DNA of 64,000 nucleotides from Geobacillus kaustophilus (GTDB lineage: Bacteria > Bacillota > Bacilli > Bacillales > Anoxybacillaceae), in contig NZ_JYBP01000003.1 in assembly GCF_000948285.1 (NCBI RefSeq), positions 124,001 through 188,000 on the forward strand, read 5' to 3'. Shown piece by piece: positions 1 through 64,000 of this stretch. The notes under the pieces are model-generated. The model searched no databases, had not been told where the DNA came from, and worked only from the letters and a program-made list of their open reading frames with translations. A program made the translations under genes and the position numbers. Numbering within the stretch: the first letter of the stretch is position 1; every line of letters begins with the position of its first letter.

Positions 1-168
1 CTCAACGTGGGAAGAACTGTTGTTGAGCGGCTTTTTCATTCCATCGCCAACCCTTTTATGGTTTGCCCCGACCGCATTGATGGCAATACTGGAAGACGAG
101 ATCACAGGCTGTTCAGACGCGAAACGATTTTGGTTGCCGATAAGATGGAAATGCTAGGAGACGAGACC
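1..168. other. Leading edge, no gene recognised
   Basis: The reading frame of the first gene stays open upstream of its chosen start, but the extra residues do not resemble the family and no ribosome binding site precedes the upstream start codons. No terminator or RNA gene is visible in this stretch. It probably holds the upstream promoter region of ytpB. Confidence 0.4.
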
Positions 169-1278
169 ATGGTGTTTGCACCTGAGGTGAGCCGATTGAA
201 CATTCCGAAAAACCCCATCGCCTTGATGAAAATGGTGTATCGCGACGTGCTTCCGCTTGTCCACCGCGAGCTTGCCTATTGGCGGCGCCAGGCCGAGCGC
301 ATTCCCGACCCGGAATTGCGGCGCCAAGCGCTCGCGAGCATCGCGTCGAAAACGTTCCATTGCGAAGGCGGCTCCATTTTGGCGCTCTTGGCCGGAGAAA
401 ACATGGAGGACTGCATCCGCTTTATCGTTGCTTACCAGACGATCAGCGATTATTTGGATAATTTGTGCGACCGCAGCACCTCGCTTGATCCGCTTGACTT
501 TCGCGCCTTGCATGATTCGATGCCCGACGCTTTGACGATCGGCGCGGAGCCGTCGAACTATTACCGCCATCGCCGCGAACAGGAAGACGGCGGCTATTTG
601 CCGGCGCTCGTCCGCACGTGCCAAAAGGTGCTCGAGACGGTGCGCCATTATGAGACGATTGCCCCATTTTTGCATGAATTGGCCGGATATTATTGCGACT
701 TGCAAGTGCATAAACATGTCGAAGCGAGCGAGCGGGTGCCGCGGCTGGAGAAATGGTTCGCGCAATACAAAGACGCCTTGCCGCCGATGGAATGGTATGA
801 GTTTTCCGCCTGCTCCGGTTCGACGCTCGGCATTTTCTGCCTCGTCGCCTATGCGTTTGGCGAATCGCTGCCGCCGGAGATGGCGAGACAAGTGCGCGAC
901 GGCTATTTTCCATACATTCAAGGGCTGCACATTTTGCTCGACTATTTGATCGATCAGGAGGAAGACCGGGACGGCGGCGATTTGAACTTTTGCTTTTACT
1001 ATCCGAATGAAACGGTGATGCTTGAGCGGCTTTGCCATTTCATCGAAGAGGCCGACCGTTATGTCGGGGCGCTGCCGCACGGCGAGTTTCACCGCCTCAT
1101 TCACCGAGGGCTTCTTGGGTTGTATTTGTCGGATGCCAAGGTGAAAAAGCAGCGCGGTCTGCGCCGGCTGGCGCGCCGGCTCGTCCGCGCCGGCGGGGCG
1201 GCGTCGCAGTTTTTCTATTGGAACGGAAAAGCATACCGCTTTTGGCAGGAGCGGCAAAAACGGCTGTCCTTTTCATAA
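169..1278 (+). CDS. ytpB: Tetraprenyl-beta-curcumene synthase (DUF2600 family)
   Basis: This is a 369-residue protein of the YtpB/DUF2600 family. The family converts the C35 chain heptaprenyl diphosphate to tetraprenyl-beta-curcumene, the precursor of sesquarterpenes found in Bacillus membranes and spores. It is one of the few terpene cyclase families with no similarity to classical class I or II enzymes, although acidic clusters occur (for example LLDYLIDQEEDRDGGD near the C-terminal third). The start at 169 is chosen because AGGAGA lies seven bases upstream and the length then matches the B. subtilis protein (about 367 residues). The gene ends six bases inside the convergent mnmM. Family assignment is firm; product is by family knowledge. 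Confidence 0.9.
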   Translation: MVFAPEVSRLNIPKNPIALMKMVYRDVLPLVHRELAYWRRQAERIPDPELRRQALASIASKTFHCEGGSILALLAGENMEDCIRFIVAYQTISDYLDNLCDRSTSLDPLDFRALHDSMPDALTIGAEPSNYYRHRREQEDGGYLPALVRTCQKVLETVRHYETIAPFLHELAGYYCDLQVHKHVEASERVPRLEKWFAQYKDALPPMEWYEFSACSGSTLGIFCLVAYAFGESLPPEMARQVRDGYFPYIQGLHILLDYLIDQEEDRDGGDLNFCFYYPNETVMLERLCHFIEEADRYVGALPHGEFHRLIHRGLLGLYLSDAKVKKQRGLRRLARRLVRAGGAASQFFYWNGKAYRFWQERQKRLSFS

Positions 1279-1911
1279 GGGCGGCCGTTTGCTTGTATCG
1301 GCAAAAGGGGCGGGATCCGAGATTTGGGCGCCCTTATCCGCCCGGGTTTCGAGCGCGAGCAAAAACGGTGGGTCGTTTTGCCGATTGATGAATTCGTATT
1401 TCAAGGCGTGGACGCGCCGCTGATCAAGGGAGCGGACGTAATCCAGGAGCGCGTCGCGTTCGCGCTTTCCTTCGGGATGGTCGTGGTAGACGACAAGGAC
1501 GATGACGCCGCCCGGCTTCATGATGGAAAGCAGTTGATCAATCGCGGCGATCGTCGATTCCGGCTTGGTGACGATTTGCTTATTGCCGCCCGGCAAATAG
1601 CCGAGGTTGAACACCGCGCCGGCGATGCGCCTGTGTACATCTGCGGGAAGCGCCTCAAGCATTTCGCTATGGCTTCGCTCGAACAACGTCGCCCGCCCGC
1701 ATAGCCCATGTTCCGCGAGGCGGGCGGAAGCGGCGGTGATGGCCTCAGGCTGAATGTCAAAGCCGAACACATGGCCGAAATCCCCGACGCGTTCGGCCAA
1801 ATACACGGTGTCGTGTCCGTTGCCGACGGTCGCGTCGACGGCGATGTCGCCTTCGTTGACCGCTTGATCAAGCAAAAAGCGGGCAAACGGCAAAATGTTC
1901 ATCAAAGCCAT
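1273..1911 (-). CDS. mnmM: tRNA 5-aminomethyl-2-thiouridine methyltransferase (YtqB/MnmM family)
   Basis: A 212-residue class I SAM-dependent methyltransferase. The SAM-binding motif I appears as DATVGNGHDT near residues 22-31, and FNLGYLPGG fills the catalytic motif IV position. B. subtilis YtqB was recently assigned as MnmM, which methylates nm5s2U at the wobble position of some tRNAs to mnm5s2U. The ATG at 1911 is preceded by AAGGAGG with a nine-base gap, so longer in-frame versions are rejected. It converges on ytpB with a six-base overlap of the two stop regions. No T-tract terminator is visible between the two genes. Confidence 0.85.
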   Translation of the reverse strand: MALMNILPFARFLLDQAVNEGDIAVDATVGNGHDTVYLAERVGDFGHVFGFDIQPEAITAASARLAEHGLCGRATLFERSHSEMLEALPADVHRRIAGAVFNLGYLPGGNKQIVTKPESTIAAIDQLLSIMKPGGVIVLVVYHDHPEGKRERDALLDYVRSLDQRRVHALKYEFINRQNDPPFLLALETRADKGAQISDPAPFADTSKRPPL

Positions 1912-2205
1912 CGGTTGGCCCCTCCTTGCGATCGTTTCATCGTTTACGTTGGCGGGGATGGCGCTGCGGCCAAAGATGTGGGATGCCGTCGCTTTTTCCC
2001 TCCAGCCGCTCCATCCTCTACGCCGGCGTGACAGAAAACCTTGAGCTGACCGACATCGTCCTGATCGAGCTCGACGAAGATCCTCACGTCGGCATTGTAA
2101 CAAAAACTTTATGGAAAATCGACCGCTGCCAATCATTGGCGTGATACGGCCGGCCTATGCGGCGCATAGTAAACATGAAGGAATATCACGAAACGAGGTG
2201 AGCGC

Positions 2206-2469
2206 ATGGCGACAAGACAATCCGTTGAGGAATTTTTGCAGCGGTGTGAAGATGTGATCCGCTACGCGAAAGAGCAATATACGGAAGCGCAAAAGCAGGA
2301 GCATTACAACATCACCGAATACACGAACGCCCAGCAGATGCTCGAACAGACGGTCATCGATTTGGCGCACTTGGCGCGGAGCTGCAACGCCCAGCAGCGC
2401 GAGCAGCTGCATCGGATGCGGCTCCAGCTTGAGCAATTGCAAAACGACATGATTTTGCTTGACCGCTGA
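2206..2469 (+). CDS. ytzC: YtzC-like protein (DUF2524)
   Basis: A soluble 87-residue protein, helical and rich in Gln, Glu and Leu, with no cysteine-based or catalytic motif apart from one Cys near residue 16 and one in SCNAQQ. The sequence and length match the YtzC/DUF2524 family of Bacillaceae, whose function is not known. GAGGTG lies about six bases before the ATG. It is followed 18 bases later by another small gene and a terminator, so the two probably form one short operon. Confidence 0.75.
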   Translation: MATRQSVEEFLQRCEDVIRYAKEQYTEAQKQEHYNITEYTNAQQMLEQTVIDLAHLARSCNAQQREQLHRMRLQLEQLQNDMILLDR

Positions 2470-2487
2470 AACGAGGAGGAACACGAC

Positions 2488-2652
2488 ATGAAGCGACGCT
2501 TGAAACAAACGAATCCGGAGCAAAAAACACGCAACGGCCAAAACAATAACGATCTCGAGCTTGGCCAAGGCTTTGATCCGGTGAAGCTGGCGAAAAAGCA
2601 ATACGAGGAAACGGGCGGCCAACCGATCCGCTCCAAGCAGCGGAACGGGTGA
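2488..2652 (+). CDS. Small hydrophilic protein, unknown function
   Basis: A 54-codon reading frame beginning with ATG and preceded by GAGGAGG-like AGGAGGA eight bases upstream. The product (starts MKRRLKQTNPEQKT, ends PIRSKQRNG) is Lys/Arg/Gln/Asn-rich, has no aromatic core and should be largely disordered. Composition recalls minor small acid-soluble spore proteins, but I recognise none of the named Ssp families. It is 18 bases behind ytzC and directly ahead of a hairpin terminator, which supports a real two-gene unit. A spore or nucleoid-associated role is only a guess. Confidence 0.6.
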   Translation: MKRRLKQTNPEQKTRNGQNNNDLELGQGFDPVKLAKKQYEETGGQPIRSKQRNG

Positions 2653-2664
2653 CGACAAGCCAAA

Positions 2665-2695
2665 GGGGCGGATGCCGCTCCGTCTTTTTCTTCTT
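2665..2695 (+). terminator. Terminator after ytzC unit
   Basis: Seven-base stem GGGGCGG/CCGCTCC (one G-T pair) around a three-base loop ATG, followed directly by GTCTTTTTCTTCTTTT. It lies 12 bases after the stop of the small hydrophilic gene. Confidence 0.75.
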
Positions 2696-2757
2696 TTCCG
2701 CGCAGGAGCCCGCTTCAAAAGCCATTATTTCAGTGAGGGAGTTAGTTTTGAAAAAAA

Positions 2758-2790
2758 GCGGCGGACGCATCGGAACGCTCCGCCTTTTTG
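2758..2790 (+). terminator. Possible second terminator upstream of the MFS gene
   Basis: GGCGGA pairs with TCCGCC across 13 bases and is followed by TTTTTG. It lies 75 bases upstream of the MFS start, so it may be a second stop for ytzC transcripts or an element in the MFS leader. Confidence 0.5.
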
Positions 2791-2863
2791 ATTGCATTTT
2801 TTCCTGTTTTCCCCTACAATTGTTTCGGGAGTCAAAAGAAAAACACGAAAAGGATGATGACCG

Positions 2864-4063
2864 ATGCCCCGCGCTCTTTGGTGGCTGCTTGTCGGCATGG
2901 CGCTCAATGTGACAGGGGCGTCGTTTCTATGGCCGCTAAACACGATCTATTTGCACGAACAGCTCGGCCAGCCGCTCGCGGTCGCGGGTGTCGTGCTCAT
3001 GCTCAACTCTGGGGGAAGCGTCATCGGCAGCTTGGCCGGCGGCTTTTTGTTTGACCGGATCGGCGGGTTTCGCGTTTTGTTGGCCGGTGCGGTGTTGACG
3101 ATGGCCGCGCTCGCCGGCTTAAGCGTTTGGCACGGATGGCCGCACTATGCCGTATGGCTGGCGCTTGTCGGCATCGGCAGCGGCGTCGTCTTTCCGGCGG
3201 CGTCGGCGTACGCCGGGGCGATTTGGCCGGACGGGGGGCGGCGGGCGTTCAACGCTCTTTATGTCGCGCAAAACATCGGCGTCGCCGTCGGTTCGGCGCT
3301 TGGCGGGCTTGTCGCTTCATATTCGTTCTCGCTCGTTTTTTTCGCCAATCTTTTGTTGTATGTTGCGTTTTTGTTCACGATTATTGCCGGGTTGCGGCGC
3401 GTTCCGATTTTGCCGCCGCCGAGAAAGAAACGACCCGGAGAAGCGGAAAGAGCGCCATCCCGCGCCGTGGGCTGGGCGCTCGCTCTCCTTTGCGCCGGCT
3501 ATGGACTGTGCTGGTTGAGCTATGTCCAATGGTCGACGACGATCGCCGCCTATACGCGCGAGCTCGGGATACCGGTGGGGCAGTACAGCTTGCTTTGGAC
3601 GATCAACGGCGCGTTGATCGTCTTGGCCCAGCCGGTGCTGGCGCGGGTGATCCGCCGCTTCATGCCGACGTTGAAGCGGCAAATCGTGATCGGTTTTCTT
3701 ATTTTCGCCGTTTCGTTTGCCATGCTGTTGGGGGCGAATTCGTTTGCTGAGTTTGCCGCGTCCATGATTGTGCTCACGATCGCTGAGATGATCGTCTGGC
3801 CGGCGATTCCGGCCGCGGTGAACGAATGGGCGCCGCCGGGGAAGGCTGGGTTTTATCAAGGAATTGTCAACGGAACGGCCACGGCCGGACGGATGATTGG
3901 ACCGGTCATCGGCGGTTGGATTGCTGACGCCTTAGGAATGAAGCTGCTCATCGGGCTGCTCGCCGCGTTTGCCCTGTTGGCGGTGGCTGCGGCGCTTTTG
4001 TACGACCGCTGGCTGCCGAAGCCGACGGAAAAGGCGGGAGAAAAAACAGCTGCGACCGTATAG
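2864..4063 (+). CDS. yttB: Major facilitator superfamily transporter (YttB-like)
   Basis: A 399-residue integral membrane protein with about 12 hydrophobic segments and a polar central loop (LPPPRKKRPGEAER near residue 185-200) separating two six-helix halves. The MFS signature between helices 2 and 3 reads GGFLFDRIGGFRVLL. It resembles B. subtilis YttB, a predicted drug or metabolite exporter; the substrate is unknown. AAAGGATG precedes the ATG at 2864. The next feature downstream is the leuS T-box leader, with no clear terminator between, so some read-through is possible. Confidence 0.8.
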   Translation: MPRALWWLLVGMALNVTGASFLWPLNTIYLHEQLGQPLAVAGVVLMLNSGGSVIGSLAGGFLFDRIGGFRVLLAGAVLTMAALAGLSVWHGWPHYAVWLALVGIGSGVVFPAASAYAGAIWPDGGRRAFNALYVAQNIGVAVGSALGGLVASYSFSLVFFANLLLYVAFLFTIIAGLRRVPILPPPRKKRPGEAERAPSRAVGWALALLCAGYGLCWLSYVQWSTTIAAYTRELGIPVGQYSLLWTINGALIVLAQPVLARVIRRFMPTLKRQIVIGFLIFAVSFAMLLGANSFAEFAASMIVLTIAEMIVWPAIPAAVNEWAPPGKAGFYQGIVNGTATAGRMIGPVIGGWIADALGMKLLIGLLAAFALLAVAAALLYDRWLPKPTEKAGEKTAATV

Positions 4064-4140
4064 GTTTCAACTTGCAATTGATCGACAAATTTTTTAAAAT
4101 AATAATAAGTTTGCCATTGGAAACAACGAAGCGAAAAACG

Positions 4141-4372
4141 ATGAAGAGGAGCAGTAGCGGGCTTGACGGACAGCAGAGAGTTGACGGATGGTGCGAGTCA
4201 ACCGAAGTCACCCCGTGAACTCGCCTCGGAGTTGCCGGCGCGAACGATCCCCGACAGCGCCGGCCGTCGGTCCGCGTTAAGGAAGAAAGCGGGTGCGCCG
4301 TTTGGCGCGCCAAAAAGGGTGGTACCGCGGGAAGCGCGCCTCTCGTCCCTTTGCGTGGGGATGGGGGTTTTT
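4141..4372 (+). promoter_or_regulatory. T-box riboswitch of leuS (specifier CUC, Leu)
   Basis: A tRNA-sensing leader. The T-box sequence AGGGTGGTACCGCGG is at 4316-4330. A GTGAA-CTC-G context at 4215-4222 places a Leu specifier CTC in the Stem I specifier loop, the same context as in the tyrS leader of this window. After the T-box, CTCTCGTCCC pairs with GGGATGGGGG (A-T, G-T and G-C pairs) before eight Ts, forming the terminator. Uncharged tRNA-Leu would pair with the T-box bulge, form the antiterminator and let leuS be transcribed. The exact 5' end is not determined. Confidence 0.92.
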
Positions 4373-4426
4373 TTGTACATATTTTCGTCCATGATGCAAG
4401 TAGAACTGGATAGGAGGAGTGCTGCG

Positions 4427-6844
<2,418 letters not shown>

Positions 6845-6848
6845 TGAT

Positions 6849-6872
6849 GAGGGCGGGCTTCGGCCCGCCCCC
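6849..6872 (+). terminator. GC-rich hairpin after leuS, no T-tract
   Basis: GGGCGGGC-TTCG-GCCCGCCC forms an eight-base stem with a UUCG-type loop seven bases after the leuS stop. The following bases are CCTATCC, not a T-run, so it may protect the 3' end or slow polymerase rather than fully terminate. ytwF follows 30 bases later. Confidence 0.5.
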
Positions 6873-6901
6873 TATCCACCAACGAAAGGGGTCGATTTGC
6901 C

Positions 6902-7216
6902 ATGAAAGAGATCAAGGAAATCACGCCGGCTGAAGTGAAAGAAAAACTCGAGCGCGGCGAAAAGCTGAACATCGTCGATGTGCGCGAAGACGAGGAAGTC
7001 GCCCTCGGCATGATCCCTGGCGCCAAACATATCAAAATGGGCGACATCCCCGATCGGCTTGCAGAATTCGACCGCAATGAAGAATACATTTTCGTCTGCC
7101 GCTCCGGGCGGCGGAGCGAAAACGTCTGCCGCTACTTGCAGGAGCTCGGCTACCGCGTCCGCAACATGACGGGCGGCATGCTCGAGTGGGAAGGGGAAAC
7201 AACGCCGAAACGATAA
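6902..7216 (+). CDS. ytwF: Single-domain rhodanese-like protein
   Basis: A 104-residue single rhodanese domain. The active-site loop is CRSGRRS near residue 65, with the Cys that would carry a persulfide, and the N-terminal VDVREDEE motif is typical. Such proteins move sulfane sulfur between donors and acceptors; the partner here is unknown. AAAGGGG precedes the ATG. It follows leuS, and no strong terminator separates them, so it may be partly co-transcribed with leuS. The symbol ytwF is by similarity to B. subtilis. Confidence 0.8.
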   Translation: MKEIKEITPAEVKEKLERGEKLNIVDVREDEEVALGMIPGAKHIKMGDIPDRLAEFDRNEEYIFVCRSGRRSENVCRYLQELGYRVRNMTGGMLEWEGETTPKR

Positions 7217-7427
7217 GTGCTTCCGGCTGGAAGGGCAGGGCGGCGGGCCATCATCCAAGTAATCCCGTTCCGTCGCGACCAAAACGGCGGAAAGTGTCAG
7301 CGAATGGGAAATCGATCCATCCAAACAGCCCCGTTCGGTCAAGAGGCAGAGGAATGGCTGGCTGCCGCCGGCCTTTTCATGCGTCGGCGGCTTGCGCTCC
7401 CCGGGTCCGCTTGCGGGGGGAGGAGCG
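7217..7427. other. Gap between ytwF and the nprA region
   Basis: This 211-base part of a 340-base gap holds no gene I can support. A frame with codons such as EAEEWLAAAGLF is open across it but has no ribosome binding site or family match. It could be a decayed gene fragment. Confidence 0.3.
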
Positions 7428-7462
7428 AAAAAGCGTCCCAGCTTTTTGGGGCGCTTTTTCTA
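7428..7462 (+). terminator. Terminator upstream of nprA
   Basis: AGCGTCCCA pairs with TGGGGCGCT (one G-T pair) and is followed by TTTTTCTATTTTG; A-rich sequence precedes it. It would isolate nprA from read-through of the leuS-ytwF unit. Confidence 0.75.
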
Positions 7463-7508
7463 TTTTGTTTTAGTACCAAAGTGTGATGCAAGAAAAAAAA
7501 GGAGAGGA

Positions 7509-7526
7509 TATAATTTTCGGTAAAAT
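7509..7526 (+). promoter_or_regulatory. nprA promoter -10 overlapping a candidate CodY box
   Basis: TATAAT at 7509-7514 is the likely -10 of nprA; no good -35 is visible at 17 bases. Bases 7512-7526 read AATTTTCGGTAAAAT, 12 of 15 matches to the CodY consensus AATTTTCWGAAAATT. CodY is known to control nprR in the B. cereus group. This is inference from a motif match. Confidence 0.4.
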
Positions 7527-7556
7527 CAGACATTTGTTCGAAGGAGGAGCTTCCTG

Positions 7557-8831
7557 TTGAAACTCGGCGACCGCTTGAAATTCGCCCGCTTGATGAAAGG
7601 CCTGACCCAAGAAGAAACGGCTGAAGGCATTATTTCGGTTTCTTATTTATCGAAAATTGAGAACAACCAAGTCATCCCGAGCCAAGAGGTGCTCGAATGG
7701 CTGTTTCGGCGGCTGGACATCCGGCCCGGCGGAAATGAAACAACGCCTTCATGGTTCGAGTGGGTGATGTCGTGGTACAGGGCGATGATGAGCCGTGATG
7801 CGCCTGCCGCGCAGGAACTGTATGAAACGGTCAAAGAACGATGCGAGCGGTCCGGAGATGCCGAAGCCATGATTTATTTTCAGCTGATGCGAATCCGGTA
7901 TTGGCTGCTTCTTGGTGACAAAAAGGGGGCGGAAACGGCGGCGCAAAGCGTGCGGGACTGGTATGGGGCGTTGAGTGATGACATGCGCTACTATTATTGG
8001 AAATTTTTTGGTCTTTTATATTATTGCCAAGAAAAGTACGATGACGCCTTGCATTGTTATCAAAAGGCAGAACAGCTGCTGAAGGGAGAATGGAAAATGA
8101 GCGGGGAGGAGGCCGATTTGGCTTACTTGTCGGCCCTTGCTTCCAGCCGTCTGTGGAAATGGTTCCAATGCCTTCATTACGCCGAACGGGCCCTGGCGCT
8201 CAGCCAGGCGGAATACGACTTGCGAAGGAGCGCCGAATGCCATGTGCTGTTGGCGATTTGCTACCGGCGCTGCGGGGAGATCGACAAAGCAGTCGAACAT
8301 TGCCTGGCGGCGCAAAAAGCGGCGGGTATGGCGAATGATCGGCGCCTTCTTGGCATTGTCGAGCACAATCTCGGCCACTTGAAGGGGATGAAACGCCAAT
8401 ACCGCGAGGCGGTGCAACATTACGAGAACAGTTTGATCTATAAAGAGGACGCCCCGTTGGATGCGCGGCTCATTACGCTTTTGTCGCTCGTGCGCATGCA
8501 TTGTGAGGCCAAGCATTATCGCAAAGCGTGGATGATCGTCGAAGAAGGGTGGAAACAGCTCGAACAAGCCCCTAACGGAGCGGTGGAGCATTATGAGTAT
8601 TATTTGCATTTTTCCATTTACCGGCTGCTTTTGAGCGAAGAAGACGAACCGTTGGAGCGGCTGCTCAAACAGGAGGCGATTCCATACTTCCAGAAAAAGA
8701 AGGAATATGACGACGCTTCTTTGTACGCCGAATATTTGGCCGATTGTTATATGCGGAGGCGCCAGCACAAGCTGGCGGCCCAATATTACCAGTTAAGCTG
8801 CGCTCTCTTGCGGAAGAAAACCGGCGTTTGA
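7557..8831 (+). CDS. nprA: NprA/NprR-type activator (HTH + TPR, RRNPP family)
   Basis: A 424-residue transcription regulator. Residues 1-60 are an Xre-type helix-turn-helix (LKFARLMKGLTQEETAEGI...SYLSKIE). The rest is a string of TPR helices, for example DALHCYQKAEQLL and EAVQHYENSLIYKED. Length and layout match NprR (about 423 residues) and the NprA activator described upstream of the neutral protease gene of B. stearothermophilus. The start is TTG at 7557 with AAGGAGGAG nine bases upstream. It is followed after 16 bases by a small secreted-peptide gene and then by the protease gene, the layout of an RRNPP receptor, its signal and its target. In NprR the TPR domain binds the imported peptide; here that is inference. 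Confidence 0.88.
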   Translation: MKLGDRLKFARLMKGLTQEETAEGIISVSYLSKIENNQVIPSQEVLEWLFRRLDIRPGGNETTPSWFEWVMSWYRAMMSRDAPAAQELYETVKERCERSGDAEAMIYFQLMRIRYWLLLGDKKGAETAAQSVRDWYGALSDDMRYYYWKFFGLLYYCQEKYDDALHCYQKAEQLLKGEWKMSGEEADLAYLSALASSRLWKWFQCLHYAERALALSQAEYDLRRSAECHVLLAICYRRCGEIDKAVEHCLAAQKAAGMANDRRLLGIVEHNLGHLKGMKRQYREAVQHYENSLIYKEDAPLDARLITLLSLVRMHCEAKHYRKAWMIVEEGWKQLEQAPNGAVEHYEYYLHFSIYRLLLSEEDEPLERLLKQEAIPYFQKKKEYDDASLYAEYLADCYMRRRQHKLAAQYYQLSCALLRKKTGV

Positions 8832-8847
8832 AAGGAGGTGAAGCTAG

Positions 8848-8976
8848 GTGAAAAAGCGGGTCATTGTGATCGTCGCTCTCGCCGTCCTTGGTCTCGCTTC
8901 AGCCTTTGGCCAAGGCATCGGGGTGAAAGAAGCGGCTAAAGACGAACATCCGCCGCCGACGGTGATTGCTCGATAA
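8848..8976 (+). CDS. Putative NprX-like signalling peptide precursor (42 aa)
   Basis: A 42-codon frame starting GTG at 8848, with AAGGAGG nine bases upstream and the SD overlapping the nprA stop region. The product starts MKKR, has a hydrophobic run (VIVIVALAVLGLASAF) like a secretion signal, then a short polar tail KEAAKDEHPPPTVIAR. This is the architecture of Phr/NprX pro-peptides: signal sequence plus a C-terminal segment cut to a 5-8 residue pheromone. The tail segment PPPTVIA aligns in pattern with B. cereus NprX SKPDIVG (Pro at 3, then D/T, I/V, V/I, G/A). A strong terminator follows. It is too short for routine gene callers. The mature form is a guess. Confidence 0.75.
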   Translation: MKKRVIVIVALAVLGLASAFGQGIGVKEAAKDEHPPPTVIAR

Positions 8977-8979
8977 AAG

Positions 8980-9016
8980 GAGCGTCGGATAAGGCGGCCT
9001 TATCGCTCTTTTTCTC
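8980..9016 (+). terminator. Terminator after the nprA-peptide unit
   Basis: GAGCG-(TCGG bulge)-ATAAGG pairs with CCTTAT-CGCTC around a CGG loop, followed by TTTTTCTCTTCTT. It starts three bases after the peptide stop and ends the nprA-peptide operon. Confidence 0.85.
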
Positions 9017-9033
9017 TTCTTCAAACTGATTCG

Positions 9034-9079
9034 TCCCCTGCTTTCGTGACGATAGGCGAAAGCGGGGGGCGGTTTTTTG
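9034..9079 (+). terminator. Second hairpin with T-tract before nprM
   Basis: CCCCTGCTTTCG pairs with CGAAAGCGGGG (one bulge) and a run of six Ts follows at 9073-9078. Two terminators in tandem should keep nprM expression strictly dependent on its own promoter. Confidence 0.7.
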
Positions 9080-9198
9080 TTTCGGATGCTTGGATGGCGG
9101 AAAGTTGCTGTTTATCGATTATCTTAATGATTATGTTTTGCTCTGGATGTTTTGTCACAGGCGGAAAGCCGCAAAGAGAGAAAAAAGGAAAACCGGTT

Positions 9199-9210
9199 GC
9201 CTGATCAGGC
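9199..9210. promoter_or_regulatory. Perfect 12-bp palindrome, candidate NprA operator
   Basis: GCCTGATCAGGC is self-complementary over 12 bases. Its centre is about 57 bases upstream of the start site expected from the -10 at 9250, a usual place for an activator to contact polymerase. It is the most symmetrical element in the nprM upstream region. Assignment to NprA is inference. Confidence 0.45.
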
Positions 9211-9249
9211 CGTATTCCGCCCGATCATTTTCCCAATACCGAATCAAAA

Positions 9250-9255
9250 TATATT
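9250..9255 (+). promoter_or_regulatory. Candidate nprM -10 element
   Basis: TATATT lies in a very A+T-rich stretch 58 bases before the start codon. The bases 17 upstream (ATTTTC) are a poor -35, which fits a promoter that needs an activator. Confidence 0.4.
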
Positions 9256-9312
9256 GTAATAAAATTTTTATTAGAATAAATAATTTGAAAGTACAAGAAA
9301 GGGGTAAAGGGA

Positions 9313-10953
9313 ATGAACAGACGGGCGATGCTTGGTGCGATTGGGTTGGCGTTTGGATTGATGGCTTGGCCGCTCGGCGCTTCGGCGAAGGAAAGATCAA
9401 TGGTGTGGAACGAACAGTGGAAGACGCCATCGTTCGTTTCTGGTTCGCTGTTGACAGGCGAGGATGCTCCGGAAGAATTGGTTTACCGTTATCTTGATCA
9501 AGAGAAGAATACATTCCGACTTGGTGGACAAGCCCGCGAACGGCTGGGCTTGATTGGCAAACAAATGGATGAACTCGGCCATACGGTCATGCGTTTTGAA
9601 CAGCGCTATCACGGCATCCCCGTGTATGGCGCCGTGCTCGTTGCCCATGTCAACGATGGCGAATTGTCCTCTTTGTCGGGTACGCTCATTCCGGATTTGG
9701 ACAAGCGAGGGGTGAAAAAAGAAAAAACGATTGCCGTTCAAGAAGCGGAAGCCATCGCAGAACAAGATGTGATCGAGACGATCACGAAAGAACGCCCGAA
9801 GAAGGAAGACGGGAAACCGACGCGGCTGATCATTTATCCGAGCGGAGAGGAGGCGCGCCTTGCTTATGAGGTCAATGTCCGCTTTTTAACCCCTGTTCCG
9901 GGCAATTGGATGTATATCATCGATGCGGGAAGCGGCGCTGTATTGAATAAATGGAATCAAATGGATGCGGCCAAGCCGGGAACCGGTCCGACAATCGCCG
10001 GCACGTCGACCGTCGGCGTCGGCCGCGGTGTGTTGGGCGATCAAAAATATATTAACACCACCTACTCTTCATATTACGGCTATTACTATTTGCAGGACAA
10101 CACGCGCGGCAGCGGCATTTTTACGTACGATGGACGCAACCGCACGACGCTGCCTGGCAGCCTGTGGGCTGACATTGACAACCAATTTTTCGCCAGCTAT
10201 GACGCGGCGGCTGTGGACGCCCATTATTACGCCGGCGTCGTGTATGACTACTACAAAAATGTGCACGGCCGGCTGAGCTATGACGGCAGCAACGCCGCCA
10301 TCCGTTCGACCGTCCATTACGGACGCGGCTACAACAACGCGTTTTGGAACGGTTCGCAAATGGTGTACGGCGATGGAGACGGCCAGACGTTTTTGCCGTT
10401 TTCCGGAGGCATTGATGTCGTCGCTCATGAGTTGACCCACGCCGTGACCGATTATACCGCCGGGCTTGTTTACCAAAATGAATCCGGCGCCATCAATGAA
10501 GCGATGTCCGACATTTTCGGCACGCTCGTGGAGTTTTACGCCAACCGCAATCCGGACTGGGAGATCGGCGAAGACATTTACACGCCGGGCATTGCCGGCG
10601 ATGCGCTCCGCTCGATGTCCGATCCAGCGAAATACGGCGATCCGGATCATTACTCGAAACGATACATCGGCACACAAGATAACGGCGGCGTCCATACGAA
10701 CAGCGGCATCATCAATAAAGCGGCGTATTTGCTCAGCCAAGGGGGCGTCCATTACGGAGTAAGCGTCACCGGCATCGGCCGCGACAAAATGGGGAAAATT
10801 TTCTACCGGGCACTCGTCTACTATTTGACGCCGACCTCCAACTTCAGCCAGCTGCGCGCCGCCTGCGTGCAAGCGGCTGCTGACTTGTACGGGTCGGCGA
10901 GCCAAGAAGTGAATTCGGTGAAACAGGCGTTCAATGCCGTAGGAGTTTATTAA
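9313..10953 (+). CDS. nprM: Thermolysin-like neutral protease (bacillolysin, M4)
   Basis: A 546-residue secreted zinc metalloprotease: signal peptide ([19 protein letters not shown]...GASA), pro-region to about residue 227, mature enzyme from [10 protein letters not shown] (residue 228, 319 residues). The zinc site HELTH begins at residue 372, with the third ligand in GAINEAMSD. The calcium-site and S1' regions of thermolysin are present ([10 protein letters not shown]). It has the three-residue insertion SYYGYYYL that separates the stearothermophilus enzymes from thermolysin itself. The start has AAAGGGGTAAAGGGA upstream. NprA and the peptide gene lie just upstream, so it is the expected target of that switch. 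The symbol nprM, nprS or nprT varies by strain. Confidence 0.95.
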
Positions 10954-10955
10954 GA

Positions 10956-11022
10956 CGAACGGTTCATCCCTTCCGTTCTTTCCAACACGCGCCCTGTTGT
11001 TTGGGGCGCGCGTTGCTTTTTG
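10956..11022 (+). terminator. Terminator(s) after nprM
   Basis: A first hairpin GAACGG...CCGTTC is followed by CTTTCC. The main one, CGCGCCC...GGGCGCG with outer AAC/GTT pairs, is followed by GCTTTTTGC at about 11014-11021. Confidence 0.7.
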
Positions 11023-11075
11023 CAGAGCAGGATTTTCCCTAAACGTGTGGAAAAAAAGAAAACGGGGGGATGGCG

Positions 11076-11255
11076 ATGTACAAAGTGAAAGTGTTTGATA
11101 AAGAGCATGAAAAAGATTTGGAAGCGGCAGTCAACGACTTTTTAGCCCGCCTAAAAGACGGACAATTGATCGATGTCAAATACAGCGTCGCGGCGATGGA
11201 ATCGGAAGGCGAGCAAATTTACTGTTTTTCCGCCATGGTCATTTACCGGACTTGA
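11076..11255 (+). CDS. Cse60-like small sporulation protein
   Basis: A 59-residue protein (MYKVKVFDKEHEKDLEAAVN...EGEQIYCFSAMVIYRT) of the Cse60 family. B. subtilis cse60 is a SigE-controlled mother-cell gene of about 60 codons with unknown biochemical role. The conserved tail EEQIYCFSAL is seen here as GEQIYCFSAM. GGGGGG sits seven bases before the ATG at 11076; an in-frame ATG at 11070 lies one base after that SD and is less likely. No clear SigE promoter was identified. Confidence 0.7.
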   Translation: MYKVKVFDKEHEKDLEAAVNDFLARLKDGQLIDVKYSVAAMESEGEQIYCFSAMVIYRT

Positions 11256-11447
11256 CACTCTACACGGCTCGAGATCGTGGGATTCTTTGGGCGGTTTTCG
11301 TGCTGATCCCCCAAAAGGGGCGACGCTTTTTTCGTTGCGGCATTTCAATGTCAGGCGGCGAAATTTTGCGATCGCCCGCCTTGAAGACGGGCGTTGTCGG
11401 AATGTCAGCGGACGCCCCGGAGCACCCGAGGGGCATGGGGACGGCTG

Positions 11448-12758
11448 TCAATTCGTTGCTGTCTGCCCCGCGGGGCCGCTGATCCTGCTTTTTTCCGTCA
11501 ATGCATAGCGGGCGGCATTGACGCCGGCGAGCCGCCCGGTGACAAGGGCGGCGGTGATGTTGTAGCCGCCCGTGTAGCCGTGAATGTCCAAAATTTCCCC
11601 GCAAAAGTAAAGGCCGGCCATGCATTTGGAGGCCATTGTTTTCGGCTCAATTTCTTTGACCGACACGCCGCCGCCGGTGACGAATGCTTTCTCAAGCGGC
11701 AGCGTGCCGTGGACGGAAAAGGTGAACTGTTTGCACTGCCGGACAAACGCCCGGAGCGCCTCATGGCCGACCGTGCCCGCAGAGGCGTGCGGGTCGATGC
11801 CGGCCCGTTCGAGCAAAAAGGCCGCGTACCGCTCGGGAAGCACCGTTTTGGCGATCGTTTTCATCGCCTTTTTCCGCTCCTCTTTGCACAGCTTGGCGAA
11901 ATGTTGAAACAGCTCTTCCTGCGTCACGTCCGGAAGCGCGTCGATGCTCATTTCGACCGCGCCGTCCGCCGCTTTTTTCAACGCCTTAACGACAAACTGG
12001 CTGCAGCGGAGAGCAGCTGGGCCGGAAATGCCGAAGTGCGTAAACAGCATATCCATCCGGTGGGTGATGATCGGCTTGCCATTCGGCTTTAAGACGCTTA
12101 ACGCGGCGCCGCGCAGCGACAAGCCTTGCAGCGTCCGCTCTTTGATGAACGGCTCATGCGAGACGATCGGCACTTCGGTCGGAAACAATTCGGTCACCGT
12201 GTGACCCGCTTTTTCCGCCCACGGATAGCCGTCGCCCGTTGAGCCGGTTTGCGGCACCGATTTGCCGCCGACGGCGACGACAACCGCACGGGCGTGGATC
12301 GTCTCCCCGCTTTTCAGCGTGACGCCGACCGCTTTCCCTTGTTCATACAACACGTCCGCCACCGGCGATTCAAGCCGAACATCGACGCCGAGGCGGCCGA
12401 GCTCGCGAACAAGCGCGTCGACGACCGACTGGGCGCTGTCGCTTTTGGGAAACATGCGGCCGTGGTCTTCCTCCTTGAGCGGCACACCGAGCCGCTCAAA
12501 AAAGCGAATGATGTCTTCATTGCTAAATACGGAAAAGGCGCTGTATAAAAAGCGGCCGTTGCCGGGAATATGGCGGACAATTTCATCCACCGGCAGCCGA
12601 TTCGTCACGTTGCAGCGTCCGCCGCCGGAGATGGCGAGCTTGCGCCCGAGCTTCGTTCCTTTTTCCAACAAGAGCACCTTCGCCCCTTCTTCGCCAGCGC
12701 CGATGGCCGCCATGAGCCCGGACGGACCGCCGCCGATGATGATGACGTCATACCCCAT
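11448..12758 (-). CDS. ytfP: HI0933/YtfP-family flavoprotein oxidoreductase
   Basis: A 436-residue NAD(P)/FAD-dependent oxidoreductase of the HI0933 (BaiN-like) family. The dinucleotide-binding motif [14 protein letters not shown] is at the N-terminus, followed by [22 protein letters not shown], a hallmark of the family, and a C-terminal FAD motif [19 protein letters not shown]. The physiological substrate is unknown. The start at 12758 is taken with GGGTGG about eight bases upstream; an ATG six bases earlier is too close to that site. It is divergent from murJ with 112 bases between. Confidence 0.85.
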
Positions 12759-12870
12759 GTTCATTCCACCCTTTCTTTCTGCGCGTGGACGATATTTTTC
12801 GTTCCATTGACAACTATGGTAAAATAAATACGCTGTCATTTTCAACGTCCATGGCTAGGGAAGGGGTCAT

Positions 12871-14496
12871 ATGTCAACATCGAAACTGCTGCGCGGCACG
12901 TTTATTTTAACGGCTGGCGTGATGATTTCCCGTCTTCTTGGCTTGTTTTACGTCATCCCGTTTTACCATCTTGTCGGCGAGCGCGGCGGGGCGCTGTACG
13001 GATACGGCTATGTGCCGTACCAAATTTTTTTGAGCTTGGCGACCGGCGGGCTGCCGGTGGCGGTGTCAAAGTTTGTGTCGAAATACAACGCGCTTGGGGA
13101 ATACGGCGTCGGCTATCGGCTCTTTCGCTCCGGCCTTGTCTTGATGATCGCAAGCGGCATCGCCTCATGGCTCATTTTGTATGCCTTGGCTCCCGTCTTG
13201 GCGCCGCACGTCATCGACGCGAAAACGAACGTCAACTCGGTCGACGACGTCACGGCCGTCATCCGCGCGGTCAGCTTTGCGCTCCTCATCGTGCCGGTGA
13301 TGAGCTTGATCCGCGGATTTTTCCAAGGACATGAGTCGATGGGCCCGACGGCGCTGTCGCAAGTCGTCGAACAAATCGCGCGCATCGCTTTTTTGCTTGG
13401 GGCGTGCTACGTCATTTTGCGCATCATGAACGGTTCTGTTGTCTCCGCTGTGAGCGCGGCGACGTTTGCGGCGTTTGTCGGGGCGGCGGCGGGGCTTTTG
13501 GTGCTCCTTGTCTACTGGTGGAAGCGGCGTCCGCATCTGCAGTCGCTGCTTGCGCGCGACCGCGGCGAAGCGGACGTGTCGCTTTGGGCGATGTATAAAG
13601 AGCTGCTTCTTTCTTCGATCCCGTTTGTTTTTGTCGGCTTGTCAATGTCGCTTTATCAGCTTGTCGATCAGTTTACGTTCAACCATGCGATGGCGGCGGC
13701 GGGCCTCGGGCACATCTCGGAGCACGCGTATTCCGTGTTCAACATGTGGGCGCAAAAGCTCGTCATCATACCAGTGACGCTTGCGACCTCGTTCAGCTTG
13801 GCGCTCATCCCGACGATTACGAAAGCGTATGTCGCGCAAGACCGGAAAGCGCTGCGGCAATATTTGAACCAGACGTTTCAAGTGCTCATGTTTTTAACGC
13901 TCCCGGCCGTCATCGGCATGGCGGTGCTGGCCGGGCCGGTGTACAGCTCGTTTTACAGCTATGATCCGCTTGGTGAACAAGTGTTGCGCTGGTATGCGCC
14001 GGCGGCGATTTTGTATGCGTTGTTTTCTGTGACGGCGGCGATCATGCAAGGCATCAACGAGCAGCGGTTTACGGTCGTCAGTTTGACCGCCGGCTTGCTT
14101 GTGAAGCTTTTGCTCAACACGCCGCTCATTATGAAATGGTCGGCCATCGGGGCCATTGTTGCCACGATGGCGGGCTATTTCGTCTCGGTGGCGTTCAACT
14201 TATGGGTCATTCAGCGCCGCACGCGCTACCGCTATCGGTTTGTCGCCCGCCGGACGGCGTTTATGGCCATCTTGACGGCGGCGATGTCAGCGGCGGTTAT
14301 GGGGGTCGAGGCTCTGACGGCCCGATGGATCGATTACCGCGCCGGCACCGCTGAATCGGTGGGCGCTGTTTCCATCGGCGCAGCGGTCGGGGCAGCCGTC
14401 TACTTGTTTCTCAGCATCTGCTCCGGGTTGTTTTCGGCGCTGTTTGGCGACCGGTTTGCGTTTTGGCGCCGGAAAGAGAAAAAGGCGGTATCGTAG
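12871..14496 (+). CDS. murJ: Lipid II flippase MurJ (YtgP)
   Basis: A 541-residue polytopic membrane protein of the MOP/MVF superfamily, with about 14 hydrophobic helices. It opens LLRGTFILTAGVMISRLLGLFYVIPF, typical of the YtgP branch. In B. subtilis YtgP is MurJ, which moves lipid-linked peptidoglycan precursor across the membrane. AGGGAAGGGG precedes the ATG. TTGACA at 12816 and TAAAAT nearby lie in the upstream gap but not at ideal spacing. The gene is single, with 215 bases to the next, oppositely oriented gene. Confidence 0.88.
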   Translation: MSTSKLLRGTFILTAGVMISRLLGLFYVIPFYHLVGERGGALYGYGYVPYQIFLSLATGGLPVAVSKFVSKYNALGEYGVGYRLFRSGLVLMIASGIASWLILYALAPVLAPHVIDAKTNVNSVDDVTAVIRAVSFALLIVPVMSLIRGFFQGHESMGPTALSQVVEQIARIAFLLGACYVILRIMNGSVVSAVSAATFAAFVGAAAGLLVLLVYWWKRRPHLQSLLARDRGEADVSLWAMYKELLLSSIPFVFVGLSMSLYQLVDQFTFNHAMAAAGLGHISEHAYSVFNMWAQKLVIIPVTLATSFSLALIPTITKAYVAQDRKALRQYLNQTFQVLMFLTLPAVIGMAVLAGPVYSSFYSYDPLGEQVLRWYAPAAILYALFSVTAAIMQGINEQRFTVVSLTAGLLVKLLLNTPLIMKWSAIGAIVATMAGYFVSVAFNLWVIQRRTRYRYRFVARRTAFMAILTAAMSAAVMGVEALTARWIDYRAGTAESVGAVSIGAAVGAAVYLFLSICSGLFSALFGDRFAFWRRKEKKAVS

Positions 14497-14662
14497 ACGA
14501 GGATAGCATGGGGGATCGGCTGTTGACCGGATGGCTGTTTCCTAGAAGCGGCTCGTTTAGGCCGGAACCCGGCGGACGGCGCTTCTTGCGAACGTCGCGG
14601 CGCCTGAGCGAAAGGGTTCGACGATGGCTGTTTTTCGCCATCCCCCATGCCGTTTGGCTTGC

Positions 14663-14702
14663 GGCAAAAAAAGAAGAAGGCGGTCGTCCCCGCCTTCTTT
14701 CT
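14663..14702. terminator. Bidirectional terminator
   Basis: AAGAAGGCGG pairs with CCGCCTTCTT over a short loop. An A-run precedes it and TTTCTCC follows, so it can stop murJ transcripts on the plus strand and the small coiled-coil gene on the minus strand, where the T-run is longer. Confidence 0.7.
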
Positions 14703-14711
14703 CCATTTCGC

Positions 14712-14924
14712 TTACGACAGGCCGAGCCGGCGTTCGATGCGGTCGAGGCGGCTTTCCACCCGGTCGAGCCGGCGGTCGAGCCGCTCGACAGCCCGCTCAA
14801 GCCGTTCGATGCGCCGCGCCCAGTTGGCGAATGGCCCTCCTGGGTATCCGGGCCAAAATTGGCCGGCTGGCGGCTGTTGACGGTAATCATCCAACGTTGG
14901 GATAGAATAGTAGTATTCATTCAT
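14712..14924 (-). CDS. Small coiled-coil protein, unknown function
   Basis: A 70-residue protein in two parts. The N-terminal 38 residues are rich in Tyr, Pro, Gly and Gln (EYYYSIPTLDDYRQQPP, GYPGGPF), like many spore coat proteins. The C-terminal 32 residues form regular heptads, with Leu/Ile/Val every three or four positions between Arg and Glu/Asp (RLERAVERLDRRLDRV), so a coiled coil is very likely. AAGGGGG lies eight bases before the ATG at 14924. I recognise no named family; a coat or assembly protein is a reasonable guess. Confidence 0.6.
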   Translation of the reverse strand: MNEYYYSIPTLDDYRQQPPAGQFWPGYPGGPFANWARRIERLERAVERLDRRLDRVESRLDRIERRLGLS

Positions 14925-15029
14925 CGGCAAATCCCCCTTCTTCATGTTTCCTTCATAGTGTATGGGGGGAAGGTGGAAGCGGACTAGATGAACGCCTAAT
15001 GAAGGCCAATATTTTTAGGAGGGAGATTG

Positions 15030-15776
15030 GTGGAGCTGCGCATTGACAAGTTGCTCGCCCATATGGGATATGGGACGAGGAAGGAAGTGAAAAAGCTGCT
15101 CAAGTCCGGAGCGGTGAAAGTGGACGGCGCGCTGGTCCGTGATGCGAAAACGAAAGTGCGGCCGGATGAGCAAATCGTGACCGTTTGGGGGGAAACGGTC
15201 GAGTACAAGCCGTTCATTTACTTGATGATGAATAAACCGCCGGGAGTGGTTTCGGCGACGGAAGATGCCGTGGAAGAGACGGTCGTCGATTTGCTTGAAG
15301 AAGAAGACCGGTCATTTTCCCCGTTTCCGGTCGGGCGGCTTGACAAAGATACGGAAGGGCTGCTGCTCTTGACGAATGACGGCCAGCTCGCCCACCAGCT
15401 GTTGTCGCCGAAAAAACACGTGCCGAAAACGTATTTTGCCGTCGTGGACGGGGAAGTGACGGAAGCGGATGTCGCGGCGTTTCAGCGCGGCGTCGTCCTT
15501 GATGACGGCTATGAAACAAAGCCGGCCAAGCTCGTTGTGTTGAAATCTGGCCTTCGTTCCGATGTCGAGGTGACGATCACCGAAGGGAAGTTCCATCAAG
15601 TGAAGCGGATGTTTCAAGCGGTCGGCAAGCGGGTCGTCTATTTAAAACGAATTCAAATGGGGCCGCTCGCCCTTGACCCGGATTTGGCCGTCGGCGAGTA
15701 TCGGGAATTGACGGATGAAGAGGTGGACATGTTGAAGCAATACCGGCCGGAGACGGACGAAAAAAAAGGAACCTAA
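15030..15776 (+). CDS. RsuA-family 16S rRNA pseudouridine synthase (YtzG)
   Basis: A 248-residue protein: N-terminal S4 RNA-binding domain (LRIDKLLAHMGYGTRKEVKKLLKSGAVKVDG) followed by the RsuA/RluB catalytic domain with the GRLDKDTEGLLLLTNDG motif that holds the catalytic Asp. The likely target is a uridine of 16S rRNA, as for RsuA. GTG at 15030 is chosen as start because AGGAGG lies seven bases upstream; a TTG one codon earlier is only four bases from it. The terminator hairpin begins inside the last codons of the gene. Confidence 0.85.
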   Translation: MELRIDKLLAHMGYGTRKEVKKLLKSGAVKVDGALVRDAKTKVRPDEQIVTVWGETVEYKPFIYLMMNKPPGVVSATEDAVEETVVDLLEEEDRSFSPFPVGRLDKDTEGLLLLTNDGQLAHQLLSPKKHVPKTYFAVVDGEVTEADVAAFQRGVVLDDGYETKPAKLVVLKSGLRSDVEVTITEGKFHQVKRMFQAVGKRVVYLKRIQMGPLALDPDLAVGEYRELTDEEVDMLKQYRPETDEKKGT

Positions 15777-15793
15777 GTCGGTTCCTTTTTTTA
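15761..15793 (+). terminator. Terminator overlapping the pseudouridine synthase stop codon
   Basis: AAAAAAAGGAACC pairs with GGTTCCTTTTTTT around TAAGTC, where TAA is the stop codon itself. The A-run also makes it able to act on the minus strand. Confidence 0.85.
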
Positions 15794-15875
15794 TGGAAAA
15801 GTGATCAATCGTCGATTTTGAGAAAAAGCTGTCTCGCGTCCATCTCTCATCTTGCCTACCCTATTGGCACCGGGT

Positions 15876-16097
15876 TTACGAAGAGATGCGCACTTTTTTG
15901 TTTGTGGTCGTCCATTTGCCCTTGCTTGGGCTGCGAACGAGATCGTTGTACATAAGCACGTTTAAGTCGCGCTGGATCGTTCGTGGGGTGGTGCCGAACT
16001 CATCAACAAGCTCTTGGGTCGTAACCGTTCCTTTTTCACTAATGTACATGTACACGGATTTGATGCGGGTAAGCATCCGATGTGTTGAAGGTTTCAA
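15876..16097 (-). CDS. ytzE: Small DeoR-type HTH protein YtzE
   Basis: A 73-residue protein made of one DeoR-like winged helix: LTRIKSVYMYISEKGTVTTQELVDEF with recognition helix TTPRTIQRDLNVL. It has no effector domain. It matches B. subtilis YtzE in length and sequence pattern. The start is read as TTG at 16097 (protein begins MKPSTHRMLTRI), with GGGAGTGG just upstream; the next ATG inside would cut off conserved residues. Its regulon is not known. It lies between two plus-strand genes. Confidence 0.75.
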   Translation of the reverse strand: MKPSTHRMLTRIKSVYMYISEKGTVTTQELVDEFGTTPRTIQRDLNVLMYNDLVRSPSKGKWTTTNKKVRISS

Positions 16098-16347
16098 AAG
16101 ACCACTCCCTATCTTAGCATCATTCGCATGGCACAACCGACCGCTAGCAGATGAGAGATGTCTTTGTCTGTTTACTACCATTGTACACGAAATGGGAGGG
16201 AAAATGCTACCCGGTTGCTTCTATTCACGAAAAATTTCAACATTTTGTCGTGGAACGGAAAACGATTTGCAACGAATGAAACATTTTGACTTCCTGTTTT
16301 TGATATGATACGTTGGCAACAAAGAGTGTTGAATAAGGAAAGGAAGA

Positions 16348-17760
16348 ATGGCGTTGAACATCGACTGGATGAAAGAAGCAAAGAAGCGGAAAGACGATTT
16401 GATCCGCGACGTGCAAGCGCTTGTCCGCATTCCGAGCGTCCGCGATGATGAGCAGGCGCAGCCGGGGGCGCCGTTTGGGCCCAAGGTGGCCGAGGCGCTT
16501 GAGCATATGCTTCGCCGCGGCCGGGAGGAAGGGTTTCGCGTCAAAAATGTGGACGGGTTTGCTGGGCATATCGAAATGGGGCATGGGGAGAAACTTGTCG
16601 GTGTGCTCGGCCATATCGACGTCGTGCCGCCCGGGGACGGCTGGACGATGGATCCGTTTGCCGCTGATGTGCGCAATGGCCGCCTTTACGGGCGCGGTGC
16701 GATCGATGACAAAGGGCCGACGATGGCCGCGTTTTACGCGATGAAAATCATCCGTGACCTCGGGCTGCCGATCGGCAAGCGGGTGCGGCTCATCATCGGG
16801 GGCGATGAGGAGAGCGATTGGCGGTGTGTAGAGCACTATTTTCGCCATGAAGAAATGCCGGATGTCGGATTTGCGCCCGATGCTGATTTTCCGATCATTC
16901 ATGCGGAAAAAGGGATCATTGACGCCGATTTGTCGTACCGCCCGCCGGGGCAAGAGGAAGCTGAAGGGTTCGCGCTTGCCTCATTCCAAGCCGGGCGCCG
17001 CTACAATATGGTGCCGGATGCGGCCGAAGCGGTGGTGGAAGGAGCGGGGCGGACGGAGGAGCTGCTTGGCCTCTATGAACAGTTTTGCCGGGAGCGCGGC
17101 GTAAAGGGGAGCATCAGGCAAAGCGAAGGGGCCGTCGTCTTTCAATTGGAAGGGGTGTCCGCTCATGGCGCCGAGCCTGAGCGGGGCAAAAACGCTGGCG
17201 TCTATTTGGCGCAGTTTTTGGCGTCTCTTCCGCTCGATGGCCAAAGCCGACCGTTCGTACAATTTCTCGCTTCTTCGTTTTCTGACACCCGCGGTCAGGA
17301 GCTTGGATTTGCATATCGCGACGAACAAAGCGGCGACCTGACCGTCAACGTCGGGGTGCTGTCGTATAACCGGCGGCATGGCGGAACGATTGGGCTGAAC
17401 ATCCGCTATCCGGTGACGGCTGACGGCGACGCGATCCGCCGGACGCTCGCAGGCGCCGCGGCTGAACATGGATTCGCGCTCACCCGGTTCAGCGATACGA
17501 AGCCTCATTATATCGACCCGAACCACGAGCTTGTCCGCACGCTTCAGCGCGTCTACGAAGAGCAGACAGGCGAGCCGGCCCGGCTGTTGGCCATCGGCGG
17601 CGGCACGTACGCCCGCGCCTTGACCGCCGGGGTGGCGTTTGGCGCGCTGTTCCCCGGCCGCCCGGATGTCGCCCATCAAAAAGATGAGTACATCGAGATC
17701 GACGATTTGGTGAAAGCAACGGCCATTTACGCGCAAGCGATTTATGAGCTGGCTAAATAA
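16348..17760 (+). CDS. pepV: Dipeptidase PepV (M20 family)
   Basis: A 470-residue zinc peptidase of the M20 family, PepV type, that cleaves dipeptides in the cytoplasm. Metal-site motifs are visible: [11 protein letters not shown] near residue 88, [10 protein letters not shown] near 115, GGDEESDW near 150, and [12 protein letters not shown] at the C-terminus. Length matches the lactobacillal and bacillar enzymes. AAAGGAAG lies directly before the ATG. It equals B. subtilis YtjP by context. The gene stands alone and ends in a large inverted repeat. Confidence 0.88.
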
Positions 17761-17763
17761 ACA

Positions 17764-17813
17764 GCCCGCCGCTTGGCGAAGACAAACGAACGAAAAGGCG
17801 CCGAGCGGCGGGC
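17764..17813. repeat. 15-bp stem hairpin between pepV and the MFS gene
   Basis: GCCCGCCGCTTGGCG pairs with CGCCGAGCGGCGGGC over a 20-base loop, with one G-T pair. There is no T-run, so it may be an mRNA-stability or partial termination element. Confidence 0.6.
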
Positions 17814-17843
17814 GGCGCTTTAGAAACGAAAGGGGAGGACGGG

Positions 17844-19031
17844 ATGGAAGCGGCTTTAAAACGGGAAGCATCGGTACGAAAAACGGTGTTTCCGCTCTTT
17901 TATTTTTTGATTTTTTTCGCGTTTGGCTCCTTGTTTCCGCTCTTATCCGTCTATTTGCAAGAGGAGGCGCGCCTGCCGGGAGCAGCGATCGGCTGGATCA
18001 TGTCGATCACTCCGATTGTGACGATGGCCGCCCAGCCGCTTTGGGGCATGGCGACGGATTATACACGCAAACCGGTCGGGCTGTTGACGATGGCGCTCGT
18101 GTTGACAGCGCTGTTTGGGTTTCTTTATTCGCTGGCCGGAAGCTACCGGATGTTCGTCGTTTTGACCGTGCTGCTTTCGGCGGTGCAAAGCGCCATCGTT
18201 CCGCTCTCCGACAGCATCGCCCTTCATCAAGTGCGCGACCATGGCGGAAACTACGGAGCGATCCGTCTTTGGGGGTCGCTTGGCTTTGCTGCGGCGGTGT
18301 TGGTTGTCGGCTGGCTGTCCGACCATCTTGCCTTTGCGGTCATTTTTTACGTGTTTTCGTTCATGTTGCTTTCAGCCGCGGCGTTGGCTTCCCGTCTGCC
18401 GCGCAGCCGCGCGGCGGGGCCGGCGGGTGGGTTGACGTGGTCTGACATCCGAGGGCTGCTTTCCGTTCGCCCGTTTTGCCTGCTGCTTGTGGCGTCCTTT
18501 TTGCTGTTTGGTCCGATTTATGCCAACAATTCGTATTTCGGGCTGTTGATCCACGAGCTCGGCGGCACGCTGACCGGCATCGGCTTCGCCTTTTGGCTGG
18601 CTGCTGGAAGCGAAGCGCCGTTTATGAAAACGGCCGACCGGCTCATCTGTCGGTTCGGCATGACGCGCCTGCTCGTGTTGGCGGCGCTCGTGTCGGCCGC
18701 CCGCTGGTGGTCGTATGTCGCCGATCCGCCGCTTTGGTTTGTCTATATGACAGCGATCGTTCAAGGATGTTCGGTCGGGCTGGCCATTCCAACCGCCTTG
18801 CAGTATGTGCGCCGCTTGGCGCCCGAGCGGGTGCAGGCGACGGCCGTCGCCCTTTACTCGGCGGCGAGCAGCGGACTTGGCGCGTGGTTTTGCACGTTGG
18901 TGGGCGGATATTTGTTTGAGCGTTGGCAGATCGGTGCTGTCTACGTGTTTTTTGGCGCTTGCGCCATCGTCGGAGTGTTCGTGCTCATTTGGTTAGGGAA
19001 ATTGGAAAAAAACGACCAAATCGGCAGGTGA
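17844..19031 (+). CDS. MFS transporter (MFS_1-like, YwbF/LacY-type)
   Basis: A 395-residue membrane protein with 12 hydrophobic stretches. It belongs to the MFS_1-like branch, which includes B. subtilis YwbF and sugar or nucleoside proton symporters. The N-terminal half has PLFYFLIFFAFGSLFPLLSVYLQEE and the conserved GAIRLWGSLGFA motif typical of that group. The substrate is unknown. GGGGAGG lies before the ATG. It is followed after six bases by thpR, so the two, and perhaps the next gene, form an operon. Confidence 0.8.
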   Translation: MEAALKREASVRKTVFPLFYFLIFFAFGSLFPLLSVYLQEEARLPGAAIGWIMSITPIVTMAAQPLWGMATDYTRKPVGLLTMALVLTALFGFLYSLAGSYRMFVVLTVLLSAVQSAIVPLSDSIALHQVRDHGGNYGAIRLWGSLGFAAAVLVVGWLSDHLAFAVIFYVFSFMLLSAAALASRLPRSRAAGPAGGLTWSDIRGLLSVRPFCLLLVASFLLFGPIYANNSYFGLLIHELGGTLTGIGFAFWLAAGSEAPFMKTADRLICRFGMTRLLVLAALVSAARWWSYVADPPLWFVYMTAIVQGCSVGLAIPTALQYVRRLAPERVQATAVALYSAASSGLGAWFCTLVGGYLFERWQIGAVYVFFGACAIVGVFVLIWLGKLEKNDQIGR

Positions 19032-19037
19032 GAAAGG

Positions 19038-19616
19038 ATGAAACGGAATCATTATTTCATCGCCGTTCCGCTGACAGCCGAAGCGAAACAAGCCATCGCC
19101 CGTTTTTCGAGCAATGCAGCGCCGTCTCTGCCGTTTCGCACATGGGTGCATGAAGAGGATTATCATATCACCCTCGCGTTTTTAGGCGATGTGCCGCCGG
19201 AAAAAATGACGCCGCTGTGCGAAGCGATGGCCGCCACTGCCGCCCGCTGCGCCCCGTTTCCCCTCGTGCTTGCCGGTCTTGGGACGTTCGGGGAGCGGAC
19301 AGCGCCGCGCATTTTTTGGCAAGGAGTCGAAATGGAAGAGCGGCTGCATGCGCTGCGGCGCGACGTGTATGAAGCGTGCATTAAGCTTGGGTTTTCCTTG
19401 GACCGGCGGCCGTTTGCCCCGCATATTACGATCGCCCGCAAATGGCAAGGAGCCGAACCGTTTCACCCGGATCGCCTCCGTTCGCTTGCCGCGGCCAAGG
19501 CGGTGTTTTCGGTGCCGGAGATCGTGCTGTATCGGACGAATATGGAACGGACGCCGAAGTACGAAGCGATCGCCGTGTTCCCGTTGCTTGGCGCGCCGAT
19601 GAATGACCGGAAATAG
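19038..19616 (+). CDS. thpR: RNA 2',3'-cyclic phosphodiesterase ThpR
   Basis: A 192-residue 2H phosphoesterase (LigT/ThpR, B. subtilis YtlP). The two catalytic His motifs are HITLAFLGD near residue 43 and HITIARKW near residue 134. The family hydrolyses 2',3'-cyclic phosphate RNA ends and shows 2'-5' ligase activity in vitro. AGGTGA precedes the ATG by about six bases. It is packed between an MFS gene and a gene of unknown function. Confidence 0.88.
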   Translation: MKRNHYFIAVPLTAEAKQAIARFSSNAAPSLPFRTWVHEEDYHITLAFLGDVPPEKMTPLCEAMAATAARCAPFPLVLAGLGTFGERTAPRIFWQGVEMEERLHALRRDVYEACIKLGFSLDRRPFAPHITIARKWQGAEPFHPDRLRSLAAAKAVFSVPEIVLYRTNMERTPKYEAIAVFPLLGAPMNDRK

Positions 19617-19627
19617 CAGGTGAAACA

Positions 19628-20566
19628 ATGGGTCAGCTCGTTAAGCTTACGGACTGCATTTCCCGTTATGAAACGGACGTGTACTATTATGTACCGGAAT
19701 TCATCCGGCTGAAGCAACGGCAATGGGAACAGGCAAAAGCGCGGTGGCAAGCCGAACGGACGGCTGAGGCCAGCGGATGGCTTGAAACGGGCGAGGCGTG
19801 GGATGTTTGGCTTGACAAACCGTCATGGTGGGAGCGGCTGACGAAACGATGGCGCCGCCGTGCCGCGCTTACGGAAGAAGAGACGTTTTCTCTTGCGCCG
19901 ATGGCCCGTCCGGCGGCTACTCTGGAGGAATTGAAACAGCAGTTTTTGGATGAGTTGTTCGAGTTGCAGCTGAAATGGGCGAGTTCGACGATGATGTACG
20001 TTTCCTCTTTCGATGAGAACGTGTATAGCGATGAGACGTTGAAATATTTTTTGCAGCGGTTTCCGGATACGCATTTATGCTTTTACCGGCCGGTCGCGAT
20101 GGTCGGCAAGGCGCCGGTGGAGCTGGAGACGATGATGTTGACGCCATCTGCGCTCTGGTGCATTGCCTTCGTCGAAGGAAGTCCGGACAACATCGTCATG
20201 GCGTCAACCGACCGGTTTTGGGTGGAACGGGCCGGAACGAACGAAACGAGGCTGGTCAACCCAGTCGTGTCGCTGCGGCGGACGGAACAGATCGTTTCGG
20301 AGATTTTTCGCAAGCATGGGCTCGATTGGCCGATCCATCTCGTGCTGTTAAACCGCTCCGGCTACATTGACAGCGGCGGCCTTTTTCCGTTTATCCGCTA
20401 TATTGATAAGCGAAATTATGACGAGTGGTTTTCCCGCCTGCGCCGCTCAGCTCTCCCGCTTCGGCACGGGCAGCTGAAAGCGGCTGAGGCGCTGCTTCGC
20501 CATTGCGCCAGCTTTTACGACCGCCGCAATGACGGGAATATGAGCGGCGAGGAAGGGCAACAATAG
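19628..20566 (+). CDS. Conserved protein of unknown function (YtlQ-like by position)
   Basis: A 312-residue soluble protein. I recognise no catalytic motif. It begins MGQLVKLTDCISRYETDVYYY and has an N-terminal charged helical region with many Trp and Glu (RQWEQAKARWQAERTAEASGW), then a central beta-rich part and a basic C-terminus. The position right after thpR (ytlP) suggests it is B. subtilis ytlQ, whose function is not known to me. AGGTGAAACA sits before the ATG and only 11 bases separate it from thpR, so they are almost surely co-transcribed. Confidence 0.65.
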   Translation: MGQLVKLTDCISRYETDVYYYVPEFIRLKQRQWEQAKARWQAERTAEASGWLETGEAWDVWLDKPSWWERLTKRWRRRAALTEEETFSLAPMARPAATLEELKQQFLDELFELQLKWASSTMMYVSSFDENVYSDETLKYFLQRFPDTHLCFYRPVAMVGKAPVELETMMLTPSALWCIAFVEGSPDNIVMASTDRFWVERAGTNETRLVNPVVSLRRTEQIVSEIFRKHGLDWPIHLVLLNRSGYIDSGGLFPFIRYIDKRNYDEWFSRLRRSALPLRHGQLKAAEALLRHCASFYDRRNDGNMSGEEGQQ

Positions 20567-20584
20567 AAACATCTGTGCATCGAT

Positions 20585-20622
20585 AGGGCGACCGGCCGAT
20601 GATTTGGCACCGCCCTTTTTCT
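20585..20622 (+). terminator. Terminator upstream of the pullulanase gene
   Basis: AGGGCG pairs with CGCCCT across about 20 bases and is followed by TTTTCTTTT. It ends the MFS-thpR-unknown unit. Confidence 0.7.
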
Positions 20623-20671
20623 TTTACGTATGATAGTACTGACGGGAGGCAAAAAAGGGGGGTGAACGAAC

Positions 20672-22828
20672 ATGCTTCACATCAGCCGAACGTTTGCCGC
20701 CTATTTGGACGAGATGAACCAAATCGCTGTGCTTGCGCCGAAATCGCTCCCCCTTGATGGGATGGCGCTGTTTACGCTTGTGGCACCGAGCGGCGAGGAG
20801 ATTCCGCTTTCCGTGCAGCAAGTCGAGGATTTAGGGGAGACGGTGAAATATGTGTGCCGGTTTGCATCCGTGTTCGAGTTTGGGGCGACGTATTGGGTGC
20901 GCTCCCTCTCCGGGGACGAAACCGATGTTCAAATCGGCGCCGTTGTGCGCACCCCGGCGTTTGATGATCAGTTTTTCTATGATGGGCCGTTAGGGGTCGA
21001 TTATTCGAAAGAGAAGACGATCTTTCGCGTTTGGGCGCCGACCGCCGCCGCGGTCAACGTCAAACTTGTTTCCGCAGACAGCAGTGGAATCCGCTGCGTA
21101 CCGCTTGAGCGTGGGGAGCGCGGCGTATGGTCAGCGGCCGTCCCTGGCGATTGGGAGCGGGCGCGTTACACGTATATCGCTTGCATCAACCGCGTATGGC
21201 GCGAGGCGGTGGACCCGTATGCGACCGCCGTTTCGATCAATGGCGAGTTCGGCGTCGTGATCGACTGGGAGAAAACGAAGCTGGCGCCGCCCTCTTCGCC
21301 GCTTCCGCCGCTCTGTTCGCCGACGGATGCCATCATTTATGAGCTGAGCATCCGCGACTTTACAAGCCATCCGGACAGCGGCGCCGTCCATAAAGGAAAG
21401 TATCTCGGATTGGCCGAAAAGGATACGCGCGGGCCGAACGGGACGGCCACCGGGCTTTCGTATTTAAAAGAATTGGGCGTCACCCATGTGCAGCTCATGC
21501 CGTTTATGGACTTTGCTGGCGTCGATGAGCGCGACCCGCAAGCGGCATACAACTGGGGATACAATCCCCTTCACCTATATGCGCCGGAAGGGAGTTATGC
21601 GACCGATCCAGCGGATCCATACGCACGCATTGTGGAATTGAAGCAGGCGATCCGCACGTTGCATGAAAACGGATTGCGTGTTGTGATGGATGCGGTCTAC
21701 AACCATGTCTACGACCGGGAGCAATCGCCGCTTGAGAAGCTCGTTCCCGGCTATTACTTCCGCTGCGACGCCTATGGCCAGCCGGCCAACGGCACCGGCG
21801 TCGGCAACGACATCGCTTCGGAGCGGCGGATGGCGCGCCGCTGGATCGTCGATTCGGTTGTGTTTTGGGCGAAAGAATACGGCATTGACGGGTTCCGCTT
21901 TGATTTGATGGGCGTGCACGATATCGAGACGATGAAGGCGGTGCGCGATGCCCTCGACGCCATCGATCCGTCGATCCTTGTGTATGGGGAAGGTTGGGAT
22001 TTGCCGACGCCGCTTCCTTCGGAACAAAAGGCGACGATGGCCAACGCCAAGCAGCTACCGCGCTTGGCTTATTTCAATGACCGGTTTCGCGATGCGGTGA
22101 AAGGGAGCACCTTTCATTTGCTCGATCGGGGGTTCGCCCTCGGCAACACAGGCGGGCGAGAACAGGTGAAGCTCGCCATTGCCGGGAGCTTGCGGGCGCT
22201 CGGCGGGCTGTTTTGCCATCCGCGTCAGTCGATCAATTACGTCGAATGCCATGACAACCATACGTTTTGGGATAAGATGGAGGCGGCCAACAATGATGAG
22301 CCGGAATGGCTCCGGCGGAAGCGGCAAAAACTGGCGACGGCGATCGTTCTGTTGGCGCAAGGCATTCCGTTTTTGCACAGCGGCCAAGAGTTTTATCGGA
22401 CGAAAGGCGGCGATGGGAACAGCTATCGGTCGCCGGATGCGGTCAATCAGCTCGATTGGGGGCGGAAAAGCCGCTATGAAGACGACGTTCGCTACGTTCA
22501 AGGATTGATCGCCCTCCGCCGCGCGCATGGCGCATTTCGCCTCGCGACGGAAGCGGAAGTGCTGCGCCACTTGACGTTTCTTGAGCCGCTTCCGCCGTCG
22601 GTCATCGCCTACCGATTGCATGATGTCTCCGCATATGGGCCATGGGATGAGATCATCGTCATTCATCATAATGAAGAAAAACAAGAGGACATCCACCTTC
22701 CAGACGAACGGGAATGGGACATCGTATGCGACGGGCAGCGGAGCGGAACGGCGCCGTTTCACCGAGTGAGCGGCAGGCTTGAGCTTGACGGCATCGGCAC
22801 ATGGGTGCTCGTCCAGCCTGCGGGGTAA
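20672..22828 (+). CDS. amyX: Type I pullulanase (AmyX/PulA)
   Basis: A 718-residue intracellular debranching enzyme (GH13_14) that cuts alpha-1,6 links in pullulan and limit dextrins. It has no signal peptide. The N-terminal part is a beta domain followed by a CBM48-like domain from about residue 105 (FRVWAPTAAAVNVKL). The type I signature YNWGYNPLHLYAPEGSY is near residue 290. Catalytic residues are seen in GFRFDLMGVHD (nucleophile Asp near 411), GEGWDLP (acid Glu near 440) and ECHDNHTFWD (Asp near 527). GGGGGGTG lies before the ATG. Length equals known Geobacillus pullulanases. No cre was found upstream. Confidence 0.95.
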   Translation: MLHISRTFAAYLDEMNQIAVLAPKSLPLDGMALFTLVAPSGEEIPLSVQQVEDLGETVKYVCRFASVFEFGATYWVRSLSGDETDVQIGAVVRTPAFDDQFFYDGPLGVDYSKEKTIFRVWAPTAAAVNVKLVSADSSGIRCVPLERGERGVWSAAVPGDWERARYTYIACINRVWREAVDPYATAVSINGEFGVVIDWEKTKLAPPSSPLPPLCSPTDAIIYELSIRDFTSHPDSGAVHKGKYLGLAEKDTRGPNGTATGLSYLKELGVTHVQLMPFMDFAGVDERDPQAAYNWGYNPLHLYAPEGSYATDPADPYARIVELKQAIRTLHENGLRVVMDAVYNHVYDREQSPLEKLVPGYYFRCDAYGQPANGTGVGNDIASERRMARRWIVDSVVFWAKEYGIDGFRFDLMGVHDIETMKAVRDALDAIDPSILVYGEGWDLPTPLPSEQKATMANAKQLPRLAYFNDRFRDAVKGSTFHLLDRGFALGNTGGREQVKLAIAGSLRALGGLFCHPRQSINYVECHDNHTFWDKMEAANNDEPEWLRRKRQKLATAIVLLAQGIPFLHSGQEFYRTKGGDGNSYRSPDAVNQLDWGRKSRYEDDVRYVQGLIALRRAHGAFRLATEAEVLRHLTFLEPLPPSVIAYRLHDVSAYGPWDEIIVIHHNEEKQEDIHLPDEREWDIVCDGQRSGTAPFHRVSGRLELDGIGTWVLVQPAG

Positions 22829-23000
22829 TCGCTCAGACAGCATGCCGGAATCGTCTCAAGGCTTGCAGAGGAGCGGTGGTTATCGCTCTGATGAAACATG
22901 CCGCCGTTGAAACGAAACGGGAAAGGGCGGCCGACCGGAGTGGGAGCCGCGGGGCGCTTCCGCTTTGGCAGTTTTAAGCAAGGCGTTTGCTGAGAAAAAT
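22829..23000. other. Gap after pullulanase gene
   Basis: This part of a 308-base gap holds a short hairpin (GAGCGGTGGTTATCGCTC near 22870) without a T-run, and no gene. I see no convincing terminator for amyX here. Confidence 0.3.
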
Positions 23001-23002
23001 GT

Positions 23003-23032
23003 TTGCATGCCCAAGCGGTATTTCAGTATAAT
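23003..23032 (+). promoter_or_regulatory. SigA-type promoter upstream of ytmP
   Basis: TTGCAT at 23003 and TATAAT at 23027 are 18 bases apart. The predicted start near 23039 is only 14 bases before a terminator hairpin, so this looks like a promoter with a built-in attenuator. Confidence 0.65.
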
Positions 23033-23052
23033 ACAAGTAAAATGGACGGGGG

Positions 23053-23082
23053 AAGGACGCGGCCTGGCCGTCCTTTTTATTT
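23053..23082 (+). terminator. Leader terminator/attenuator ahead of ytmP
   Basis: AAGGACG pairs with CGTCCTT over a nine-base loop, followed by TTTATTTG. A second GGACG at 23044 could compete for the same CGTCC arm. It lies 54 bases before the ytmP start. Confidence 0.65.
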
Positions 23083-23136
23083 GGGCACGAGAAGCAAACG
23101 GAGACGTTTCTATTTTTAAGTCGCAGGTGAACACGC

Positions 23137-23919
23137 TTGGAACAGTTACTAGGTAAGGAGTGGGAGATCACTCCCGCTGGCGGCGCTACAGGGGATGCGT
23201 ATTTTGCTGAATATGAAGGTAAGAAATTGTTTTTAAAGCGGAATTCTTCTCCGTTTCTTGCTGTATTGTCGGCCGAGGGCATCGTCCCGAAGCTTGTATG
23301 GACGAAGCGGCTCGAAAACGGCGATGTATTTACGGCCCAGCAATGGCTGAACGGCCGGGAGCTGAAGCCGTGGGAGATGGGAAGCGAGCAAGTGGCGGCG
23401 CTTTTGCGGAAAATCCATCGCTCCAAGGAGCTTGTGACGATGCTGAAGCGGCTTGGCAAATCTCCGTTGCGCGCGAAGAAGATGCTCGCTCTGCTTGCTG
23501 AGCAACAGCGGCGCCATCCGGCCGGCGGTTCTGTCGTCTGTCAGGCGCTTGACTGGCTTGAACAGCATGTTTCGTCATTGTCGGATGACGAGCACGTTGT
23601 CTGCCACTGTGACATCAATCATAACAATTGGCTGCTTGCCGACGATGGGACGTTGTACTTGATCGATTGGGACGGGGCGGTGATCGCCGATCCAGCGATC
23701 GACATCGGCATGCTGCTTCATCTGTACATTCCGCGCGCCCAGTGGAAGGCGTGGCTCGACCAGTACGGATGGGCATGGAGCGAAGAGCTTGCCCTCCGCC
23801 TAAAGTGGTATACGATCGCTCATACGCTGCACTCGTTGTTTTGGCCGAAAGGGAAGGACGGCCAAAAAGAAAAGGAGCAGTCGCTTCGGTTATTGGAACG
23901 GGTCATCACCGAGCACTGA
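23137..23919 (+). CDS. ytmP: Choline/aminoglycoside kinase-like phosphotransferase YtmP
   Basis: A 260-residue protein kinase-like phosphotransferase. The Brenner motif HCDINHNNWL near residue 150 supplies the catalytic Asp and metal ligand Asn. LIDWDGAVIADPAIDIG near residue 172 is the DFG-like metal site. B. subtilis YtmP is adjacent to trmB as here; the phosphate acceptor is unknown. The start is TTG at 23137 with AGGTG six bases upstream. A strong promoter and a hairpin terminator precede it, so expression may be attenuated in the leader. Confidence 0.8.
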   Translation: MEQLLGKEWEITPAGGATGDAYFAEYEGKKLFLKRNSSPFLAVLSAEGIVPKLVWTKRLENGDVFTAQQWLNGRELKPWEMGSEQVAALLRKIHRSKELVTMLKRLGKSPLRAKKMLALLAEQQRRHPAGGSVVCQALDWLEQHVSSLSDDEHVVCHCDINHNNWLLADDGTLYLIDWDGAVIADPAIDIGMLLHLYIPRAQWKAWLDQYGWAWSEELALRLKWYTIAHTLHSLFWPKGKDGQKEKEQSLRLLERVITEH

Positions 23920-24043
23920 CAACGGCCTGTCCCGCTTCTGTCCAAAGGGGCGAAACGCCGGCGGTGCTCAACCGGCGGCCGTTGATGTCTCGATCATCGT
24001 CTTTGGCCGGGAAGACGTGTTGGGAGCGTGAAAGCGGGGAGGG

Positions 24044-24313
24044 TCAAGCCAGCTCGTTCACCCAATCGGCGAGCTGGCTTTGGTGAGCGGAAATATGAGC
24101 GTTTAAGTCAGCGCTGTATTTCCCGCCTTGGCCGTAAGCGTAAATATGAGGGAGTATTTGCTTGACTTGGCTATTCACCTCATCGTTGGCGAGCAGCGAC
24201 TTGACAAGCCGTTCAATTTGTTCGCATTCGGACACCGTCCCGCAGCAATCGAGCTGATGTTCGGATAAAATGTCGCGGAGCACGGTCAATTGATGGTTGT
24301 AGTCGAGCGGCAT
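24044..24313 (-). CDS. ytzH: YtzH-like protein
   Basis: An 89-residue acidic protein (MPLDYNHQLTVLRDILSEHQ..., ending SQLADWVNELA) of the YtzH family, mostly helical, with two Cys in LDCCGTVSEC. Function is unknown. The start at 24313 is chosen since AAAGGATGGTG lies upstream at proper distance, and length is close to the B. subtilis protein (about 92). It is on the opposite strand between ytmP and trmB, as in B. subtilis. Confidence 0.75.
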   Translation of the reverse strand: MPLDYNHQLTVLRDILSEHQLDCCGTVSECEQIERLVKSLLANDEVNSQVKQILPHIYAYGQGGKYSADLNAHISAHQSQLADWVNELA

Positions 24314-24521
24314 GCTGGTCACCATCCTTTCGCAAAGCTGTACGGTTTTATCATGCCCGGATCGAGCCGGGTTTATGATTTCCAAACCGAGAAGACCCCC
24401 GCTTCCGAGTGTGAGCGTAAGCGGGAGAGCGTTCAAGCCCGGGCGTTTTTCCGTTTTTGCTTCTTCGTTGCAAGTATGGTATCGTCAAACCGACAAACGG
24501 AAACGAGGCAGAGGTGTCGAT

Positions 24522-25175
24522 ATGCGTTTGCGCAACAAACCGTGGGCGAAAGACAAAATCGCCGCCTATCCGCAATATGTCATCCCCGATCCCGAAACAA
24601 AGCGCGGGCGATGGCGCGAACTGTTTGGCAACGACCGGCCGATCCATGTTGAGATCGGGACGGGGAAAGGGAAATTTATCACCGAAATGGGGCGTCTCCA
24701 TTCGGATGTTAATTTTATCGGCATCGAGCTGTACCCAAGTGTGCTGGTGTCGGCGCTTGACAAACTGATCGAAAGCGAGCTCTCGAACGTCAAGCTGTTG
24801 AACGCCAACGCGAAAGATCTCACCGCGTTTTTTGCCGACGGAGAAGTGTCGCGCATTTATTTGAACTTTTCCGACCCATGGCCGAAAAAGCGGCACGAAA
24901 AGCGGCGGCTGACGCATCGGGGCTTTTTGGCGCTCTATGACCGCATTTTGGCGGAAGACGGAGATGTCCATTTGAAAACGGACAATCAATCGTTTTTCGA
25001 ATACTCGCTTGTCAGTTTGTCGCAATATGGGTTTGTGCTCGCATCGGTCCAGCTCGATTTGCATCAAAGCGGCATCACGGACAATGTCATGACGGAGTAT
25101 GAAGAAAAATTTTCCGCCAAAGGAAACCGCATTTACCGCTGCGAGGCGGTGCGTCCGCCGCGGCGGTCGTCATAG
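24522..25175 (+). CDS. trmB: tRNA (guanine-N7-)-methyltransferase
   Basis: A 217-residue SAM-dependent enzyme that makes m7G46 in tRNA. It shows the SAM motif [10 protein letters not shown] near residue 43, the NFIGIEL motif, and the family signature [18 protein letters not shown] near residue 115-132 with the catalytic Asp. The start at 24522 ([13 protein letters not shown]) has AGAGGTG six bases upstream; a longer frame runs back through ytzH on the other strand and is not used. A terminator follows at once. Confidence 0.95.
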
Positions 25176-25208
25176 GCCCGAACCGTTTCGGTCGGGTCTT
25201 TTTCTATT
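25175..25208 (+). terminator. Terminator after trmB
   Basis: GGCCCGAACCG pairs with CGGTCGGGTC (one bulged A, one G-T) over TTT, then TTTTTC. It begins at the trmB stop codon. Confidence 0.8.
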
Positions 25209-25254
25209 TCCGGTTGGTGGAGAAAATGGTACACTAGTGGAGGGGGAGATGGAA

Positions 25255-26106
25255 ATGGAACAGTTGCGAATTGGACAAGTCACCTTGACATGGCTTCGGG
25301 GCGGCGTCACCCATCTGGACGGCGGAGCGATGTTCGGCGTTGTGCCAAAGCCGCTTTGGTCCAAGAAATATCCACCGAACGACAACAATCAAATCGAGCT
25401 GCGCACCGATCCGATTTTGGTCGAGACCGGCGGCGCAAGGCTGCTCATTGAATCCGGCATCGGAAACGGCAAGCTGACCGACAAGCAAAAGCGCAACTTC
25501 GGCGTCACGGAAGAATCGGCGCTCGATGAATCGCTCGCCGAGCTCGGGCTGACGAGGCGCGACATCGACATTGTCCTCATGACCCACTTGCATTTTGACC
25601 ATGCGTGCGGATTGACCGTTTGGAAAGACGGACGGCTTGCGCCGGCGTTTCCGCGCGCCAAGGTCATCGTGTCGGATGTCGAGTGGGAGGAAATGCGAAA
25701 TCCGAACATTCGCTCGCGCAATACGTATTGGAAAGAAAATTGGGAGCCGATCGCGGATCAAGTTGTTCCGTTTACGAAAGAAATCGAGGTCGTCTCCGGC
25801 ATTCGCTTGATACATACCGGCGGGCATAGCGCCGGGCATGCGATCGTGCTCATCGAATCAGACGGGGAGATGGCCATTCACCTTGGCGATTTGCTTGGCA
25901 CGCACGCCCATCAAAACGTCCTATGGGTGATGGCGTACGACGATTACCCGATGGATTCGATTTTTGCCAAACAGCGATGGCTCCCTTACGGCATAGAAAG
26001 AAACGCGTGGTTTACGTTTTATCACGACGCCTATTACCGGGCGGTCAAATGGCGGGAGGATGGGACGATGGCCGCCGCCGTGAAGCGGGAGCGGCCTGCG
26101 CTATAA
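25255..26106 (+). CDS. ytnP: Metallo-beta-lactamase-fold lactonase YtnP
   Basis: A 283-residue metallo-beta-lactamase-fold hydrolase. The zinc motif THLHFDHA is near residue 110, and further ligands are in TGGHSAGHA and HLGDLLGTH. The sequence closely follows B. subtilis YtnP ([27 protein letters not shown]), reported as a lactonase that degrades homoserine-lactone-type signals. The start at 25255 is chosen to match B. subtilis; ATG at 25249 is also possible (GGAGG five bases upstream). The last six bases overlap the convergent small PepSY-like gene. Confidence 0.85.
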
Positions 26107-26397
26107 CGGCCTGATCTCGATGATGGCGCCGGTGTAGGCATTCACGAAAAACTCGTCATCTCTGTCGTGGCGGCAGACGCCGCCGCGGTACACGGTGTAC
26201 GTCAGGCCGTCTTTCTCGTACCGCTCCGGGGCGGACTGAATCCAGGAACCGCGGATGGCGCGCGAACCGCCGAGCGCGGCTTTCGCCATCGCCAACGCTT
26301 TTTCCGGGGCAAGAAGCGGCGGTTTGGAAGCGGAGCGGATGGCATAGACGACGGCCGCACCGACAGCGGCGGAGACGAGCCACTGTTTCCAAGCCAT
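26101..26397 (-). CDS. Small membrane-anchored PepSY-like protein (YtzB-like)
   Basis: A 98-residue protein with one N-terminal hydrophobic helix ([15 protein letters not shown]) followed by a PepSY-like domain: [11 protein letters not shown]...[11 protein letters not shown]...[16 protein letters not shown]. Such domains occur in protease pro-regions and may inhibit proteases at the membrane surface. AAGGAGG lies before the ATG at 26397. Position next to ytnP and ytoP suggests B. subtilis ytzB, which I recall as PepSY-like, but I am not certain of that name. Confidence 0.7.
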
Positions 26398-26513
26398 GTT
26401 TCTTTCCTCCTTCTCGATTTGATACGGTTTAGTATAGCCGATTTTGGCGGAACATGTAAGAAGGGCGGAAAGAAACAGAACGGTGAAATCGAACATAGAA
26501 AGGGAGACTCGTG

Positions 26514-27590
26514 ATGAATGAGGACACGCTGCAATTATTCCAAACGTTGACCGAGCTTCCGGGAGCGCCGGGCTATGAGCACCCGGTGCGGCAGTTTATG
26601 CGCAAAGAGCTCGCGAAATACGCCGATGACATTGTGCAAGACCGCCTCGGCAGCCTTTTCGGCGTCAAACGCGGTGATGAGGCGGGCCCGACGGTGATGG
26701 TCGCCGGACATATGGATGAAGTCGGATTTATGGTGACAGCGATCACGGATCATGGCATGATTCGTTTCCAGCCGCTCGGAGGCTGGTGGGATCAAGTGCT
26801 CGTCGCCCAGCGCGTGCAAATCATCACGAACGACGGGCCGGTCATCGGCGTCGTCGGTTCGATCCCGCCGCATTTGCTTGATGAGGAGCAGCGCAAGAAA
26901 CCGATGGAGATCAAGAACATGTTGATTGACATCGGAGCGGAAAGCCGTGAAGATGCCGAACGGGTCGGCATTCGCCCGGGCCAGCCGATCGTGCCGGTCA
27001 GCCCGTTCACCCCGCTCGCCAACGGAAAAACCGTGATGGCAAAAGCGTGGGACAATCGGTTTGGATGCGGGTTGGCGATCGAGCTGTTAAAAGAGCTGAA
27101 CGGCGAAACGGTGCCGAACGTCTTGTACGCCGGGGCGACCGTGCAGGAGGAGGTCGGGCTGCGCGGGGCCCAGACGGCGGCTTCGATGATTGATCCGGAC
27201 ATCTTTTTTGCCCTGGAAGCAAGCCCGGCCAACGACATGTCCGGCGACAAGCAGGCGTTCGGCCATATCGGCAAAGGGGCGCTCATCCGCTTGTACGACC
27301 GGACGATGATTACGCACCGCGGCATGCGCGAATTTGTGCTTGATACGGCGGAAACAATCGGCGTGCCGTACCAGCTTTTCATTTCCCCAGGCGGAGGGAC
27401 GGACGCTGGGAGGGTCCATATCGCCAACCGCGGCGTGCCGTCGGCGGTGATCGGCATTTGCGCCCGCTACATTCATACGCATGCGTCGATCATCCATGTC
27501 GACGATTACGCGGCGGCGAAACAATTGATCGTTGAGCTCGTCAAACGGTGCGATCGGACGACGGTCGAGACGATTCGCCAAAGCAGCTGA
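26514..27590 (+). CDS. ytoP: M42-family glutamyl/leucyl aminopeptidase YtoP
   Basis: A 358-residue co-catalytic metallo-aminopeptidase of family M42. Metal-site motifs are visible: [12 protein letters not shown] near residue 65, [11 protein letters not shown] near 178, [15 protein letters not shown] near 213 and the His of [12 protein letters not shown] near 320. M42 enzymes form tetrahedral dodecamers in other thermophiles. ATG at 26514 is chosen with AAAGGGAG seven bases upstream; GTG at 26511 is possible. It is divergent from the PepSY-like gene and ends in a good terminator. Confidence 0.88.
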
Positions 27591-27617
27591 GGAGAAGCGA
27601 ACGCTTCTCCTTTTCCA
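27591..27617 (+). terminator. Terminator after ytoP
   Basis: GGAGAAGCG pairs with CGCTTCTCC around AA, followed by TTTTCC. The T-run is short, so read-through into the next gene is likely to some extent. Confidence 0.7.
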
Positions 27618-27635
27618 TGACAAGGAGGGCGGATG

Positions 27636-28166
27636 ATGAAAACGATTGCGGTCGGAACGAACAACGAAGCGAAAGTCGCCGCCGTTCGGGCGGTGTTAGG
27701 GGAAAGGGAATACCGCATTGTATCGCTTGAGGTGCCATCAGGCGTTTCCGCCCAGCCGCTGTCTGATGAGGAGACGCGGCTTGGCGCCATCGGGCGCGCC
27801 AAACGGGCGCTCGAAGCGGCGGAGGCGGACATCGGCATCGGATTGGAAGGCGGCGTGATGAAGATCGATGGGCGATGGTGGCTGTGCAACTGGGGGGCGC
27901 TCGCCGACCGAAACGGCGTGGTGGTGGCCGCCGCCGGCGCGCGCCTCGTGTTGCCGCCTGATATCGGCGCTGGCATTGAGGAGGGGCGCGAACTCGGCGA
28001 CGTGATGGAAGCGTACACTGGACGGCGGAACATCCGCAGGAAAGAAGGGGCAGTCGGCGTGTTGACGAACGGGCGCGTCGACCGTTCGGCGATGTTTTCC
28101 CACATCATCGAGCTTTTGGCCGGCCAATATGAATTTTTTTGTCAAAATGGGTCGTTCAAGGTATGA
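27636..28166 (+). CDS. DUF84/YjjX-family ITP/XTP phosphatase
   Basis: A 176-residue protein of the DUF84 (NTPase_1, YjjX) family, which removes inosine and xanthosine triphosphates in E. coli. Motifs: AVGTNNEAKVAAVRAVL at the N-terminus, QPLSDEETRLGAIGRAKRAL, and IGIGLEGGV at about residue 69-77. ATG at 27636 has AGGAGG seven bases upstream; the ATG one codon before is only four bases away. It sits between ytoP and ytpQ. The activity is by family only. Confidence 0.8.
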   Translation: MKTIAVGTNNEAKVAAVRAVLGEREYRIVSLEVPSGVSAQPLSDEETRLGAIGRAKRALEAAEADIGIGLEGGVMKIDGRWWLCNWGALADRNGVVVAAAGARLVLPPDIGAGIEEGRELGDVMEAYTGRRNIRRKEGAVGVLTNGRVDRSAMFSHIIELLAGQYEFFCQNGSFKV

Positions 28167-28270
28167 TAAATAAGGAACGGCTGGCAAAGCGGCAGAGGCA
28201 GCGCCAAACGTTCTATGAAAAACGCCGCATGAGCATCGTAGGGCATTTTCGGAGCCGGATTCGCCCTTGA
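28163..28270 (+). CDS. Possible 35-residue Arg-rich peptide, overlapping the upstream stop
   Basis: The ATG overlaps the stop of the DUF84 gene (ATGA), and 35 codons follow: starts [15 protein letters not shown] and ends FRSRIRP. It has 10 Arg and 3 Lys, so it is strongly basic. The only SD is weak (CAAGGT directly upstream), so translation would depend on coupling. It may be chance. I recognise no family. Confidence 0.3.
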
Positions 28271-28334
28271 ACCAGCACCCGCCAAAAGGTGTGAAAGGGA
28301 AGGCAAGGGCGTCGGCAGAGCAAGGAGGAAAACG

Positions 28335-29132
28335 ATGAACAGCCGGCAAATGTATGAGAAGATTAAAGAGCATCTCGTCGCCCATCCGCACTGGACGTTT
28401 CGCTTTGACGCCAAGCAAGACGCGATGCGCGTGGAAGACCGGCGCACGAAAAAAGGCGTGACGATCTTGTTGCCTGGCGTGATCGCGAAATGGCACGAAC
28501 AAAAAGACGAAGCGGTGCGCGAAGTTGTTTATTATGTGGAGGAAACGTTGAAAACGATGGAGGAAGACGCGGCGCTTTCCGGAAACGAGTGGAACATTTA
28601 TCCCGTCATTCGCTCGGCGTCGTTTCCGACGGAGACGAGAGAGGGCGTTCCGTTGTTGTACGATGATCATACAGCCGAAACGCGCATTTACTACGCGCTT
28701 GATCTAGGCAAAACGTATCGACTGATTGACGAGCGGATGCTCGAGAAAGAACAATGGAGCCGCGAGCGGGTGAAGGAAATCGCCCGCTTCAACGTTCGGT
28801 CGCTGCCGACGCCGGTAAAAGAGGACCGGGTGGCGGACAACGTGTTTTATTTTGTGAACACAAATGACGGGTATGATGCCAGCCGCATCTTAAACGATGC
28901 TTTTTTGGCCGATATGCGGGCGCGCGTGGAAGGAACGATGGCCGCCGCTGTTCCGCATCAAGATGTGCTCATCATCGCTGATGTGCGCAACGACATCGGC
29001 TATGATGTGCTCGCGCAAATGACGATGAGCTTTTTTGCCGGCGGCCGCGTGCCGATCACGGCGCTGTCGTTTTTATACGAAAACGGGAAACTTGAACCAA
29101 TTTTCATTTTAGGAAAAAAACGGATAACGTAG
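28335..29132 (+). CDS. ytpQ: YtpQ (DUF1444)
   Basis: A 265-residue soluble protein of the DUF1444/YtpQ family found across Bacillaceae and Staphylococcus; function unknown. Recognisable blocks are [29 protein letters not shown] and [29 protein letters not shown], the last spread over the C-terminus. AAGGAGG lies seven bases before the ATG. It is 20 bases ahead of ytpR and likely co-transcribed with it. Confidence 0.85.
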
Positions 29133-29152
29133 CGACAAGGAGGAAGAGAGCG

Positions 29153-29758
29153 ATGAACGTGTTTTACAACCGAGAAGGGGTCGGCGACGTGCTGCTTGTA
29201 TCGCTGAAACCGGCGGCGGATGAGGAACGGACGTTTGTCAGACAAGGCGATGTCGTCCGCATCATGTCCGAACGGACGGGCGAGACGGTCGGCTATAACA
29301 TTTTTTCCGCGTCTTCGTACTATCCGTTTTCCGGCAACGGTCCGCTCGAAGTGAATGAGGAGCTCGTCGGCGTCATCAACGACATCTTGGCGAAAAACGG
29401 CTTTGACGAACCGATCGAAGCGGACTTGTCGCCCAAGTTTGTCGTCGGATATGTGAAAGAGAAAACGAAGCATCCGAATGCCGATAAATTGAGCGTCTGC
29501 CAAGTCGATGTCGGTGATGAGGTGCTGCAAATCGTCTGCGGAGCGCCGAATGTCGCCGAAGGGCAAAAAGTCGTCGTCGCCAAAATCGGCGCCGTGATGC
29601 CAAACGGCCTCGTCATTCAAGAAAGCGAGCTGCGCGGCGTCGCCTCACGCGGCATGATTTGTTCGGCGCGCGAGCTCGGGCTGCCGAACGCCCCGCAGGA
29701 GAAAGGAATTCTTGTGTTATCCGACGAGTATGAGGTCGGCCAGCCGTTCGTCTTTTGA
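29153..29758 (+). CDS. ytpR: tRNA-binding domain protein YtpR
   Basis: A 201-residue protein with an N-terminal DUF4479 region and a C-terminal EMAP/Arc1-type tRNA-binding OB fold, like the N-terminal part of the PheRS beta subunit: [24 protein letters not shown], and [14 protein letters not shown]. The full-length family role in Bacillus is not established. AAGGAGGAAG lies before the ATG. A terminator follows 40 bases after the stop. Confidence 0.85.
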
Positions 29759-29796
29759 CGTTCCGACGGGTGGTGCAGACGGATTCCGCTTGTTTT

Positions 29797-29832
29797 TTCG
29801 TCGCTGGAACGAAGCCAGTGGCGTTTTTTTCC
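29797..29832 (+). terminator. Terminator after ytpR
   Basis: CGTCGCTGG pairs with CCAGTGGCG (two G-T pairs) over AACGAAG, then TTTTTTT. It separates ytpQR from sftA. Confidence 0.75.
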
Positions 29833-29865
29833 GACCATGAAGGCAAAGAAAGAGTGAAGTGATGG

Positions 29866-32229
29866 ATGAAATTTTGGAAACGATGGCTTCGGTTTCTCAC
29901 GAGCGAGGCGGAAGAGGAAGGGAACGAACAGCGGACGAACTCCCCGCTGTCGGCTGGCATGCCCGAACGCGGTGAGGCGGACGTCATCTACCGATATCCG
30001 CAAGGCCGTTTTCGCTTTCCGTTGATTCCGGATGACGAGCTGGCGGAAGAGGGGGAAAGGCCGAGACGGGCGAAAAGCGAGGAATCCGGGCCGCTGCCGA
30101 ATCGGCGCCCGTCGGCTGGCGCCGCAAAGGTGACGGCGGAAAAAAGGCTGTTCCGCCCATCCGATGTGCCATCCCCGATTTTTGGATATGATCGAAATCG
30201 GGGGAAACAGCGGCAACGAGTGGATGAAATCGAGCCGACCGGTGCAGTGGATGCAGAGAGCCAGTGCGGCGGGGCGGTTCGGGAAGAGGCCATCCGCGGC
30301 GAAGCGACATGGCGAGGCGTGCGAGAGGACACGGAAAACTGGGCGGCTGAACCGCCAAAAGAAGAAGAGTCTTTGGCCAAGCGGACAGAGGCATGGAGCG
30401 AAGAAGATGATGACGCGAGTGGAGCGATGTCCGCGGCTGTTGTGGAGACGGAAGGAAAAGATGAGCCGGCGCCGGCGGCCGGACAAGAGGAAAGCCGCGC
30501 CGAGGCGAATGAAGAAAAAGAGCAGGAGCTGGACGAACGAGGCAAAGAACGCGCGCCGCACGCAACAGACGGCGGCTTGGAGAGCGAAGGACGAGGAGTG
30601 CCGTCACAGAAGAGGAATGGAGACGGAGAGAGTGCTTCTTCGACAGAACGGCGGGAGACGACTCCAGATCGCGAAATCCGTCGCTCGGCGGCGCAAGCCG
30701 GCCGGGAGGAGGCTTCCCGCCCCGAACGAACGCGCATCCCGTATAATGTGATCATGTTAAAGCAAGATTGGCGCAAGCTGGAAGAAAAGACGGCAAATCG
30801 ATCAAACAGCTATGTACGGCCGCCATTGGCGCTTCTTGAACCGCCCGAGAAGGCGGCCGAACGCGACGAGCAGTGGCTTCGCGAGCAATGCCAGCGTTTG
30901 GACCGGACGTTTGCGAGCTTCCATATCGGCGCCAAAGTCGTCGGGGCGACGCAAGGACCGACGGTGACGCGGTTTGAAGTGCAGCCGGATTTAGGAGTGA
31001 AAGTGAGCAAGATTACAAGCTTGATAGATGATATCAAACTCAGTCTGGCGGCGAAAGATATTCGCATGGAAGCGCCAATCCCAGGAAAACGGACGATCGG
31101 CATTGAAGTGCCGAACCGAACGAGCCGTCCGGTGCGCCTGCGTGAAATTTTAGAAAGCGAAGCGTTCCGCAAAAGCCCATCGCCGCTTACCGTGGCGCTC
31201 GGGCTTGACATCAGCGGAGCGCCGGTGGTGACCGACATCCGAAAAATGCCGCACGGGCTGATCGCCGGGGCGACCGGGTCGGGAAAAAGCGTATGCATGA
31301 ACGCGATGCTCGTCAGCATGTTGTATAAAGCAGCTCCGCACGAAGTGAAATGGCTGCTCATTGATCCGAAAATGGTCGAACTGGCGCCGTACAACGGGCT
31401 GCCGCATTTGCTCAGCCCGGTGATTACCGAGGCGAAGGCGGCGGCGGGGGCGCTCAAGTGGGCGGTCGGCGAAATGGAACGGCGGTATGAACAGTTTGTC
31501 CACGCCGGCGTGCGCGATATCGAAAAGTATAACTCTGATCTTCACGAACGCGGAAGCAGTGAGCCGCCGCTGCCGTACATCGTCATCGTCATTGATGAGC
31601 TCGCCGACCTGATGATGGCCGCCCCAGCCGATGTCGAAGAATCGATTTGCCGGCTGGCGCAAAAGGCGCGGGCGTGCGGCATCCATTTGTTGATCGCGAC
31701 GCAGAGGCCGTCGGTCGATGTTCTGACGGGATTGATCAAGGCGAACATTCCGACGCGCATCGCTTTTTCCGTTTCGTCTCAAGTCGATTCGCGAACCATT
31801 TTGGATGTAAACGGCGCTGAACGGCTGCTTGGGCGCGGCGATATGCTGTTTTTGGAAAATGGTTCGGCCAAGCCGGTGCGGCTGCAAGGGTGCTTCATTT
31901 CCGATGGAGAAATCGAGCGGGTGGCAGCGCACGTGAAAGCAGAGCAAGGTCCATCCTATCTGTTTGATCCGGACGATTTTCGGCAAACGGCGTCGATGGG
32001 CGGCGAGGATGACGAACTGTTCGAGGAGGCGTGCCGGTTTGTCATCGCCCAAGGAGGAGCGTCGACATCGAGCCTGCAGCGCCATTTCCGCATCGGCTAC
32101 AACCGCGCCGCCCGGTTGATCGAGATGATGGAGGAACGAGGGCTGATCTCGGAGGCGCGCGGCAGCAAACCGCGCGATGTGTTGATGAGCAAGGACGAGT
32201 GGGAGCGCTGGCACGGGCAGAACAGCTGA
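29866..32229 (+). CDS. sftA: Septum-associated DNA translocase SftA
   Basis: A 787-residue FtsK/SpoIIIE-family DNA pump lacking transmembrane segments, as expected for SftA (YtpST). After a short basic-aromatic start (MKFWKRWLRFL) comes a low-complexity, acidic, poorly conserved linker from about residue 20 to 290. The motor follows, with Walker A GATGSGKS near residue 468, LLIDPKMVELAPYNGLPHLL, Walker B IVIDELADLMM near 580, and the ATQRPSVDVLTG loop. The C-terminal gamma winged helix (FRIGYNRAARLIEMMEERG) reads oriented DNA sequences. It moves chromosome ends away from the closing septum. The SD is weak (GAAGTGATGG). murC follows. Confidence 0.9.
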   Translation: MKFWKRWLRFLTSEAEEEGNEQRTNSPLSAGMPERGEADVIYRYPQGRFRFPLIPDDELAEEGERPRRAKSEESGPLPNRRPSAGAAKVTAEKRLFRPSDVPSPIFGYDRNRGKQRQRVDEIEPTGAVDAESQCGGAVREEAIRGEATWRGVREDTENWAAEPPKEEESLAKRTEAWSEEDDDASGAMSAAVVETEGKDEPAPAAGQEESRAEANEEKEQELDERGKERAPHATDGGLESEGRGVPSQKRNGDGESASSTERRETTPDREIRRSAAQAGREEASRPERTRIPYNVIMLKQDWRKLEEKTANRSNSYVRPPLALLEPPEKAAERDEQWLREQCQRLDRTFASFHIGAKVVGATQGPTVTRFEVQPDLGVKVSKITSLIDDIKLSLAAKDIRMEAPIPGKRTIGIEVPNRTSRPVRLREILESEAFRKSPSPLTVALGLDISGAPVVTDIRKMPHGLIAGATGSGKSVCMNAMLVSMLYKAAPHEVKWLLIDPKMVELAPYNGLPHLLSPVITEAKAAAGALKWAVGEMERRYEQFVHAGVRDIEKYNSDLHERGSSEPPLPYIVIVIDELADLMMAAPADVEESICRLAQKARACGIHLLIATQRPSVDVLTGLIKANIPTRIAFSVSSQVDSRTILDVNGAERLLGRGDMLFLENGSAKPVRLQGCFISDGEIERVAAHVKAEQGPSYLFDPDDFRQTASMGGEDDELFEEACRFVIAQGGASTSSLQRHFRIGYNRAARLIEMMEERGLISEARGSKPRDVLMSKDEWERWHGQNS

Positions 32230-32262
32230 GGGCGGGCGGTAGTGTTTTCCCTCCTCACGTGC

Positions 32263-32268
32263 TATAAT
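32263..32268 (+). promoter_or_regulatory. Candidate murC -10
   Basis: TATAAT, 34 bases after the sftA stop. The -35 position is poor (TAGTGT at 17 bases), so confidence is limited. Confidence 0.4.
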
Positions 32269-32369
32269 GAGGAAATGAAATGGATGGTGCACCGCAATGA
32301 GAGAAATGGCAAAACGAGATGGATATCATATACTGTCTTACAGAGAGACGATGGTTGGAGGGCTTAGCG

Positions 32370-33674
32370 ATGACAGCTTACCATTTTGTAGGCATTAAAG
32401 GCACGGGGATGAGCGCGCTCGCGCAAGTGCTTCATGACCTTGGCTATACGGTGCAAGGGTCGGATGTAGAGAAATGGTTTTTCACGCAAAAGGCGCTTGA
32501 AGAGCGGGGAATCCCGGTGCTGCCTTTTTCGAAAGACAATATCCGCCCAGGTTATACAGTCATTGCCGGCAATGCGTTTGCCGATACGCATGAAGAAATC
32601 GAGGCAGCCCGTCAGCTTGGTGTGCCTGTCATTCGTTACCATCGCTTTTTAGGCCAGCTGGCAGGCAAGTTTACGAGCATCGCGGTGACCGGTTCGCATG
32701 GAAAGACGACGACGACGGGGCTGCTTGCCCATGTGATGCAAGGAGCCCATCCAACGTCCTATTTGATCGGAGACGGCACGGGAAAAGGAGAGCCAGGGAG
32801 CAAATACTTTGTGTTTGAAGCGTGCGAATACCGCCGGCACTTCCTTTCCTACTTTCCAGATTATGCGATCATGACAAATATTGACTTTGATCATCCCGAT
32901 TATTTTGCCAATGTCGACGATGTGTTTTCCGCTTTCCAGCAAATGGCGAATCAAGTGAAAAAAGCGATCGTCGCCTGCGGGGATGATCCATATTTGCCCA
33001 ACATTCAGGCGAAAGTGCCGATTTTGTTTTATGGATTCGGGGAAGAAAACGATTTTCAGGCGCGCAATGTCGTCAAGACGACGGAAGGGATGGCGTTTGA
33101 TGTGTTCGTGCGCAATACATTTTTCGCTTCGTTTGCCATTCCTCGCTTTGGCGCTCATAACGTGTTGAATGCTATGGCCGTCGTCGCCCTCTGCCACTAC
33201 GAAGGGGTGGATGCGGGCACGATCGCCAAGCGGCTGCAAACGTTCCAAGGGGTGAAGCGCCGCTTCAGTGAAAAAACGGTCGGCCGCCAAGTGCTGATCG
33301 ATGATTATGCCCATCACCCACGCGAAATTACGGCGACGTTGGAGGCGGCAAGGCAAAAATATCCGGGCCGTGAAGTGGTGGCGATTTTTCAGCCGCATAC
33401 GTATACACGGACGCAGACGTTTTTGCGCGAGTTCGCCGAAAGTTTGCAGCAGGCGGACCACGTGTATTTGTGCGACATTTTCGGCTCGGCGCGTGAACAT
33501 GAGGGCAAGCTGACGATCCGTGATTTGCAGGCGCAAATTCCGCGTTCCCAGCTGCTTGAGGAACAAAACGTAGCTGTATTGAAGCAGCATCAAGACGCGG
33601 TGTTGGTGTTCATGGGCGCCGGCGACATTCAAAAGTTTCAGCAGGCGTACGAACGGGCCGTTCTTTCCGCCTGA
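32370..33674 (+). CDS. murC: UDP-N-acetylmuramate--L-alanine ligase
   Basis: A 434-residue Mur ligase that adds L-Ala to UDP-MurNAc, the first peptide step of peptidoglycan synthesis. The ATP-binding loop [12 protein letters not shown] is near residue 108, the N-terminal UDP-binding motif is [12 protein letters not shown], and the C-terminal domain shows [14 protein letters not shown]. The start at 32370 ([11 protein letters not shown]) has GGAGGGC upstream; in-frame codons before it lack a site. Order sftA-murC-ytxGHJ-aroA matches B. subtilis. Confidence 0.95.
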
Positions 33675-33686
33675 CGGCCGACAGGG

Positions 33687-33720
33687 AACGGGCTGTGATG
33701 AAGATGGCCCGTTTTTTCCT
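33687..33720 (+). terminator. Terminator after murC
   Basis: ACGGGC pairs with GCCCGT over 13 bases, followed by TTTTTCC and TATTTTC. It lies 13 bases after the stop. Confidence 0.75.
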
Positions 33721-33758
33721 ATTTTCAAAAAGCAGGAAGAAACGTTTTCAATGTCGAA

Positions 33759-33784
33759 GTTTGAATGCAGAAAAAGATGGGTAC
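33759..33784 (+). promoter_or_regulatory. SigB-type promoter of ytxGHJ
   Basis: GTTTGA at 33759 and GGGTAC at 33779 are 14 bases apart, close to the general-stress consensus GTTTAA-N12-14-GGGTAT. B. subtilis ytxGHJ is known to be SigB-dependent (and SigH-dependent). No clear SigH match was found here. Confidence 0.6.
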
Positions 33785-33824
33785 AAAGGGAATGAAACGT
33801 TCGAATGGGCAAGGAGGAAATCCA

Positions 33825-34268
33825 GTGGAATGGCTTTTGTATGGAAGCGTTGCCCTCATCGCGCTTGCTTTTTTGCTGCTTGTCGTTTACATAGCCAGGA
33901 CGCTCATCGTTTTGCAGGAAACGCTGCGCCGGCTGACGGCGGCGATCGACCATGCCGATGAACAAGTGCAAACGGTGGCGAAAGAAGTTCGTGAACTTCT
34001 CCATGCGGCCAACGGCATCGCCAGCGATGTGCAAAAAAAAGCAGAAACGCTAAATGGTGCAATTGAAGCGGTCGGAGAGATCGGCGGCACGATCCGTTCG
34101 CTCAACCGAGCGCTTCGGCAGGCGGCTGCCGGTTTGTCGGCGCGGGCGGGCCTGGGGCAAGGAAAATGGGTGAAGGCGTTGCGCTGGACAAATGTTTTGC
34201 TCGATTTACGGGAAAAATGGAGAAAAAAACAATCGTTAAAGGAGGGTATATCGAATGGCGAAAAATAA
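33825..34268 (+). CDS. ytxG: General stress protein YtxG (DUF948)
   Basis: A 147-residue protein with one N-terminal transmembrane helix (WLLYGSVALIALAFLLLVVYIA) and then a long amphipathic helical region with regular polar spacing, as in the DUF948 family. It would be a membrane-anchored coiled-coil protein; the function is unknown. The start is GTG at 33825 because AAGGAGG lies seven bases upstream; longer in-frame starts run into the SigB promoter. Its last 14 bases overlap ytxH. Confidence 0.8.
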   Translation: MEWLLYGSVALIALAFLLLVVYIARTLIVLQETLRRLTAAIDHADEQVQTVAKEVRELLHAANGIASDVQKKAETLNGAIEAVGEIGGTIRSLNRALRQAAAGLSARAGLGQGKWVKALRWTNVLLDLREKWRKKQSLKEGISNGEK

Positions 34269-34650
34269 CGGTGGATTTTTGTTTGGAGCGCTGGTCGGCG
34301 GCATCGCCGGCGCGGCCGCGGCTTTGTTTTTGACGAGCGAAAAAGGGCGGAAATGGCTGGCCGAGTGGAGCAACGATGAAACGTGGGAGCCGGTGAAAAC
34401 AACGGCTGTCGAATGGATGGAAACGGCGAAAGAGAAAACGAAGGAAATCGCCGGCTTCATTCCGTTGAAATCCACGACGGCGCCAGCTGGCGGGGAAAAC
34501 GATGGAGAGGAAGCCAAGGAGGCGACGATTCCGATTCCGCCATCCGCCGGGCCAGCCGACCGGGAAACGCTGCAAAAGCTGCTGGAGGAGGCGGAAGCGG
34601 CGCTTGATGATGCTGAGGAAACCATATCTCATCGGAAAGAAACGGAGTGA
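34255..34650 (+). CDS. ytxH: General stress protein YtxH
   Basis: A 131-residue YtxH-domain protein: glycine-rich hydrophobic N-terminus (GGFLFGALVGGIAGAAAALFL) followed by a charged helical tail. Members often appear as cell-envelope stress or desiccation-related proteins; no enzymatic role is known. The ATG at 34255 lies inside ytxG, with AAGGAGG eight bases upstream, so translation of the pair may be coupled. The tail ends in acidic LLEEAEAALDDAEET. Confidence 0.85.
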   Translation: MAKNNGGFLFGALVGGIAGAAAALFLTSEKGRKWLAEWSNDETWEPVKTTAVEWMETAKEKTKEIAGFIPLKSTTAPAGGENDGEEAKEATIPIPPSAGPADRETLQKLLEEAEAALDDAEETISHRKETE

Positions 34651-34661
34651 GGATGATGGGA

Positions 34662-34988
34662 ATGGAGAAGCTGGAGACGATCGAACAGTTTGAGCGCGTC
34701 ATGAAGGAAACGGAACGTTTTTTGTTCGTCAAGCACAGCCTCACCTGCCCGATCAGCCGAGCGGCGTTTGGCGAATGTGAGAAATTCGCCGCAGACCATC
34801 CGGAGCTGGCGGTGTATTGCCTGTACGTCCAAGAGGCGCGACCGCTCTCCACCTATATCGCCGAAACGACCGGGGTGAAACACGAGTCGCCGCAAGCTCT
34901 GCTGTTTGAAAACGGCCGCGTCGTCTGGCACGCGTCCCATTGGAGCATTACGTACGAGGCGCTCGAAACGCATGCGGTTGTTGCTTGA
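34662..34988 (+). CDS. ytxJ: Bacilliredoxin-like redox protein YtxJ
   Basis: A 108-residue thioredoxin-fold protein of the YtxJ family. The single active-site Cys sits in HSLTCPIS near residue 28, a TCPIS motif expected of monothiol bacillithiol-dependent redoxins; a second Cys is in FGECEK. It probably removes bacillithiol from mixed disulfides, a family-level inference. Start is uncertain among ATG at 34653, 34656 and 34662; the last gives the B. subtilis length. It overlaps the ytxH stop region and closes the stress operon. Confidence 0.8.
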   Translation: MEKLETIEQFERVMKETERFLFVKHSLTCPISRAAFGECEKFAADHPELAVYCLYVQEARPLSTYIAETTGVKHESPQALLFENGRVVWHASHWSITYEALETHAVVA

Positions 34989-34992
34989 TCAT

Positions 34993-35018
34993 CCGCCCGC
35001 AGCCGCGGGCGTTTTCTC
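34993..35018 (+). terminator. Terminator after ytxJ
   Basis: GCCCGC pairs with GCGGGC over AGCC, followed by GTTTTCTC. It closes ytxGHJ. Confidence 0.7.
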
Positions 35019-35071
35019 ATCCATCATCACTTTATCGCTTAAAAGCGTTTAATCAAAAAAGCAAATTTTTC

Positions 35072-35100
35072 GTGACAACGATAGCTCCATCGATTATAAT
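35072..35100 (+). promoter_or_regulatory. SigA promoter of aroA
   Basis: GTGACA at 35072 and TATAAT at 35095 are exactly 17 bases apart. The start site is expected near 35107, leaving a leader of about 93 bases. Confidence 0.75.
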
Positions 35101-35138
35101 AAACACTAATTAAACGACTTCGCTCTCCAAGACGGGGG

Positions 35139-35160
35139 CGCCGCTTGCCGGCAAGCGGCG
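35139..35160. promoter_or_regulatory. 22-bp perfect palindrome in the aroA leader
   Basis: A perfect inverted repeat whose left arm reads CGCCGCTTGCC lies between the promoter and the aroA SD. In RNA it gives a nine-base stem with a CCGG loop. No T-run follows (AAAACAA), so it is not a terminator. It could bind a protein as DNA or shape translation as RNA. Confidence 0.6.
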
Positions 35161-35199
35161 AAAACAATGCACCACACTTGGCGAAAGGATGAGAAAAGC

Positions 35200-36282
35200 A
35201 TGAGCAATGAGAGATTAGATGAACTGCGGGCGCGAGTCGATGAGATCAACTTGCAGCTGTTGAAACTGATCAATGAACGGGGACGGCTCGTTCAGGAGAT
35301 CGGAAAAATTAAAGAAGCGCAAGGGACGCACCGCTACGACCCGGTGCGCGAGCGGAAAATGTTGGATCTCATTTCCGAGCATAACGACGGGCCGTTTGAA
35401 ACGTCGACGCTGCAGCATATTTTTAAGGAAATTTTCAAGGCTGCGCTTGAATTGCAGGAAGATGACCACCGGAAGGCGCTCCTTGTTTCGCGGAAAAAGC
35501 ATCCGGAAAACACGATTGTCGAAGTGAAAGGCGAGCGAATCGGCGACGGCAACCAATATTTCGTCATGGGCCCGTGCGCGGTGGAAAGCTATGAACAAGT
35601 CGCTGCGGTGGCGGAGGCCGTGAAAAAACAGGGGATCAAGCTGCTGCGCGGCGGCGCCTACAAACCGCGCACGTCGCCGTACGATTTCCAAGGGCTCGGC
35701 GTGGAAGGACTGAAAATTTTGAAACGGATCGCCGATGAGTTTGATTTGGCGGTCATCAGTGAAATCGTCACGCCGGCTGACATTGAAATCGCCTTGGACT
35801 ATATTGACGTCATCCAAATCGGCGCGCGCAACATGCAAAACTTTGAGCTGCTCAAGGCAGCCGGCCAAGTGAACAAGCCGATTTTGCTGAAGCGCGGCTT
35901 GGCGGCGACGATTGAAGAATTCATCAACGCCGCTGAGTACATCATGTCGCAAGGAAACGGGCAGATCATTTTATGCGAGCGCGGCATCCGCACGTACGAG
36001 CGGGCGACGCGCAACACGCTCGACATTTCCGCCGTGCCGATCTTAAAGAAAGAGACGCACTTGCCGGTGTTCGTCGATGTCACCCACTCAACAGGGCGGC
36101 GCGATCTGCTCATCCCGTGCGCCAAAGCGGCCTTGGCGATCGGCGCCGACGGCGTCATGGCCGAAGTGCATCCGGATCCGGCCGTCGCCTTGTCCGATTC
36201 CGCCCAGCAAATGGACATCGCCCAATTCAACGAGTTTATGGAAGAAGTGCGCGCGTTCCAACGTCAATTTGTTCAGGCGTAA
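35200..36282 (+). CDS. aroA: Bifunctional chorismate mutase / DAHP synthase
   Basis: A 360-residue fusion typical of Bacillus AroA(G). Residues 1-90 are an AroQ chorismate mutase helix bundle ([30 protein letters not shown]) that also serves as the feedback sensor for prephenate/chorismate. Residues 110-360 are a KDO8P-type DAHP synthase barrel ([44 protein letters not shown]), the first step of the shikimate pathway. ATG at 35200 is chosen with AAAGGA about ten bases upstream. A strong promoter and a palindromic leader precede it. Confidence 0.95.
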
Positions 36283-36285
36283 GAC

Positions 36286-36320
36286 GATCCCCTCGGTTGT
36301 TGCCCGAGGGGATTTTTTGA
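36286..36320 (+). terminator. Terminator after aroA
   Basis: ATCCCCTCGG pairs with CCGAGGGGAT over TTGTTGC, followed by TTTTTGATG. It isolates aroA from ccpA. Confidence 0.88.
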
Positions 36321-36393
36321 TGAGATGGCGAGTGTTGGGGCAAACTACCCGTGAACGGTTTGTGAACAAAGCGGCAAAATGGTTGCGATTTCG

Positions 36394-36423
36394 TTGCGAG
36401 TTGGTGATAATGTATCGTATGAT
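36394..36423 (+). promoter_or_regulatory. Candidate ccpA promoter
   Basis: TTGCGA at 36394 and TATGAT at 36418, 18 bases apart. A second TTGCGA lies at 36383. No near-consensus cre was seen in the ccpA upstream region. Confidence 0.6.
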
Positions 36424-36484
36424 AGTTGTACATACATTCGGAATTTGACTGGTGATTGGATCGAGCGAAAAGGAGTGAAACAAA

Positions 36485-37477
36485 ATGACGGTAACGATTT
36501 ATGATGTGGCGCGGGAGGCGAACGTCTCGATGGCGACCGTCTCGCGCGTCGTCAACGGCAACCCGAACGTCAAACCGTCGACGAGAAAAAAAGTGCTTGA
36601 GGCCATCGAACGGCTCGGCTACCGCCCGAACGCCGTGGCGCGGGGGCTCGCCAGCAAAAAAACGACGACGGTCGGGGTGATCATCCCGGACATCTCAAGC
36701 ATTTTCTTCGCCGAACTGGCGCGCGGCATTGAAGACATCGCCACGATGTACAAGTACAACATCATTTTGAGCAACTCCGACCAAAACAAAGAAAAAGAGC
36801 TGCATTTGCTCAATACGATGCTTGCCAAGCAAGTGGACGGCATTTTGTTTATGGGCGGGACGATCACCGAGGAACACGTCGCTGAATTTCAAAAGTCGTC
36901 GGTGCCGATCGTGCTTGCGGCCACAACCGGGCCGGAGGAGATTCCATCGGTCAACATCGACTATGAGCAGGCGGCGTTTGAAGCCGTGACGTATTTGCTG
37001 GAAAAAGGAAACCGCCGCATTGTCTATGTGACTGGTCCGACTGACGACCCGATCAACCAGCGGAAACTCGCCGGGTACCGCCGCGCGCTTGAGGAACACG
37101 GCGCGCCGTATGAAGAAGAACTCGTCATTGAGGGCGACAACTCGTACGACTCTGGTTTGGAAGCGTACGAGAAAATCGCCGAGCTCGCTGCGCGGCCGAC
37201 GGCGGTGTTTGCCGGGACGGACGAAATGGCGCTCGGCATCATCCATAGCGCTCAAGACCACGGGGTGCGCGTGCCGGATGAGTTGGAAGTCGTCGGCTTT
37301 GACAACACAAGGCTGGCGACGATGGTGCGGCCGCGGCTGACCACTGTCGTGCAGCCGATGTATGACATCGGCGCGGTGGCGATGCGGCTCTTGACCAAGT
37401 ATATGAACAAAGAACAAGTGGACAACCATATCGTCGTCTTGCCGCATCGGCTGGAGGTGCGCGAGTCGACGAAATGA
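36485..37477 (+). CDS. ccpA: Catabolite control protein A
   Basis: A 330-residue LacI-family regulator, the master of carbon catabolite control in Bacillota. The N-terminal HTH is [22 protein letters not shown] with hinge helix [13 protein letters not shown], and the core is a periplasmic-binding fold that binds HPr-Ser46-P ([34 protein letters not shown]). AAAAGGAG precedes the ATG. It is monocistronic here. Two likely targets, acsA and ackA, with cre-like sites, lie in the same window. B. subtilis has motPS downstream; they are absent here. Confidence 0.97.
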
Positions 37478-37478
37478 A

Positions 37479-37513
37479 AAAAGCTGGCCTCAACATGGGG
37501 CCAGCTTCTTGTT
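37479..37513 (+). terminator. Terminator after ccpA
   Basis: AAGCTGGCC pairs with GGCCAGCTT over nine bases, followed by CTTGTTTG. An A-run precedes it, so it may also work for acuC on the minus strand. Another hairpin (GGCTGCAA/TTGCAGTC) lies at about 37539-37559. Confidence 0.7.
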
Positions 37514-37642
37514 TGCTTTGCACCATTTCTTTTTTGACGGCTGCAATCGCCTTGCAGTCGGCCCGTTTTTCGGTGGTGGAAACGGAAGTTGACTAGGAAA
37601 ACAGGGAGTAGAAATCCATTGTTTTTTTAAATAGATAAAAAA

Positions 37643-38812
37643 TCAAGTCCCCGCCCGGCGTTGGCTGCGAATGAAATACAACGCTTTTTCGACCGTCTGC
37701 GCGTTTTTTTCGCTGATCTCCCCTTTGCGCGGAATCGGGGGGTACAAGTCATCGGGATCGTCCCATTCGAGCGGCAAGGCGACCGGTGAAAGCGGTTGCC
37801 ATCGTTGTCGCCACTCATCCGGCAGCGGGCCGGACACATCGGCTTGTCCCGTCATCTCGAGCCAAAGGAGCGCCCACGCCCGCGGCACGACGCGCCAGAT
37901 GTCATATCCGCCGCCGCCGACGGCGATCCAGCGTCCGCTGCAATATTCATGCGCGATTTCGTGCGCGAGCTTTGGAATGGCGCGGTACGTTTTCATCGTC
38001 ACCGACAAATGGGTGAGCGGGTCGTAATAGTGGGCGTCCACTCCATTTTGCGTTACGATGACATCGGGACGGAAAAAGTCAGCGATCTCTCGGAGCGCAG
38101 TCGTATAGGCAGCGATCCATGATTCGTCTTCCGTGAACGCATCAACGGGAATGTTGAACGAATAGCCGTAGCCCGCGCCTAAGCCGCGCTCATTGACGTT
38201 TCCAGTCCCTGGGAACAGGTAGCGTCCCGTTTCATGAATCGAGAATGTGCAGACGTTCGGATCGTCGTAAAACGCCCATTGCACCCCGTCGCCGTGGTGG
38301 GCGTCCGTGTCCACGTACAACACGCGCAGTCCGTATTTCTCCCGGATATATTGAATGGCGACCGCGCTGTCATTGTAGACGCAAAAGCCGGACGCCTTGC
38401 CGCGGAAGCCGTGGTGCAGACCGCCGCCCAAGTTGAGCGCATGCTCCGCTGCTCCGGAAAGAACCGCGTCGACAGCGGTGAGCGTGCTGCCGACCAAAAG
38501 TGCGCTTGCTTCATGCATGTTCGGAAACATCGGCGTGTCTTCGGTGCCAAGGCCGTAGTTTTGCGCCGCCGCTTCGGACAGCCCGCCGCGCCCGGCCGCT
38601 TTCACCGCCTCGATGTAGGAGCGGTCGTGAATGAGCGCCAGCTCGTCATCGGTCGCCATGCGCGGGGCGACGATATGGCGGTCTTCCAGAGCGCCGAGCG
38701 TGCAGAGCAAGTCATACGTCAGCTTGACCCGGAGCTGGTTGAACGGATGGGCGTCATGAAATTTGTACTGAAGAAATTGCTCGCTATAGACGAATGCGCA
38801 GTTTCGGCTCAT
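37643..38812 (-). CDS. acuC: Acetoin utilization protein AcuC, lysine deacetylase
   Basis: A 389-residue class I histone-deacetylase-fold enzyme. Zinc and catalytic motifs are visible: [21 protein letters not shown] and [16 protein letters not shown]. In B. subtilis AcuC removes the acetyl group that AcuA places on AcsA, restoring acetyl-CoA synthetase activity. The ATG at 38812 overlaps the acuB stop (ATGA), which implies coupled translation in an acuA-acuB-acuC transcript. Confidence 0.93.
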
Positions 38813-39453
38813 GACGTAACCCCCGGCAAGTTCGGCCATAGAACGCGATAGCCGGCGTTTTGCAAATCGCGGATCAATGGAAGCGGATTCATCGTCTGCA
38901 CGCGGAAGACTAAAATTTTATAATTCGGATCTAAGTCCGGATACAAAAGGACGCTGGCGATGTTCACATGGCGCTCGCTGATGATGGCCGCCGCTTTGCT
39001 TAACATGCCGGCCTCGTTCGGCACTTTGATCTCGATTTGCGATCCCGGCTGGTGGACGCCGGTCAGCTCAATGAAGGTGCGGAGCAAATCTGTTTGCGTG
39101 ATGATGCCGACGAGCTTCCCATGGTTGACGATCGGCAGGCAGCCGATTCGGTGTTCGTAAAAGAGCGCCGCCACCTCCTCGACAAAATCGAGCGGATGAC
39201 CGACGATGACGTCCGTTTTCATCACGTCCCCGACCGGCCTCTCCAAGTCTTCCCACTGTTCGGGAAGACGGAAAATGGATGGGCTCGCTTCGCGCAAATC
39301 TTGGCTCGTCACAAGCCCCACAAGACGTCCTTCCTCGTCGACGACCGGCAGATGGCGGATGCGGTGATGTCTTAGCAGCTGCAGCGCTTCGGCGATCGTA
39401 TTCGCCGCGCGGACCGTCACGACCGGCGCTTTCATCACTTGTTCGACAAGCAT
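38809..39453 (-). CDS. acuB: Acetoin utilization protein AcuB (CBS + ACT)
   Basis: A 214-residue protein with two CBS repeats ([49 protein letters not shown]) and a C-terminal ACT domain ([21 protein letters not shown]). CBS pairs bind adenyl nucleotides and ACT domains bind amino acids, so AcuB is likely a sensor subunit; its exact effect on AcuA/AcuC is not settled. GGAGAGG precedes the ATG. It is 92 bases after acuA and overlaps acuC. Confidence 0.9.
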
Positions 39454-39545
39454 TGTTCTCCTCTCCCCTTTGTGCGTGGCATTTCATGCGCGCCGCCCGC
39501 AACCGGCAAGGTGGGCGCGAACGTCCGGACAGCCCGGAATTTCGG

Positions 39546-40178
39546 CTAGTACATATAGCGGTTCATAAACCGAAGCCGGTCGAACCGTTGAATCGATTCG
39601 GCGTCGACCCGCTTGCCGATGCGGGCCATCAAGCAGTTCGCCGGATGGGAGCAAATCTCCGGGTCATCAGTTGCGTACCAGACGAGCCCCCCGGCGTTCA
39701 TCATTTTTTCCATCACTTTTCGGTACTCCCATACGTTCAGCCCAGTGCCTTTGAGATCCCAATGCCAGTAATATTCGGTTGTGATGATGATGTAGTCTTC
39801 CATAGCGTCGTCCATCATCGAGACGATCAACAAATTTTTCCCGACGCCAAACCCGCGAAACTCGGGGATGACTTCAATGGCGCCAAGCTCGAGCAAATTT
39901 TCCATGTTCCCTTCCGACCAGCGCTCAAGCGGATCGGGATACAAAAACGTCACATACCCGACGATCACTTCGCCGCGGCGGGCGATGATGATCCGCCCTT
40001 CCGGCAGCTTGGCGATCTCAATCAACGCTTTGTGCTGTTTGGCAGGAGGGCGGAAGGAAGTGAGGTCATGGTGAAATTCATAGCTGGCCAACGCTTCCGG
40101 CGTCACCGGCCCTTCGATGAGAAGCGTTCCTTTCGGGGTTTTCAACTCTTTGGCGTTATACGTTTTTTTATGTTCCAT
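39546..40178 (-). CDS. acuA: Protein lysine acetyltransferase AcuA
   Basis: A 210-residue GNAT-fold acetyltransferase. The acetyl-CoA binding region reads IEVIPEFRGFGVGKNLL (the R/Q-x-x-G-x-G/A pattern as FRGFGVG). In B. subtilis it inactivates AcsA by acetylating its active-site lysine. The start at 40178 (MEHKKTYNAKEL) follows AGGTGG; earlier in-frame codons lack a site. It is the first gene of the acuABC unit and is divergent from acsA. Confidence 0.92.
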   Translation of the reverse strand: MEHKKTYNAKELKTPKGTLLIEGPVTPEALASYEFHHDLTSFRPPAKQHKALIEIAKLPEGRIIIARRGEVIVGYVTFLYPDPLERWSEGNMENLLELGAIEVIPEFRGFGVGKNLLIVSMMDDAMEDYIIITTEYYWHWDLKGTGLNVWEYRKVMEKMMNAGGLVWYATDDPEICSHPANCLMARIGKRVDAESIQRFDRLRFMNRYMY

Positions 40179-40211
40179 TCGGCCACCACCTGAATTGGTC
40201 ATTCTGCTTCC

Positions 40212-40217
40212 ATTATA
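40212..40217 (-). promoter_or_regulatory. acuABC promoter -10
   Basis: On the minus strand TATAAT lies 34 bases upstream of acuA. It directly follows a minus-strand terminator hairpin. No good -35 is seen at 17 bases. Confidence 0.5.
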
Positions 40218-40246
40218 CATAAAAACCGCACCGGCTGGCGCGGTTC
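40218..40246 (-). terminator. Minus-strand terminator between the acsA and acuA promoters
   Basis: Read on the minus strand, AACCGCGCC pairs with GGTGCGGTT over AGCC and is followed by TTTATG, right before the acuA -10. It would stop antisense transcripts coming from the acsA side. Confidence 0.6.
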
Positions 40247-40288
40247 AAAAAAATTTCAAAAGAGTGGGGACGGGGAATATTTTAAAAA

Positions 40289-40317
40289 TTGAGAAATGGT
40301 TTTCAATCGACTATAAT
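40289..40317 (+). promoter_or_regulatory. SigA promoter of acsA
   Basis: TTGAGA at 40289 and TATAAT at 40312 are 17 bases apart; the start is expected near 40324. Confidence 0.8.
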
Positions 40318-40322
40318 AGAAA

Positions 40323-40336
40323 TGAAATCACTTACA
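40323..40336. promoter_or_regulatory. cre site (CcpA) at the acsA start
   Basis: TGAAATCACTTACA matches TGAAANCGNTTNCA at all fixed positions but one. Centred about 6 bases after the predicted start, it should block transcription when CcpA is active. B. subtilis acsA is CcpA-repressed. Confidence 0.75.
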
Positions 40337-40352
40337 TAAGGGGGATCGGAGA

Positions 40353-42068
40353 ATGAATACAGAACGGCTTCCAGTCATAGAAGGGGACTACAATTTGAAA
40401 AACTACGAAGAAACATATAAACAGTTTCAATGGTCGGAAGTGGAGAAAGAGTTTTCCTGGCATGAAACGGGCCGAGTCAACATGGCGTATGAGGCGATCG
40501 ACCGCCATGCTGAGTCGTTCCGTAAAAATAAAGTGGCGCTCTATTACCGCGACGCGGCGCGAAACGAGAAATATACGTTCAAAGAAATGAAAGAGATGTC
40601 CAACAAAGTGGCGAACGTCTTAAAACAGACCGCGGACATTCAAAAAGGCGACCGCGTGTTTGTGTTCATGCCGCGCTCCCCGGAGCTGTACTTTGCCGTT
40701 CTTGGGATCATTAAAACCGGCGCCATCGTCGGACCGCTGTTTGAGGCGTTCATGGAAGGAGCGGTGCGCGACCGCCTTGAAGACAGCGGGGCGAAAGCGA
40801 TCGTGACGACGCCGGAACTGCTGCCGCGCGTGCCGGTCGGCGACTTGCCGGAGCTGAAGTACGTCTTTTTGGTCGGCGACGGCATTGTCGAGGAAGGGCC
40901 GTACATCGACTTGAAAAAGCGGATGAATGAGGCAAGCAAGCGCTTCGACATCGAATGGGTCGACCGCCAAGACGGCCTAATTTTGCATTATACGTCCGGT
41001 TCGACCGGCAAGCCGAAAGGCGTTTTGCACGTCCATAACGCGATGATTCAGCACTATCAAACTGCGAAATGGGTGCTTGACTTAAAAGAGGATGACATCT
41101 ACTGGTGCACGGCCGACCCGGGGTGGGTGACCGGGACGTCGTACGGCATTTTCGGCCCGTGGCTGTGCGGGGCGTCAAGCGTCATTGTCGGCGGCCGCTT
41201 CAGCCCGGACGCTTGGTACCAAACGATCCAAGATTTTGGCGTCACCGTCTGGTACAGCGCGCCGACGGCGTTCCGCATGTTGATGGGCGCAGGCGATGAA
41301 GTGGTGAAAAAATACGATTTAAGCTCGCTCCGCCATATTTTGAGCGTCGGCGAGCCGCTCAACCCCGAAGTCATCCGCTGGGGGATGAAAGTGTTCGGCC
41401 GCCGCATCCATGATACGTGGTGGATGACGGAAACAGGCGGGCATCTCATTTGCAACTACCCGTGCATGGAAATCAAGCCGGGATCGATGGGGAAACCGAT
41501 TCCAGGCGTCGAGGCGGCGATCATCGACGACCAAGGAAACGTCCTGCCGCCGTACCGGATGGGCAACTTGGCCATCAAAAAAGGCTGGCCGTCGATGATG
41601 AAAACGATTTGGAACAACCCGCAAAAATATGAATCATACTTTATCGGCGACTGGTACGTATCCGGCGATTCAGCCTACATGGATGAAGACGGCTACTTCT
41701 GGTTCCAAGGCCGTGTTGACGACGTCATCAACACATCCGGCGAGCGCGTCGGGCCGTTTGAAGTCGAAAGCAAGCTCGTCGAGCATCCGGCCGTTGCCGA
41801 AGCCGGCGTCATCGGCAAGCCGGATCCGGTGCGCGGGGAAATCATCAAAGCGTTCATCGCGCTCCGCGAAGGGTACGAGCCGTCTGAAGAATTGAAAGAA
41901 GACATCCGCCAGTTCGTCAAAAAAGGGCTCGCCGCCCATGCGGCGCCGCGCGAGATCGAGTTCCGCGACAAACTGCCGAAAACGCGGAGCGGGAAAATTA
42001 TGCGCCGCGTCTTGAAAGCGTGGGAGCTCAACTTGCCGACCGGCGACTTGTCGACGATGGAAGACTAA
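40353..42068 (+). CDS. acsA: Acetyl-CoA synthetase
   Basis: A 571-residue ANL-superfamily ligase that activates acetate to acetyl-CoA through acetyl-AMP. Motifs: ATP loop HYTSGSTGKPKGVLH near residue 210, DTWWMTETGGH near 350, YVSGDSAYMDEDGYFWFQGR near 430, and PKTRSGKIMRR with the catalytic Lys at about residue 548, the residue acetylated by AcuA in B. subtilis (Lys549 there). Its regulators acuABC lie divergently upstream. A CcpA site covers its start of transcription, so it should be used when glucose is gone. Confidence 0.96.
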   Translation: MNTERLPVIEGDYNLKNYEETYKQFQWSEVEKEFSWHETGRVNMAYEAIDRHAESFRKNKVALYYRDAARNEKYTFKEMKEMSNKVANVLKQTADIQKGDRVFVFMPRSPELYFAVLGIIKTGAIVGPLFEAFMEGAVRDRLEDSGAKAIVTTPELLPRVPVGDLPELKYVFLVGDGIVEEGPYIDLKKRMNEASKRFDIEWVDRQDGLILHYTSGSTGKPKGVLHVHNAMIQHYQTAKWVLDLKEDDIYWCTADPGWVTGTSYGIFGPWLCGASSVIVGGRFSPDAWYQTIQDFGVTVWYSAPTAFRMLMGAGDEVVKKYDLSSLRHILSVGEPLNPEVIRWGMKVFGRRIHDTWWMTETGGHLICNYPCMEIKPGSMGKPIPGVEAAIIDDQGNVLPPYRMGNLAIKKGWPSMMKTIWNNPQKYESYFIGDWYVSGDSAYMDEDGYFWFQGRVDDVINTSGERVGPFEVESKLVEHPAVAEAGVIGKPDPVRGEIIKAFIALREGYEPSEELKEDIRQFVKKGLAAHAAPREIEFRDKLPKTRSGKIMRRVLKAWELNLPTGDLSTMED

Positions 42069-42080
42069 AAACAATCCTAG

Positions 42081-42114
42081 GCGTCCGGAACGCTCTTGTT
42101 CCGGGCGCTTTTGC
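42081..42114 (+). terminator. Terminator after acsA
   Basis: GCGTCCGGAAC pairs with GTTCCGGGCGC over GCTCTT, followed by TTTTGC. Confidence 0.75.
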
Positions 42115-42145
42115 TTATCGCTGGCTAAAACATCGGGCTCTTGGC

Positions 42146-42188
42146 ACAAAAAAAAACGATCCGGGTCGTTTCCCCAGACCGTTTTTAA
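42146..42188 (-). terminator. Terminator of the PBP gene (minus strand)
   Basis: On the minus strand, AACGGTCTGGG pairs imperfectly with CCCGGATCGTT and is followed by nine Ts. It starts beside the PBP stop codon. Confidence 0.6.
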
Positions 42189-44924
42189 TCATTCACTGCT
42201 AGACGGAGAGGAAGAGGGCGGACCGCCATTCTCTTTGTTATCTGAGCCGTCAGGCGGCAGCGAAACGGGATTCGACGACGCCGATTCCTGTCCAGCGATG
42301 TCCACTGCCGTGACGCAATACGCGGCGCCCGGCTGCAGCGGCGAAAATGACGCCGCCTCGTCCGCTTTTACAACGGCGACGAGGCGCCGTTGTCCCGTTT
42401 TGCTCACTTGATAGACGCGGTAGCCGATGACATCCGGCTCGTTACGGCGATTCCAGACGAGCTTGCCGCCTGCAAGCCGAGCGGCGGGTGGAGCCGGAGG
42501 ACGGCCGTTTTCCTTTAATGTGGAGACGAGCCATGCATCGCCTGCCTGCCCCTCGCCGTTGATCCCCCAATCAGCGAGAAGCTTCGGATTCACGATCATT
42601 TCGCGAGTGACAAACTCTTCCGGCGTCGTCTCGAGCGCCGCATAGCGGCGTCCGTCGATGATGACGAGCCGGCTTTCGGTCAAATCGTCTTTTCCTGTCC
42701 GCGGCGCAAACTTCGTATTGTACAAATCGTAGCGGACGAGCCCGGCTTTTTCGCACGCCGCCGACGGGCTGAAGCCGCTTGCGGCGCAGTAAGGGCGGCG
42801 GACGATGCCGCCCGGCATGAGAAACCGCTTTGACGGCGCGATGAGCTTCGGATTTTGGTCATAAGCCGCGTTCATCAGCTGCGCCCATAACAGCTGGGTG
42901 CGCCGGCTGTAGGAAAGCCCTTTGTAGCGCGATTCAAGCGGCGCCGGCCGGTCATAGCCGATCCAAACGCCGAACGTGATGTTCGGATTGACGGCGACAA
43001 ACCACGAATCGCGCTTGTCTTGCGATGTCCCCGTTTTGCCGGCCCAGTCCGCGGAAAATTTCAAGTAGCGCGGCACCGATGAGGCCGTTCCGCCGCGAAG
43101 CACGTCGCGCATCATATCGATCATCAAGTACGACGTTTGCGGAGAAAACACCGCGACGGGCTTGCTTTGATGTTCATAAACGATCTTTCCGTTCTTGTCA
43201 ACAATCTTCTCGATCATGTAGGCGTCCACAAACGAGCCGTAATTGGCGAACGTCGCATAGGCGTTGACGTTTTCCTCAACCGTGACGCCAATGTGCGTCC
43301 CGCCGATCGCCAAAGCCGGATTTGCTTCTTCTTGTTTGGCGACACTCGTGATCCCCATTTTATGCAAATAGTCGATCGGATGGCGGGATCGGATTCTCAT
43401 ATACGTCCGAACGGCCGGAATGTTGAACGATTGCTGCAAGGCATAGCGCGCGGTCACAAGCCCATGCGTTTTCCCGTCCGCGTTTTTCGGCGCATACGAA
43501 CCGATCGAAAGCGGCAAGTCCGGAATGATCGTCGCCGGCTGGATGACGCCCATCTCCATCGCGGGCGCGTACACCAAGAGCGGCTTCATCGTTGACCCGT
43601 TGGACCGGTGCGCTTGGGTGGCGTGGTTCAACTGCTCGCGCCTGTAGTCGCGGCCGCCGACGAAGCTGATGATTTTTCCTGTTTTGTTTTCGATGAGCAT
43701 CGCCCCGACTTCGACCGGTTGGCGATGGACGACCATTTTTCCCGTTTTCTTGTCTTTTGTGTAATACACATTGTCGCTGCCGTAATAGGCGTAACGAGAG
43801 GCGATGCGCTGCATTTGTTCATAAATCTTTTTGTCGATCGTCGTATAAATCCGATATCCGCCTTGGCGCAGCGCTTTTTCCGCCTCGCCGAGGTAGCGGC
43901 GGGAACGAGCGGGGTCGCGTCTCACCTCTTCCGGCTTATAGCCGTCGCGCTTGGCGAACTCTTCGGCGAGCGCGTCTTTCGCCCGCCGCTCAATCTCCAT
44001 CGTCAAAAACGGATATTGTTCAAACGGCGACGGCTTCGGGGCGGCAAAATGCTTCGCCACATCATAAGAAAGCGCTTCCTTATACTGTCCTTCAGAAATA
44101 TAGCCGGCCCGTTTCATCCGGTAAAGCACCGTTTTCATCCGCTTCAAGCCCGCCGAGATGTCCGGTTTGACGCTGCCGTCAGCGGCAAACGGGGTGTAGA
44201 CGAACGGGTTTTGCGGCAGTCCGGCCAAAAACGCCGCTTGAGCGAGATTCAACTCTTTGGCGTTGACGCCAAAGACGCCTTGGGCCGCGGCTTGGATGCC
44301 GGCGACGTTGCGCCCCGATGAGCTGCGGCCGAACGGAACGACGTTTAAATACGCCTCTAAAATGTCCGCTTTGGAAAAAAATTTCTCCAGACGAAGCGCA
44401 AGCAGTATCTCTTTCGCCTTCCGTTCAAATGACGCTTCGTTCGTCAATATCTGGTTTTTGACGAGCTGCTGCGTAAGCGTGCTCCCGCCGCTTTTGACCG
44501 GCGAGTTGGTCAGCTCTTGAAACATGGCGCGGATGATCGCCTTCGGAACGACGCCGTGATGTTCATAAAAATGTTCGTCTTCCGTCGCGATGATCGCTTG
44601 CACGACGTATGGCGACACTTCGGAAAGAGGCACCGCCTCGCGGTCGAGATCGGAGCGGAATCGGCCTAAATACACCCCGTTGGCAAAGTACATATGGCTT
44701 GTTTCGCCGTAACTGTAAATCTCCTTTTTCATCTCGTCGGGCGAGGGAACGGGCATATCTTTGACCAAAAAGGCAAAATAGCCGGCGCCGGCGCCGAGGG
44801 CGAAGCAAGCAAGGCAGAGTACGGCGATGAGCAAAATTAAGATGACGTTCCAAACCACATCGTATGTAAGGGAAAAATAATGCCACGCTTTTTCAAGAGA
44901 AGCGGAAAGTTGGTTTCGCTTCAT
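42189..44924 (-). CDS. Class A penicillin-binding protein with fibronectin III tail
   Basis: A 911-residue bifunctional peptidoglycan synthase. One N-terminal transmembrane helix (about residues 24-52) is followed by a GT51 glycosyltransferase domain (ATEDEHFYEHHG near residue 115, GGSTLTQQLVKN, RKAKEILLALRLE). The transpeptidase domain has the SxxK serine at residue 444 (STMK), SFN (QQSFNIP) and KTGT motifs. About the last 100 residues contain a fibronectin III domain (VWNRRNEPDVIGYRVYQ...YCVTAVDIAGQESASS) and a Ser/Pro-rich end. The start at 44924 follows GGGGGGAC. It resembles PBP1A/PBP2-type enzymes; I do not assign a pbp letter. Confidence 0.9.
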   Translation of the reverse strand: MKRNQLSASLEKAWHYFSLTYDVVWNVILILLIAVLCLACFALGAGAGYFAFLVKDMPVPSPDEMKKEIYSYGETSHMYFANGVYLGRFRSDLDREAVPLSEVSPYVVQAIIATEDEHFYEHHGVVPKAIIRAMFQELTNSPVKSGGSTLTQQLVKNQILTNEASFERKAKEILLALRLEKFFSKADILEAYLNVVPFGRSSSGRNVAGIQAAAQGVFGVNAKELNLAQAAFLAGLPQNPFVYTPFAADGSVKPDISAGLKRMKTVLYRMKRAGYISEGQYKEALSYDVAKHFAAPKPSPFEQYPFLTMEIERRAKDALAEEFAKRDGYKPEEVRRDPARSRRYLGEAEKALRQGGYRIYTTIDKKIYEQMQRIASRYAYYGSDNVYYTKDKKTGKMVVHRQPVEVGAMLIENKTGKIISFVGGRDYRREQLNHATQAHRSNGSTMKPLLVYAPAMEMGVIQPATIIPDLPLSIGSYAPKNADGKTHGLVTARYALQQSFNIPAVRTYMRIRSRHPIDYLHKMGITSVAKQEEANPALAIGGTHIGVTVEENVNAYATFANYGSFVDAYMIEKIVDKNGKIVYEHQSKPVAVFSPQTSYLMIDMMRDVLRGGTASSVPRYLKFSADWAGKTGTSQDKRDSWFVAVNPNITFGVWIGYDRPAPLESRYKGLSYSRRTQLLWAQLMNAAYDQNPKLIAPSKRFLMPGGIVRRPYCAASGFSPSAACEKAGLVRYDLYNTKFAPRTGKDDLTESRLVIIDGRRYAALETTPEEFVTREMIVNPKLLADWGINGEGQAGDAWLVSTLKENGRPPAPPAARLAGGKLVWNRRNEPDVIGYRVYQVSKTGQRRLVAVVKADEAASFSPLQPGAAYCVTAVDIAGQESASSNPVSLPPDGSDNKENGGPPSSSPSSSE

Positions 44925-45031
44925 GCCAGTCCCCCCTATGCGGCAAGTCATTATGTATAAGTATACCATAGGAAGGGGAGACATTGTGGAATTTTGCCGA
45001 TTTTTCGCCGTTTGTGCGAAAAGCGTTAAGG

Positions 45032-45061
45032 TTGACAGCGAGCGCATCGCTATGGTAATAA
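45032..45061 (+). promoter_or_regulatory. Promoter of the tyrS T-box transcript
   Basis: TTGACA at 45032 and TAATAA at 45056 are 18 bases apart, with TGG forming an extended -10. The T-box leader starts shortly after. Confidence 0.7.
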
Positions 45062-45074
45062 AAATGTATATCTT

Positions 45075-46613
<1,539 letters not shown>

Positions 46614-46615
<2 letters not shown>

Positions 46616-46660
46616 GAAAAAAGATCCGAAATGCCGATGCATTTCGGATCTTTTTTTGCG
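46614..46660. terminator. Bidirectional terminator between tyrS and rpsD
   Basis: AGATCCGAAATG pairs with CATTTCGGATCT over CCGATG, flanked by an A-run on the left and seven Ts on the right. It serves tyrS on plus and rpsD on minus. Confidence 0.9.
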
Positions 46661-46662
46661 CC

Positions 46663-47265
46663 TTAACGTGAGTAGAACTCGACGATGAGCGCTTCGTTGA
46701 TTTCTGCCGGCAGTTCGGAACGCTCCGGCAAGCGGGTATACGTCCCTTCCATTTTTTCCGGATTGAACGTCAAGTAATCCGGAATGTAGTTGTTCGCTTC
46801 GAGCGCTTCTTTAATCACTTGCAAGTTGCGCGATTTTTCGCGGACGGCGATCGTTTGTCCCGGTTTGACGCGGTACGACGGGATGTTGACGCGGCTGCCG
46901 TCGACCAAAATGTGGCCGTGCGTCACGAGCTGGCGGGCTTGACGGCGCGTGCGGGCCAACCCTAAGCGATAGACGAGGTTGTCCAGGCGCGACTCCAACA
47001 AAATCATGAAGTTTTCGCCGTGTTTGCCCGGCATTTTGCCCGCTTCTTCAAACGTTTTGCGGAATTGGCGCTCGTTTACGCCGTACATATGGCGCAGCTT
47101 TTGCTTTTCTTGCAGCTGCAAGCCATATTCCGACAATTTCCGACGCTGCCCCGGACCGTGTTGACCAGGCGGATACGGACGTTTTTGCAATTCTTTCCCT
47201 GTGCCGCTCAACGAGATGCCAAGGCGGCGGGAAATTTTCCACATTGGACCAGTATAACGAGCCAT
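46663..47265 (-). CDS. rpsD: 30S ribosomal protein S4
   Basis: A 200-residue primary 16S rRNA-binding protein of the small subunit. The S4 domain is visible ([34 protein letters not shown]) and the N-terminal part reads [21 protein letters not shown]. It has no zinc-binding Cys cluster, so it is the C-minus form. AAGGAGGAG precedes the ATG. As in B. subtilis it is a single gene away from the main ribosomal clusters and has a long leader that probably binds S4 itself. Confidence 0.97.
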
Positions 47266-47445
47266 TCGTTGCTCCTCCTTGCGCTTTTATTCGTAAAATA
47301 AAAGCAGATGTGCGCCAACAATTATGGCCATTTTGTTTTCATGCATCCTCGCTCTCGCAGCTAAGAGTTACACGATGCACCTCGGCGGGCCGAGGAACAA
47401 AATGAACCATAAAGGCGGGCACAAAGGCTGCTATATTTTACACAA
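47266..47445 (-). ncRNA. rpsD leader, likely S4-binding autoregulatory RNA
   Basis: About 180 bases separate the predicted start from the rpsD ATG. On the minus strand the leader contains CCTCGGC/GCCGAGG and a pairing between GTGCATC and GATGCAT arms around a third stem, the sort of nested hairpins known for the Bacillus rpsD leader. Autogenous control by S4 is known in B. subtilis; the fold here was judged by eye. Confidence 0.65.
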
Positions 47446-47450
47446 AGGCT

Positions 47451-47479
47451 ATTATATGATTTTTAGAGGATAAAGTCAA
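47451..47479 (-). promoter_or_regulatory. SigA promoter of rpsD (minus strand)
   Basis: On the minus strand TTGACT (47479-47474) and TATAAT (47456-47451) are 17 bases apart. Confidence 0.82.
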
Positions 47480-47511
47480 CATTTTGTTTCCCTTTTTCTC
47501 CATTGGTATGG

Positions 47512-47517
47512 TATAAT
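47512..47517 (+). promoter_or_regulatory. dgcP promoter (extended -10)
   Basis: TATAAT preceded by TGG, an extended -10. The -35 region is weak. The start would be near 47524, giving a leader of about 70 bases. Confidence 0.55.
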
Positions 47518-47595
47518 AAAAGATGCAATTTTTAAAAAAATTGTCATCCCATTCTCTCGTTTGGAATGATGATGCCGGTTTGGGTGGAAAAAGCG

Positions 47596-49431
47596 ATGAA
47601 CAAGGAAGAAATGAAACGGTATGAATCATTTAAACAAAAATTTTTCCACTGGTTTTTGGCGTTTCAGGACGATGGGCCGTTTTCGGCGGCGGCGGGCGAG
47701 CTGCTCGCGCTGCTGAAAGAAGAGCTGGCGCTCGAGCAAGCTGTTTTTTATTTGTATGACCCGGTGCGGGCTGCCTTTTATCCGGAAGCGGCCGCGGATG
47801 GGGCGCCGGGCGCTGGGTCGATCGCAGCTGATGGAGAGCGGAAAGTCGCTGTTGTCGATGCCGGTGGGCCGCATATGGCGGCCCGGCTCTTTTTCATGCT
47901 TTCCCATGAGGCGCCGGCGATGGTCGAGCTGATGTATCGAAAAGATGGTGGTTTTGACGAGCGGTTGTTGTGGGAGATCCGGGCGGATTTGGCGCGATTG
48001 TTTCGGAAACTTAGCGCGGTGCTGCAAGGAGCGGGCGAAGAGAAACGGTATGGACAGCTGCATCGCTTCGCCGCAAAAATTCATTCCTCGATGCATATCG
48101 ATGATGTGCTTGAAGAAATTATCCGCACGCTGCAAAACGTCTACCCGTCGTTTACATATTATCTTCTGTTATCGCACGATAACCACCTGCGCGGGAATTT
48201 GCCGATTAAAGCGCTGATGTTGGATGAGGGGGAAAGGCAAACGGCGGCGCTGCGGGCGTTTTTGACCGGGCAGGTGCAATGCGAAGAGCTGACGGCTCCG
48301 CCGCGCTCGGTGCTGTACGCGCCGATCAAAGGCGTGCAGGCGGTGTATGGGGTGATTGAAATTATCGCCCCATACGCTGCACCATTTCCGAAACGGGAGA
48401 TTCATTTTATTTCGCTGCTGGCGAGCACGGCTGGAAGCGCGCTTGAGAACGCCAAGTTGTATGAACAGTCGCGCCGGCTTGTCGCCGATTTGCAGCTGAT
48501 CAACGACACGATGCGCCAATTGAACGCCCGGCCGCGGCTTCATGAAGCCATTGAGTGCATGGTGTCGCAAATTCAGCAATCGTTCGGCGCCGAAGAAGTC
48601 GGTTTTTTCTTGTTTGCGGACGGGAAGCGGGAGCTTTTGCCAGGCAGCACGCCGTTTTTTTTCGATCATCGGTCCGAGCCCTATATCGAATGGGTGGAAA
48701 AGCGGCGCCAAAGCGGAAATGACATTTTATTTGCCGGCGATGTATGCGTGTCCGCTTTCGGTCCGTTTCGCTCCATCATGGCGGCGCCGATGCAGCAAAA
48801 CAAGGAAACGAAGGGACTGTGCATTGCGCTCGCCAGCGAGCCATACCGATTTACGTTTGAGATGTTTAAACTGTTGGAATCGCTCGTTCAACATTCAACG
48901 CTGGCGTTTATGAACGCGATGTTGCGCGAAGAGCTCGAGAAGATGGTGGTCACCGATTATTTGACAAAGCTGCATACGCGCCGCTACTTGGATGAGCGGA
49001 TCCAAACATCCATGGGATCCGATGCGTCGGGGGCGTTCATTTTGCTTGACATTGATAACTTTAAGCAAATCAACGATTTGTATGGCCATCAAACAGGCGA
49101 TGAAGTGCTCGTTCAAGTGGCAGAGACGATGCGCGCCAACATTCGCGATGGCGATGTGGCGGCGCGCTGGGGCGGGGAAGAGCTGGCGGTGTATTTGCCG
49201 AACGTGCCGCTGTCCGACGCCGTTGCCGTCGCCCGCCGCATCATGGAAAAAGTGCGGGAGCAAACGATCCCGGCGGTGACCGTGTCGTGCGGCATATCAT
49301 GGTGGGGGCATGCCGGCTTTCAAGATGCAGAGAAGCTGTTCAAACGAGCCGACGCCGCGCTTTATATGGCAAAAGAGACAGGAAAAAACTGCATTTTTGT
49401 GTATGATGACTGTCATTTGTATAAGGTGTAA
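47596..49431 (+). CDS. dgcP: Diguanylate cyclase DgcP (GAF-GGDEF, YtrP)
   Basis: A 611-residue signalling enzyme that makes cyclic di-GMP. GAF-like sensor domains fill residues 1 to about 440 (FAAKIHSSMHIDDVLEEIIRTL and LHEAIECMVSQIQQSFGAEEVGFF mark two). The C-terminal GGDEF domain begins VTDYLTKLHTRRYLDERI; the active site is GGEEL (Leu instead of Phe), and the inhibitory I-site RDGD lies five residues before it. No membrane helix is present. B. subtilis dgcP is also next to rpsD. The start at 47596 has GGTGG eight bases upstream; a triple ATG at 47566 is an alternative. Confidence 0.9.
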   Translation: MNKEEMKRYESFKQKFFHWFLAFQDDGPFSAAAGELLALLKEELALEQAVFYLYDPVRAAFYPEAAADGAPGAGSIAADGERKVAVVDAGGPHMAARLFFMLSHEAPAMVELMYRKDGGFDERLLWEIRADLARLFRKLSAVLQGAGEEKRYGQLHRFAAKIHSSMHIDDVLEEIIRTLQNVYPSFTYYLLLSHDNHLRGNLPIKALMLDEGERQTAALRAFLTGQVQCEELTAPPRSVLYAPIKGVQAVYGVIEIIAPYAAPFPKREIHFISLLASTAGSALENAKLYEQSRRLVADLQLINDTMRQLNARPRLHEAIECMVSQIQQSFGAEEVGFFLFADGKRELLPGSTPFFFDHRSEPYIEWVEKRRQSGNDILFAGDVCVSAFGPFRSIMAAPMQQNKETKGLCIALASEPYRFTFEMFKLLESLVQHSTLAFMNAMLREELEKMVVTDYLTKLHTRRYLDERIQTSMGSDASGAFILLDIDNFKQINDLYGHQTGDEVLVQVAETMRANIRDGDVAARWGGEELAVYLPNVPLSDAVAVARRIMEKVREQTIPAVTVSCGISWWGHAGFQDAEKLFKRADAALYMAKETGKNCIFVYDDCHLYKV

Positions 49432-49434
49432 AAA

Positions 49435-49463
49435 GAGGAATCCGGGTGAGCGGATTCCTTCTT
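49435..49463 (+). terminator. Terminator after dgcP
   Basis: AGGAATCCG pairs with CGGATTCCT over GGTGAG, followed by TCTTCG. The A-run before it suggests function on both strands. Confidence 0.7.
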
Positions 49464-49485
49464 CGCGCTTGGTGCGCTTTTTGCG

Positions 49486-49962
49486 TCAGGCGGAAATGAG
49501 CACGCTGGCAAACTGCTCCAAAAAGCGGCGGTCGATGTCATCGAAGCGGTTTTTCACCGGGCTGTCGATGTCCAGAACGCCGATGACGCGGCCGTCTTTG
49601 ATGAGCGGCACGACGATTTCCGATTGAGACGCCGCATCGCAGGCGATATGGCCCGGGAATTGGTGAACGTCAGGAACGACCACCGTCCGCCGTTCGACGG
49701 CCGCCGTGCCGCACACCCCCTTGCCGAACGGAATGCGTACGCATGCCGGCAAGCCTTGGAACGGGCCAAGCACAAGCTCCTCGCCGTCTGCGAGATAAAA
49801 CCCGACCCAATTGATGTCGGACAAGAATTGATTGAGCAAGGCCGCCGCGTTCGCCAAGTTGGCGATGAAATTTCGTTCCCCGGAAATGAGCGATTTCAGC
49901 TGTTCGATGACGAGCGCGTAATTTTCTTCGCGTGTTCCATTGTAAGCCATGGGTCGAAACAT
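49486..49962 (-). CDS. Free methionine-(R)-sulfoxide reductase, GAF domain (YtsP)
   Basis: A 158-residue single GAF domain of the fRMsr (MsrC) type, which reduces free Met-R-sulfoxide. The three family cysteines are visible: PACVRIPFGKGVCGTAA and FPGHIACDAAS. The block SDINWVGFYLADGEELVLGPFQG is diagnostic. AAGGAGG lies before the ATG at 49962. It corresponds to B. subtilis YtsP. The TetR gene yttP that I recall next to it in B. subtilis is absent here. Confidence 0.88.
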   Translation of the reverse strand: MFRPMAYNGTREENYALVIEQLKSLISGERNFIANLANAAALLNQFLSDINWVGFYLADGEELVLGPFQGLPACVRIPFGKGVCGTAAVERRTVVVPDVHQFPGHIACDAASQSEIVVPLIKDGRVIGVLDIDSPVKNRFDDIDRRFLEQFASVLISA

Positions 49963-50077
49963 AGAACTAGCCTCCTTTTTCATCATGATTGGAGCAGGAT
50001 CCCTCACTTCAACATCCAGCAGGATGCAAGCAGGGAAATAGCTGATTCGCCTATTTTATGACGGCTGCGGGCGGCTG

Positions 50078-50881
50078 TCAATCCGAAAGCGCTTCGGGGT
50101 CCATCCTGTCCCGTCCTTGGTGCAGGTCGGCGGCGCGATGGGCGTCGGATCCGTAGACGATCGGGATGCCCCGCCGTCGCGCCTCGGCGATCACGCCGCC
50201 CGGCGGATACGGCTCAAGGCAGAGCGGTTTGGCGGCGCCGGCGCCGTTGTAGTCCAATTCATAGCCGAACTGCTTGATGTCATCGAGAATACCGACAATC
50301 CACTCATCCATTGGTTCCAAGCAAGGGAAGCGGCGATGGAATTTGCGCACAAGCGTCATATGGCCGATGCGTTTCGGTTTGTAGCGGCCAAGCTCCGTGC
50401 AGATCGATTGCCGCACCGTTTCGTAGTAGGCGCGGTGGACGCGTTCGACCGATCCGAACAAGCGGATGATGTCGGCGAACATATCTTCGCTGTAATCAAG
50501 GCATACATATTGCCCTTCGTGGGCCAAAAAGTGAACCGATAAAATGCTGTCGTCAAGCAGCGGGCCGACCTCGTCGAGCAGGCGGGTTGTTTCTTCCTCA
50601 AAGCCAGGAATAAAATCGACTTCGAGCCCGACACGGATGGCAATGTCATTTCGGTAGCGGGCTTTCACCTCAGCGACGGCGTGCAAATAGCGCTCAAGCT
50701 GACTAAGCTTCATCGAACAGTCCTGGTTGGGCGTTGGATCGATAAACCGCTCAGGAAGCGGGGCATGCTCCGTAAAGGAAATGTCTGTATAGCCAAGGCT
50801 GATCGCGCGCTCTACATAGGCCTCAAGCGGATCTTGGCTTCCGTGCGGACAAAACGGCGTATGAATATGCCCGTCGCGCAT
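50078..50881 (-). CDS. hisJ: Histidinol-phosphatase HisJ (PHP family)
   Basis: A 267-residue PHP-fold phosphatase for the eighth step of histidine synthesis. The metal motif DGHIHTPFCPHG opens the protein, followed by FTEHAPLPERF, VGLEVDFIPG, SVHFLA and YGSDAHRA near the C-terminus. ATG at 50881 has AAGGAGG upstream. It lies outside a his operon, as in B. subtilis, and is divergent from ezrA. Confidence 0.92.
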   Translation of the reverse strand: MRDGHIHTPFCPHGSQDPLEAYVERAISLGYTDISFTEHAPLPERFIDPTPNQDCSMKLSQLERYLHAVAEVKARYRNDIAIRVGLEVDFIPGFEEETTRLLDEVGPLLDDSILSVHFLAHEGQYVCLDYSEDMFADIIRLFGSVERVHRAYYETVRQSICTELGRYKPKRIGHMTLVRKFHRRFPCLEPMDEWIVGILDDIKQFGYELDYNGAGAAKPLCLEPYPPGGVIAEARRRGIPIVYGSDAHRAADLHQGRDRMDPEALSD

Positions 50882-50974
50882 GATCGATTTTCCTCCTTTC
50901 TCCCTTAATGCATCATAGCAAAAATCCTGTAAAAAAAAATAAAAATTTTGGTCAAAAAATGTCGTTAAACATGG

Positions 50975-50980
50975 TATCAT
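50975..50980 (+). promoter_or_regulatory. ezrA promoter (extended -10)
   Basis: TATCAT preceded by TGG in an A+T-rich stretch, 93 bases before the ezrA start. No strong -35 at 17 bases. Confidence 0.45.
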
Positions 50981-51073
50981 AAAAACATTGAAAACCATAT
51001 CTCTTTTGGCCTTCTTCCGCTTGATTTTTTTATTTGCTGTTTCAGTAGCTTGAGTTTAAGGAGGCGTCAGCGG

Positions 51074-52777
51074 ATGGGGATGGCATGGGTCGTTCTGCTC
51101 CTCGGAGCGGGGGCAATCATATACAATCAGATGTATCGAAAGCGGATGTACCGGGAAATCGATCGGCTCGAGGAATGGAAAATCAACTTGATGAACCGGC
51201 CGGTGCCGGATGAGCTGGCGAAAGTGAAACAGCTGAATATGAAAGGGGAGACGGAGCAGCTGTTTGAACGATGGCGCCGGCAATGGGACGACATTGTGGC
51301 AGTGAAGCTGCCGAATGTGGAAGAACAGCTGTTTGACGCGGAGCAGCTGCTCGACAAATACCGCTACCGGCAGGCGCGCCGGCTGCTTGGGCAAATCGCC
51401 GACGGATTGCGTCGTCTTGAGGAAGAAGTGCATGAAATCATTCATGAAGTGAATGAATTGATTGGCAGCGAGGAACAAAGCCGGGCGGAGATCGAGGAGC
51501 TGCGTGCGGCTCACCGGGAAGCGAAAAAGACGCTGCTTGCTTACCGTTATACGTTCGGTTCGGCTGCCGACTTGCTTGACGTCCGTTTAACGGAAGCGGA
51601 GAAGCAGTTTCAGCGGTTTGCCGAATTGACGGAAGCCGGCAATTATTTGGCGGCGCGCGATGTGGTTCTGACGCTGAAGGAAGAGCTCGGCCGGCTCACA
51701 GCTATGATGGAAGAAATTCCGAAACTGCTTGGCGAATGCCAAACATCGCTGCCAGCCCAGCTCGCTGAGTTGGCCGATGGCTATCGAGAGATGGAAGAGC
51801 GCGGGTACATCCTTGACCATTTGCACATGGAGCGCACGCTTCAGGAAAAACGGGAAAAAATCGAGCAATGTCTGGCCATGATCCATGAGCTGCGCATCGA
51901 AGAAGCGAAGCAAACTGCCGCTGAGCTGAAAGAAGAGATCGACGCGCTCTACGATTTGCTCGAAAACGAAGTGCTCGCGCATCAATATGTGCAAACGGAA
52001 ATGCCGCGCATCGGCGGCATGCTTCAAGAACTCGCCGCTGAAGCGAAGGAGACCGAGGCGGAGGCGTTGTTCGTCCAGCAAAGCTACCATTTGCCGCCAA
52101 GCGACCTTGAAAAATATCGAAGCATCGAAAAGCAGCTGCACCAGCTGCAAAAGCGGTTTTTTCTCATTCAAGACCGAGTTGCCGAGGCGAAAACAGCGTA
52201 TTCGCTCCTGAAAGAGGAGCTTGAGCAGCTTGTGTCCCAAATCGACCTCATGAAGGAAGAGCATGAACAGTTTCGAACGATGCTGCAGACGCTGCGCAAA
52301 GACGAATTGATCGCCCGCGAAAAGCTTGACGCGATGCGAAAAACATTGGCCGAGGCGCTCCGCCTTGTGCAAAAGAGCCGGCTGCCGGGGCTGCCTGAAC
52401 CGTATTCGCTCGAACTGGCGGAAGCGAGACGCAGCTTGCAGGCCGTTGCCGCGCGCCTTGAAGAAAAGCCGCTTGACATGCAGGCCGTCGACCAAGCGTT
52501 GGAGGAGGCGAAAGCGGCGGTGGAACGGCTTTATGAACGCACGGTGGGGATGATTGAACAGGCGATGCTGGCGGAGCGGACGATTCAATACGGCAACCGC
52601 TACCGCCGCCGCTACCCGTCCGTGCGCAAACGGCTCGAAGAAGCGGAATCGTTGTTCCGGCATTACGATTATGAAGAGGCGCTCCGCGAGGCCGTGGCGG
52701 CGGTCGAGGAGGTCGAACCGGGCGCGTTTGATCGCGTGCAGCAGCTATGGCAAGAGAACGATGACCGGAAGCGGTGA
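51074..52777 (+). CDS. ezrA: Septation ring formation regulator EzrA
   Basis: A 567-residue membrane protein with one N-terminal helix ([21 protein letters not shown]) and a long cytoplasmic array of spectrin-like coiled-coil repeats. EzrA binds FtsZ, limits Z-ring formation away from mid-cell and links to PBPs. The conserved QNR patch needed for mid-cell placement is seen as QYGNRYR near residue 505. ATG at 51074 has AAGGAGG nine bases upstream; TTG at 51050 is rejected since the SD lies after it. Confidence 0.95.
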
Positions 52778-52783
52778 GGAATC

Positions 52784-52826
52784 AACCCGATAAATGTCGG
52801 TTCAGCCGATATTTGTCGGGTTTTTG
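52784..52826 (+). terminator. Terminator after ezrA
   Basis: AACCCGATAAATGTCGG pairs with CCGATATTTGTCGGGTT (few mismatches) over TTCAG, followed by TTTGG. Confidence 0.85.
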
Positions 52827-52910
52827 GTGAATAATGTAGGTGGCAGTGTTGGCTGGATGAATGAGGACACGGCTTTTTTAGGGGATGATGCAAGCCGTCG
52901 TGTGTCTTCG

Positions 52911-52940
52911 TTGCCGATTGGCGTCTGTTTTGGGTAAGAT
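52911..52940 (+). promoter_or_regulatory. Candidate promoter of the desulfurase-thiI operon
   Basis: TTGCCG at 52911 and TAAGAT at 52935, 18 bases apart, 50 bases before the start codon. A weak match. Confidence 0.4.
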
Positions 52941-52989
52941 GGACGATGGACAGCGATATTTTGCCGACAATGAGCGGAGGATGGAAGCG

Positions 52990-54135
52990 ATGATCTATCT
53001 TGACAACAGTGCGACGACCAAACCATTTCCCGAGGTGGTCGATTCGTTCGTCGCCGTCGCCACGAACTATTTTGCCAATCCGTCGTCGCTCCATGGGCTG
53101 GGCATGAAATCGGAGCGGCTTTTGGCGCAGGCGCGTGAACAAATCGCCGCCATGCTGCGCGTGAAGCCGAATGAAATCGTTTTTACCTCCGGCGGAACGG
53201 AGGCGAACAATTTCGCCATCAAAGGGGTCGCCTGGGAATACAAGCAGCGAGGCCGGCACATCATTACGACGAAAATCGAGCATCCGTCTGTCGTGGAACC
53301 GTGCCGCCAGCTTGAGGAGCTTGGTTTTGAGGTGACGTACTTGCCGGTCGACCACGAAGGAAGGGTATCGGTTGAGCAAGTGGAACGCGCTCTGCGCGAC
53401 GATACGATTCTCGTGTCGGTCATGCACGTCAATAACGAAGTTGGCACGGTGCAGCCGATCGAAGAAATCGGCGCCCTCTTGGCCCGCTATCCGAAAACAT
53501 TGTTTCACGTCGATCGGGTGCAAGGGATCAGCAAAGTGCCGCTCGACTTGAAGCAAGCAGGCGTTGATTTATGCACGATATCGGCGCATAAATTTCACGG
53601 GCTGCGCGGCGCCGGGGTGCTTTACGTGCGTGAAGGAGTCCGATTGGCTCCCTTGATTGCCGGCGGCGGGCAGGAGCGGCAGCTTCGGTCCGGAACGGAA
53701 AACGTCGCTGCCATCGTCGCGATGGCAAAGGCGCTTCGCTTGGCCATGGAGCGGTATGATCGGGACATCGACCGGCTTCAAGCATTGAAAGACGAGTGGC
53801 TCGAAGCGCTTGCGGCGATTCCGGATATCGAGATCAACACGCCGCGCGATGGCGCCGCTCCTCATATCATCAACTTTTCGTTAAAGCGCGGCGTGAAGCC
53901 GGAAGTGTTTGTTCACGAGCTGGAGAAAAGCGGAATCTACGTGTCGACGACGTCAGCCTGTTCATCGAAAAAGAAGGCGCCGAGCAAGACGCTTTTGGCC
54001 ATGGGGCTTGGCGAAGACCGCGCCGAGCGCGGCATTCGCATCAGCTTGTCGTTTGACAACAGCCGGGAAGAAATCGCGCCCGCAGTGGCAGCGATCAAGC
54101 AGGCGATCAAAACATTAAGCGAGGTAACGGAATAA
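52990..54135 (+). CDS. nifZ: Cysteine desulfurase (NifZ-type partner of ThiI)
   Basis: A 381-residue PLP enzyme that takes sulfur from cysteine. The PLP lysine is in SAHKFHGLRGAG near residue 200, the sulfur-accepting Cys in STTSACSSKKK near residue 324, and EANNFAIKG is at the N-terminal part. It precedes thiI by one base, so it should supply persulfide for 4-thiouridine in tRNA, as NifZ does in B. subtilis. The motif normally HVDAxQ reads HVDRVQ here. ATG at 52990 follows GGAGG by nine bases. Confidence 0.9.
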   Translation: MIYLDNSATTKPFPEVVDSFVAVATNYFANPSSLHGLGMKSERLLAQAREQIAAMLRVKPNEIVFTSGGTEANNFAIKGVAWEYKQRGRHIITTKIEHPSVVEPCRQLEELGFEVTYLPVDHEGRVSVEQVERALRDDTILVSVMHVNNEVGTVQPIEEIGALLARYPKTLFHVDRVQGISKVPLDLKQAGVDLCTISAHKFHGLRGAGVLYVREGVRLAPLIAGGGQERQLRSGTENVAAIVAMAKALRLAMERYDRDIDRLQALKDEWLEALAAIPDIEINTPRDGAAPHIINFSLKRGVKPEVFVHELEKSGIYVSTTSACSSKKKAPSKTLLAMGLGEDRAERGIRISLSFDNSREEIAPAVAAIKQAIKTLSEVTE

Positions 54136-54136
54136 G

Positions 54137-55345
54137 ATGATGAAGTATGACCGCATTTTGATTCGCTACGGAGAAATGACGACGAAAGGAAAAAATCGGA
54201 ACATCTTCGTCCGGCGTCTTAAAAACAACATTGCCCGCAAACTGCAGGCGTTCGAGCGGATTCAGATTGAATATATGCGCGACCGAATGTACATTTTATT
54301 AAACGGCGAGCCGCATGAACCGATCATCGAAAAGCTGAAAACCGTCTTTGGCATTCATTCGTTCAGCTTGGCGATGAAGTGCGAAAACGATCTCGACGCC
54401 ATTAAGGAAACTGCGCTCGCCGCCGTCCGTCAGCTCCCATACAAAGGAAAAACGTTTAAAGTGAGCGCCCGCCGCGTCGACAAACAGTTTCCGCATCGAA
54501 GCGACGAGCTGAACTACGAGGTGGGGGCGCACATTTTGCGGCAGACGGACGGGCTTACGGTCAACGTGCGCGAGCCGGATATTGACGTGCGCATTGAAGT
54601 GCGTCAAGACGGGACATATGTCACGTGCCGCGACATTTTCGGCGCCGGCGGCCTGCCGGTCGGAACGAGCGGCAAGGCGATGCTCATGCTCTCAGGCGGC
54701 ATTGACAGCCCGGTTGCTGGTTATTTGTCGATGAAGCGCGGCTTGGAAATCGAGGCCGTCCACTTTTTCAGCCCCCCGTTTACAAGCGAACGGGCAAAGC
54801 AAAAAGTGATTGACCTCGTGCGCAAACTGACGACATACGGCGGGAGAATCAAGCTTCACATCGTGCCGTTTACCGAAGTGCAGCAAGTTATTTACCAAAG
54901 GATTCCAAACGAGTACTCGTTGATTTCGACTCGGCGGGCGATGCTGAAGATCACCGACGCGTTGCGCCGCCGCCAGCGGGCGTTGGCGATTGTCACAGGT
55001 GAAAGCCTCGGCCAAGTCGCGAGCCAGACGCTTGAGAGCATGTACGTCATCAATGAGGTGACAAATACCCCGATTTTGCGCCCGCTTGTTTCGATGGATA
55101 AACTTGAAATTATCGAGTTGGCGAAGCAAATCGGCACGCATGATATTTCCATTCTTCCTTATGAAGACTGTTGCACCATTTTTACGCCAAGAGCGCCGAA
55201 AACGAAACCGAAAAAAGAAAAAGTGCTCCATTATGAGAGCCAGCTCGACCTCGCTCCGCTTCTGGAAAAGGCAGTCAATGACACAGAAACGCTCGTCATT
55301 GATGAAGAAACAGGACAGGGCGATGAGTTTGCCGAGCTGTTTTGA
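54137..55345 (+). CDS. thiI: tRNA 4-thiouridine synthase ThiI
   Basis: A 402-residue protein: N-terminal ferredoxin-like plus THUMP domain (residues 1-165) that holds tRNA, then a PP-loop ATPase (MLSGGIDSPVAGYL near residue 183) that adenylates U8. There is no C-terminal rhodanese domain, the usual form in Bacillus, so sulfur must come from the preceding desulfurase directly. The start is ATG at 54137 or 54140; GAGGTAA lies upstream. The C-terminus ends in an acidic tail. Confidence 0.93.
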   Translation: MMKYDRILIRYGEMTTKGKNRNIFVRRLKNNIARKLQAFERIQIEYMRDRMYILLNGEPHEPIIEKLKTVFGIHSFSLAMKCENDLDAIKETALAAVRQLPYKGKTFKVSARRVDKQFPHRSDELNYEVGAHILRQTDGLTVNVREPDIDVRIEVRQDGTYVTCRDIFGAGGLPVGTSGKAMLMLSGGIDSPVAGYLSMKRGLEIEAVHFFSPPFTSERAKQKVIDLVRKLTTYGGRIKLHIVPFTEVQQVIYQRIPNEYSLISTRRAMLKITDALRRRQRALAIVTGESLGQVASQTLESMYVINEVTNTPILRPLVSMDKLEIIELAKQIGTHDISILPYEDCCTIFTPRAPKTKPKKEKVLHYESQLDLAPLLEKAVNDTETLVIDEETGQGDEFAELF

Positions 55346-55372
55346 ATCTCAAAATTTACCAAAAACCATCGC

Positions 55373-55403
55373 TGCATATCGCCATCTGTTTTCACACATT
55401 CTA
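55373..55403 (+). promoter_or_regulatory. SigG-type promoter of the SASP gene
   Basis: TGCATA at 55373 and CATTCTA at 55397 are 18 bases apart, close to the forespore consensus TGMATA-N17/18-CATACTA. Forespore expression is expected for alpha/beta SASP genes. Confidence 0.7.
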
Positions 55404-55426
55404 TAGGTACAAGGAGGTGAAAACAG

Positions 55427-55630
55427 ATGGCACGCAACAATACGAATCAACTGCTCGTTCCGGGTGCGCAGCAAGCGCTGGAGCAAATGAAATATGAGAT
55501 CGCCCAAGAATTTGGCGTGAGCTTAGGCGCTGACACGACTTCACGCGCCAACGGTTCGGTCGGCGGCGAGATCACGAAACGTCTCGTAGCCATGGCTCAG
55601 CAACAATTGGGCGGCGCACGCCAATTCTAA
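55427..55630 (+). CDS. sspA: Alpha/beta-type small acid-soluble spore protein
   Basis: A 67-residue DNA-coating protein of dormant spores. The family blocks are present: [23 protein letters not shown], which contains the germination protease cut site after Glu in YEIA, and [19 protein letters not shown]. It shields DNA from UV, heat and hydrolysis. AAGGAGGTG lies before the ATG. Its place after thiI equals that of B. subtilis sspA. Confidence 0.92.
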
Positions 55631-55647
55631 TTTCATACCGAATGGCT

Positions 55648-55680
55648 TGCGCGGCGGGGGGCATCCCCCGCCGCTTTCAA
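55648..55680 (+). terminator. Terminator after the SASP gene
   Basis: GCGGCGGGGG pairs with CCCCCGCCGC over GCAT, followed by TTTC. Very stable stem, short T-run. Confidence 0.7.
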
Positions 55681-55695
55681 TATGGAAAAACGGTA

Positions 55696-55724
55696 TTCAA
55701 AATAGAGCGACTATTTTGTATAAT
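55696..55724 (+). promoter_or_regulatory. SigA promoter of ytcI
   Basis: TTCAAA at 55696 and TATAAT at 55719, 17 bases apart, 46 bases before the start codon. Confidence 0.7.
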
Positions 55725-55769
55725 AGAGATGCCGACCGCGGCGAAACAAGACAAAGGGGGAGAGGAACG

Positions 55770-57362
55770 ATGAGACGGGAAGATTTGATTGCTCCCGAGC
55801 GCTACAATTTGACATCGGAAATAGAACGGCATGCGGCCGCTGACCCGGATCGGATCGCGTTGAAATGGGAGAGCGAGCAAGGCGAAACGAAAGAGATTAC
55901 ATACGGCCGTTTGATGGCGCGCGCCAACCGAATTGGAAACGCTTTCTTGTCGCACGGGCTCGAAAAAGGCGATAAAGTGCTCGTCATGATGCCGCGCCTC
56001 ATTGAAACATACGAAGTGTATATAGGGGCGCTCAAAGCCGGGCTTGTCGTCATCCCGAGCTCGGAGATGCTGCGGACGAAAGATTTGCAATACCGGCTCG
56101 TCCATAGCGAAGCGAAAGCGATCGTCGCGTATGCGCCGTATACGGACGAATTTGCGCCGATTGACGGCATCGACCATTTGACGAAGTTCGTCATCGGGGA
56201 GCCCCGGGATGGATGGATTCGGCTTGAAGATGCCATGGCGAACGAAAGCGAAACGCTTGAGGCGGCCGACACGTCGCGCGATGATATGGCGTTTTTGTCG
56301 TACACATCCGGCACGACCGGCAATCCAAAAGGTGTCGTTCATTGCCATGGCTGGGCGTACGCCCACTTGCGCACGGCGGCGAAAAACTGGCTGTGCATTG
56401 AAGAAGGCGATCTCGTTTGGGCGACGGCCGGGCCGGGATGGCAAAAATGGATTTGGAGCCCATTTTTATCGGTGCTCGGTTCAGGGGCGACCGGGTTCGT
56501 CTACTACGGCCGCTTTGAGCCGGAAATATATTTGCATCTATTGGAAAAATACAACATCAATGTGCTTTGCTGCACACCGACCGAGTATCGTTTGATGGCG
56601 AAAGTGCCGGACATCGGCCGCTACAATTTATCCCATTTGCACAGCGCCGTGTCCGCCGGCGAGCCGCTCAACCGCGAAGTGATCGACACGTTCGCCAAGC
56701 ATTTCGGCGTCGAAGTGCGCGACGGCTACGGCCAGACAGAAAACACGCTGCTTGTCGGCGTCATGAAAGGAATGCCCATCAAGCCAGGTTCGATGGGGAA
56801 ACCGACGCCAGGCAACCGCGTTGAAATTATCGATGAAAACGGCGAGCCGTGCCCGCCCGGACAAGTCGGCGACATCGCCGTCCATATCGAAACGCCGGCG
56901 CTGTTTAAATATTATTATAAAGATCCGGAGCGGACAGCGATGCAGTTCCGCGGCGACTACTACATTACGGGAGACAAAGCGCGCAAAGACGAAGACGGCT
57001 ATTTCTGGTTTGAAGGCCGCGGGGATGACATCATCATCAGCGCCGGCTATACGATCGGCCCGTTTGAAGTCGAAGACGCGCTTGTCAAGCACCCAGCCGT
57101 CAAAGAGTGCGCCGTCGTCGCCAGTCCGGATGAAGTGCGCGGCCATGTCGTCAAAGCGTTCGTCGTGCTGCGCGACGGGGTCGACAAAGACGATCCGTCT
57201 CTGATTCCGGCCCTGCAAGAACATGTGAAACAGTTGACGGCGCCATACAAATACCCGCGCAAAATCGAGTTTGTCGACGATTTGCCGAAAACGGCGTCCG
57301 GAAAAATCCGCCGCGTCGAGCTGCGCGAGCGGGAAGCCCGCCTTGCCGGACGGTCGTCGTAA
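55770..57362 (+). CDS. ytcI: Acyl-CoA synthetase YtcI (ANL superfamily)
   Basis: A 530-residue AMP-forming acyl-CoA ligase, related to AcsA of this window but shorter and nearer to medium-chain or branched-chain acyl-CoA synthetases. Motifs: SYTSGTTGNPKGVVH near residue 185, DGYGQTENT near 320, YYITGDKARKDEDGYFWFEGRGDD near 400, and PKTASGKIRRVEL with the catalytic Lys near 512. The substrate is not known. The start at 55770 has GGGGGAGAGGAA upstream. It converges with nadK across a perfect hairpin. Confidence 0.88.
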   Translation: MRREDLIAPERYNLTSEIERHAAADPDRIALKWESEQGETKEITYGRLMARANRIGNAFLSHGLEKGDKVLVMMPRLIETYEVYIGALKAGLVVIPSSEMLRTKDLQYRLVHSEAKAIVAYAPYTDEFAPIDGIDHLTKFVIGEPRDGWIRLEDAMANESETLEAADTSRDDMAFLSYTSGTTGNPKGVVHCHGWAYAHLRTAAKNWLCIEEGDLVWATAGPGWQKWIWSPFLSVLGSGATGFVYYGRFEPEIYLHLLEKYNINVLCCTPTEYRLMAKVPDIGRYNLSHLHSAVSAGEPLNREVIDTFAKHFGVEVRDGYGQTENTLLVGVMKGMPIKPGSMGKPTPGNRVEIIDENGEPCPPGQVGDIAVHIETPALFKYYYKDPERTAMQFRGDYYITGDKARKDEDGYFWFEGRGDDIIISAGYTIGPFEVEDALVKHPAVKECAVVASPDEVRGHVVKAFVVLRDGVDKDDPSLIPALQEHVKQLTAPYKYPRKIEFVDDLPKTASGKIRRVELREREARLAGRSS

Positions 57363-57425
57363 GCAGAAAGAGCCGGTTGGGCTGGCCGCTGCCGGAAGGG
57401 GAGCGATGTCCATGCGGCGACCAAA

Positions 57426-57458
57426 CAAGAGGGTGTCTCGTTGCGAGACACCCTCTTG
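57426..57458. repeat. Perfect 15-bp stem hairpin between ytcI and nadK
   Basis: CAAGAGGGTGTCTCG is repeated in inverted form across a TTG loop. It lies between convergent genes and is symmetrical, so it probably ends both transcripts, although no T-run follows on either side. Confidence 0.65.
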
Positions 57459-57525
57459 CCGCATGCGCGTCGAACGGATTCGCCATTTTCGATCCGGTGT
57501 TTCGCCGGGAGAACAGACACATGCT

Positions 57526-58329
57526 TCACAAAAAGACGCGTTTCACTTTATCCCAGAACGAATTGTCTTTCAAGCGCACCGTTTTGACCACCCGGTCGCT
57601 TAAACGAATGTCAATCCGCTCAATATGCTGGATGCTGAGCGCTTCATTGTCGAGGCCGATAATCGGAAAATGGCTTGTTTCCTCCGACATTTTCAGCGTC
57701 AACGTCCGCGAACCGCTCAAAATGAACGGCGAACCGAGCGTCCGGTAGCGGTTGCTGTTGAGCGAGGCGAGCTCGCTCACCTGAAAGCAAGGCAAGAGCG
57801 GATCGACGACCGCCCCGTGCACCGATTTATTGTAGCCGGTGCTGCCGGTCGGCGTCGACACGATGATCCCGTCGCCGCGGAACGTCTCGAAATGCAAGTC
57901 GTCGATGAAAACATCGATCGCCATCGTTTTAATGATTTGCGAGCGGATCGAACATTCGTTTAAGCAGAAAAACGAAGCCGCGCCGTCGATCGTCACTTCG
58001 ATGATTGGGTAGCGCCGCACTTCGAGTTTCCAATTTTTCGCCGCTTCCACCATATGATCGATGTCGTCAATATGGAAATCGCAGTAAAACCCGCGCGCCG
58101 GCAAGACAGACACGCCGACGTACAAACGGTCAGGAAGAAATCCCGTCTGCCGCACCGCCTGCAAAAACGCGCCGTCATCTCCGATGCTGACGATGATGTT
58201 CGCTTCCCGATAGTCGTCGACGACCACAAACGGACCGCGCTCTGCCAGCTCCATGAGCGGCTTCACCCGTTCGATGAGCTCGTCGTCGCGCTTATAAAAA
58301 AAATAAAGACGGTTGCGTTCCATATCCAT
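57526..58329 (-). CDS. nadK: NAD kinase (NadK2/YtdI type)
   Basis: A 267-residue NAD kinase that makes NADP. The GGDG motif reads GDDGAFLQ, the form seen in the second Bacillus paralogue (YtdI); NECSIRS and STPTGSTGYNKS, the NAD and phosphate sites, are present. GGGAGG lies nine bases before the ATG. It is divergent from sppA, with overlapping -10 elements in between. Confidence 0.9.
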   Translation of the reverse strand: MDMERNRLYFFYKRDDELIERVKPLMELAERGPFVVVDDYREANIIVSIGDDGAFLQAVRQTGFLPDRLYVGVSVLPARGFYCDFHIDDIDHMVEAAKNWKLEVRRYPIIEVTIDGAASFFCLNECSIRSQIIKTMAIDVFIDDLHFETFRGDGIIVSTPTGSTGYNKSVHGAVVDPLLPCFQVSELASLNSNRYRTLGSPFILSGSRTLTLKMSEETSHFPIIGLDNEALSIQHIERIDIRLSDRVVKTVRLKDNSFWDKVKRVFL

Positions 58330-58368
58330 TTTTTTCGTCCTCCCGATGGCATCATCTAATCAATCGAT

Positions 58369-58386
58369 GTACAATGAATATTGTAC
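58369..58386. promoter_or_regulatory. Divergent overlapping -10 elements of nadK and sppA
   Basis: GTACAAT-GAAT-ATTGTAC is a perfect inverted repeat. It gives TACAAT on the plus strand (58370-58375, toward sppA) and TACAAT with a TGG extension on the minus strand (58385-58380, toward nadK). Both -35 regions are weak. Confidence 0.55.
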
Positions 58387-58438
58387 CACGTTTGCCAGGA
58401 TTCTAAAAATATGGGCAGCCGATGCAGGGGGGAAGACG

Positions 58439-59446
58439 ATGAATCGAAAACGATGGACCGCGTTGGCCATCGCCGCTGCTTTGTTCGTAATCTCGGTGCT
58501 TGTTCAAGCGGTCGGCGTTCTTTTGTCCGACAAGGCCGGCGGCTGGTCGGAAAGCTGGCTGGCGCTCATGGAGTCGCCATTTACCGAAGAAGTCATCGCC
58601 GAGGGCGATCCGTTGAAAAAAATCGCTGTGTTGGAAGTGAACGGCGTCATTCAAGATGCGGGGGAAGCGGAGTCGTTTCTTTCCTCATCACAGTATAACC
58701 ACCAAACGTTTTTGCAAATGATCCAACAGGCGAAAGAGGATCGAGATGTCAAAGCCATCATCTTGCGCATCAATTCGCCGGGCGGCGGTGTCGCGGAAAG
58801 CGCGGAAATTTACGATCAGCTGATGAAGCTGAAAAAGAAGACGAACAAGCCGATTTACGTATCGATGGGAGCGATGGCGGCTTCGGGCGGCTACTATATC
58901 GCTGCGGCCGGCGATAAAATTTTCGCCAGCCCGGAGACGATCACCGGCTCGATCGGCGTCATCATGCAAAGCGTCAACTATGAAGGGCTGGCGAAGAAGT
59001 ACGGCGTCGAGCTTGTCACGATCAAAAGCGGGCCGTACAAAGACATCATGAATCCGGCGCGCAAAATGACCGAGGCGGAACGGGAGATTTTGCAGCGGCT
59101 GATCAATGATTCGTATGATGCGTTTGTTGATGTGGTAGCCAAAGGGAGAAAGCTTCCGGAAGACACGGTGCGCAAGCTGGCGGACGGCCGCATTTATGAC
59201 GGACGCCAAGCGAAGTCGCTCCGCCTTGTCGACGAGTTCGGCTACTTGGATGACGCCATCGCCGCACTCAAAAAAGAACACCATTTAACCGGCGCCCAAG
59301 TCGTGAAATACGTAAACGATGCGCCGTGGAGCTCGCTCTTTGAGATGGTGTCGAACCGGATGAAGCCGGACAGCGAGGCGGCTGCGCTCATCCGCCTGTT
59401 GTCGCGCCCATCCTCGCCGCGGCTTATGTATTTATACGCCGAATAA
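58439..59446 (+). CDS. sppA: Signal peptide peptidase SppA
   Basis: A 335-residue membrane-anchored Ser/Lys protease (S49). An N-terminal helix (TALAIAAALFVISVLVQAVGVLL) anchors it. The catalytic Ser is at residue 149 in MAASGGYYIA, and the Lys at residue 201 in SGPYKD, in line with Ser147/Lys199 of B. subtilis. It degrades signal peptides and, with YteJ, affects lantibiotic resistance in B. subtilis. GGGGGGAAG precedes the ATG. yteJ follows by 12 bases. Confidence 0.93.
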   Translation: MNRKRWTALAIAAALFVISVLVQAVGVLLSDKAGGWSESWLALMESPFTEEVIAEGDPLKKIAVLEVNGVIQDAGEAESFLSSSQYNHQTFLQMIQQAKEDRDVKAIILRINSPGGGVAESAEIYDQLMKLKKKTNKPIYVSMGAMAASGGYYIAAAGDKIFASPETITGSIGVIMQSVNYEGLAKKYGVELVTIKSGPYKDIMNPARKMTEAEREILQRLINDSYDAFVDVVAKGRKLPEDTVRKLADGRIYDGRQAKSLRLVDEFGYLDDAIAALKKEHHLTGAQVVKYVNDAPWSSLFEMVSNRMKPDSEAAALIRLLSRPSSPRLMYLYAE

Positions 59447-59458
59447 AGGAGTGGAAAC

Positions 59459-59929
59459 ATGACGGACATGCAAATAACGGTGCCGCCGGCGGACGATTTT
59501 CCGCCGGCTGGGCGCCCCCTCTGCTACGGCGGCTTTTGGCTTCGTTTTTGGGCGTATTGCCTTGACATCATCGTTGTCTCGAGCCTCAACCGGCTCATCG
59601 TTTGGCCGCTTTTCCGCCTGTTCGATTGGCCGCTTGCGCGGAACGGTTTGTTCGCGCCAGCGGCGGTCGCGGCCGCCGTCGTCTTTTATGCTTATTTCGT
59701 GTTGATGACGAAATGGTTTGGGCAGACGCTTGGCAAAATGGTGTTCGGCTTAAAAGTGGTCGATGAGCGCGGCGAGCCGCTCACCTGGCTCACTGTGCTG
59801 TTTCGCGAAGTCATCGGCAAATTCATCGCGAAAAAATTGCTGTTCATCGGTTTTTTGTTTGTTGCGTTTTCCGAAAAGAAAAAAGGGATGCATGACCAGT
59901 TCGCCGATACGATCGTCGTCCGCGAGTAA
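59459..59929 (+). CDS. yteJ: RDD-family membrane protein YteJ
   Basis: A 156-residue integral membrane protein with three hydrophobic stretches and the RDD family pattern: GGFWLRFWAYCLDIIVVS at the start and TKWFGQTLGKMVFGLKVVDERG in the middle. In B. subtilis YteJ acts together with SppA as its negative regulator in lantibiotic defence. GGAGTGG lies before the ATG. A strong terminator follows. Confidence 0.85.
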   Translation: MTDMQITVPPADDFPPAGRPLCYGGFWLRFWAYCLDIIVVSSLNRLIVWPLFRLFDWPLARNGLFAPAAVAAAVVFYAYFVLMTKWFGQTLGKMVFGLKVVDERGEPLTWLTVLFREVIGKFIAKKLLFIGFLFVAFSEKKKGMHDQFADTIVVRE

Positions 59930-59967
59930 CAATCCGCCTGCATTAAGAACAGACCGTCAACCAATGT

Positions 59968-60001
59968 CCGCCTGCCGAAACGGCAGGTTTATTTTTTTTC
60001 C
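59968..60001 (+). terminator. Terminator after sppA-yteJ
   Basis: CCTGCCG pairs with CGGCAGG over AAA, followed by TTTATTTTTTTT. Confidence 0.88.
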
Positions 60002-60038
60002 AAATGGCGACAATGTATGATGAAAGGGAGGGCGGACA

Positions 60039-60728
60039 TTGAAAGCAGTCATCGCGGTCATCGCAACGGTTGTTCTTTTGCTTCTTCTCGTCGCCTGGAT
60101 AAAAGTATCGGTGACGGTCGTGTTTCGCCATATGAAAGACGACGATGAATGCAAAATCGTGGTGCGCACGCTGTTTGGCCTCCTCCGCTACACCGTCCGC
60201 ATTCCGCTCATCAAGCTGGACATGGATTCAGATGCGCCGGGGGTGGCGTTTCTCCAGAAAAAAGGCATGGGGGGGACGCGCGGAAAGGAGGAAAAGAAAG
60301 GGAAATTGACCGTAAAAAAAATCGCCGACCTGTTTCGAGAGCTGAAGCGGTTTCTCGAGCAAGTCGCCGACTTGCATGAAATTATGAAACAATTTTACCG
60401 TCACGTGACGATTATGCAATGGGAATGGAAGACGACGATTGGCACTGGCGACGCAGCATCGACCGGCTTGCTCGCAGGGCTTGGCTGGTCGTTGAAATAC
60501 ATGATCATCGGCGCGGCGAGCCGCTATATGAACATGAAAACAACGCCCGTTGTCGCCATCGTTCCGGCCTACGATCGGGCCGCTTCGGAAACGGCGTTTT
60601 TATGTATGATTCAGTTTCGAATCGGGCATGCTATGGTAGCAGGATTGCGAGTGGTCAAACATTGGCGCGGACGGCGGCTGCCAAAGCGAAAACCGTTGGC
60701 GGCCAAGCAGGCAAATGAAGGCTACTAG
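60039..60728 (+). CDS. ytfI: YtfI (DUF2953) membrane protein
   Basis: A 229-residue protein with one N-terminal membrane helix (VIAVIATVVLLLLLVAWIKVSV) and a DUF2953 domain (RTLFGLLRYTVRIPLIKLD; WEWKTTIGTGDAASTGLLAG). B. subtilis ytfI sits directly ahead of ytfJ, as here; its function is unknown. The start is TTG at 60039, with GGGAGGGCGG upstream. Its stop overlaps the SD of ytfJ, so the two are co-translated. Confidence 0.82.
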   Translation: MKAVIAVIATVVLLLLLVAWIKVSVTVVFRHMKDDDECKIVVRTLFGLLRYTVRIPLIKLDMDSDAPGVAFLQKKGMGGTRGKEEKKGKLTVKKIADLFRELKRFLEQVADLHEIMKQFYRHVTIMQWEWKTTIGTGDAASTGLLAGLGWSLKYMIIGAASRYMNMKTTPVVAIVPAYDRAASETAFLCMIQFRIGHAMVAGLRVVKHWRGRRLPKRKPLAAKQANEGY

Positions 60729-60739
60729 GAGGAATGACG

Positions 60740-61201
60740 ATGACGAACCATCCGATTCAAGGGCTGATGACAACAGCGATGGAAAACTTAAAACAAATGA
60801 TCGACGTCAATACGATTATCGGCGACCCGGTGGAGACGCCTGACGGCAGCGTCATTTTGACCGTCTCGAAAGTCGGGTTCGGGTTTGCCGCGGGTGGCAG
60901 CGAGTTTATGCTGGACGGCCAACAAAACGGCCAAGGAGCGCAACCCGGCGGGAACGGGCAGGCTCAAGGCCATGGGCATCCGTTTGGCGGCGGCAGCGGC
61001 GGGGGCGTCTCGATTACGCCGATTGCGTTTCTCGTCGTCAACTCGTCCGGGGTGAAGCTGCTCCATTTGGACGAAAGCACGCACTTATACGAAAAAATTC
61101 TTGATGTCGCGCCGCAGGCGTTCGAGAAGATTCAGGCGATGCTGAAGAAAAATAAGAAAGACGGCGCGGCATCCGAAACAGCGAACGACTTTGATATTTA
61201 G
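60740..61201 (+). CDS. ytfJ: GerW-family sporulation protein YtfJ
   Basis: A 153-residue protein of the GerW/YtfJ family made in the forespore and needed for normal germination in B. subtilis. Blocks: MIDVNTIIGDPVETPDGSVILTVSKVGFGF, a Gly/Gln-rich loop (GAQPGGNGQAQGHGHPFGGG), and ISITPIAFLVV-like SITPIAFLVVNSSGVKLL. ATG at 60740 has AGGAGG seven bases upstream; the ATG at 60734 is one base from that SD. Confidence 0.88.
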   Translation: MTNHPIQGLMTTAMENLKQMIDVNTIIGDPVETPDGSVILTVSKVGFGFAAGGSEFMLDGQQNGQGAQPGGNGQAQGHGHPFGGGSGGGVSITPIAFLVVNSSGVKLLHLDESTHLYEKILDVAPQAFEKIQAMLKKNKKDGAASETANDFDI

Positions 61202-61228
61202 CCGGACCGTTTGCGTCCGGCGTTTTTC
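61201..61228 (+). terminator. Terminator after ytfJ
   Basis: GCCGGAC pairs with GTCCGGC over CGTTTGC, followed by GTTTTTCTG. It begins at the stop codon. Confidence 0.82.
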
Positions 61229-61256
61229 TGTCAGCTGGCGCGGACGGACAAAATCG

Positions 61257-61285
61257 TTGAAAAATTTCCTTCCGCATTTTACTAT
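61257..61285 (+). promoter_or_regulatory. SigA promoter of tpx
   Basis: TTGAAA at 61257 and TACTAT at 61280 are 17 bases apart, 40 bases before the start codon. Confidence 0.65.
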
Positions 61286-61324
61286 GGAAATAGTACATAT
61301 TTTTTCCGAAGGGGGAGAGAACCC

Positions 61325-61825
61325 ATGGCCCATGTGACGTTTAAAGGGCAGCCAGTGACGCTTGTCGGCAACGAAGTGAAAGTCGGCGACAAAGCGCCGG
61401 ATTTCACCGTGCTTGATCAAAACTTGCAGGAAGTGACGCTCGCGGATACGAAAGGGCGCGTCCGTCTGATCAGCGTCGTTCCGTCGCTTGACACCGGTGT
61501 GTGCGACGCGCAAACGCGCCGGTTCAACGAAGAAGCGGCGAAGCTCGACAACGTCAAGGTGCTGACGATCAGCGTCGACTTGCCGTTCGCGCAAAAGCGG
61601 TGGTGCGGCGCCGCCGGCATCGAGAACGTGCAAGTGTTGTCCGACCATCGCGATGTCTCGTTCGGACAGGCATACGGCGTCTTGATCAAAGAACTGCGCT
61701 TGCTTGCCCGCGCCGTGTTTGTCATCGACAGCAACGACACGGTGACGTATGTCGAATACGTGCCGGAAGTGACGAACCACCCGAACTACGAAGCGGCGAT
61801 TGAAGCGGCGAAAGCGGCGAAATAA
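61325..61825 (+). CDS. tpx: Thiol peroxidase Tpx
   Basis: A 166-residue atypical 2-Cys peroxiredoxin that reduces hydrogen and lipid peroxides with thioredoxin. The peroxidatic Cys is in [14 protein letters not shown] near residue 60 and the resolving Cys in [12 protein letters not shown] near residue 94. GGGGGAGAG precedes the ATG. It stands alone between ytfJ and ytxK with its own promoter. Confidence 0.95.
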
Positions 61826-61987
61826 CGATGAGCGGCGGACATCCGCCTGCATAGGTTGCACGCTTTGATCACAGCGGCCCCGACTCGTTCGGGGTCGTTT
61901 CGTTTCCGCCGCCCTTTCTTGCCCGTGAAGCCAAGCGGGCGTACAATAAGGATCAGGGGAGCGGCTAGAAAGGAGGGAAGCCTTGAC

Positions 61988-62977
61988 ATGATGACGCCGG
62001 TCGAACGAATGTTTACGGTTTTGGACGAAACAGCCGAGATTTTGCAAGAAGAATTGCAATGCACGTATTTGGAGGCCGTCGCGGAGACGGGGGAGAATTT
62101 GTTCCATGGCGACGTGCTGCAAAGCGAAGTGAGCGAGCTGAACGCGAAACGGCTGAAAAAGCAGTATCGCGAACTGATGCTGGAACGGTTTCAAAACGAA
62201 GAGATCCGCAAGGCGTTTCAGCTTGCGGTGTTAAAAGGGATGCGCAAACACGTCCAGCCGCATCATCAAATGACCCCGGATGCGGTCAGTTTGTTTTTGG
62301 CCTATTTAGTCCGCGAGTTTACGCGCTCGCATTTGGCGCTGACGATCCTCGATCCGGCCGTCGGCACGGCGAATTTATTGACGGCGGTGTTAAATGGCCT
62401 TCGTGGAAAACAGGCGGCTAGCTACGGCAGCGATGTCGACGATTTGCTTGTCAAATTGGCCTATGTCAACGCGAACTTGCAAAAGCATCCGGTGCAGCTG
62501 TTTAACCAAGACAGCCTAAGGCCGCTGTTTGTCGAGCCGGTTGACGTCGTCGTCTGCGATTTGCCGGTCGGCTATTACCCGGATGAGGACAATGCCGCCC
62601 GCTTCGCCTTAAAAGCGAAGGAAGGGCGGTCGTATGCCCACCATTTGTTCATCGAGCAAAGCTTGCGCTATACAAAAGAGGGCGGCTACTTGTTTTTCCT
62701 CATCCCGAATACGCTGTTCTCGAGCCCGCAGGCGGGGCAGCTGAACGAATTTTTAAAAGAAGCGGCCATCGTCCAAGGAGTCTTGCAGCTGCCGCTGTCG
62801 ATGTTTAAAAATGATCAGGCGGCCAAAAGCGTGTTTATTTTGCAAAAGAAAGGACCGAATGTCAAAAAGCCAAAACACGTGCTGCTTGTTGAGCTTCCTC
62901 GTTTTTCAAACAAGTCGGCGATGCAGGCGATGATGGCGAAAATCGACGCCTGGATCGCCGAAGAAAAAGAACGTTGA
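61988..62977 (+). CDS. ytxK: Class I SAM methyltransferase-like protein YtxK
   Basis: A 329-residue protein resembling type I N6-adenine DNA methyltransferases without a specificity subunit. The helical N-terminus is followed by the SAM site [18 protein letters not shown] near residue 118. The NPPY catalytic position reads CDLPVGYYP near residue 193, a departure from active DNA adenine enzymes. B. subtilis YtxK also precedes ackA; its substrate is unknown. AGGAGGG lies 11 bases before the ATG at 61988 (61991 is possible). Confidence 0.85.
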
Positions 62978-62979
62978 CG

Positions 62980-63014
62980 AAAGGGCGTCCCACACAGCGG
63001 GACGCCCTTTTTTA
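62980..63014 (+). terminator. Terminator after ytxK
   Basis: AAGGGCGTCCC pairs with GGGACGCCCTT over ACACAGC, followed by TTTTAATT. ackA is therefore transcribed from its own promoter. Confidence 0.88.
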
Positions 63015-63210
63015 ATTATTGCATCGATGCCGCCAAGCCCTTTCGCCAAATGGGATGCCGCCTTTTTCTCCTCCCCTTGCGCTCACGCGTGGAAGTGGGG
63101 GCTTCTTGGCTCAAGATGGTCAATGTTGTTCTTTTCTTCATCGAAGAATCGCTGTTTTTCACCTTCCTTTTTGGCCAGCGCCGTTTGTATTTTTCACAAC
63201 ATAAAAACTT
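63015..63210. other. Gap upstream of the ackA control region
   Basis: No gene or RNA recognised. The stretch becomes T-rich toward 63210, just before the cre-like palindrome. Confidence 0.3.
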
Positions 63211-63215
63211 TTTTT

Positions 63216-63229
63216 TGCAACCGGTTGCG
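63216..63229. promoter_or_regulatory. cre-like palindrome (CcpA activation site) of ackA
   Basis: TGCAACCGGTTGCG contains the perfect palindrome GCAACCGGTTGC and keeps the CG centre of cre. Its centre at 63222.5 is exactly 56.5 bases upstream of the start predicted from the -10 at 63267, one face-of-helix position used for CcpA activation of ackA in B. subtilis. It departs from the cre consensus at the outer bases. Confidence 0.6.
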
Positions 63230-63243
63230 AAACAAGGCCGCGC

Positions 63244-63272
63244 TTGAAACGCGGAAACGGGAGGAATACAAT
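63244..63272 (+). promoter_or_regulatory. SigA promoter of ackA
   Basis: TTGAAA at 63244 and TACAAT at 63267 are 17 bases apart; start near 63279, leader about 80 bases. Confidence 0.75.
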
Positions 63273-63359
63273 GAAAAAGGCATAGTGAAACGGCGCCCAA
63301 TCGCGCACACTAACGGTAAGCGCGAGCGGATTTTTGGCAAAAAAGGAGCTGTATGTTCG

Positions 63360-64000
63360 ATGGCGAAAGTGCTAGCCATTAATGCGGGAAGTTCCTCGTT
63401 GAAATTTCAGCTGTTTGAGATGCCGGCGGAAACGGTGTTGGCCAAAGGGGTCGTCGAACGGATCGGCTTTGACGATGCGATCTTCACCATCGTCGTGAAC
63501 GGCGAAAAGCATCAAGAAGTGACGGCCATTCCGGATCATGCTGCCGCCGTCAAAATGTTGCTTGATAAGCTCATTCGCTACGGCGTTATCCGTTCGTTTG
63601 ACGAAATTGACGGCATTGGCCACCGCGTCGTTCACGGCGGGGAGAAGTTCAGCGATTCGGTGCTCATCACCGAGGACGTCATCAAGCAAATTGAAGAAGT
63701 GTCCGAGCTCGCCCCGCTCCATAACCCGGCCAACCTCGTCGGCATTCGGGCGTTTCAGGAAGTGCTGCCGGACGTGCCGGCGGTGGCGGTGTTTGACACG
63801 GCGTTCCACCAAACGATGCCGGAACAGTCGTTTTTATACAGCTTGCCGTATGAGTATTACACGAAGTTCGGCATCCGCAAGTACGGCTTCCACGGCACGT
63901 CGCACAAATACGTCACCCAGCGGGCGGCGGAGCTTCTCGGCCGGCCGATCGAACAGCTGCGCCTCATCTCGTGCCATTTAGGCAACGGAGCGAGCATCGC
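63360..64000 (+). CDS. ackA: Acetate kinase (5' part, cut by window edge)
   Basis: The first 213 codons of acetate kinase, which makes ATP and acetate from acetyl phosphate. The ATP/acetate kinase signature [16 protein letters not shown] opens the protein; [13 protein letters not shown] and [11 protein letters not shown] follow, and the fragment breaks off in [10 protein letters not shown]. The full protein is about 395-400 residues. AAAGGAG lies about 12 bases upstream. A CcpA site and promoter precede it. Confidence 0.95.

Follow-up and report, generated by a model that had tools for sequence, protein, structure and literature searches.

Which residues of a short reading frame behind an NprR-type receptor gene would serve as the pheromone of that receptor is the question raised by the stretch of Geobacillus kaustophilus DNA analysed here (64,000 nucleotides in full, hereafter the window). 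The original prediction had placed the mature peptide at PPPTVIA, in the register of SKPDIVG of NprX (Pro at position 3, a polar residue at 4, aliphatic residues at 5 and 6). A neutral protease gene lies downstream of the short frame. Nishiya and Imanaka reportedly described NprA in 1990 as the activator of the Bacillus stearothermophilus neutral protease, and the window receptor is presumably the same gene, given the same genus and the same position before the protease. To our knowledge no peptide has been linked to NprA. The features that the argument needs are the following, with positions counted within the window.

7427-7460: terminator-like hairpin 5' of the receptor gene (consensus scan only)
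7557..8831, + strand: RRNPP receptor of the NprA/NprR type, 424 aa, with N-terminal HTH, 3-helix bundle and TPR superhelix (Pfam, PDB match, AF2 model)
8268..8270, + strand: codon of receptor R238, predicted charge-inverted pheromone anchor, in the column of RapF Asp194 and the NprR Glu
8367..8369, + strand: codon of receptor N271, the RNPP backbone-binding Asn (RapF Asn227), from conservation
8832..8838, + strand: Shine-Dalgarno sequence AAGGAGG of the propeptide gene, kept in relatives
8848..8976, + strand: pheromone propeptide gene, 42 aa, GTG start (translation, conservation)
8938..8961, + strand: predicted mature pheromone KDEHPPPT (motif, tandem-copy agreement, period-7 arrays, anchor charge)
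8938-8958, + strand: heptamer KDEHPPP within the predicted pheromone
8950..8970, + strand: PPPTVIA of the original prediction; its last three residues are spacer in tandem arrays
8988-9004 and 9031-9072, + strand: terminator-like hairpins 3' of the propeptide gene (consensus scan only)
9227..9239, + strand: candidate receptor operator ATTTTCCCAATAC in the protease promoter (conservation, copy number per genome)
9260-9265: -10-like TAAAAT of the protease promoter
9313..10953, + strand: thermolysin-like neutral protease (M4), presumed target gene (Pfam Peptidase_M4, M4_C, FTP, PepSY)

Receptor and propeptide appear to form a two-gene unit, framed on both sides by terminator-like hairpins found by consensus scan only. 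We put the probability at about 0.7 that this is a quorum-sensing unit in which an exported 42-aa propeptide yields KDEHPPP(T), which acts through the receptor on the neutral protease promoter. The most likely mature form predicted from the sequence is KDEHPPP(T), beginning four residues earlier than PPPTVIA and perhaps extended to V or I, and it would give the protease switch of an industrial thermophile genus a concrete candidate pheromone.

The propeptide and its conservation in Geobacillus

The frame at 8848-8976 (+ strand) starts 16 nt past the receptor stop, right behind AAGGAGG, and translates to VKKRVIVIVALAVLGLASAFGQGIGVKEAAKDEHPPPTVIAR followed by a stop. Its product has a basic N-terminus and then a hydrophobic core, a Sec-type arrangement, and the tail follows this secretion-like segment just as the original prediction had described; the propeptide would be exported by the Sec route. 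Scans of Pfam and NCBIfam returned no propeptide family for it. The receptor was found in 11 of 14 Geobacillus genomes, with an open frame in 10 of these 11, and in all 11 the propeptide adjoins the receptor and ends in the invariant tail KDEHPPPTVIA; its start codon is GTG or TTG across the Geobacillus relatives. The exception to the open receptor frame is G003 (L014/L015, G003:C35), where the receptor is split into two overlapping frames beside an intact propeptide, through either a frameshift or an assembly error.

Comparison of codons among the 11 Geobacillus species gave no amino-acid change in residues 28-41 (0/14), yet 9 of these 14 codons are variable, and in residues 1-28 as many as 14 of 28 are changed (Fisher p = 0.001). 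The codons of I40 and A41 show silent changes as well, VIA being invariant in the 11 species. As judged from its codons, the tail is under purifying selection, and the pheromone reading is well supported because the propeptide is kept beside the receptor and residues 28-41 are unchanged despite silent codon variation. The earlier view of a receptor-linked NprR-type propeptide with the signal in its tail is thus borne out by conservation. The same holds for the suggestion that the terminal Arg could be trimmed, as the residue is dispensable in evolution: residue 42 is free in Geobacillus (R, Q or L), and among relatives the C-terminal residue is R, Q, L, E or absent. Conservation within Geobacillus is not enough to define where the mature peptide begins and ends; tails in other genera read KDQFPPPTVIVE, KDQLPPPTIIFEA and a duplicated AKDEHPPPTIIIAAKDEHPPATII.

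The conserved element and the ends of the mature peptide

The receptor had matches in 295 of the 397 genomes of the order, in some of which only the HTH part or a paralogue was hit, and about 120 receptor/propeptide pairs were fetched for comparison. Relatives whose receptors are only about 27% identical still carry a propeptide of the same type. The element conserved across these pairs is A-x-[DE]-x-x-P-x-P, which corresponds to AKDEHPPP(T) in the window. This is a segment other than PPPTVIA, an outcome that the original prediction had itself named as one that would refute it. A de novo motif search run on 59 unaligned, non-redundant tails (receptors <70% identical) found A-x-[DE]-[DE]-[HEY]-P-x-P with a log-likelihood of 319 vs 112 +/- 5 in shuffled tails. 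The motif score was positive in 57 of the 59, the site in the window was AKDEHPPP, and information fell through the extension to T, V and I. As a separate observation, a 29-kb contig apart from the chromosome encodes a distantly related RRNPP receptor together with a propeptide that ends in SEQDYPNP (L016, G006:C2).

Propeptides with tandem copies help in locating the ends. Repeats were detected in many propeptides by motif-blind self-comparison, and longer arrays occur in frames after further receptors. When 23 tandem-repeat propeptides, of which related arrays are not independent, were aligned on the first motif Pro, the copies agreed at the columns of K31, D32, E33, H34, P35, P36 and P37 in 22, 23, 22, 23, 23, 19 and 21 of the 23 arrays. 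Agreement was seen at the T38 column in 14/23, at V39, I40 and A41 in 8, 3 and 1, and at A30 in 11. Head-to-tail repeats of exactly seven residues occur in L064 (HERFPDS) and L171 (HDKVPDS); these period-7 units equal KDEHPPP in the window and carry the acid at position 2, and the residue preceding the repeat unit is often Ala, as is A30 in the window. Four relatives have propeptides that stop at the P37 or T38 column and so lack positions 39-41 altogether: L157 (IDNGPNPT, at the T column), L108 (DDLLPPY) and L166 (HEDPPRP), both at the P37 column, and L073 (EEHPDPN). It is likely on these grounds that extracellular cuts after Ala30 and after P37 or T38 would release KDEHPPP(T), which would then be re-imported by an oligopeptide permease. 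In the propeptides of L031, L129, L142 and L160 the near-identical copies of the pheromone number at least six to eight, and the hydrophobic spacers between them frequently have Ala as their last residue.

The range 8938-8976, which had been given for PPPTVIA, is correct as that of the tail KDEHPPPTVIAR plus the stop, and PPPTVIA itself lies at 8950-8970. Neither a cut ahead of PPP nor a peptide that includes VIA finds support, as tandem copies match each other over K31-P37/T38 but differ at VIA.

A longer mature peptide of 9-11 aa, such as KDEHPPPTVI or DEHPPPTVIA, would combine the acidic anchor with an aliphatic end, and we regard it as unlikely, although it deserves to be kept in mind. A form KDEHPPPTVI(A) is conceivable because VIA too is invariant within Geobacillus, where purifying selection spans all of residues 28-41. 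In L020 the repeated unit is AKDEHPP[PA]TII, and NprX peptides of 7-9 aa are active (PMC4147580). Against such an extension, the C-terminal part differs between copies and between families, and several propeptides stop before it.

The receptor and the charge of its predicted anchor

The preferred peptide, KDEHPPP(T), also agrees with what can be read from the receptor. The receptor shares 97% identity with its G. jurassicus counterpart and matches HTH_3, TPR_12 and TPR_1 in Pfam, with RapH_N below threshold. Its best PDB sequence match is NprR 4GPK (profile E 3e-52), and the AF2 model (pLDDT 93) matches NprR 5dbk_B (VIA Z 34.3, 350 residues, rmsd 2.8) and the Rap fold too. Three hallmarks of RRNPP(A) receptors are present, namely the HTH with a TPR superhelix, the backbone-binding Asn and an adjacent small propeptide gene with a secretion-like sequence. 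The Asn, N271, is 98% conserved in the clade and is the same residue in NprR and in the Raps.

The column of R238, 33 residues before N271, holds Asp in six B. subtilis Raps and Glu in B. thuringiensis NprR. It has been shown that RapF Asp194 forms a salt bridge with the basic residue 2 of Phr and that Asp194Ala abolishes binding, and a salt bridge between the RapG Glu and the PhrG Lys has been published as well (PMC3601957). Among receptors with acidic pheromones, R or K occupies this column in 54 of 55 non-redundant ones and in 121 of 124 in all, counts that are not phylogenetically independent. In L022 and L023 the tails are without the acid, and the column holds Met and Phe. The exceptions despite acidic pheromones are L074 (Q), L171 (V) and L172 (I). 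The last two are related and have lost both anchors, N271 being replaced by D, and with their peptides HDKVPDS and DHDRVPDS a changed binding mode is possible.

Since the R/K anchor is paired with acidic pheromones, D32 would be part of the ligand; the simplest register, drawn from the charges, has K31 at position 1 and D32 at position 2. KDEHPPP(T) would be bound extended in the concave TPR groove, where Asp32 would pair with Arg238 and Asn271 would hold the peptide backbone. A shift by one residue is needed to put the acid at position 2 in the EAEHPDPT and SEPDHPKIV families. We are inclined to extend this pairing to a large NprR-like clade from many Bacillales families, in which a groove Arg or Lys would meet the acidic residue 2 of x-[DE]-x-x-P-x-P, the reverse of the Rap/NprR salt bridge, and the anchor of the receptor would predict the sign of the pheromone. 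Such a rule would allow pheromones to be read from receptor sequence across a broad NprR-like clade with propeptides that earlier descriptions call excessively divergent. When every receptor column was scanned for charge against the peptide residue x of HPxP, only weak, phylogeny-confounded signals resulted.

The system is close in architecture to NprR-NprX of the Bacillus cereus group (4GPK, 5DBK), with which it shares the HTH, the 3-helix bundle and the TPR architecture at the fold similarity given above, the order of receptor gene, small secreted propeptide and neutral protease gene, the RNPP Asn and the tetramer residue Y223. In contrast, the receptors are only about 21-22% identical, the anchor column is Arg in the window and Glu in NprR, and the window pheromone is predicted to be acidic (xDxxPxP), whereas SKPDIVG has Lys2. 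In the TPR-domain tree NprR falls outside the 63-row clade that holds the window receptor (support 91/78), although its placement on a long branch is unsure. The Spo0F-binding residues D107, Y118, E188 and Y223 of NprR correspond to D101, R112, E185 and Y220; three of the four are thus kept in the window, and they are variable in the clade. Genomes presumed to belong to the cereus group were searched and yielded no close NprR. With Rap-Phr (RapF-PhrF/PhrC, RapI, RapJ) the system shares the TPR fold, the conserved Asn and a side-chain anchor at peptide position 2 (PMC3601957), but the HTH of the window receptor is missing from the Raps, and the Rap Asp with Phr Arg2 stands against Arg with Asp2 here. 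The window system probably works like NprR-NprX and Rap-Phr, but with its anchor charge reversed it would not be of the NprX type. Surveys have already described NprR-like receptors from 21 genera as well as repeated propeptides (PMC9765709, PMC10075063, PMC5199041); in the passages searched they name no Geobacillus pheromone, xDxxPxP code or anchor charge inversion. A literature search on Geobacillus together with NprX or RRNPP returned nothing relevant.

For the clade as a whole the analogy to SKPDIVG is weak, and we consider PPPTVIA an improbable mature pheromone. The invariance of VIA in Geobacillus would suit it, and the endings HPKPDVTLV in L058 and HPRPDV in L053 resemble KPDIV, so that the Pro-polar-aliphatic register looks right; the conserved unit, however, begins earlier. 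A weak charge complementarity also links residue x of HPxP to the R126 column of NprR (Fisher p 0.009, uncorrected for phylogeny). However, VIA is not retained between the copies of tandem arrays, several relatives' propeptides end before it, the period-7 units begin four residues ahead of PPP, and the anchor R238 would be left without an acidic partner. Residues of NprR with a reported role in NprX binding or in the closed state are R126, Y165, W167, H201, N306, D309 and R343 (PMC4970707); at these positions the window receptor has G, E, Y, R, A, I and E and retains only the aromatic at W167.

Equally improbable is that the conserved DEH is a processing signal outside the ligand, with the ligand being the short part that follows. 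Residues preceding mature Phr peptides can matter for cleavage, but here almost nothing would be left as ligand in L040 (KIV), L073 (DPN), L108 (PPY), L157 (NPT) and L166 (PRP), and the charge flip at the anchor would go unexplained. A chance frame or a non-secreted leader without a signalling role can be practically dismissed, given the Shine-Dalgarno sequence directly upstream, the invariant tail after the receptor in all 11 genomes with its silent-only change, and the same type of gene beside distant receptors.

The protease and the candidate operator

In relatives the protease gene starts 318-1095 nt after the receptor, directly following receptor and propeptide. Upstream of it ATTTTCCCAATAC is identical in 12 of 12 aligned relatives, two other genera included. 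Each of 11 Geobacillus genomes has exactly one exact copy, which in 10 is located just upstream of the protease. G009, which is without receptor and protease, carries its single exact 13-bp copy elsewhere (L179, G009:C1:455117-455129). Like the NprR-NprX site that precedes nprA in B. thuringiensis (PMC4147580), the element overlaps with a -35 region, here the one expected for the -10-like TAAAAT. From its conservation and placement ATTTTCCCAATAC is a likely candidate for the receptor operator, and the receptor loaded with KDEHPPP(T) would activate the downstream protease promoter, probably at this site. In the receptor promoter, at about 7506-7521, TATAATTTTC[AG]GTAAA is kept in most relatives and has ATTTTC in common with the protease element, and with this shared element autoregulation of the receptor is possible.

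The fate of the genes in two other genomes bears on the protease as a target. In G036 (L017, G036:C120) the propeptide is frameshifted, its tail AKDQFPPPTAMVK standing in another frame, and the adjoining protease is a 39-aa remnant; we count this apparent joint decay in favour of the two-gene signalling reading. G004 retains receptor and propeptide, but its protease is only a fragment, so there may be targets other than the protease. The bond Thr38-Val39 (8959-8964), with a hydrophobic residue at P1', would suit a thermolysin-like protease, and it can be speculated that the target protease might trim its own inducer there.

Follow-up and report, generated by a model that had tools for sequence, protein, structure and literature searches.

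A conserved box at the −35 position of the nprM promoter as the likely operator of the quorum-sensing activator NprA in Geobacillus kaustophilus

The promoter of the neutral protease gene nprM of Geobacillus kaustophilus carries a conserved box, ATTTTCCCAATAC, at the place where a −35 element should be. We consider it likely, from sequence comparisons, that NprA, once activated by its peptide, binds here and activates RNA polymerase with sigma-A at a promoter devoid of a −35 element. The box is conserved, stands at a rigid distance from the −10 hexamer, and is associated with NprA-like regulators; a pre-peptide gene is adjacent. The DNA analyzed is a stretch of 64,000 nucleotides (the window). 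A first-pass annotation had placed a candidate NprA operator upstream of nprM, at a 12-bp palindrome. That idea was partly supported: it was right in kind and pointed at the wrong element, as an operator within the interval that it delimited is probable, the element being the box and not the palindrome. The features of the region are listed in the table.

Table. Features of the nprA-nprM region, with positions in the window
Feature	Position	Strand	Basis or remark
nprA, HTH-TPR quorum-sensing activator, 424 aa, TTG start	7557..8831	+	Pfam HTH_3 and TPR
nprX-like signal pre-peptide gene, 42 aa, GTG start, C-terminal HPPPTVIAR	8848..8976	+	sequence
Intrinsic terminator-like hairpin between nprX and the nprM promoter	9031..9072	+	another at 8988-9004
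GCCTGATCAGGC, 12-bp palindrome, probably incidental	9199..9210	.	perfect self-complementarity
ATTTTCCCAATAC, proposed NprA box (operator), overlaps the −35 position	9227..9239	+	conservation, spacing
TACCGA, −35 position for a 17-nt spacer, without −35 consensus	9237..9242	+	sequence
TAAAAT, −10 hexamer, exactly 20 nt past the box	9260..9265	+	conserved spacing
nprM/nprT, secreted thermolysin-type M4 neutral protease, 546 aa	9313..10953	+	Pfam M4, FTP, PepSY

The genes of the locus are, in order, leuS (identified from its translation only), a rhodanese-domain gene, nprA, the 42-codon pre-peptide gene, two hairpin regions that resemble terminators, the nprM promoter, nprM and a cse60 homologue, with 336 bp between nprX and nprM. 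NprA combines an N-terminal helix-turn-helix domain of the kind found in the RRNPP/NprR subfamily (PF01381, E = 3e-10, residues 7 to 55) with a TPR domain of the NprR/Rap type, whose best PDB match is NprR (4gpk; phmmer E = 4e-15, residues 72 to 418), followed by Rap proteins and PlcR. The nprX-like pre-peptide has a basic-hydrophobic N-terminus, which predicts export, and a PPPTVIA tail that is kept in 11/11 loci of the window's genus; it has no match in Pfam or NCBIfam. NprM matches thermolysin (PDB 5a3y) with an E value of 7e-265. Judging from these sequences, the nprA-nprX-nprM locus is an NprR-NprX-like unit. As in the NprR-NprX system of the Bacillus cereus group, the gene of an HTH-TPR regulator and then that of a small secreted peptide lie upstream of the activated protease gene, but the match of NprA to NprR, over the TPR part, is distant. 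The same gene pair is said to have been described by Nishiya and Imanaka in 1990 as NprA and nprS/nprM of Bacillus stearothermophilus, NprA being the original activator.

Matches to nprA were found in 19 of 41 genomes of the family, and matches to nprM likewise in 19 of 41; the relatives known by name are G. jurassicus, G. thermocatenulatus and G. proteiniphilus. The locus has decayed in several genomes. In G020 and G036 nprM is reduced to fragments while nprA is retained, in G038 a transposase-like ORF interrupts nprA, and in G019 nprA is split into two frames. In the nprX gene of G039 (L018) the presumed signal region is duplicated in tandem, as AKDEHPPPTIII followed by AAKDEHPPATII.

We compared 13 nprM promoters, that of the window and those of 12 relatives, drawn from 22 M4 matches in the 41 genomes; three fragments (G020, G029, G036) and six paralogs of at most 55% identity were left out of this count and examined separately. 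ATTTTCCCAATAC is exact in 11 of the 13 promoters, from four genera, with one mismatch in G039 and two in G015. In all 13, TAAAAT or TAATAT begins exactly 20 nt past the box. Invariant positions number 10 of the 13 in the box over the whole set; in the seven divergent promoters they number 12 of 13, together with five of the six in the −10 hexamer. Thus, in the nprM promoters, the box is kept together with the regulator and at a constant distance from the −10, even where the flanks have diverged. The recognition helix GIISVSYLSKIENN of NprA is identical in the 14 orthologs compared, of 15 loci. The −35 region had been described as poor in the first-pass annotation, and it is: TACCGA stands 17 nt before TAAAAT, and no plus-strand promoter of the sigma-70 type was called in 8820-9320. 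An activator-type promoter without a −35 element beside the gene of an NprA-type regulator is supported. Farther upstream, in the window and at the corresponding place in the relatives, a short purine-rich patch, GAAAAAAGGAA (9180-9190, some 37 to 47 bp before the box), is more conserved than the sequence on either side.

The palindrome GCCTGATCAGGC is indeed perfectly self-complementary, as had been noted. It had been placed about 57 bases before the start of nprM; that distance fits a transcription start that we infer near 9267-9272 and does not fit the ATG, which lies 103 bp past the end of the palindrome. On this scale the palindrome would act from about −73 to −62, and the box from about −45 to −33. 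That NprA uses the palindrome as its operator appears highly improbable. The perfect dyad occurs as a single exact copy in the whole 3.68-Mb genome, and four close relatives have an imperfect form, with one or two mismatches, at the same place. However, none of the 12 relatives keeps the perfect palindrome in its nprM promoter, and eight have nothing like it at that position, their best match, with three to five mismatches, lying elsewhere. Seven of these eight carry an NprA ortholog with an identical recognition helix, whereas in the eighth, G015, the sole NprA relative is distant and has a different helix. In the seven divergent promoters one of the 12 palindrome columns is invariant, and mean identity (0.57) is at the background of the flanks (0.50 to 0.63); over all 13 promoters no column is invariant. 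Lack of conservation had been named with the original idea as grounds to refute it, and this is what the comparison of upstream regions shows. The window contains 37 perfect 12-bp palindromes, against 16.9 expected from composition, or about one per 1.7 kb, so the chance of finding one in the nprX-nprM gap is about 0.2 by our own arithmetic. Being unconserved, at background and one of many of its kind, GCCTGATCAGGC was rejected as the NprA operator; it is probably incidental and distinct from the operator.

The palindrome and the box might also be used together. One half of an NprR-like tetramer would then occupy the box as the main site, and the other half the palindrome, a second site peculiar to the strain. 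This reading overlaps the preferred one, so that our confidences in the two are not exclusive. PMC4970707 describes NprR with bound peptide as a tetramer that has two sites for DNA binding, and the palindrome starts 28 bp, nearly three helical turns, upstream of the box. Nevertheless, it bears no resemblance to the box, and it is absent at that position in eight of the 12 relatives; joint use appears highly improbable.

ATTTTCCCAATAC has a single exact copy in the window. A search of the genome for box, spacing and −10 with up to three mismatches gave five matches, of which the nprM site is exact and the other four have three mismatches; a backwards control gave three. As the nprM site is the sole exact full site, NprA seems to serve nprM alone in this strain. 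Without spacing and −10, the 12-mer TTTTCCCAATAC is unspecific, being present in 35 of the 41 family genomes, including genera without nprA, and 14 of the 16 copies inspected lie inside some ORF.

In four genomes of three other genera (G032, G036, G037 and G039), the box, with one or two mismatches, is also found 172 to 177 bp before nprA itself, at a 19-nt spacing from TATAAT or TACAAT. This position suggests that nprA is autoregulated in these genomes, which we regard as likely from the sequence. In the window's genus, no comparable box occurs within 350 bp upstream of nprA in the loci compared. A TTTTCTCAATA form surrounds a distant NprA relative in genus g3, where it also precedes two M4 paralogs with one or two mismatches. 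Three M4 paralogs in NprA-bearing genomes (one in G018, two in G037) have no box upstream.

A wider search covered an order that we take, in part from the names of plasmid matches, to be Bacillales. NprA-like regulators (E ≤ 1e-20) were found in 194 of 397 genomes. The first 24 order-level loci listed (L102-L125) contain 23 copies of ATTTTCYCAATAY with at most one mismatch, whereas 40 shuffled motifs had a median of 2 copies and no more than 11. In 40 regulator loci, hand-picked for diversity from the NprA-like matches listed, 30 boxes with at most one mismatch were found, spread over 22 loci; 12 boxes, from 10 loci, are exact. The other 18 loci have no box within one mismatch. In 20 dinucleotide shuffles of these loci there were 2 to 11 boxes with at most one mismatch and 0 or 1 exact, and 30 shuffled motifs gave 1 to 15 copies versus 30 for the real box. 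The two tests are not independent, since 13 of the 40 loci represent the same genes as in the 24-locus test. TANNNT stands at offset 20 in 16 of the 30 boxes around regulators, and at no other offset from 0 to 35 in more than four. In a pooled profile of 61 sites, where selection imposed the −10 positions and the free positions alone are informative, T is found at position 30 in 52 and G at position 31 in 39; the window has T then A.

Genome-wide, TTTTCCCAATA-N21-TANNNT gave 266 matches in 153 of the 397 genomes, and a reversed control 89 in 77 (hand tally). An NprA-like gene is commoner in site-positive genomes (99/153 vs 95/244, p = 6.6e-7; control p = 0.80), with the reservation that the genomes are related and the p-values overstate independence. 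The other 54 site-positive genomes have no NprA-like match at 1e-20; 12 loci read from two site-positive genera negative for NprA matches have an HTH-TPR regulator beside the site. In 13 of 25 site loci read, neither a regulator nor a gene for a secreted protein was seen beside the site. The full unit is absent from the five plasmid-borne relatives examined of nine records (Mesobacillus, Cytobacillus twice, Priestia and Virgibacillus). A query with a fragment of NprR had no match in the 397 and 299 genomes of the order, an empty answer that is uninformative, and the box comparison covers loci outside the B. cereus group. We think it more probable than not that NprR-type quorum-sensing regulators across Bacillales have TTTTCCCAATA-N21-TANNNT, in many cases with an extended −10, as their shared unit of operator and promoter. 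In that reading, one DNA site would serve the regulators, whose recognition helix S-x-[SPA]-[YH]-L-S-K-I-E is near-invariant, while their peptides would differ.

We scanned hand-chosen proteins with Pfam (24, one twice). Of 20 encoded after a box, several of which are mutual orthologs, 11 are subtilases and one each is a lipase, an HTH-TPR regulator and a glycerol-3-phosphate antiterminator; one has a weak sub-threshold match, and five have no family. One further scanned protein after a box is a subtilase. The box might instead be bound by another factor that happens to control genes of secreted enzymes, for example an alternative sigma factor or a global regulator of proteases, and lie close to NprA-like genes only because these lie close to protease genes. 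Binding by another factor would agree with a spacing between box and −10 as rigid as in a sigma-factor promoter, and with the distances within the order, where 67 of the 81 sites compared, of those listed, do not lie within 10 kb of any of the 51 regulators compared, likewise of those listed. However, the −10 is of the ordinary sigma-A type, and the box also precedes regulator genes. It surrounds the regulator of L196, where the two small neighbour proteins scanned have no Pfam family, and follows regulator-peptide pairs in all nine loci of genus g47. In G034, where no NprA-like match was found, the M4 paralog lacks a box even at two mismatches. Overall, we judge it unlikely that another factor accounts for the box. 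L196 is one of three loci of genus f22 g30 (with L204 and L213) where a single HTH-TPR-type regulator is surrounded by two or three boxes that face small-protein genes.

The nine loci of genus f39 g47 (L227-L230, L232-L235 and L242) consist of an HTH-TPR-type regulator gene, the type being Pfam-checked in L228 only, and an ORF for a 50- to 62-aa pre-peptide, followed by the box. Past the box they show a short presumed transcript with an invariant segment, GAAATGACCCAGCAATACCCTCTCA, and a terminator-like hairpin, about 45 to 105 nt from the box start. The segment was found in 10 of 299 genomes of the order, all of genus g47. Four of these loci gave no Rfam family, with two chance-level matches far below the gathering scores. 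By its sequence the transcript is a candidate quorum-sensing small RNA, and its C-rich segment could pair with ribosome-binding sites.

RRNPP activators with an operator are known as a kind. In a 2014 review (PMC4147580), NprR-NprX of Bacillus thuringiensis is reported to bind across the −35 of nprA, which fits a box at the −35 place, and the exact DNA target of NprR is called undetermined. According to the same review, the PlcR box likewise serves an RRNPP activator at poor −35 promoters, with targets that encode exported proteins, and, unlike the NprA box, is a palindrome whose distance from the start varies. A PlcR-type box was tried at the nprM promoter and rejected: TATGNANNNNTNCATA is absent within two mismatches from 8980-9312, and the window has 16 such matches vs 8.5 expected. 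The form searched has T where PMC4147580 prints A. The ComR box, another RRNPP operator, is a 20-bp pseudo-palindrome with the dyad GACA/TGTC (PMC5131891), whereas the NprA box has no clear dyad. The portions of PMC4147580, PMC4970707, PMC3325205, PMC11343458, PMC7425212, PMC7756075, PMC5641580, PMC4873490, PMC10075063 and PMC5131891 consulted name no NprR box, nor does the NprR part consulted of a 2026 review (PMC13001229); PMC9765709 yielded no passage on the terms sought. Among the open-access papers listed for the exact box string, the matches are unrelated by title. As far as our searches show, the box is not described as a site of the NprR branch in the open-access literature.

In its location over the −35 and its constant distance from a −10 of the sigma-A type, the box resembles a class II activator site. 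We infer binding by NprA, dependence on the peptide and activation at this site, and propose the following sequence of events. The NprX peptide would be secreted, processed and re-imported. Peptide-loaded NprA would then bind ATTTTCCCAATAC through its N-terminal HTH where the −35 should be and, at the fixed 20-nt distance from the −10, recruit sigma-A RNA polymerase for transcription of nprM, making the nprM promoter a class II activator promoter. Among the peptide quorum sensors of Gram-positive bacteria, the RRNPP regulators form a major family. A short box with fixed spacing would let quorum-sensing regulons be predicted, and the promoters of thermostable proteases be tuned, from sequence. 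If the common unit is real, whole quorum-sensing regulons of secreted proteases and lipases, joined by a small RNA in one genus, could be recognized directly in genomes.
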